Part shown: positions 1 to 21,323 of the stretch, piece after piece
Numbering within the stretch: the first letter of the stretch is position 1
Layout of the letters: every line of letters begins with the position of its first letter
From: a virus
Direction: 5' to 3' (one strand)
DNA: 21,323 nt
Virus record (IMG/VR): IMGVR_UViG_3300023184_000591
Location: 1 to 21,323 of that record
The notes under the pieces: generated by a model
Told to the model about the DNA's origin: nothing
Databases searched by the model: none
Seen by the model: only the letters and a program-made list of their open reading frames with translations
Position numbers and translations under genes: made by a program

Positions 1-2
1 TC

Positions 3-1316
3 AAAGATGCTGGTCAAGTGGCCACAAGTAGAAAAGACGCATTAGACAATGCCATTGCCGCTGGAAATAAATTATTAGTAGCCGCAGTCCAAGCAACTGA
101 TGCAAAAACACAACCAAGTTATAAGCAAGGTGTGGCGGAAGGCTCCGAGCAGATTACCGAACTCAGAGACCGGATGTATCAATACATCCGAAGTATCGTG
201 CCCACATGGCCAGAATATATTGTGCAAGACTGGTTGTACAAAGGTCGCGGTAAAAATAAAAATTACACTACTGATAGTAGAGCAGTCAAAGGTGAAATCC
301 TTGAAATGATTGCGGACGCAGGACTAAGTCCCAATACTAACCCTTGGCAACTTGTACCCAATATGAAGTTTACCATGAACATGTTTGGTCCCGTGACTAA
401 GAAAAATCTAATAGGTCGTGCTGGTGGACACAGTGATTTAGGTATGGGTATAACGCGAGACAAAGAAAGACACGCTACACAGGCAGCATTAGCACAACAA
501 CAAGGTGGTATTAGAAAAGAACCAGTGATCTTGGTCAAAAGACCGGAGGGGTATGATCTATTAGAAGGTTGGCATAGAACAATTCAACACTTTCATAAGT
601 ATCCCGATGGCTATATAGGTCCTGCGTATGTGGCAGTGGCACAAGGTCAGCAAGGTGTAACCGAAGCAGAAGCAGCTACAAAGAATAGTAATGAAATCTG
701 GCGCCAACTCAAAGCAGCTGGTTACCAATATGTTGCCAGTGGTGCCGATGCCACTGTGTGGGCCAAAGATGAAAGCCACGTAATTAAAATATTAATGCCA
801 GAAGACTTAGGCAACAAAGCAGAACAGGTATTCCGCAAGTTTTATGAAATCGCATTAAAGTATCAAGACTTACCCTGCTTGCCAAGAGTCAACGAAGTAA
901 ACACCATTGACATCAAGGGTAAAGATTACACGCAGATTGAAATGGAACGACTACAGCCCATTAAAAAAGGAACTTTCCTTGAAGGTGTCATCTGGTTCTT
1001 CAGTGACTTCTGCCAAGCACAGGAGCCATGGGACCGAGTGGATCATGCTATGGGACTTACTGATACCTGGGAATATTACCCCTATGCCAAAGGGTCAAAG
1101 AGCATCGCCGGTGTGTTTACTAAACCTTGGCAAGATTTAATGTATGATAAACGATCATACAGCATGTACAGACAGCTATATAATGTAATGAAGCTATTGT
1201 ATACAACAGGAAATATCAATAAATTTGGATGGGATTTGCATACGGCAAATGTCATGCAACGAGGCGACGGACAGCCGGTGATCATTGATCCGTGGTTCAG
1301 CGAAGGCACGTCATGA
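3..1316 (+). CDS. ParB-like plus protein-kinase-like two-domain phage protein (5' partial)
   Basis: The frame is open from base 3 with no stop, so the true start probably lies upstream; the first start-type codon in the window is a GTG at 18, and residues here are numbered from it. The middle (about 165-205) holds a ParB/sulfiredoxin-like pattern ending in LLEGWHRT. The C-terminal part looks like a protein-kinase fold: a loop ASGADATVW near 240, a candidate ATP lysine K257 in VIKILM, catalytic-loop-like DLHTAN (D406, N411) and D424 in IIDPWF. The spacings D-5-N and N-13-D equal those of canonical kinases. The N-terminal 60 residues are probably helical and include GVAEGS, a possible prohead-protease site. 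Its stop overlaps the next start (ATGA). Phosphorylation of a host protein after infection is an inference; the target is unknown, and a pseudokinase or sugar-kinase-like activity is possible. Confidence 0.75.
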   Translation, partial: KDAGQVATSRKDALDNAIAAGNKLLVAAVQATDAKTQPSYKQGVAEGSEQITELRDRMYQYIRSIVPTWPEYIVQDWLYKGRGKNKNYTTDSRAVKGEILEMIADAGLSPNTNPWQLVPNMKFTMNMFGPVTKKNLIGRAGGHSDLGMGITRDKERHATQAALAQQQGGIRKEPVILVKRPEGYDLLEGWHRTIQHFHKYPDGYIGPAYVAVAQGQQGVTEAEAATKNSNEIWRQLKAAGYQYVASGADATVWAKDESHVIKILMPEDLGNKAEQVFRKFYEIALKYQDLPCLPRVNEVNTIDIKGKDYTQIEMERLQPIKKGTFLEGVIWFFSDFCQAQEPWDRVDHAMGLTDTWEYYPYAKGSKSIAGVFTKPWQDLMYDKRSYSMYRQLYNVMKLLYTTGNINKFGWDLHTANVMQRGDGQPVIIDPWFSEGTS

Positions 1317-2179
1317 GAGCACAAGAATTTATTGCAGAATCGATCAAGCTGGACAACAATGATGCTGCTCGAGCATTCATTGAACGAGTGTATGCACGGT
1401 ATCCTTCTCGTTGGGATAACAATCATGTCATGGTTTGGGGCGAAGGTGATGAACAACAGTTTGCCATGTTTGAACTTACTCCCAGTTTTAGTCGGCGCGG
1501 TGCAGTCGAAGTCAAATGGTTCCAAGCATATCCCTTGCGCCAAGGTGTTGGTACACGTGCCATGCAAGAACTGCAAGCCATGGCTAGAGAAGATGGCATT
1601 GCACTAACACTATATCCCTGGGACAAAGGTCAAGTAAGTCAAGCTAAACTAACAAAATTTTACCGAGGTCAAGGGTTTAAACCTGCTGTCAAGGGCAGCA
1701 AAAACATGGCATGGTCGCCTGAATTGAATGAAGAACTCCGTGTTGATGTGCCCAACGAAGAATGGTTGCAAGACGCAATTGACTATGCTGTAAGTAAAAG
1801 CCCCGATCGCTACGGCTTACCCTACATGGGCAAGACCACTGCCACAGTTAGGAATATTGACGTTCCACTACGTATATTAAGACGAATACCAGGTATGCGT
1901 CAAGAGCAATCAAAGATACGACACCACGATCTTGCTGCTATTAGAAAAATAATGAGTACCACTGGTAAACTACCACTACACGGACATACTGGACAAGAAT
2001 ATAAACCTTTTATTAATGTAGCATACGATGGCAGTGCCTGGGTCAATGAAGGTAATCATAGGATCATGGCCGCGGCCGAACTGGGATGGGAGTCGTTGCC
2101 AGTAGAGATCAGTTACTTTGATGGTGGCGAACGAATTGAGAGCGGTGCTATGTATCCCAGTAAGATTGGTCTAGCATAA
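1313..2179 (+). CDS. GNAT acetyltransferase fused to ParB-like domain, with T4-type capsid-targeting N-terminus
   Basis: This protein has 288 residues from the ATG at 1313, which overlaps the upstream stop as ATGA. A GTG at 1292 would add seven residues (MVQRRHV) but would bury the MRAQEFIAES start, so 1313 is preferred. Residues about 25-140 look like a GNAT N-acetyltransferase, with the acetyl-CoA loop pattern RQGVGT near residue 76 and a C-terminal strand ending in FYRGQGF. Residues about 205-285 look ParB/sulfiredoxin-like, with VNEGNHRIMAAAELG from about 243 followed by LPVEISYF. The first ten residues resemble the T4 internal-protein leader MKTYQEFIAE, and IAE-S fits the T4 gp21 protease rule (I/L)xE before a small residue. 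I infer a head-packaged, injected acetyltransferase; the substrate is unknown. Confidence 0.75.
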   Translation: MRAQEFIAESIKLDNNDAARAFIERVYARYPSRWDNNHVMVWGEGDEQQFAMFELTPSFSRRGAVEVKWFQAYPLRQGVGTRAMQELQAMAREDGIALTLYPWDKGQVSQAKLTKFYRGQGFKPAVKGSKNMAWSPELNEELRVDVPNEEWLQDAIDYAVSKSPDRYGLPYMGKTTATVRNIDVPLRILRRIPGMRQEQSKIRHHDLAAIRKIMSTTGKLPLHGHTGQEYKPFINVAYDGSAWVNEGNHRIMAAAELGWESLPVEISYFDGGERIESGAMYPSKIGLA

Positions 2180-2182
2180 ATA
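2175..2182 (+). promoter_or_regulatory. T4-late-promoter-like box CATAAATA
   Basis: CATAAATA matches the T4 late consensus TATAAATA at 7 of 8 bases and includes the stop codon of the upstream gene. It lies 20 bases before the ATG at 2203. A near-palindrome CCCTATTAGGG (2184-2194) follows at once and may affect initiation or the 5' end of the transcript. The late sigma factor itself is not in the window. Confidence 0.4.
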
Positions 2183-2202
2183 CCCTATTAGGGCAATATA
2201 TT

Positions 2203-3612
2203 ATGAGATTTCACGAATTTATCACCGAAGCAGCAGCAGGCAAGACACTGGGTGGTTTCGCTGTGACCCCCGTACATGTTGGGCAGTCGCCTGTTAAAGA
2301 AAACGCAGAAGACTTACATGTTGGCGATCCGGTTGTAATTACTGGCAATGTGGAATTTAATGGCAGCACTGGCGAAATTGCAGAGTTTGGCCGTGACAAC
2401 CGTTTTGTTGTAGTCGACTTGTACAACCATGGTCGCCAAAGTTTCCATTCCAGTGATGTCAGTTTTAACGAGTATGCCGGCAGCGATGACGAAGAAGCGC
2501 AGGCATATGACCGTGATCCTGCTGCGCGGGACTGGAACCTAGAAGAAGCACTCAAGTTGGATGCTCCACAGAAGTCATGGTCCCGGCAAGACATGCAGGA
2601 TTATGCAACTAGGATTAAAACCGGAACAAAGACCAAACAAGATAGATTCAAGCCCATTATACACGGCAGTAACATCAAAGCTATCACCAAAGACGACGGC
2701 GGTGAAGAGTGGGACCTAGATGATTTAGCAAGACAAATCACTACCCCACCTAGGGCTATACTTGGCACCAATGCTAAAATGGCCAAGAGCAAAAAAGAAG
2801 GCGCTATCACATATGACTTGACACTACCAGCACTGAGTGGTATTGTTGTGGATGAAGAGACTGGTGAGTTTATAGAAATTACCACTTGCCCTGGTGCCGG
2901 CGAATGCCAGCTGATCTGTTATGCTAGAAAAGGCGGCTATGTCATGTTCCCTGCTAGCTCAATGAGCGCAGCACAGGCATTGAACTTCCTAGTCAACCAC
3001 CCCCAAGATTACATGCAGATGTTTGACAGCGAAGTCAAGCGTACCAAGGCTCTAGCAGACAAGAACGGTATTAAACTATTAGTACGCATACACGATGCTG
3101 GTGACTTTTTTAGTAAAGAGTACTATAATCTCAGCATGGATGTTGCTCGCAACAACCCCACAGTCAAGTTTTATTTCTATACTAAAATAGGGCAAGTGGC
3201 CACAGATACTTCTGTGCCGCCTAATGTAATATCACAGTTTAGTTCTGGTGCAAAAAGTCGCGAAGTTAAAACAGTCGATCTAGTTAGAAATGCCGGCAAG
3301 CATGTTAAAGATGCTATTACATTAGACAAAGACATGTTCCGCGGGTTGTTTGTTACTGACCCTAAGGGCAAGTATGTCAAAGATGAGCAGGGACGCACAC
3401 AGGTCAAGAGTCCAGCTGCGTGGGCTCAATTCAAACAAACGCTGGCCTCTAAGTATAAAATTGATACGGACTCTATTATCACATACGACCAAATGAATAA
3501 GATTCCCGAAGGACCGCAGCCTAAATGGAATGTGGTGGTATTCCCGGCCGGGCACGGCGACATAGGTGCTACACGTTTAGATGTGCAAAACCAATTCTTG
3601 ATGTTCCACTAA
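2203..3612 (+). CDS. gp88-like protein with N-terminal SH3/KOW-like domain
   Basis: This protein has 469 residues. It begins MRFHEFITEA, matching the T4 capsid-targeting leader and a predicted ITE-A prohead-protease site. Residues about 40-90 (DLHVGDPVVITG to QSFHSSDVSF) look like a small beta-barrel of SH3/KOW type. From about residue 150 it resembles the mycobacteriophage 'gene product 88' family: a cysteine cluster C229-x5-C235-x3-C239 followed by YARKG, then RIHDAGDFFS (H297, D298, D301), then FYFYTKIG. The cysteines could bind metal or an iron-sulfur cluster; the family's biochemical role is not known to me. The C-terminus ends VVVFPAGHGD followed by a short tail. The SD is weak (TTAGGG about 11 bases upstream). 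It lies between two other genes with similar N-termini, suggesting a set of co-packaged proteins. Confidence 0.7.
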   Translation: MRFHEFITEAAAGKTLGGFAVTPVHVGQSPVKENAEDLHVGDPVVITGNVEFNGSTGEIAEFGRDNRFVVVDLYNHGRQSFHSSDVSFNEYAGSDDEEAQAYDRDPAARDWNLEEALKLDAPQKSWSRQDMQDYATRIKTGTKTKQDRFKPIIHGSNIKAITKDDGGEEWDLDDLARQITTPPRAILGTNAKMAKSKKEGAITYDLTLPALSGIVVDEETGEFIEITTCPGAGECQLICYARKGGYVMFPASSMSAAQALNFLVNHPQDYMQMFDSEVKRTKALADKNGIKLLVRIHDAGDFFSKEYYNLSMDVARNNPTVKFYFYTKIGQVATDTSVPPNVISQFSSGAKSREVKTVDLVRNAGKHVKDAITLDKDMFRGLFVTDPKGKYVKDEQGRTQVKSPAAWAQFKQTLASKYKIDTDSIITYDQMNKIPEGPQPKWNVVVFPAGHGDIGATRLDVQNQFLMFH

Positions 3613-3613
3613 C

Positions 3614-3982
3614 ATGAGACTGCGCGAATTTGCTGAACCACAACTACCCGATTACATCCGGGAGTTTTTACCGCATGTTCAAAAAGAATTAAAATTAAAC
3701 GAGTTGCCCGATATTGAACTGTGCAGTCACTTGCCTGGCGATTCTACACAGTCCAGCTTTGGCATGTTTAAAACTGATGAAAACAAGATTTATCTAGTAG
3801 TAGCTGATCGTAATCCGGTAGATGTATTACGCACACTGGCACACGAACTAACTCATTTCAAACAGGACCAACAAGGCCTGCTAGATAAGGACAGTGGCCA
3901 CACTGGTAGCCGAGCCGAAAACGATGCCAACGCTCAAGCTGGCATCATCATGCGCAACTACGGTCAACGACACAAATTCTAG
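3614..3982 (+). CDS. Small HExxH zinc metallopeptidase-like protein
   Basis: This protein has 122 residues and starts one base after the previous stop. It carries a zincin motif: LAHELTH (H77, E78, H81) with a downstream acidic residue E102 in SRAENDANAQAG that may be the third zinc ligand. The segment before it (KIYLVVADRNPVDVLRTLAHE) has the strand-then-helix arrangement of minimal metallopeptidases such as SprT-like or ImmA-like proteins. The N-terminus MRLREFAEP resembles the M-R-x-x-E-F start of its two upstream neighbours but lacks the isoleucine, so processing is less certain. It may cleave a host protein or a phage structural protein. It is the last plus-strand gene before the convergent minus-strand operon. 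Confidence 0.7.
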   Translation: MRLREFAEPQLPDYIREFLPHVQKELKLNELPDIELCSHLPGDSTQSSFGMFKTDENKIYLVVADRNPVDVLRTLAHELTHFKQDQQGLLDKDSGHTGSRAENDANAQAGIIMRNYGQRHKF

Positions 3983-3987
3983 TCGTG

Positions 3988-4012
3988 AAAAAGCCCAGTT
4001 AAACTGGGCTTC
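3988..4012 (-). terminator. Rho-independent terminator of the minus-strand small-gene operon
   Basis: A ten-base inverted repeat (AAGCCCAGTT at 3991-4000, AACTGGGCTT at 4002-4011) is followed, when read on the minus strand, by a run of five T (plus-strand A at 3988-3992). It lies just beyond the stop of the minus-strand gene at 4024. The plus-strand reading has only TTCC after the stem, so it should stop plus-strand transcripts less well. Confidence 0.85.
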
Positions 4013-4023
4013 CGAGTAATCGA

Positions 4024-4296
4024 TTACTTCTTAGTATTGGTTGTAGAGCCTGCGTTAACAAAGCCGTACATTTTTTCTGCTGTTTCTAGTACTTTGTCAA
4101 GTCCTGGAAAAGTTGGCATTGCTACTGTGCTAACAATTTGACCTGTCTTCTCGTCACGAGTAGCAGTCAATTCCCATCCTTGGAATTTAGCATGGAAGTC
4201 TTCAGTGACTAGACCTTTGGCCATGTCCAAGATGTCTGTACGGATCTCGTATCCAGTTTTGTTGAATTTTACTTCGGGAAGTTTTGGTGTTGACAT
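4024..4296 (-). CDS. Conserved small phage protein, unknown function
   Basis: This protein has 90 residues. The start at 4296 follows an AAGGAG SD with seven-base spacing; a longer frame reaching 4335 has no SD and adds a low-complexity head. The protein begins MSTPKLPEVKF and continues with GYEIRTDILDMAKGLV and FHAKFQGWELTATRDEKTG, then a helix PGLDKVLETAEKMYGFV and a polar tail. It looks like a compact soluble alpha/beta protein without signal peptide or membrane segment. I do not recognise a functional family; similar short proteins occur in marine T4-like phages. It is the last gene of the four-gene minus-strand operon, directly upstream of the terminator. Confidence 0.8.
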   Translation of the reverse strand: MSTPKLPEVKFNKTGYEIRTDILDMAKGLVTEDFHAKFQGWELTATRDEKTGQIVSTVAMPTFPGLDKVLETAEKMYGFVNAGSTTNTKK

Positions 4297-4364
4297 AATA
4301 ATCTCCTTGTGTGTGTATGTCGTTGTGGGCAGCACAGACTATCTGTGTGTAACCTTGGCCCAGG

Positions 4365-4562
4365 TTACTGCTTCTTTAGACAATTGTCCATAGAATACTT
4401 AGCCATGGTGATGGCATTGTTGGCCAGCATCTTAGCAAATTCGGTTTGTGCTGTGATGAAATCATTTGCAGCACGGTTCAGCACTTCATCAGTGATGATT
4501 TTGTTTGTAAGGCTCCGTTTGGCACCCTGAAACATTTCGATGAAAAAGACGGGTGTAAACAT
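4365..4562 (-). CDS. Small phasin-like helical protein
   Basis: This protein has 65 residues. The start at 4562 follows AAGGAG with good spacing; seven codons further upstream are also open but lack an SD. The sequence MFTPVFFIEMFQGAKRSL, then DEVLNRAANDFITAQTEFAK, is almost wholly amphipathic helix. The pattern F-I-E-x-F-Q followed by N/D-FITAQTEFAK recalls phasin-type helical-bundle proteins, but it is too short for a firm assignment. A late-promoter-like box (GATAAATA) lies 26 bases upstream, so this gene and the next may also be transcribed separately from the first two genes of the operon. Confidence 0.7.
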   Translation of the reverse strand: MFTPVFFIEMFQGAKRSLTNKIITDEVLNRAANDFITAQTEFAKMLANNAITMAKYSMDNCLKKQ

Positions 4563-4587
4563 AGAGTTCTCCTTGGTATACATTAAG

Positions 4588-4595
4588 TATTTATC
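4588..4595 (-). promoter_or_regulatory. Late-promoter-like box GATAAATA on minus strand
   Basis: Read on the minus strand, GATAAATA matches the T4 late consensus TATAAATA at 7 of 8 bases and is followed by C, as at several other boxes in this window. It ends 25 bases before the ATG at 4562, which would give a short leader containing the SD. Confidence 0.4.
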
Positions 4596-4599
4596 GCTT

Positions 4600-4734
4600 T
4601 CAGATCCAACCTTTAAAGTCTTGCATCATAAGACGTTGAGCGCCTTTGTGATCACCATTACGTGCCATATTTGCAGCAGCATGGGCACGGCCCATCTCAC
4701 CTAAAAAGTTGTAGATTGATTTTAATATTTTCAT
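4600..4734 (-). CDS. Tiny 44-residue phage protein, unknown
   Basis: This 44-codon gene begins MKILKSIYNFLGEMGRAH and ends LMMQDFKGWI. Its ATG overlaps the stop of the upstream minus-strand gene (ATGA at 4731-4734), which indicates translational coupling. The N-terminal helix is amphipathic and the central part (HAAANMARNGDHKGAQ) is a small-residue-rich helix. There is no membrane segment and no family that I recognise. Support comes from the coupling, the position inside a compact operon and the absence of a competing frame. Confidence 0.6.
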   Translation of the reverse strand: MKILKSIYNFLGEMGRAHAAANMARNGDHKGAQRLMMQDFKGWI

Positions 4735-4907
4735 ACCCAACCTCTACGCGAGTTAGTCAATTCAAATTGACGGGTCAGACGATCTACATCACATGCATTT
4801 TGTGGTGCGTTTCTAACGATGTATTCTTCTAATGCCGAACTGTAAGTTTGTGGCTTACTGAAATTCTGAAACATCTTTTGGAAGTATTCAGCTAATTGGT
4901 TTAACAT
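4731..4907 (-). CDS. Small basic protein resembling DUF3563, first gene of the minus-strand operon
   Basis: This protein has 58 residues. A strong SD (AGGAG) stands eight bases before the ATG at 4907. It begins MLNQLAEYFQKMFQNF and continues ALEEYIVRNAPQNACDVDRL, then TRQFELTNSRRGWV. The arrangement of a short helix, then 'YI...A.D..DL.R' and an arginine-rich end, recalls the DUF3563 small-protein family, but the match is by eye only. The next gene starts inside its stop codon. Its transcript should begin near 4966, giving a leader of about 60 bases with a hairpin just upstream of the SD. Confidence 0.65.
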   Translation of the reverse strand: MLNQLAEYFQKMFQNFSKPQTYSSALEEYIVRNAPQNACDVDRLTRQFELTNSRRGWV

Positions 4908-4933
4908 ATTTTTCTCCTGTGTGTGATAAACTT

Positions 4934-4960
4934 AGTAGAAACACTATTATGGTTTCTACT
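4934..4960 (-). promoter_or_regulatory. Leader hairpin before the minus-strand operon
   Basis: A perfect nine-base inverted repeat (AGTAGAAAC at 4934-4942 and GTTTCTACT at 4952-4960, loop of nine) lies in the predicted 5' leader of the minus-strand transcript, about 17 bases upstream of the SD. There is no T-run after it, so a terminator is unlikely. It may protect the 5' end or modulate translation. Confidence 0.5.
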
Positions 4961-4963
4961 TAG

Positions 4964-4971
4964 TATTTACC
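4964..4971 (-). promoter_or_regulatory. Weak late-promoter-like box GGTAAATA on minus strand
   Basis: GGTAAATA matches TATAAATA at 6 of 8 bases and is followed by C. It lies directly downstream of the sigma70-like -10 of the same operon, so it could provide a second, late start. The match is poor. Confidence 0.25.
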
Positions 4972-4972
4972 A

Positions 4973-5001
4973 ATTGTAACAGGAATGATGTTGCAATGCA
5001 A
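4973..5001 (-). promoter_or_regulatory. Sigma70-like promoter for the minus-strand operon
   Basis: Read on the minus strand: -35 TTGCAT (5001-4996), a 17-base spacer, and -10 TACAAT (4978-4973) preceded by TGT, forming an extended -10. It faces the small-gene operon starting at 4907. A 17-base palindrome (4988-5004) covers the -35. Confidence 0.6.
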
Positions 5002-5004
5002 CAT
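4988..5004. promoter_or_regulatory. Operator-like palindrome in the divergent promoter region
   Basis: ATGTTGCA-A-TGCAACAT is a perfect inverted repeat with one central base. It covers the -35 of the leftward promoter and sits about 37 bases before the -35 of the rightward promoter. The size and position suit a dimeric DNA-binding repressor or activator, but no candidate regulator can be named. On the plus strand it is followed by TTTT, so weak terminator function is an alternative. Confidence 0.45.
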
Positions 5005-5041
5005 TTTTATTATCTTATTAGTCCATATGGGCGATAAACAG

Positions 5042-5070
5042 TTGCTTTGTTTTATTGCTTAGTATATAAT
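5042..5070 (+). promoter_or_regulatory. Sigma70-like promoter upstream of the DsbA-like gene
   Basis: -35 TTGCTT (5042-5047), a 17-base spacer, and a perfect -10 TATAAT (5065-5070). The predicted transcript starts near 5077, just before the SD TGGAGA at about 5081 and the ATG at 5092. Confidence 0.65.
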
Positions 5071-5091
5071 CAGTTTTTACTGGAGAATCCT

Positions 5092-5352
5092 ATGACTGCA
5101 AAAATGTTTAGCGGCGAACAAAAAGCCAAACTGACCCAATTGGTTAATGAAGGTATGCGTACCATGATGGAAATTGAAGACCTATCTGCTGGTCTAAGCG
5201 ACACTATCAAAGCGGTAGCAGAAGAATTAGAAGTCAAGCCCGGTGTGCTTAAGAAGGCAATTCGTATTGCACACAAAGCCAGCTTAGGCGAAACCAATCG
5301 TGATCACGAAGACCTTAACACTATCCTGGAAACTGTGGGCAAGACTCTTTGA
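5092..5352 (+). CDS. dsbA: DsbA-like small dsDNA-binding protein (late transcription helper)
   Basis: This protein has 86 residues. The ATG at 5092 follows GGAG with good spacing; the frame is open back to 5047, but that would overlap the promoter. The protein is helical and charged: SGEQKAKLTQLVNEGMRT, then LSDTIKAVAEELEVKPGV, then LKKAIRIAHKASLGETN. Its length and its pattern (helix, 'I..A.ELgV....f..l...yHk', C-terminal acidic helix) resemble T4 DsbA, an 89-residue double-stranded DNA-binding protein linked to late transcription. The resemblance is by eye, and another small helical DNA-binding protein is possible. It is the first gene after the divergent promoter region and is followed by a coupled membrane-protein gene. 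Confidence 0.6.
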   Translation: MTAKMFSGEQKAKLTQLVNEGMRTMMEIEDLSAGLSDTIKAVAEELEVKPGVLKKAIRIAHKASLGETNRDHEDLNTILETVGKTL

Positions 5353-5639
5353 ACAATTTCTTTAGCAACATTTTTGGTTGGATACGCGATGACTATACAA
5401 CAAACCCTTTTCGTTTTATCGTTGAGATTGCGGCTTGGGCGGTTAGCATCGGCTGTTCGATTACAATGGCGCTCACTGTCCCAAATCCGCCTCTTCTTAC
5501 TATGTATCCTATCTGGATTGGCGGGTGTTGTATGTACGCTTGGGCTAGTTACACTCGCGGAAGTTTTGGCATGCTGGCCAACTACGTCTTGCTGGTCAGC
5601 ATTGACAGCATTGGGCTAACAAGAATGTTGCTGGCTTAA
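5349..5639 (+). CDS. Small three-span membrane protein, conserved in T4-like marine phages
   Basis: This protein has 96 residues and a TTG start that overlaps the upstream stop (TTGA at 5349-5352). No better start exists before the first membrane span, so coupled re-initiation is likely. Three hydrophobic segments are visible: about residues 22-46 (FRFIVEIAAWAVSIGCSITM and beyond), 52-68 (YPIWIGGCCMYAWASY) and 74-95 (GMLANYVLLVSIDSIGL). The PNPPLLTMYP link and the SRGSFGM-like loop (here TRGSFGM) appear typical of a conserved but functionally unknown phage family. It probably sits in the host inner membrane. No enzymatic residues stand out. Confidence 0.75.
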   Translation: MNNFFSNIFGWIRDDYTTNPFRFIVEIAAWAVSIGCSITMALTVPNPPLLTMYPIWIGGCCMYAWASYTRGSFGMLANYVLLVSIDSIGLTRMLLA

Positions 5640-5647
5640 GGCATGCG

Positions 5648-5655
5648 TATAAATA
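5648..5655 (+). promoter_or_regulatory. Perfect T4-type late promoter box TATAAATA
   Basis: All eight bases match the T4 late promoter consensus. It lies 70 bases before the polymerase start, at the head of an intergenic module that recurs upstream of the QueD-like gene. Confidence 0.5.
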
Positions 5656-5700
5656 TTACACAGGCATCGTCCACCTTAACGGACATGAATCACGGTATGC
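5650..5700 (+). repeat. Intergenic module copy A (shared with 16911-16949)
   Basis: Two blocks recur in the same order at the second site: TAAATATTACACAGG (5650-5664; 13 of 15 bases the same) and GGACATGAATCACGGTATGC (5681-5700; about 16 of 19 the same with one gap). The linker is 16 bases here and five at the other copy. An inverted pair GTCC/GGAC (5669-5672, 5681-5684) may form a small hairpin. Confidence 0.5.
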
Positions 5701-5725
5701 CGGCCATAAGCGGTAGGGAGATGTT

Positions 5726-8386
5726 ATGAGTTATGTAGACTGTCTATTAGACAGAGCCAAAGATAGGATACACGTTGTAGAACGTGTTCGAGGCGAAAGG
5801 GTATACCAAGAATATCCAGCCAAATATGTATTCTATTACAACGATCCACGCGGCAAGTTCCGCACCATTTACGATACCCCGGTATCTAGATTCAGCACAC
5901 ACAACAGCAAAGAGTTCCACAAGGAACTCAAGGCCAATAACAAAAAAGATACATGGGAGAGTGACATCAACCCAGTGTTTCGCTGCCTTGAAGAACACTA
6001 TCTAGGACGCGAAAGTCCTAAATTGCAGACAGCATTTTTTGACATTGAGGTTGACTTTGATCCTGTGCTGGGCTTTAGTAAACCCGAAGATCCATTCAAT
6101 GCCATCACTGCCATATCAGTTTACCTAGACTGGTTAGATCGCATGGTCACACTGGTAGTACCACCTAAGAGCCTAAGCTGGGAGACTGCACAAGAGATAG
6201 CCAGTCGCTATGACAACTGTTTCTTGTTTGATCGTGAGCGAGACTTGCTGGATACATTCCTAAGTCTTATTGAAGATGCTGATATCCTAAGCGGCTGGAA
6301 CAGTGAAGGCTTTGATATTCCTTATACTGTTATGCGTATACAGCGAGTGTTGACCAAAGATGATACACGCAGATTCTGTCTGTGGGGACAGTTTCCTAAA
6401 CCAAGAACATTTGAACGATTCGGTGCAGAGAACATTACATTTGACTTGATTGGTCGAGTGCATATGGACTATATGCAACTGTATCGCAAATACACCTATG
6501 AAGAACGACACAGCTATAGCCTAGATGCTATTGCTGAGTACGAACTAGATGAACGTAAGACTCAATACGAAGGCACGTTGGACCAACTGTACAACAAAGA
6601 CTTCCCTACGTTCATTGAATACAACAGACAAGACACCATGCTGTTGGCCAAGCTAGATAAGAAACTGCGTTTCTTGGACTTGGCTAACGAACTAGCACAC
6701 GACAACACCGTGTTGCTGGCAACGACCATGGGCGCAGTGGCTGTTACTGAGCAGGCCATCATTAATGAAGCGCATCAGCAAGGTTTAGTAGTTCAAAATA
6801 GGAAAAACAGAGATGAATCTAATGACACGCAAGCGGCAGGTGCCTACGTTGCTTTCCCCAAAAAAGGCATGCACGACTGGATTGGTGCGATTGACATCAA
6901 CTCGCTCTATCCCTCGGCTATTCGTTCCCTCAACATGGCCTGTGAAACAATTATCGGACAACTCCGACCGATAATGACCGACAGGTACATTAAAGAAAAG
7001 ATTGATGCTGGAGCAACTTTTGCTGATGCATGGGAAAACATGTTTGGCAGTTTAGAATACACTGCGGTCATGGCAGGAGAAGTGGGCACTGAGATCACTA
7101 TTGACTGGGAAACTGGTGGCAGTGATGTCATGAGTGCCGCGGACGTTTGGCGCATGATCTTTGATAGCAATCAACCTTGGATATTGAGTGCCAACGGCAC
7201 TATATTCAAGTACGACAAGAAGGGCATTGTGCCTGGCTTGTTGGAACGTTGGTATGCTGAACGTAAAGAACTACAAGCCAAGAAGAAGGAGGCAGAAACA
7301 TATGAAGACAAAGCATTCTGGGACAAGCGTCAGTTGGTTAAGAAGATTAACCTAAACAGTTTGTATGGTGCTATTCTTAACCCCGGTTGTAGATTCTTTG
7401 ACAAGCGCATTGGCCAATCAACTACCTTAACTGGTCGTGCTATTGCTAGACACATGGATAGCTATGTAAACGAGTGTATCACTGGCGAGTATAACCATAC
7501 CGGCGATGCTATCATATATGGCGACACAGACAGCGTGTACTTTACTGCTTGGCCTGCCCTAAAGCGGGAAGTAGAATCGGGGCGCATGGAGTGGAACAAG
7601 GACATCTGTGTTGAGCTCTACGACAGCATTGGCGAACAGGTCAATGAATCGTTCCCAGGCTTTATGGAACGTGCATTCCACACTCCACGTGACATGGGCG
7701 CTATCATCAAAGGCGGTCGAGAACTGGTTGCTGAAAAAGGCCTGTTCATTAAAAAGAAACGCTATGCTGTATTGATTTACGATCTAGAGAACAATAGACT
7801 AGACGTAAACGGCAAGCCGGGTAAGGTTAAGGCCATGGGACTAGACTTGAAGCGTAGTGATACACCCAAGACTGTGCAGGACTTCCTTAGTGAGCTATTA
7901 CTCAAGGTCCTAACTGGTACACAGCAAGACGAGATTTACGATCGAGTACGCGAGTTTAAACTGGCGTTCCAGGATCGTCCTGCTTGGGAGAAAGGTACAC
8001 CTAAACGTGTTAACAACTTGACCAAGTATACTGCGGACGAAGCTAGACTGGGCAAGGCTAACATGCCCGGGCACGTGAGGGCTGCAATGAACTGGAACAG
8101 TCTACGTAGGATGCACAGTGACAACTACAGCATGCAGATTGTAGATGGCATGAAGACCATCGTGTGTAAACTAAAAGACAATCCCTTGGGCTTTACCAGC
8201 GTGGGTTACCCTACAGACGAGAATCACATTCCCACTTGGTTCAAGGAGTTGCCATTTGATGACAACAAGATGGAAGCGGGCATTGTAGATCAAAAGGTAG
8301 AAAACTTGCTGGGCGTATTGGGTTGGGACATACCAAATCATACAGAAATTAAAACTACATTCGATAGTTTGTTTTCGTTTGAATAA
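5726..8386 (+). CDS. 43: Replicative DNA polymerase, family B (T4 gp43 type)
   Basis: This 886-residue protein copies the phage genome and proofreads. It starts after a good SD (TAGGGAG). The 3'-5' exonuclease motifs are intact: Exo I FFDIEVDF (D106), Exo II GWNSEGFDIPY and Exo III YNRQDTMLL. The polymerase motifs are also complete: motif A DINSLYPS (D390), motif B KKINLNSLYG (K540-G548) and motif C YGDTDS (D600, D602). A KKKRY segment follows. Length is close to T4 gp43 (898). It would work with the sliding clamp encoded directly downstream. In T4 the clamp gene 45 is upstream of 43 with 44, 62 and regA between; here the order is 43 then 45, and no clamp loader lies in the window. Confidence 0.97.
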   Translation: MSYVDCLLDRAKDRIHVVERVRGERVYQEYPAKYVFYYNDPRGKFRTIYDTPVSRFSTHNSKEFHKELKANNKKDTWESDINPVFRCLEEHYLGRESPKLQTAFFDIEVDFDPVLGFSKPEDPFNAITAISVYLDWLDRMVTLVVPPKSLSWETAQEIASRYDNCFLFDRERDLLDTFLSLIEDADILSGWNSEGFDIPYTVMRIQRVLTKDDTRRFCLWGQFPKPRTFERFGAENITFDLIGRVHMDYMQLYRKYTYEERHSYSLDAIAEYELDERKTQYEGTLDQLYNKDFPTFIEYNRQDTMLLAKLDKKLRFLDLANELAHDNTVLLATTMGAVAVTEQAIINEAHQQGLVVQNRKNRDESNDTQAAGAYVAFPKKGMHDWIGAIDINSLYPSAIRSLNMACETIIGQLRPIMTDRYIKEKIDAGATFADAWENMFGSLEYTAVMAGEVGTEITIDWETGGSDVMSAADVWRMIFDSNQPWILSANGTIFKYDKKGIVPGLLERWYAERKELQAKKKEAETYEDKAFWDKRQLVKKINLNSLYGAILNPGCRFFDKRIGQSTTLTGRAIARHMDSYVNECITGEYNHTGDAIIYGDTDSVYFTAWPALKREVESGRMEWNKDICVELYDSIGEQVNESFPGFMERAFHTPRDMGAIIKGGRELVAEKGLFIKKKRYAVLIYDLENNRLDVNGKPGKVKAMGLDLKRSDTPKTVQDFLSELLLKVLTGTQQDEIYDRVREFKLAFQDRPAWEKGTPKRVNNLTKYTADEARLGKANMPGHVRAAMNWNSLRRMHSDNYSMQIVDGMKTIVCKLKDNPLGFTSVGYPTDENHIPTWFKELPFDDNKMEAGIVDQKVENLLGVLGWDIPNHTEIKTTFDSLFSFE

Positions 8387-8404
8387 AAAAGTTTCAGGAA
8401 TGTA

Positions 8405-8433
8405 TTGTATCTCTAAATACAATCATGTATAAT
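8405..8433 (+). promoter_or_regulatory. Sigma70-like promoter for the sliding-clamp operon
   Basis: -35 TTGTAT (8405-8410), a 17-base spacer, and a perfect -10 TATAAT (8428-8433). The spacer carries TCTAAATA (8412-8419), one base off the T4 late box, so two promoter types may overlap. The start should fall near 8440, just before the SD AGGAG at 8444-8448. Confidence 0.65.
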
Positions 8434-8453
8434 CTTATTTCACAGGAGAATTT

Positions 8454-9191
8454 ATGAAAGATCAGCTATTAGAAATCGTCCAGCACACACATGGACTTGG
8501 TATTATTGACCTTGTTAAGGTAGTAGGTACCGCAACAGGTACTGTTGTCAGTGGCATTGCCGGCGACCGTAGCGTTATCGTGGAAGCAGAATTCAATGCA
8601 CCAGTTGCTGAATTTGTTGGCACGTTTGGTATGCCCAACTTGGGCAAGCTGAATACTATCCTTAACATCAGCGAGTATCGCGAAGATGCTAAATTGAGTC
8701 TGAGCACACAAAAAGACAGTGACGGCAAAGATGTACCGGATGGTATCAAATTTGAAAACAAAGCTGGAGACTTTAAAAACGACTATCGTTTTATGGCCAC
8801 TAATGTTATCAATGACAAATTAAAAACTGTCAAGTTCAAAGGTGTCAAGTGGGGCGTAGAAGTTGAGCCCACAGTATTGAGTGTACAACGTCTCAAGTTC
8901 CAACACCAGGCGCACAACGAAGAAGTATTCTTTATTGCCAAGACTGACGGCAAAGGCAACTTGAAGTTCCACTTTGGTGATCACAGCAGCCACGCAGGTG
9001 ACTTTGTGTTTGCTACCAATGTCACAGGTTCAGTTACCAAGGCATGGTCGTGGCCCATTAACGCTGTATTCAGCATCTTGAACCTAACTGGTGACAAGGT
9101 CTTGCGTTTCAGCGATGAGGGTGCGGCACAGATCACTGTGGACAGCGGCATGGCTAAGTGGACTTACACTATTCCGGCGCAGACAAAATGA
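8454..9191 (+). CDS. 45: DNA polymerase sliding clamp (T4 gp45 type)
   Basis: This 245-residue protein is close in length to T4 gp45 (228). It forms a ring around DNA that tethers the polymerase; in T4 it also activates late transcription. The sequence shows the repeated two-layer beta pattern of clamps: a helix at the start (LLEIVQHTHGLG), VSGIAGDRSVIVEAEF, then FVGTFGMPNLGKLNTILNI, and a second half with TVLSVQRLKFQ and WSWPINAVFSILNL ending in WTYTIPAQ. Specific clamp residues cannot be checked by eye, so the call rests on the pattern, the length and the place just after the polymerase. It has its own promoter and SD, and its stop overlaps the next ATG. Confidence 0.75.
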   Translation: MKDQLLEIVQHTHGLGIIDLVKVVGTATGTVVSGIAGDRSVIVEAEFNAPVAEFVGTFGMPNLGKLNTILNISEYREDAKLSLSTQKDSDGKDVPDGIKFENKAGDFKNDYRFMATNVINDKLKTVKFKGVKWGVEVEPTVLSVQRLKFQHQAHNEEVFFIAKTDGKGNLKFHFGDHSSHAGDFVFATNVTGSVTKAWSWPINAVFSILNLTGDKVLRFSDEGAAQITVDSGMAKWTYTIPAQTK

Positions 9192-9553
9192 TCAAAGGTC
9201 TCCAGGGCGAGCGGCATGTAACGGTCACTGGTGGTAATACCAGTGTACCTTATGTTAATATTGGCCTAGACAAGCCCATGGCAGGTGTGATTAGGGTCAG
9301 TGGGACCGACATGCAGGTGTTTGATGGCACAAGTTGGATGACCATGAACACCAGCTACGCCACTGTGGGACTGAGTAATGCAGCCCAAGATGCCATAGAC
9401 TGGGTGCAGTACAAGATGCAGGAAGAACGTGATATGGAAGTGATTAAAGCCCAATATCCGCACTTAACCGAAGCCATTGAAGAAGTAGAACACGCTAAGA
9501 AGGCTTTACAGACCCTGATAGCACTAACAAAAGAGTACGATGTTGCAGGATAA
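9188..9553 (+). CDS. Conserved phage protein with fibre-like N-terminus and coiled-coil C-terminus, unknown
   Basis: This protein has 121 residues from the ATG at 9188, coupled to the clamp stop by ATGA. An in-frame start at 9158 would overlap the clamp more and has no SD. The N-terminal half is beta-rich with a pattern seen in phage virion or fibre-attached segments: GNTSVPYVNIGLDKPMAGVI, then RVSGTDMQVFDGTSWMTM. The C-terminal half is helical and charged (DAIDWVQYKMQEERDMEV, then EEVEHAKKALQTLIAL) and could form a coiled coil. The function is unknown; a virion-associated role is a guess from the first half. It overlaps the DpdA gene by 14 bases. Confidence 0.75.
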   Translation: MIKGLQGERHVTVTGGNTSVPYVNIGLDKPMAGVIRVSGTDMQVFDGTSWMTMNTSYATVGLSNAAQDAIDWVQYKMQEERDMEVIKAQYPHLTEAIEEVEHAKKALQTLIALTKEYDVAG

Positions 9554-11237
9554 TTTAACAGCTAAACAACGCGATTATGCCGTATATCTCCCGGCTATCT
9601 CGGGATTTTATGCCACGTTCGTAGGTAGGCAGCGTAAAGAGCAGTATGTAGACCCCGCTAGGTTTCCTGCAGGCCTAACAGACATGGAACAGATGAATTG
9701 GCTGGCTAGCCAACAGGCATTATTTCCTTATCGTTGGAGTCTATATAGTGCAGGGCATGCCAACTTGGATCTCACCAAACCCGATGCCAGTGAGGACATG
9801 GTACGTGCTCGTGAATCAGGCACATTCATGCTGGGAGACTCGGGTGGATTCCAAATTGCCAAAGGCTTATGGCAGGGCGAGTGGCGTGATCCCAACAGCG
9901 CAGAAGTAAAACAAAAAATGGCTGCACTGGTGGCAGCGGGCGTGACCACCGTTCCTGTCGTAGACAAGGCAGGCAATCCAGTCATTAACAAAAAAACTGG
10001 ACAGCCCAAAACAAAAATCATAGATCCTGTACGTGAATACCAAGACCTACTGGATGCTGCACAAGTCAAGCGGCAGGCGGTGTTGGCATGGCTAGACAAC
10101 ATCAGCGACTATGCAATGACCCTGGATATTCCAACTTGGGTTATTAAAGATCGTAAAGCCAGCGATGCTTGCGGTATCACTACCTTACAAGAAGCAGTAG
10201 ATGCTACCAAGTTCAATAACGAATACTTTATGCGACATCGCCGCGGCGTCAGTGAAGGTGGTACTCGTGTGCTGAACGTGTTGCAAGGTGCCAATCATGC
10301 TGACGCCGAAGCATGGTATCAGACCATGAAGGTCTATTGCGATCCTGCGGTATATCCAGGCAAGCACTTTGATGGTTGGGCCATGGGTGGACAAAACATG
10401 TGCGATGTACATCTAGTGTTACTACGACTAGTATCACTACGTTATGATAATCTATTACAAGAAGGCGTACACGATTGGATGCACTTCTTGGGTACAAGTA
10501 AACTGGAGTGGGCATTATTGTTAACTGATATACAGCGAGCCGTAAGGAAATATGTCAACCCCAAGTTCACTATCAGCTTTGACTGTGCGAGTCCGTTCCT
10601 AGCAACTGCTAATGGACAGGTCTATAACGAAATATCATTGCCTCATGAGGATAAGTGGAGTTATCGCATGACTCCTATTGCCGACGATAAGAAGTATTCA
10701 TCTGACACTAGACAGTTTAGTACGGCGGCCATCGCTGATGGCCTGATTGATCACTTTGACGAGAGCCCTATTAGTCGCCTATGCAAAATGCGAGACATTT
10801 GCATCTATGCGCCCGGAGACGTAAATAAGAATGGTAAGGAAGGTCGTACCAGCTGGGATAGTTTTAGCTATGCACTACTAATGGGACACAATGTCTGGAT
10901 GCATATTGAAGCTGTACAACGTGCTAATCGTGAATACGATGCAGGTACATGGCCCAGCATGATGCGTAACGATCGTGGTGAGCATGAATTCTTCCGTGAC
11001 ATTGTTGATGCTGTATTTGCTGCACCCGATAGAGATACTGCCAATGCCATCATTGAGCACTACAGTCGCTATTGGATGAACATTATTGGCACACGCGGTA
11101 ACAAAGGATTAAAGACCATCAACGCAGGTACCATGGCAGATGAATTGATTGAGTTTGAGGGCGCATTGCAAGCCAAGCCCGAAAAGAAAGAAAAGAAGAA
11201 ACCGGTCATTAACGAAAGTATTTTTGATTTAAGCTAA
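9540..11237 (+). CDS. dpdA: DpdA: TGT-like enzyme inserting 7-deazaguanine into DNA
   Basis: This 565-residue protein is related to tRNA-guanine transglycosylase (TGT). TGT-family features visible: DSGGFQ (D100-Q105, base-binding motif), DYAMTLDIPTWV, a GGQ element in FDGWAMGGQNMCD, and FDCASPF, in which D348 aligns with the nucleophilic aspartate of the FDC.PTR motif. The classic tRNA-TGT zinc motif CxCxxC is absent. Larger size, a phage setting and the nearby folE, queD and queE genes all favour DpdA, which swaps guanine in DNA for a 7-deazaguanine base, protecting against restriction. An insertion near residues 140-163 has the pattern DKAGNPVINKKTGQPK. The C-terminal tail is lysine-rich (KPEKKEKKKP). 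The exact DpdA subfamily and the final base are not determined. Confidence 0.85.
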   Translation: MLQDNLTAKQRDYAVYLPAISGFYATFVGRQRKEQYVDPARFPAGLTDMEQMNWLASQQALFPYRWSLYSAGHANLDLTKPDASEDMVRARESGTFMLGDSGGFQIAKGLWQGEWRDPNSAEVKQKMAALVAAGVTTVPVVDKAGNPVINKKTGQPKTKIIDPVREYQDLLDAAQVKRQAVLAWLDNISDYAMTLDIPTWVIKDRKASDACGITTLQEAVDATKFNNEYFMRHRRGVSEGGTRVLNVLQGANHADAEAWYQTMKVYCDPAVYPGKHFDGWAMGGQNMCDVHLVLLRLVSLRYDNLLQEGVHDWMHFLGTSKLEWALLLTDIQRAVRKYVNPKFTISFDCASPFLATANGQVYNEISLPHEDKWSYRMTPIADDKKYSSDTRQFSTAAIADGLIDHFDESPISRLCKMRDICIYAPGDVNKNGKEGRTSWDSFSYALLMGHNVWMHIEAVQRANREYDAGTWPSMMRNDRGEHEFFRDIVDAVFAAPDRDTANAIIEHYSRYWMNIIGTRGNKGLKTINAGTMADELIEFEGALQAKPEKKEKKKPVINESIFDLS

Positions 11238-11249
11238 TTGGAGGTTGTA

Positions 11250-11441
11250 ATGGAAGATGTTAAACGAGAGATACGTATTGCCACTAATGAGTACACACGC
11301 CTGGGACGCGAACTAGAATCTGCTGCGCCCGAGCAACGTGCTGATTTGGAACAACAGCGGTTGCAATTACACAACAAATTGTCTATACTGTATAAACAAG
11401 AGTATGAACAACGAGACATCGTTGATCATGACGATCATTAA
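11250..11441 (+). CDS. Small coiled-coil protein, unknown
   Basis: This protein has 63 residues. The ATG at 11250 stands five bases after a strong SD (GGAGG, 11240-11244), so it is preferred over an in-frame start at 11238. The whole chain is charged helix: DVKREIRIATNEYTRLGREL, then QRADLEQQRLQLHNKLSI, then LYKQEYEQRD, ending in an acidic-histidine tail HDDH. Heptad-like spacing of leucines suggests a coiled coil or an antiparallel helical pair. There is no known family. It follows DpdA at 12 bases and may belong to the same transcript. Confidence 0.7.
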   Translation: MEDVKREIRIATNEYTRLGRELESAAPEQRADLEQQRLQLHNKLSILYKQEYEQRDIVDHDDH

Positions 11442-11461
11442 CCCTTAACCTGAGATTCGAG

Positions 11462-11968
11462 ATGATTAGACAAGGACATGAAGATGCCAGTTTCTTCTAC
11501 GGCATTGAAATTGAGCGCACACCTGCATACGGTAAGAAAACCCTGTTTGTAGTCGGGGTACAAACTGAAGATGATATTGCCCAACACATTAACGGATGTG
11601 AGCACATTTACTTTGGTGCTAACATGAGTTTTCCCAATCCTGATGTTAACGATGCCAACACGTGGGACCAGTGGCAAGATATGATTACGCCGTTCTTGAG
11701 AGCAGGTTACTTATGCTCATTGGATATTGATGTTCAATCTGTAGAAGGCCTACTAGAGTGTGGCCTTACCGAATACCACAACTTTATCCCAATGATATCA
11801 GTCAAGATACCCTACTTGCAACAGCTGGGATATAATGCCACTGTCAAAATTGATGACAAAGATTTCGATGCCACCAATCCCGGTGTATGGTGTCACAGCC
11901 TACACTCCTTAACCAACCCTGCTAACTTTACCAGCTGGCGGGAATACACGAAAGATGAACTAGTATGA
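11462..11968 (+). CDS. Conserved phage protein of unknown function in the modification cluster
   Basis: This protein has 168 residues. The start lies after GAG-rich bases (GAGATTCGAG) that give only a poor SD. It is soluble and aromatic-rich: DASFFYGIEIERTPAYGK, then CEHIYFGANMSFPNPD, then GYLCSLDIDVQSVEGLLECG, then YHNFIPMISVKIPYLQQLGY, and VKIDDKDFDATNPGVWCH. The alternation of strands (LFVVGV, HIYFGA, CSLDID, MISVKI) with helices suggests a partial TIM-barrel-like alpha/beta fold. I recall similar proteins in marine T4-like phages without a known function. Its position after DpdA and before the T-fold-like gene allows a role in base modification, but nothing in the sequence proves it. It is coupled to the next gene by ATGA. 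Confidence 0.75.
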   Translation: MIRQGHEDASFFYGIEIERTPAYGKKTLFVVGVQTEDDIAQHINGCEHIYFGANMSFPNPDVNDANTWDQWQDMITPFLRAGYLCSLDIDVQSVEGLLECGLTEYHNFIPMISVKIPYLQQLGYNATVKIDDKDFDATNPGVWCHSLHSLTNPANFTSWREYTKDELV

Positions 11969-12297
11969 TTAGACGTACCGTAAGAAGCATTGTCAAATGG
12001 GCTATGGACGACCCACAACAACTTAATTACAATAATAAATTAACCAATCTCACTATTGGTAATATAGAAGCCAGTTCCAGTCGAGATGAAGAAGACCGTG
12101 TCATACGCCGGCCGGGCATGATGTTTACTGTTTACCCTGCAGAAGGTGGTACAGTGATACAATGTAAACCCAATCACCATAACGAAATGACTAAAAATTC
12201 ACCCAGTCACCCTAGGCTGTACGTCATACACGACGATGCTGCATTTAACGACGAACTTGCCAACATTATTCATATGGAAAGGATTAGACTGCTATGA
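11965..12297 (+). CDS. Conserved small phage protein, unknown
   Basis: This protein has 110 residues and starts within the upstream stop (ATGA, 11965-11968). The N-terminus is basic (MIRRTVRSIVKWAMDDPQQL). The centre has short strands (RRPGMMFTVYPAEGGTVIQC), then a polar loop KPNHHNEMTKNSPSHP, strand LYVIHD and a final helix NDELANIIHMERIRLL. It has no membrane segment and no motif that I can assign. It ends in a second ATGA overlap with the T-fold-like gene, so three genes (11462-12734) are translationally coupled and probably act together. Confidence 0.75.
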   Translation: MIRRTVRSIVKWAMDDPQQLNYNNKLTNLTIGNIEASSSRDEEDRVIRRPGMMFTVYPAEGGTVIQCKPNHHNEMTKNSPSHPRLYVIHDDAAFNDELANIIHMERIRLL

Positions 12298-12734
12298 ACC
12301 AAGAACAAAGAGAAACTGTCGAGCGAGTCAAAGCTCGCGCTAAACGCAAAATTTGGGTCACGTTCCAGAAAGAAGGTATGCATTGCTATCCAGCAGCAGC
12401 AACGGATCCCACACTGGCCACAGGAGATGAATATGATGTCTCGTTTCTTGCTAGTCCTCATCGCCACATCTTTCATTTCCGGGTGTGGATCAATGTGTCG
12501 CATAATGACAGGGACATCGAATTCATCCAGTTCAAACGATGGATGGAGAATTTGTATAGCGATAACATACTAAAACTAGATTACAAAAGTTGCGAAATGA
12601 TGTCAGACGATTTGTATGACAAAATCGCTGATCGGTATCCCGGACACACGGTCTGGATTGAAGTCTCCGAGGATGGTGAAAACGGAGCCTTTATTAAATA
12701 TGAAACTCACCTACCAAAACTTATTAGTGTTTAA
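12294..12734 (+). CDS. Possible T-fold (QueD-like) protein lacking the usual catalytic residues
   Basis: This protein has 146 residues and is coupled to its upstream neighbour by ATGA. By eye, residues 20-133 line up with 6-carboxytetrahydropterin synthase (QueD): GMHCYP (H30) with the first zinc His, SPHRHIFHFRVWI (H56, H58) with the LHGH strand, RDIEFIQFKRW with the 'DF.dLK' helix, SCEMMSDDLYDKI (E101) with 'TSE...wi', and VWIEVSEDGENGAF (E126) with the last strand. The zinc triad is kept, but the catalytic Cys before HxH and the DH pair are not (LDY at 95-97). If the fold is right, it may bind a pterin or deazapurine without normal QueD chemistry. A different fold with chance histidines is possible. 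The whole family may be only 'conserved phage protein'. Confidence 0.7.
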   Translation: MNQEQRETVERVKARAKRKIWVTFQKEGMHCYPAAATDPTLATGDEYDVSFLASPHRHIFHFRVWINVSHNDRDIEFIQFKRWMENLYSDNILKLDYKSCEMMSDDLYDKIADRYPGHTVWIEVSEDGENGAFIKYETHLPKLISV

Positions 12735-12743
12735 GGAAATAAT

Positions 12744-12986
12744 ATGGCACAACCTGCATGGTTAAAAAAATATCTGCGCTTCAAACCTGAAGTCAATAAC
12801 ATCTTTGACGGCTTAGAAGAATATCGCGATTTCTGCGCTCGTTACGGGCATGTGTTCAACGAAGCTGACTTGGGTAATGAATACAGCCCATTCTCAGAAA
12901 TGATGCGTGTCAAGCGCGGCAAGTATCCACGTGATAACTGGGGATGGTTGATTAAAAACACTCGCATGGAACCTAGAAATGCGTAA
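12744..12986 (+). CDS. Small conserved phage protein, unknown
   Basis: This protein has 80 residues with an AAGGA SD before the ATG. The sequence is charged and aromatic: QPAWLKKYLRFKPEVNNI, then GLEEYRDFCARYGHVFNE, then MMRVKRGKYPRDNWGWLI. It appears helical, with a tryptophan-rich C-terminus. I know of similar uncharacterised proteins in T4-like marine phages. The last eight bases overlap the start of the glycosyltransferase gene, which suggests co-expression but not necessarily shared function. Confidence 0.75.
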   Translation: MAQPAWLKKYLRFKPEVNNIFDGLEEYRDFCARYGHVFNEADLGNEYSPFSEMMRVKRGKYPRDNWGWLIKNTRMEPRNA

Positions 12987-14157
12987 ACTCTATTACATGG
13001 GGCTAGAGCCCTACAAAGCAAGATATACTCTACAACTGCAAGAGTGGAATCGTGCTGTGTTTGAACAACGCGGCATTGACTATGTTATAGTACCCGGCGA
13101 AACACTCAGTAACGATCAAGCAATTGTTACAGGACAGGTATTAGATGCACACGGACGCACATACTTTGGTATGAGTCAGTTAATGAATCTGATTAAGATG
13201 ATGAAAGCAGGAGAATTAAACAATGAAGATGTGGTCTATTTTGAGGACATGTTTCAGCCCGGCATCGAGAGCCTACCTTATATCCTCAAGCAAATCGATA
13301 GTAGCCACCGTCCTCGTATTTTTGTTCGCTGTCTTGCCCAGTCTATTGATCCTGACGATTTTGTTCATGTGTGGAATATGCAAGAGTTTATGGGTCATTA
13401 CGAAAAGATGGTTGATTCGTTTGTGGACGGAGTACTTGCAACCAATGAAGAAATGGTAATGCACATGAAGATTGCAGGTTGGCGGGCTCCCGTCTACAAT
13501 ATTTCAGGACTAGCATTTGGCAAAGATGAAGTACGTGCCCGTGTACCCGGTGAACTAAAAGAGTTTGGAGATCGTGCTATGCGTGTGGGCTTTGCTGCAC
13601 GTTGGGATCAAGAGAAGCAGCCAGACTTCTACATGGATCTCATCGAATCATGGCATACTCAATATCCAAATCATCCAGTAGAGTTTTGTATCTTTAGTGG
13701 TGCAAAATTAAAGAGCAATAACGACAGCTACATGGCACGTACACGCGATCTACAAGCACGTGGTATGCTTACTATCTATGAGGACTTGGAAAAGAATGAC
13801 TACTACAGTCTCCTTAATGACACTCGTGTGCTTTTTAATTGCGCTTTACAAGATTGGGTCTCAAACACTGTATCAGAAGCGGACACTCTTGGTTGTAATG
13901 TACTTTACCCTGCTTATCGCAGTTTCCCTGAGACCTTTGCTAACGACCATACTCGAATGTATATACCCTGGAGCCTCGACGATGCTATTGCCAAGCTAGA
14001 AGATTTGCTAGGATATCATCATGTAAGTCAGGGATTGATTAGTGATTGGAATGACGGTACTATTGATCGCATATGTGATATACTAGAAGGCAAAGGTAAC
14101 AAGTGGTTGCGCATGAGCACTGATTATCGGAAACACACACATGAGACCAAATACTAA
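12979..14157 (+). CDS. Glycosyltransferase-like protein (GT-B fold, GT4-like)
   Basis: This protein has 392 residues and starts eight bases inside the previous gene. The C-terminal half shows the nucleotide-sugar-binding arrangement of GT-B enzymes: RVGFAARWDQEKQPDFYMDL (the 'vGR...KG' region), VEFCIFSGAK, then LTIYEDLEKNDYYSLLNDTR, and SNTVSEADTLGCNVLYPAYR with the 'E..A.G..V' motif where the donor phosphate usually binds. The N-terminal half would bind the acceptor. Acceptor candidates are modified DNA bases, virion proteins or host surface sugars. The following GalE-type gene could supply or convert UDP-sugars. It overlaps that gene by 17 bases. Confidence 0.75.
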   Translation: MRKLYYMGLEPYKARYTLQLQEWNRAVFEQRGIDYVIVPGETLSNDQAIVTGQVLDAHGRTYFGMSQLMNLIKMMKAGELNNEDVVYFEDMFQPGIESLPYILKQIDSSHRPRIFVRCLAQSIDPDDFVHVWNMQEFMGHYEKMVDSFVDGVLATNEEMVMHMKIAGWRAPVYNISGLAFGKDEVRARVPGELKEFGDRAMRVGFAARWDQEKQPDFYMDLIESWHTQYPNHPVEFCIFSGAKLKSNNDSYMARTRDLQARGMLTIYEDLEKNDYYSLLNDTRVLFNCALQDWVSNTVSEADTLGCNVLYPAYRSFPETFANDHTRMYIPWSLDDAIAKLEDLLGYHHVSQGLISDWNDGTIDRICDILEGKGNKWLRMSTDYRKHTHETKY

Positions 14158-15148
14158 ACGAGTAGTTGTTACTGGTGCTATGGGATACATTGGCAGTCAC
14201 ACTGCCAAGGTGTTCAAGCAAGCTGGCTATCATGTCATTGGTGTAGATCGCACATGGACCATACCTGAAGCAGCACCATTCTTGGATCAAATGCTAATCG
14301 CAGACTACACAGATGCTGCGGCAACTGCTGCCATAGTCAATGATGCTGATGCCATTATACATTGTGCTGGTACTAGCCTAGTAGGTCCAAGTATTGCTGA
14401 TCCTGGTGAATACTACAACAATAATGTTGCCAAGACCAATATCTTAATGGACCAGCTACGGGGGTGGACTGGTACCATTGTGTTTAGTAGTAGTGCTGCT
14501 ACCTATGGCAACTATTGCAGCAATCCTATCAGTGAGAGTGCTACTCAAGATCCAATGAATCCATATGGTTGGAGCAAGCTCATGTGTGAACAAGTAATTG
14601 CAGACCATTGTCAGGCACATGGTTATCGCGGTGTTGCATTGCGTTACTTTAATGCGTGTGGTGCAGATGCAGATGGAGAGTTAGGGCATACCATGCATGC
14701 CACTCATATCATTCCACGTATATTAAGTGCCTATCAAAACAATCGCCTGTTTACCCTAAACGGCAATGACTATGATACACCAGACGGTACCTGCATACGC
14801 GACTACCTGCATGTAACTGATATTGCCCATGCACATTTAGAAGCTGTATGCCTAGCCGACGGATTCAATGCTGGAGACTTTACTGCTTATAATTTGGGTA
14901 CTACAACAGGACACAGTAACTTAGAAGTGCTTAAAATGTGCAGTCAGGTGGTTGGCGAGGAAATTGCCTATAAGGTAGTTGCCCGACGTGAAGGTGATCC
15001 AGATCGACTGGTTGCAGATAGCACTAAATTTAAATGTATGACTAAATGGCGCCCGCGGAATAGCAATATTGAAAATATAATATCAACTGCATGGCAATGG
15101 CAGAAACGGTATGATCTATTACCCACCTGTCTTGACACCACTGCCTAA
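14141..15148 (+). CDS. galE: UDP-glucose 4-epimerase-like protein (extended SDR)
   Basis: This protein has 335 residues, the usual length for GalE. It interconverts UDP-sugars at C4 using bound NAD. Visible features: Rossmann loop VTGAMGYIGSH (G12-G18), acidic VDR after the second strand, SSSAATYG (catalytic serine/threonine region), NPYGWSK with Y142 and K146 (catalytic pair), RYFNACGAD, and CIRDYLHVTDIAHAHLEAV with the usual substrate-binding residues. The closest class is GalE, but C4 epimerases acting on other UDP-sugars and some dehydratases share these motifs. It overlaps the glycosyltransferase by 17 bases, so the two are likely partners. A sigma70-like promoter for the next gene lies in its last codons. 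Confidence 0.88.
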   Translation: MRPNTKRVVVTGAMGYIGSHTAKVFKQAGYHVIGVDRTWTIPEAAPFLDQMLIADYTDAAATAAIVNDADAIIHCAGTSLVGPSIADPGEYYNNNVAKTNILMDQLRGWTGTIVFSSSAATYGNYCSNPISESATQDPMNPYGWSKLMCEQVIADHCQAHGYRGVALRYFNACGADADGELGHTMHATHIIPRILSAYQNNRLFTLNGNDYDTPDGTCIRDYLHVTDIAHAHLEAVCLADGFNAGDFTAYNLGTTTGHSNLEVLKMCSQVVGEEIAYKVVARREGDPDRLVADSTKFKCMTKWRPRNSNIENIISTAWQWQKRYDLLPTCLDTTA

Positions 15149-15160
15149 ATAGTATACAAT
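15132..15160 (+). promoter_or_regulatory. Strong sigma70-like promoter upstream of folE
   Basis: Consensus -35 TTGACA (15132-15137), a 17-base spacer, and -10 TACAAT (15155-15160). The spacer carries CCTAAATA (15144-15151), which resembles the late box at 6 of 8 bases. The predicted start is near 15167, about 35 bases before the TTG start. Confidence 0.7.
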
Positions 15161-15201
15161 AAACAAATCGCAATCCACTGCGTTATCATCGGAGAATATA
15201 A

Positions 15202-15996
15202 TTGACTAGAACCTTTACACCTGACCCACTACTGCATGGTAGTGCGGCAGAGATAGAATATGTACCCTTAGATGGGCACCAGCTATACGCTAAAAAAGAT
15301 GGTCCGGGCATGTACTTGAGTACTGCTATTCGTGCCAAAATGCAAAACGATAAAAAACGTTTCTGGGCAGGAGACAACGTCAGCGACTATGTTACAGAAG
15401 CTGATATCGAGCCACTGATTACAGAAGCCGCACAGGCATTTGAGCAGGTGTTAGATGCATTGCTAATTGATCGTGAGAATGATCCAAACAGCCGGGGTAC
15501 AGCACGTAGACTTGCTAAAATGTATTATAAAGAAATAATGGCAGGTAGATATGAACCAGCACCAGACGCAACGTGTTTTCCAAACGATTCAGCAGACCGC
15601 TACGAAGGCATGCTGGTGGTTAGAAGTGAACTACGCTCAATGTGTAGCCACCATCACCAGCCTGTATCTGGTGTCGCTTATATTGGGATTATCGCCGCTA
15701 ATAAGCTCATTGGTTTGTCTAAGTACACTCGCATTGCTCAATGGTGCGCTCGTCGTGGTACTTTACAGGAAGAACTGTGCAACGACATAGCCAAGGAAAT
15801 TATGCGGGCCACAGACAGCGAAAACGTGGCAGTTTACATACAGGCCGTGCATGGTTGTTGCGAAAATCGTGGCATTATGGCGCATAGTAGCTTAACACAG
15901 ACAACTGTGCTTAAAGGCAGTTTCCGCGATGATCCACATACCAAGAAAGAGTTTATGGATAATGTTAAATTGCAGCAGGAATTTGCACCGCGATGA
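15202..15996 (+). CDS. folE: GTP cyclohydrolase I (FolE)
   Basis: This 264-residue enzyme makes 7,8-dihydroneopterin triphosphate from GTP, the first step toward both folate and 7-deazaguanines. The TTG start follows GGAG (15191-15194) with eight-base spacing; no ATG stands nearby. Family motifs: DPNSRGTARRLAKMYY, then SMCSHHH (zinc ligands C148 and H151), IGLSKYTRIAQWCARRGTLQ and HGCCENRGIMAH (H217, C219). All the expected zinc and GTP-binding residues are present. The N-terminus has about 60 residues more than the E. coli enzyme (222), containing GSAAEIEYVPLDGHQLYAKK, of unknown role. It has its own promoter. With QueD and QueE nearby, its product most likely feeds base modification rather than folate. 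Confidence 0.94.
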   Translation: MTRTFTPDPLLHGSAAEIEYVPLDGHQLYAKKDGPGMYLSTAIRAKMQNDKKRFWAGDNVSDYVTEADIEPLITEAAQAFEQVLDALLIDRENDPNSRGTARRLAKMYYKEIMAGRYEPAPDATCFPNDSADRYEGMLVVRSELRSMCSHHHQPVSGVAYIGIIAANKLIGLSKYTRIAQWCARRGTLQEELCNDIAKEIMRATDSENVAVYIQAVHGCCENRGIMAHSSLTQTTVLKGSFRDDPHTKKEFMDNVKLQQEFAPR

Positions 15997-16106
15997 TGTA
16001 CATTACCAACAAATACCAGTCTGTTCGCTTGCCAGTTGAACCTGGCATGCTGGAGTGGCTGCAACAACAATATCCATATAGTCAATACCGTATAGTAACT
16101 GTATAA
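15993..16106 (+). CDS. Tiny 37-residue protein coupled to FolE
   Basis: The ATG at 15993 overlaps the folE stop (ATGA), and the gene ends ten bases before the cupin start. The product begins MMYITNKYQSVRLPVEPG and ends QQQYPYSQYRIVTV. It is rich in tyrosine and glutamine and has no membrane segment or recognised motif. Support is limited to coupling and fit between two genes. The alternative is that this is simply a spacer. Confidence 0.45.
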   Translation: MMYITNKYQSVRLPVEPGMLEWLQQQYPYSQYRIVTV

Positions 16107-16115
16107 GGAGATAGC

Positions 16116-16565
16116 ATGTTTCTTAAATTACTAGAGCGTTTAGGCCGCAAACGAATCATCATGGATCGTACCTGCAACCAACCTTATTTAGAACGCTACT
16201 ATCTATTGTTTAGTGATCGCGGTAGCTTTCCTTTTAACGTGTTCCTACACAAGTTCCTCAAGAGTGATCCAGATGACCATCATGATCATCCCTGGGCTTA
16301 CTCTACCTTAATACTCCGTGGTGGGTATTGGGAGTGGACTCCTACCTTTGATGCGCAAGGTCGTAAGACTGGCGAAGTGTCTAAGTGGTATGGTGCGGGC
16401 AGTTTCCGTCGAGCACCAGCTAATAGCTATCACAGGATCGAACTAGATCCCAATATTACTTGCTGGACCTTGTTTATGCCAGGTCGCAAAGTTCGTGACT
16501 GGGGGTTCTTTAGTCGTGGTACTTGGATACAATGGGAACAATACTTAACCAATAGGTCTGTATGA
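16116..16565 (+). CDS. Cupin-fold protein
   Basis: This protein has 149 residues with a good SD (AAGGAG). Cupin motif 1 is seen at DDHHDHPWAYSTLILRGG, with clustered histidines for a metal (about residues 54-57) and a glycine-rich turn. Motif 2 is at FRRAPANSYHRIEL, with a further histidine. The C-terminal strand is TLFMPGRKVRDWGFF, ending in TWIQWEQYL. Cupins of this size include metal-dependent isomerases, oxygenases and sugar-nucleotide enzymes; the substrate is unknown. Its place between folE and the QueD-like gene allows a role in completing the modified base, but a role with the nearby sugar enzymes is equally possible. The stop overlaps the next start. Confidence 0.75.
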   Translation: MFLKLLERLGRKRIIMDRTCNQPYLERYYLLFSDRGSFPFNVFLHKFLKSDPDDHHDHPWAYSTLILRGGYWEWTPTFDAQGRKTGEVSKWYGAGSFRRAPANSYHRIELDPNITCWTLFMPGRKVRDWGFFSRGTWIQWEQYLTNRSV

Positions 16566-16909
16566 TTAGATTGCCAGCTGGATGCAGTGTTACTTATGCA
16601 GTTTTTGTAGAGGTAGATGATCTTACCGAGGATATGGTTGATTGGTATCGTCAAGTTGGTGGCACTGTGACTGAAGATAAGTTCTATAATTATCGCAGTA
16701 AATTGATTACAAGGGCGTATGTTAGTTATGGTCGTAGCAAAAGATGTTATTATCACAACAATGGTATGGGGTACGTAAGGTTGCACTTCCGAGGTGAGGA
16801 TGCCCCTGTTGCTACCATGTTCATAATGAAATTCATGGATAATGTGATAGACCATAACATGCAAGAAAATCAGGAACAGAGGAATAAATTATATTCTCTC
16901 CAAGTTTAA
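16562..16909 (+). CDS. Conserved small phage protein, unknown
   Basis: This protein has 115 residues, coupled to the cupin gene by ATGA. The sequence gives SVTYAVFVEVDDLTEDMVDW, then FYNYRSKLITRAYVSYGRSK, RCYYHNNGMGYVRLHFRGED, then a helix TMFIMKFMDNVIDHN, with a polar glutamine-rich end. The strands and the helix suggest a small alpha/beta domain. There is no known family. It is the last gene before an intergenic stretch of 82 bases with promoter elements. Confidence 0.7.
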   Translation: MIRLPAGCSVTYAVFVEVDDLTEDMVDWYRQVGGTVTEDKFYNYRSKLITRAYVSYGRSKRCYYHNNGMGYVRLHFRGEDAPVATMFIMKFMDNVIDHNMQENQEQRNKLYSLQV

Positions 16910-16916
16910 ATAAATA
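16909..16916 (+). promoter_or_regulatory. Late-promoter-like box AATAAATA
   Basis: AATAAATA matches TATAAATA at 7 of 8 bases, is followed by C, and overlaps the stop of the preceding gene. It begins the second copy of the intergenic module found before the polymerase gene, 75 bases before the QueD-like start. Confidence 0.35.
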
Positions 16917-16949
16917 CTACACCGGTCTCTGGACATCATCCCGGTATAC
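16911..16949 (+). repeat. Intergenic module copy B (shared with 5650-5700)
   Basis: TAAATACTACACCGG (16911-16925) and GGACATCATCCCGGTATAC (16931-16949) repeat the two blocks of copy A in the same order with a shorter linker. ACCGG (16921-16925) and CCGGT (16941-16945) form a short inverted pair. Confidence 0.5.
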
Positions 16950-16964
16950 AAATTCTGCTGCCTA

Positions 16965-16973
16965 TGCTACACT
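16965..16973 (+). promoter_or_regulatory. Possible extended -10 promoter for the QueD-like operon
   Basis: TGCTACACT is an extended -10 element. No good -35 stands 16-18 bases upstream. The start would fall near 16980, right at the SD AGGAG (16979-16983), so the leader would be about 12 bases. This short leader makes the call uncertain. Confidence 0.35.
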
Positions 16974-16991
16974 AACATAGGAGAAACAAGC

Positions 16992-17495
16992 ATGTCATTA
17001 CAACCAATCGTATACAAATATACAAGTACAAAAGAGTACATAGACGCATTTCCTTGCGCTTATAGACAATGGAGGGCCGATAGTCATTGCAATATGAATC
17101 ACGGTTACTCGTTTAGTATGAAGTTCTATTTTGGAACCAACGACCTAGACGTTCGCAACTGGGTTGCCGACTACGGCGGATTGAAAGAACTTAAAAAGAT
17201 ATTAGAAGACCAATTTGATCACACAACTCTGGTGGCACATGATGATCCAGAACTTGAGTTCTACAAAGAAATGGAACGCCGCAAGTTAGCCAAACTGACT
17301 ATCCTGCCGGCTATGGGATGCGAGTCGCTGAGTGACATGCTGTACAAGTATGTCAATGGTGTTTACATTCCTGACTACTGGGGCGAAGGTGAAGCCAAGC
17401 GACTGTGGTGCTATCGTGTAGAAGTGCGCGAAACACAGGCTAACATGGCTTTCCGTGAAGGGCATCGTGAATGGAACGAGGACTTGTTTGCATGA
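16992..17495 (+). CDS. queD: 6-carboxy-5,6,7,8-tetrahydropterin synthase-like (QueD)
   Basis: This protein has 167 residues; the usual QueD has about 120. It would convert FolE's dihydroneopterin triphosphate to 6-carboxytetrahydropterin. Motifs: CAYRQWRADSHCNMNHGYSF (catalytic-type C33, H37), NWVADYGGLKELK (D60, the 'DFG' helix), DQFDHTTLVA (catalytic pair D76, H77), GCESLSDMLYKYV (E111) and VEVRETQANMAF (E147). Compared with E. coli QueD, two of the three zinc histidines are replaced (Y24 for the first, Y39 in HGY for HGH); the same AYRQW...HGY pattern is known in a bacterial and phage QueD-like branch, so it is not a local defect. It is coupled by ATGA to the MazG-like gene and then to QueE. 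Confidence 0.85.
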   Translation: MSLQPIVYKYTSTKEYIDAFPCAYRQWRADSHCNMNHGYSFSMKFYFGTNDLDVRNWVADYGGLKELKKILEDQFDHTTLVAHDDPELEFYKEMERRKLAKLTILPAMGCESLSDMLYKYVNGVYIPDYWGEGEAKRLWCYRVEVRETQANMAFREGHREWNEDLFA

Positions 17496-17764
17496 ACGCA
17501 AAAGAGAAAGAAGTGATGGACATTCTTCAAGAAGAATGTGCAGAAGTGATCCAAGCGGTTAGCAAATGCAGCCGTTTTGGTATCGACAATTACAAGCCCG
17601 GCAAACCCTTGACCAACAGACAACACCTTGAAGAAGAACTTGGTGATCTGTTGGCCATGGTCGATATCATGCTGGAACAAGGCATTGTCAATATAGCCAA
17701 TTTGGACGAAGCCAAGGCAAATAAAAAACACAAACTTAAGAAATGGTCTACCATATATGAGTAA
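17492..17764 (+). CDS. MazG-like nucleotide pyrophosphohydrolase
   Basis: This protein has 90 residues. The ATG at 17492 overlaps the QueD stop; an in-frame start at 17471 has no SD and would lie within queD. The all-alpha NTP-pyrophosphatase signature is present: EECAEVIQAVSK (E-E-x-x-E) followed by LEEELGDLLAMVDIM (E-x-x-D), which binds magnesium. It would cut NTP or dNTP to the monophosphate and pyrophosphate. It may remove unwanted nucleotides, or lower alarmone levels as has been proposed for cyanophage MazG; the target is not evident. Sitting between queD and queE, it might instead serve deazaguanine or pterin metabolism. It overlaps queE by eight bases. Confidence 0.85.
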   Translation: MNAKEKEVMDILQEECAEVIQAVSKCSRFGIDNYKPGKPLTNRQHLEEELGDLLAMVDIMLEQGIVNIANLDEAKANKKHKLKKWSTIYE

Positions 17765-18623
17765 ACTCAAAGTAGCAGAACTATTCTACAGCATTCAAGG
17801 CGAAGGCAGATACATGGGTGTGCCCAGTGTGTTCTTGCGTGTATTTGGATGCAATTTTCGCTGCGCAGGCTTTGGCATGCCACGCGGAGAATTAAGTATG
17901 GAGGCTGCTGGTATTGCAGCTACACATTCATTGGTTACCCCTTTTCAAAAGTATGGAGAGCTTCCGTTAGTAAGCACAGGATGTGATAGCTATGCCAGTT
18001 GGGATCCAGCATTTAAAGATCTAAGTCCTGTACGCAAAAATACTGAACTTGCAGAGGACATTGCTGCCATGCTGCCATTCAAGGAGTGGCGTGATGAACA
18101 TCTTGTGATCACCGGTGGTGAACCATTGCTGGGTTGGCAACGTGCATATCCCAGCTTGTTAGATGATCCCAAAATGTCTGGCTTGCAAGAGATCACATTT
18201 GAGACTAATGGTACCCAACCACTCTCTCCCGAGTTTAGAAAGTATTTGCTGAACTGGACGCTAGGTAATCAAAAACGTGGTCGTGAAGCATTGACATTCA
18301 GTGTGAGTGCCAAACTGCCATGCAGTGGTGAGCGATGGGAGGAAGCCATACGCCCCGAGATTGTGTGCCAATATGAAGATGTTGGGCACACATACTTGAA
18401 ACTGGTAATTGCTAGCCGAGAGGACTTTGCCGATGCGCAACGTGCGGTGGCGGAATACCGTGCAGCTGGATTTAAAGGTCATGTGTATTTGATGCCCATT
18501 GGTGGTGTTGAAAGCGTGTATGCACTAAACAACAAGAACGTGGCTGTCTTGGCCATGAATGAGGGTTGGCGCTACAGTGATCGACTGCAAGTACCGCTGT
18601 TCAAGAATGAGTGGGGCACCTAA
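17757..18623 (+). CDS. queE: 7-carboxy-7-deazaguanine synthase (QueE), radical SAM
   Basis: This protein has 288 residues. It rearranges 6-carboxytetrahydropterin to 7-carboxy-7-deazaguanine using S-adenosylmethionine and a 4Fe-4S cluster. The N-terminus LFYSIQGEGRYMGVPSVFLR is the QueE signature. The cluster cysteines are unusual: C32-x3-C36 is followed not by x2-C but by a 39-residue insertion and then C76 in TGCDSYASWD, which matches the WCDT.YAWD position of ordinary QueE. ITGGEPLLGWQ is the SAM-binding GGE motif, TFETNGTQPL follows, and SVSAKLPCSG is near the C-terminal substrate region. The same split arrangement seems typical of the marine phage QueE branch. It follows MazG with an eight-base overlap and completes the FolE-QueD-QueE route. 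Confidence 0.92.
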   Translation: MSKLKVAELFYSIQGEGRYMGVPSVFLRVFGCNFRCAGFGMPRGELSMEAAGIAATHSLVTPFQKYGELPLVSTGCDSYASWDPAFKDLSPVRKNTELAEDIAAMLPFKEWRDEHLVITGGEPLLGWQRAYPSLLDDPKMSGLQEITFETNGTQPLSPEFRKYLLNWTLGNQKRGREALTFSVSAKLPCSGERWEEAIRPEIVCQYEDVGHTYLKLVIASREDFADAQRAVAEYRAAGFKGHVYLMPIGGVESVYALNNKNVAVLAMNEGWRYSDRLQVPLFKNEWGT

Positions 18624-18627
18624 AGAA

Positions 18628-19101
18628 ATGACCGAGCAGTCAAACATCATCAAAGGACGTGACAGCTACGACAGCACCAGCACAGGAGCACTGATTCCAT
18701 TCCTCAACAGGAATGTCACACCCTATGCTACCGAAAGCAGCGGACCCAAATTTGACATGATCCCTGTGGCTGAACAGAAAGATCTCATGGTGAATCATGC
18801 CAGGATGTTTGCCCAACAAGAGTATGATCGTATCATGCAATTGGTCCATGTACTGGAAGATCAAGCCAGGCAGATCAAGCGCAGACTGGAAATAACAGAT
18901 GCAGTACACGGGGCCGAGTTTCAATTCAAATTGGTCATGGGCAAATGTTATTGGTTGGTATGGGAGCGGAGACGGGAGCAGATGTTGTTGGTACACAATG
19001 GACCCACAAATTGGAGTACAGGTGCCCCAGAAGATTACGAGTATGTGGCACAGGTCAAGTACATGGGCGACCACACCTGGATGGAAATAAAAGAGGATTA
19101 A
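18628..19101 (+). CDS. DUF2452-family conserved phage protein
   Basis: This protein has 157 residues from the ATG at 18628, preceded by TAAAGAA and beginning MTEQSNIIKGRDSYDSTSTG. An alternative ATG at 18607 (MSGAPKE...) overlaps queE and has a weaker SD. The protein shows the DUF2452 pattern: KFDMIPVAEQKDLMVNHARM, then QQEYDRIMQLVHVLEDQARQ, then IKRRLEITDAVHGAEFQFKL, GKCYWLVW, NGPTNWSTGAPEDYEYVAQV and KYMGDHTWMEI. It is a long central helix pair followed by a small beta domain. The family has no known function; it occurs in bacteria and in T4-like phages. It ends one base before the next gene. Confidence 0.75.
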   Translation: MTEQSNIIKGRDSYDSTSTGALIPFLNRNVTPYATESSGPKFDMIPVAEQKDLMVNHARMFAQQEYDRIMQLVHVLEDQARQIKRRLEITDAVHGAEFQFKLVMGKCYWLVWERRREQMLLVHNGPTNWSTGAPEDYEYVAQVKYMGDHTWMEIKED

Positions 19102-19102
19102 T

Positions 19103-19552
19103 ATGGGAATACTTAATAAGCTATTTGGCAAGACAGCGCCAACACCCGAACCAGTTGTAGCTACGGTTCTGGAAGAACCTAAAACAAAGGCCAAGCGCAT
19201 ACCACGCAAGCCCAAAGAAACATGGGTAGCGCCCGTAACGTCTCCCAAAGAAGCAGCCACCCTGCGCGGCGATCCTTGGGTAGGTGTGATCAGTGTTGAG
19301 CTGGATGCAGAGAATGTAGGCAATGGTGCGTTTGAACTGGATTGGAACGACAAGTTCCTGGCTCAATTGGTACGTGCTGGCTTCCAAAGAAAACCCAATG
19401 AGCCCGAAAGTGTCATTATCGACCGTTGGTTCCAGGAGGTTTGCCGCAACGTAATTATGGAAAACTTTGAGCAATTTGAAGCCAATTTACCCAGAGACCC
19501 CAGGGGCATACAGCGCAAAGATTTGGGCGATGGCCGAGCAGAAATAGGTTGA
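19103..19552 (+). CDS. Conserved phage protein, unknown (basic linker plus C-terminal domain)
   Basis: This protein has 149 residues with a GAGG SD. The N-terminus MGILNKLFGK is an amphipathic helix that could touch the membrane or a partner. A proline- and lysine-rich linker follows (EEPKTKAKRIPRKPKETW). The C-terminal domain begins TSPKEAATLRGDPWVGVISV, then ELDAENVGNGAFELDWNDKF, LVRAGFQRK, and IDRWFQEVCRNVIMENFEQF. This domain recurs in marine T4-like phages without known function. Its stop TGA lies inside the -35 of the next gene's promoter. Confidence 0.75.
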   Translation: MGILNKLFGKTAPTPEPVVATVLEEPKTKAKRIPRKPKETWVAPVTSPKEAATLRGDPWVGVISVELDAENVGNGAFELDWNDKFLAQLVRAGFQRKPNEPESVIIDRWFQEVCRNVIMENFEQFEANLPRDPRGIQRKDLGDGRAEIG

Positions 19553-19577
19553 CAAGGGTAGAGTAATATGCTATTAT
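19549..19577 (+). promoter_or_regulatory. Consensus sigma70 promoter placed for leaderless transcription of the nuclease
   Basis: -35 TTGACA (19549-19554, overlapping the upstream stop), a 17-base spacer, and -10 TATTAT (19572-19577). Only six bases separate the -10 from the ATG at 19584, so the start of transcription should fall at or next to the A of the start codon. A seven-base inverted repeat, GAGTAAT/ATTACTC (19561-19567, 19576-19582), brackets the -10 and could be an operator. Confidence 0.65.
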
Positions 19578-19583
19578 TACTCA

Positions 19584-20576
19584 ATGAAATACCTACTAGT
19601 AGACACTGCTAACACATTCTTTCGCGCACGCCACAGCGCGAGCCGACAGAGCGATACATGGGATCGCTTGGGTTTTGCCATGCATGTTACACTGGCCAGT
19701 GTTAACAAGGCCTGGCGCGATCAACGTGCAGATCATGTGGTATTCTGTCTCGAAGGTCGAAGCTGGCGCAAAGATTTCTACGAGCCCTACAAGAAGAATC
19801 GGTCAGTTGCTCGTGCAGCACTGACAGAAAAAGAAGCTGAAGAAGATCGATTGTTTTGGGAGAGCTTTGATGCACTCAAACAGTTCCTGGCAGACAAGAC
19901 CAACTGCACAGTATTGCAGCATGCCAACCTAGAAGCAGATGATTTAATTGCCGGCTGGATACAGAGTCACCCCGGCGACGAGCATGTGATCGTCAGCAGC
20001 GACACCGACTTCTACCAGTTGCTGGCCGCCAATGTTCGGCAGTACAATGGTATCGCAGATGAACTGCACACACTAGAAGGCATCCTTGACAAGAAGGGTC
20101 GCCCGGTAATTGACAAGAAAACCAAAGAACCCAAGCGCATACCCGACCCCAGCTGGATCCTGTTTGAGAAGTGCATGCGCGGCGATCCCACTGACAATGT
20201 GTTCTCGGCCTATCCTGGCGTGCGTACCAAAGGCAGCAAGAACAAGGTGGGCTTGGAAGAAGCCTATGCCGATCGTGCAAGCCAAGGCTTCGCGTGGAAC
20301 AATCTCATGTTGCAGCGTTGGGCCGACCATAATGGTGTTGAGCACAAGGTCTTAGATGACTACCATCGCAATCGTGTGCTAGTGGATCTCACCGCACAAC
20401 CAGATGACATTAAACAGAAGATCGCTGAGACTATTGCCACAGGCAGTACCACATTGAACCGCCCCATGATTGGTGGTCAGTTCCTCAAGTTCTGTGGCCG
20501 GTACGAGCTCAATCGTCTGAGCGAACAGGCTCAGAGTTTTGCAGAATTCCTATCAGCCAGCTATCCAGAAAAATGA
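19584..20576 (+). CDS. rnh: 5'-3' exonuclease / flap endonuclease (T4 RNase H type)
   Basis: This 330-residue protein is close to T4 RNase H (305), which removes RNA primers from Okazaki fragments. FEN-family motifs: VDTANTFFRA at the N-terminus (D7), FCLEGRSWRKDFYEPYKKNR, LEADDLIAGW (E117, D119, D120), SSDTDFYQLL (D140, D142) and the helix-three-turn-helix region CMRGDPTDNVFSAYPGVRTK (D201, D204). All the metal-binding acids appear kept. An insertion near 169-190 has the pattern DKKGRPVIDKKTKEPK, much like one in DpdA. The start is fixed by the first beta-strand (KYLLVDTAN), so no later start is possible; there is no SD, and the promoter predicts a leaderless mRNA. Its stop overlaps the next ATG. 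Confidence 0.92.
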   Translation: MKYLLVDTANTFFRARHSASRQSDTWDRLGFAMHVTLASVNKAWRDQRADHVVFCLEGRSWRKDFYEPYKKNRSVARAALTEKEAEEDRLFWESFDALKQFLADKTNCTVLQHANLEADDLIAGWIQSHPGDEHVIVSSDTDFYQLLAANVRQYNGIADELHTLEGILDKKGRPVIDKKTKEPKRIPDPSWILFEKCMRGDPTDNVFSAYPGVRTKGSKNKVGLEEAYADRASQGFAWNNLMLQRWADHNGVEHKVLDDYHRNRVLVDLTAQPDDIKQKIAETIATGSTTLNRPMIGGQFLKFCGRYELNRLSEQAQSFAEFLSASYPEK

Positions 20577-20842
20577 AAATCTCTGCCGCACGTAAACCCA
20601 AGCACATACATCGTGACAAACTTGGTCGCGAATTAGTAATAGGCGACTGTGTGGCCGTTTCACATCGCAACGATTTGCAAGTAGCCAAGATTGTTAGTTT
20701 GCTACCTAAAATGGTCAAAGTAGAAATGCTTAACGTCAAGAAGTTTTCGTGGTATGCCGGAGAGCATAACAAGTACGGTGAACAGATGGTGGTTATCGAT
20801 AACGAATATGTTACCATGTATCTATTAAAGGCGCAGTTATGA
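20573..20842 (+). CDS. Small SH3/KOW-like basic protein, unknown
   Basis: This protein has 89 residues, coupled by ATGA to the nuclease. It begins MKISAARKPKHIHRDKLGRE, followed by LVIGDCVAVSHRNDLQVAKI and VSLLPKMVKVEMLNVKKF, a run of strands with the G-D-x-V pattern typical of small SH3/KOW-like barrels. The protein is basic and could bind nucleic acid, which would suit the coupling to a nuclease, but this is inference. It is coupled by a further ATGA to the next gene. Confidence 0.7.
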   Translation: MKISAARKPKHIHRDKLGRELVIGDCVAVSHRNDLQVAKIVSLLPKMVKVEMLNVKKFSWYAGEHNKYGEQMVVIDNEYVTMYLLKAQL

Positions 20843-21081
20843 ACGAACGAATTAAAGAACTTGCCAGCCAAGTGCTCGACGAATTAGTACCCGAGACTTG
20901 GACGGCATTGAAGTACGATAAAATCAAAGAGATTCAGTTTCGTACCGCCGAGTTGATTGTGCGAGAATGTATTAAAAAATGTCAGGACCATCCATCCATA
21001 ATTTTTAAGAATGAATGGGATGCTGATGTTGTGGCTCCGGACATTGTCAACAGATTAGAATCACATTTCGGAGTTGAATAA
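20839..21081 (+). CDS. MNERIKEL-type small helical protein, unknown
   Basis: This protein has 80 residues and starts inside the upstream stop (ATGA). The N-terminus MNERIKELASQVLDEL is a charged helix, followed by EIQFRTAELIVRECIKKCQD and DIVNRLESHFGVE. It is wholly soluble and acidic-helical. The gene at 21197 starts with nearly the same residues and the same first 15 bases, so the two are paralogues at least at the N-terminus. Many T4-like marine phages carry several such MNERI genes of unknown role. Confidence 0.7.
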   Translation: MNERIKELASQVLDELVPETWTALKYDKIKEIQFRTAELIVRECIKKCQDHPSIIFKNEWDADVVAPDIVNRLESHFGVE

Positions 21082-21200
21082 TGAACGAGGGCGAACAAGC
21101 AGGACGGCGGGCTCAGGTGATGCTCCACATGGTGTTGTTTGCTGTATGGTTCAATGTTGCTTGTATTGTGGCCTGGATTTACAAGGAGTGGTTTTTATGA
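21081..21200 (+). CDS. Tiny single-span membrane protein
   Basis: This protein has 39 residues. Its start shares one base with the upstream stop (TAATG), and its stop overlaps the next start (ATGA), which gives good support for so short a gene. The N-terminus MNEGEQAGRRAQ is polar and positively charged. Residues about 14-33 (VMLHMVLFAVWFNVACIVAW) form one hydrophobic span, and a short tail IYKEWFL follows. The function is unknown; small inner-membrane proteins of lytic phages often affect lysis or superinfection. Confidence 0.6.
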   Translation: MNEGEQAGRRAQVMLHMVLFAVWFNVACIVAWIYKEWFL

Positions 21201-21323
21201 ACGAACGAATTCGAGAACTTGTTAGACAGGCTGTTGAGTCTGTTGATATTGTCACAGGAAATGAATCACTAGATGATGAGTTAGCCAAGATGTATATTCC
21301 TGATTGCTTTTCGGAAAAGTTCG
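21197..21323 (+). CDS. MNERIREL-type small protein, 3' end outside the window
   Basis: The frame is open to the end of the window (42 residues seen). It starts by ATGA overlap and has AAGGAG upstream (21182-21187). The visible part is MNERIRELVRQAVESVDI, then GNESLDDELAKMYIPDCF. The first eight residues match the 20839 gene except K for R, and the first 15 bases are identical, so the two share ancestry. The remainder diverges quickly. No function is known. Confidence 0.65.
   Translation, partial: MNERIRELVRQAVESVDIVTGNESLDDELAKMYIPDCFSEKF

Follow-up and report, generated by a model that had tools for sequence, protein, structure and literature searches.

TF2, as we call the product of a phage gene in a DNA modification cluster, is found almost only in phages that make 7-carboxy-7-deazaguanine (CDG) but lack QueC, and this mutual exclusion of TF2 and QueC is the strongest result of our analysis. 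We regard it as fairly probable that TF2 is a T-fold metalloenzyme that converts CDG for the transglycosylase DpdA in the place of QueC, most likely by decarboxylation to 7-deazaguanine. The gene lies in the window, i.e., the complete analyzed stretch of 21,323 nucleotides from a viral contig (IMG/VR record IMGVR_UViG_3300023184_000591), and the relevant features are compiled in Table 1. The original prediction that drew attention to this gene had missed three points, namely, that QueC is excluded, that Cys100 is invariant, and that a conserved glycosyltransferase gene lies at 12979. The modification cluster also includes a cupin-like protein (window 16116-16565; PHROG 4786, annotated as cysteine dioxygenase, E 3e-38) that is found in 12 related loci as well, and the window further encodes a GP88-domain protein (PF17338, E 3.5e-30; 2203-3612).

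Table 1. Positions of TF2, its putative functional residues, and the genes of the surrounding cluster in the window.
Feature	Position	Strand	Remarks
DpdA, predicted TGT-superfamily DNA guanine transglycosylase	9540..11237	+	DSGGFQ (D100) and FDCASP (D348) kept
ORF 11462, conserved partner of TF2	11462..11968	+	168 aa; linked in 180/202 viral-contig loci
ORF 11965	11965..12297	+	ATGA overlap with both ORF 11462 and TF2; not conserved
TF2 (name used here; PHROG 17812)	12294..12734	+	146 aa; putative QueD-like zinc triad, without catalytic Cys or Asp-His
His30, first His of the putative zinc triad	12381..12383	+	invariant in alignments
His56-Arg57-His58, HxH of the putative zinc triad	12459..12467	+	H56 12459-12461, H58 12465-12467
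RDIEF, residues 73-77	12510..12524	+	counterpart of the QueD WIIDF stretch
Ser99-Cys100-Glu101	12588..12596	+	invariant; E101 (12594-12596) at the position of the base-anchoring Glu
Glu126-Asp127, second conserved acidic site	12669..12674	+	E126 12669-12671
Small ORF behind TF2	12744..12986	+	kept in 80/80, 42/80, and 39/42 loci of relatives
GT4-like (GT-B) glycosyltransferase	12979..14157	+	conserved neighbor of TF2 and DpdA
GalE-like NAD-dependent epimerase/dehydratase	14141..15148	+	
FolE, GTP cyclohydrolase I	15202..15996	+	
QueD-like PTPS (PHROG 2389)	16992..17495	+	catalytic Cys33 and Asp76-His77 kept; HGY in place of HGH
MazG	17471-17764		
QueE, CDG synthase	17757..18623	+	

The original prediction had described TF2 as a QueD-like protein with a zinc triad but without the catalytic residues, and this observation is real. 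H30, H56, H58, RDIEF, E101, and E126 lie where they had been placed. When 32 homologues with identities as low as 25% were aligned, H30, L52, H56, H58, F60, V68, R73, E76, S99, C100, E101, and E126 proved to be invariant, which argues against a chance resemblance, and the conservation pattern of a larger set of 72 sequences agrees with this. QueD's catalytic residues have been lost, as the position of the catalytic cysteine, four residues before the HxH motif, is taken by the invariant Leu52, and no Asp-His pair precedes the SCE motif in the homologue alignment, where the respective stretch is short and variable. C31 is not conserved, and Cys100 is a possible candidate for a catalytic residue.

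TF2 belongs to PHROG 17812 (E 5e-33), a large phage family with no annotated function. Pfam and NCBIfam searches gave no significant match, with neither PF01242 nor the NCBIfam QueD models being hit, and the TF2 profile found nothing meaningful among PDB sequences. A tblastn search identified 28 phage records, the weakest ones at chance level only. A pattern scan of IMG/VR found at least 594 relatives (594 of 598 among the stretches listed), and two further scans with distant members added 80 and 42 loci. For the phiST protein, a pattern scan found no homologues in viral contigs, and none of the plasmids searched carried TF2. In the bacterial and archaeal genome set, TF2 occurred in 28 contigs, many of which are clearly phage-like.

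The AlphaFold2 model of TF2, built on the 72-sequence alignment, reached a pLDDT of 92.4 and a pTM of 0.81 and shows the order beta-beta-alpha-alpha-beta-beta of a T-fold. Its best Foldseek match in the PDB was E. coli QueD (4ntk; E 5e-5, TM 0.61/0.72), and all 16 matches at E < 0.001 were QueD or PTPS proteins. VIA returned PTPS (Z 11.8), DHNA (Z 10.5), and QueD (Z 10.2), which are all T-folds, and did not separate PTPS and QueD from other T-folds such as DHNA. Fold and structural matches thus place TF2 in the T-fold superfamily, just as had been proposed. In an hhalign comparison with phage QueD, SCE aligned with GCE and SEDGENGA with RETQANMA (probability 64, E 7e-5). With a 95-residue fragment of E. 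coli QueD, only the N-terminal half was aligned, which is weak evidence alone (probability 7, E 0.005); in this alignment, H30 matched the first zinc histidine, HRH matched HGH, and RDIEFIQFK matched WIIDFAELK. Although each of the two hhalign results is weak alone, they are mutually consistent and in line with the fold of TF2.

Among known families, TF2 is close to QueD/PTPS (COG0720, PF01242; PTPS-I, II, and III), with which it shares the T-fold, the HxH motif with an upstream histidine, and the base-anchoring glutamate, represented by E101 of SCE that aligns with GCE/TSE, and like which it is found alongside FolE and QueE. The three histidines match the zinc ligands in sequence position, and H30, H56, and H58 would therefore be expected to bind zinc. 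However, TF2 differs from QueD/PTPS by the lack of a Pfam PTPS match, by Leu52 instead of the catalytic cysteine (Glu in PTPS-III), by the absence of the Asp-His pair, by the invariant Cys100, and by its occurrence beside a genuine QueD. QueF and QueF-L are also T-fold proteins that act on 7-deazaguanines, and QueF-L is among the Foldseek and VIA matches of TF2, but the putative zinc triad and the SCE motif of TF2 fit QueD better.

To examine the pathway context, we compared 12 diverse named TF2 phages with 12 QueE-bearing phages without TF2, in none of which the TF2 profile gave a match (0/12). QueE was present in 11 and QueD in 10 of the 12 TF2 phages. Full-length QueC (PF06508) was found in none of the 12 TF2 phages versus 11 of the 12 QueE-positive controls (Fisher p about 1e-5, a value that ignores kinship among the sampled phages). 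QueC was also not detected above the cut-off in 19 long TF2-bearing contigs of 40-374 kb. A partial QueC match in the TF2-bearing Vibrio phage D479 (positions 133-201) was rejected as QueC, as it resembles second partial matches in KVP40 and 6E35.1a, both of which have a full QueC besides. The match in the TF2 phage X1 was weaker than that of D479 and below the cut-off, and the only match in the control phage Mendera was partial and of the same kind as that of D479. FolE, QueE, and DpdA, as expected for a branch leading from CDG to 7-deazaguanine, are all encoded in the window, and the absence of QueC holds for the TF2 family (12 phages and 19 long contigs). The window itself is a fragment of 21 kb, outside which QueC could still be encoded. 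The absence of QueC from the phages is an indirect argument, since hosts could supply QueC. A wide occurrence of the trio of ORF 11462, ORF 11965, and TF2 in phages without dpdA and queE had been named as evidence against the original prediction, and occurrence in such phages was for the most part not observed.

As QueE is present and QueC is absent, CDG is the end point of the pathway in TF2 phages, unless it is processed further by TF2 or the host, and the QueC exclusion together with the presence of QueE suggests that TF2 most likely acts on CDG, the product of QueE. We therefore propose that FolE, QueD, and QueE would make CDG, which TF2 would then take over at the point where other phages use QueC. 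A zinc ion held by His30, His56, and His58 would grip the 7-carboxylate of CDG, and the 2-amino-4-oxo edge of the pyrimidine would be held in place by Glu101 (and Glu126), as it is in QueD/PTPS. On departure of CO2, C7 would receive its proton from the invariant Cys100 or from Glu126/Asp127. CDG would thereby be converted to 7-deazaguanine, and DpdA would swap guanine in DNA for this finished base. We favor a CDG decarboxylase because the requirement for QueE, the exclusion of QueC, the kept glutamate and putative zinc triad, and the lost QueD chemistry all fit; the decarboxylation as such we infer from what is missing. The earlier suggestion that TF2 could be a new deazapurine-handling enzyme is supported by its ties to DpdA and QueE.

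A similar step has been considered before. In 2023, Cui et al. (NAR) reportedly found phage DNA to contain dDG and dCDG and are said to have predicted a CDG decarboxylase, "DpdL". DpdL would fill the step that we propose for TF2, the conversion of CDG to 7-deazaguanine where a phage has FolE, QueD, QueE, and DpdA but no QueC; the likeness of DpdL to TF2 concerns the pathway step. Should DpdL be the TF2 family, the function would already have been proposed, and the window would contribute one more member. In tubercidin synthesis, the UbiD-family protein TubF has been assigned to the decarboxylation of a CDG-derived intermediate, yielding a 7-unsubstituted deazapurine (PMC6112128), and decarboxylation at the CDG level is thus known biology. 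However, TubF is unrelated to TF2, as it has 422 residues, is probably dependent on prenylated FMN, and acts after ribosylation (PMC6112128). The QueC/Gat-QueC preQ0 branch of phage DNA modification operates at the same step as TF2, after QueE and before DpdA (PMC6884629), but QueC is an ATP-dependent amide/nitrile synthase, and TF2 phages are devoid of it.

The genomic linkage of TF2 was quantified with three viral-contig sets of TF2 loci (80 + 80 + 42 = 202). DpdA was present in 72/80, 72/80, and 35/42 of these loci (179/202 overall), ORF 11462 in 76/80, 68/80, and 36/42, and the glycosyltransferase in 76/80, 69/80, and 41/42, and these three genes and TF2 are on one strand throughout. The identity of the DpdA of the window rests on aligned TGT motifs, in which both catalytic Asp positions are kept (D100 and D348, which are invariant and match those of E. 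coli Tgt in the alignment), and a sequence search of the PDB gave no match. The phages phiST, MA9V-3, D479, Ahp1, and Roos do not belong to the main DpdA type and have near TF2 a smaller gene (about 260-300 codons) that, with its D-N/S-G/A, HxLG, and DS/DT motifs, looks DpdA-like by eye. In the TF2 phages RHph and Bakedbeans, DpdA was not found.

The close neighborhood of DpdA and TF2, the lack of QueC in TF2 phages, and the retention of the putative zinc triad and base-anchoring glutamate in a protein that no longer has the catalytic residues of QueD would also suit a binding or delivery subunit that holds CDG via zinc and Glu101 for DpdA, in which case CDG itself would be the DNA base. We consider this unlikely, as the invariance of Ser99-Cys100 and Glu126 seems to go beyond the needs of binding and as there are Streptomyces loci in which TF2 and QueD occur and DpdA was not found.

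TF2 had also been suggested to be coupled to the two genes right behind DpdA. The overlaps are real, with ATGA at both junctions, but only ORF 11462 proved to be a partner: all 13 phage records that carry ORF 11462 also carry TF2, in addition to its linkage in the viral contigs. In the PA5oct/Paride group, ORF 11462 is kept in all TF2 phages though unlinked, at a distance of about 26 kb in the Paride group. Its model has an alpha/beta fold (pLDDT 90.5), for which Foldseek found nothing below E 0.06 in the PDB and VIA gave STAS/RsbS (Z 7.2) and QueE (Z 5.8), both within the range of common arrangements. ORF 11965 was rejected as a conserved partner, being present in 4 of 93 loci and in no phage record.

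The linkage to the GT4-like glycosyltransferase is the most unexpected part of the picture. This enzyme, which may decorate the modified base, is encoded beside TF2 and DpdA at window 12979-14157, L271:6853-7998, L003:4996-6024, and L004:4846-5907. TF2 could act on CDG or a similar 7-deazaguanine by a different reaction, making a handle for the glycosyltransferase or the attachment itself, the base then being a glycosylated 7-deazaguanine. This would fit the distance of not more than 2.5 kb between the two genes in most loci, their adjacency with shuffled gene order in the very distant genomes of Phosso, ACP17, Paride, BUCT-ZZ01, X1, and Magnetospirillum, the conserved GT4-like residues R208, K213, and E300, and the GalE-like gene downstream. 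However, 7 of the 12 named TF2 phages do not have the glycosyltransferase, a partial relative is present in PhiXhv-16, which has QueC but no TF2, and an unsubstituted 7-deazaguanine offers no hydroxyl acceptor, and we therefore give this alternative only a small chance. We are similarly doubtful about its broader form, in which TF2, DpdA, ORF 11462, and the glycosyltransferase would be one module for glycosylated 7-deazaguanine in DNA, with the TF2 step on CDG preparing sugar attachment, that is common to aquatic phages, jumbo Pseudomonas phages, and Magnetospirillum chromosomes (there without ORF 11462).

In these Magnetospirillum chromosomes, glycosyltransferase, TF2, DpdA, an ORF, and QueD form an overlapping operon. 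It is found in Magnetospirillum and relatives (L271:6853-10911; also L269, L270, L273, L276, and L278) on contigs of up to 1.4 Mb, where a HEPN_LA2681 gene (L271:1102-2664), an integrase-like ORF, and response regulator genes lie nearby. This operon may belong to a prophage, an island, or a defense locus.

Streptomyces NEAU-Y11 contains a TF2-QueD-FolE-deaminase cluster in which no DpdA was detected, and its genome has no convincing QueE. Streptomyces TF2-QueD pairs, which possibly belong to a pterin or deazapurine natural-product cluster, were found at L285:7971-10111 (with FolE and a cytidine-deaminase-type gene) and L287:1513-2336 (with an amidohydrolase), both without DpdA. The occurrence of TF2 without detected DpdA but beside QueD and FolE fits an action on a free small molecule and not on DNA, and the lack of a convincing QueE indicates that this distant branch may act on a pterin. 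If this applied to the whole family, TF2 would be a pterin-side enzyme that acts on CPH4 or dihydroneopterin triphosphate in an additional, QueD-like step that precedes QueE; the fold and triad in common with QueD would also speak for this. We judge this to be quite improbable, as 10 of the 12 named TF2 phages already have QueD and as the exclusion of QueC, a downstream enzyme, would be left unexplained.

Faecalibacterium phage Roos (L011:5977-7875) has genes for TF2, for a small DpdA-like protein, and for a transporter of the Vut_1 (COG1738) type, which together possibly serve a salvage route. QueD and QueE gave no match in Roos, nor did FolE beside TF2, and without detected synthesis genes the TF2 substrate would need to be taken up from outside or supplied by host enzymes.

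The QueD-like protein of the window does, as the original prediction had stated, keep the catalytic residues and have two zinc histidines changed, with Y in their place. HGY-type QueD is present in Mendera and PhiXhv-16, in which the profile finds no TF2, and Paride (copy a) and Bakedbeans have both TF2 and HGH-type QueD; the changes in TF2 and QueD are therefore not coupled. T-fold active sites sit at subunit interfaces, and the residues of the two proteins are complementary in this window, but this distribution and the presence of TF2 without QueD in Roos led us to reject the earlier idea of complementary subunits, making a hetero-oligomer with the zinc triad from TF2 and the Cys and Asp-His from QueD very improbable. 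Long QueD-like ORFs of 305-417 residues in L104, L254, and L258 (Ahp1, KVP40, and Pori-4) contain two PTPS-like matches or a long insertion and are possibly tandem T-folds.

7-Deazaguanines shield phage DNA from restriction. The TF2 family marks a QueC-less branch of their synthesis that is widespread among aquatic phages, and it allows the chemistry of the base to be predicted from the genes present. The Magnetospirillum operon indicates that the module exists outside phage records, and the glycosyltransferase linkage leads us to expect a new base in the DNA of phages that can be cultured (Paride/PA5oct and ACP17). If the proposed function is true, a T-fold zinc decarboxylase would represent new chemistry on an old scaffold.
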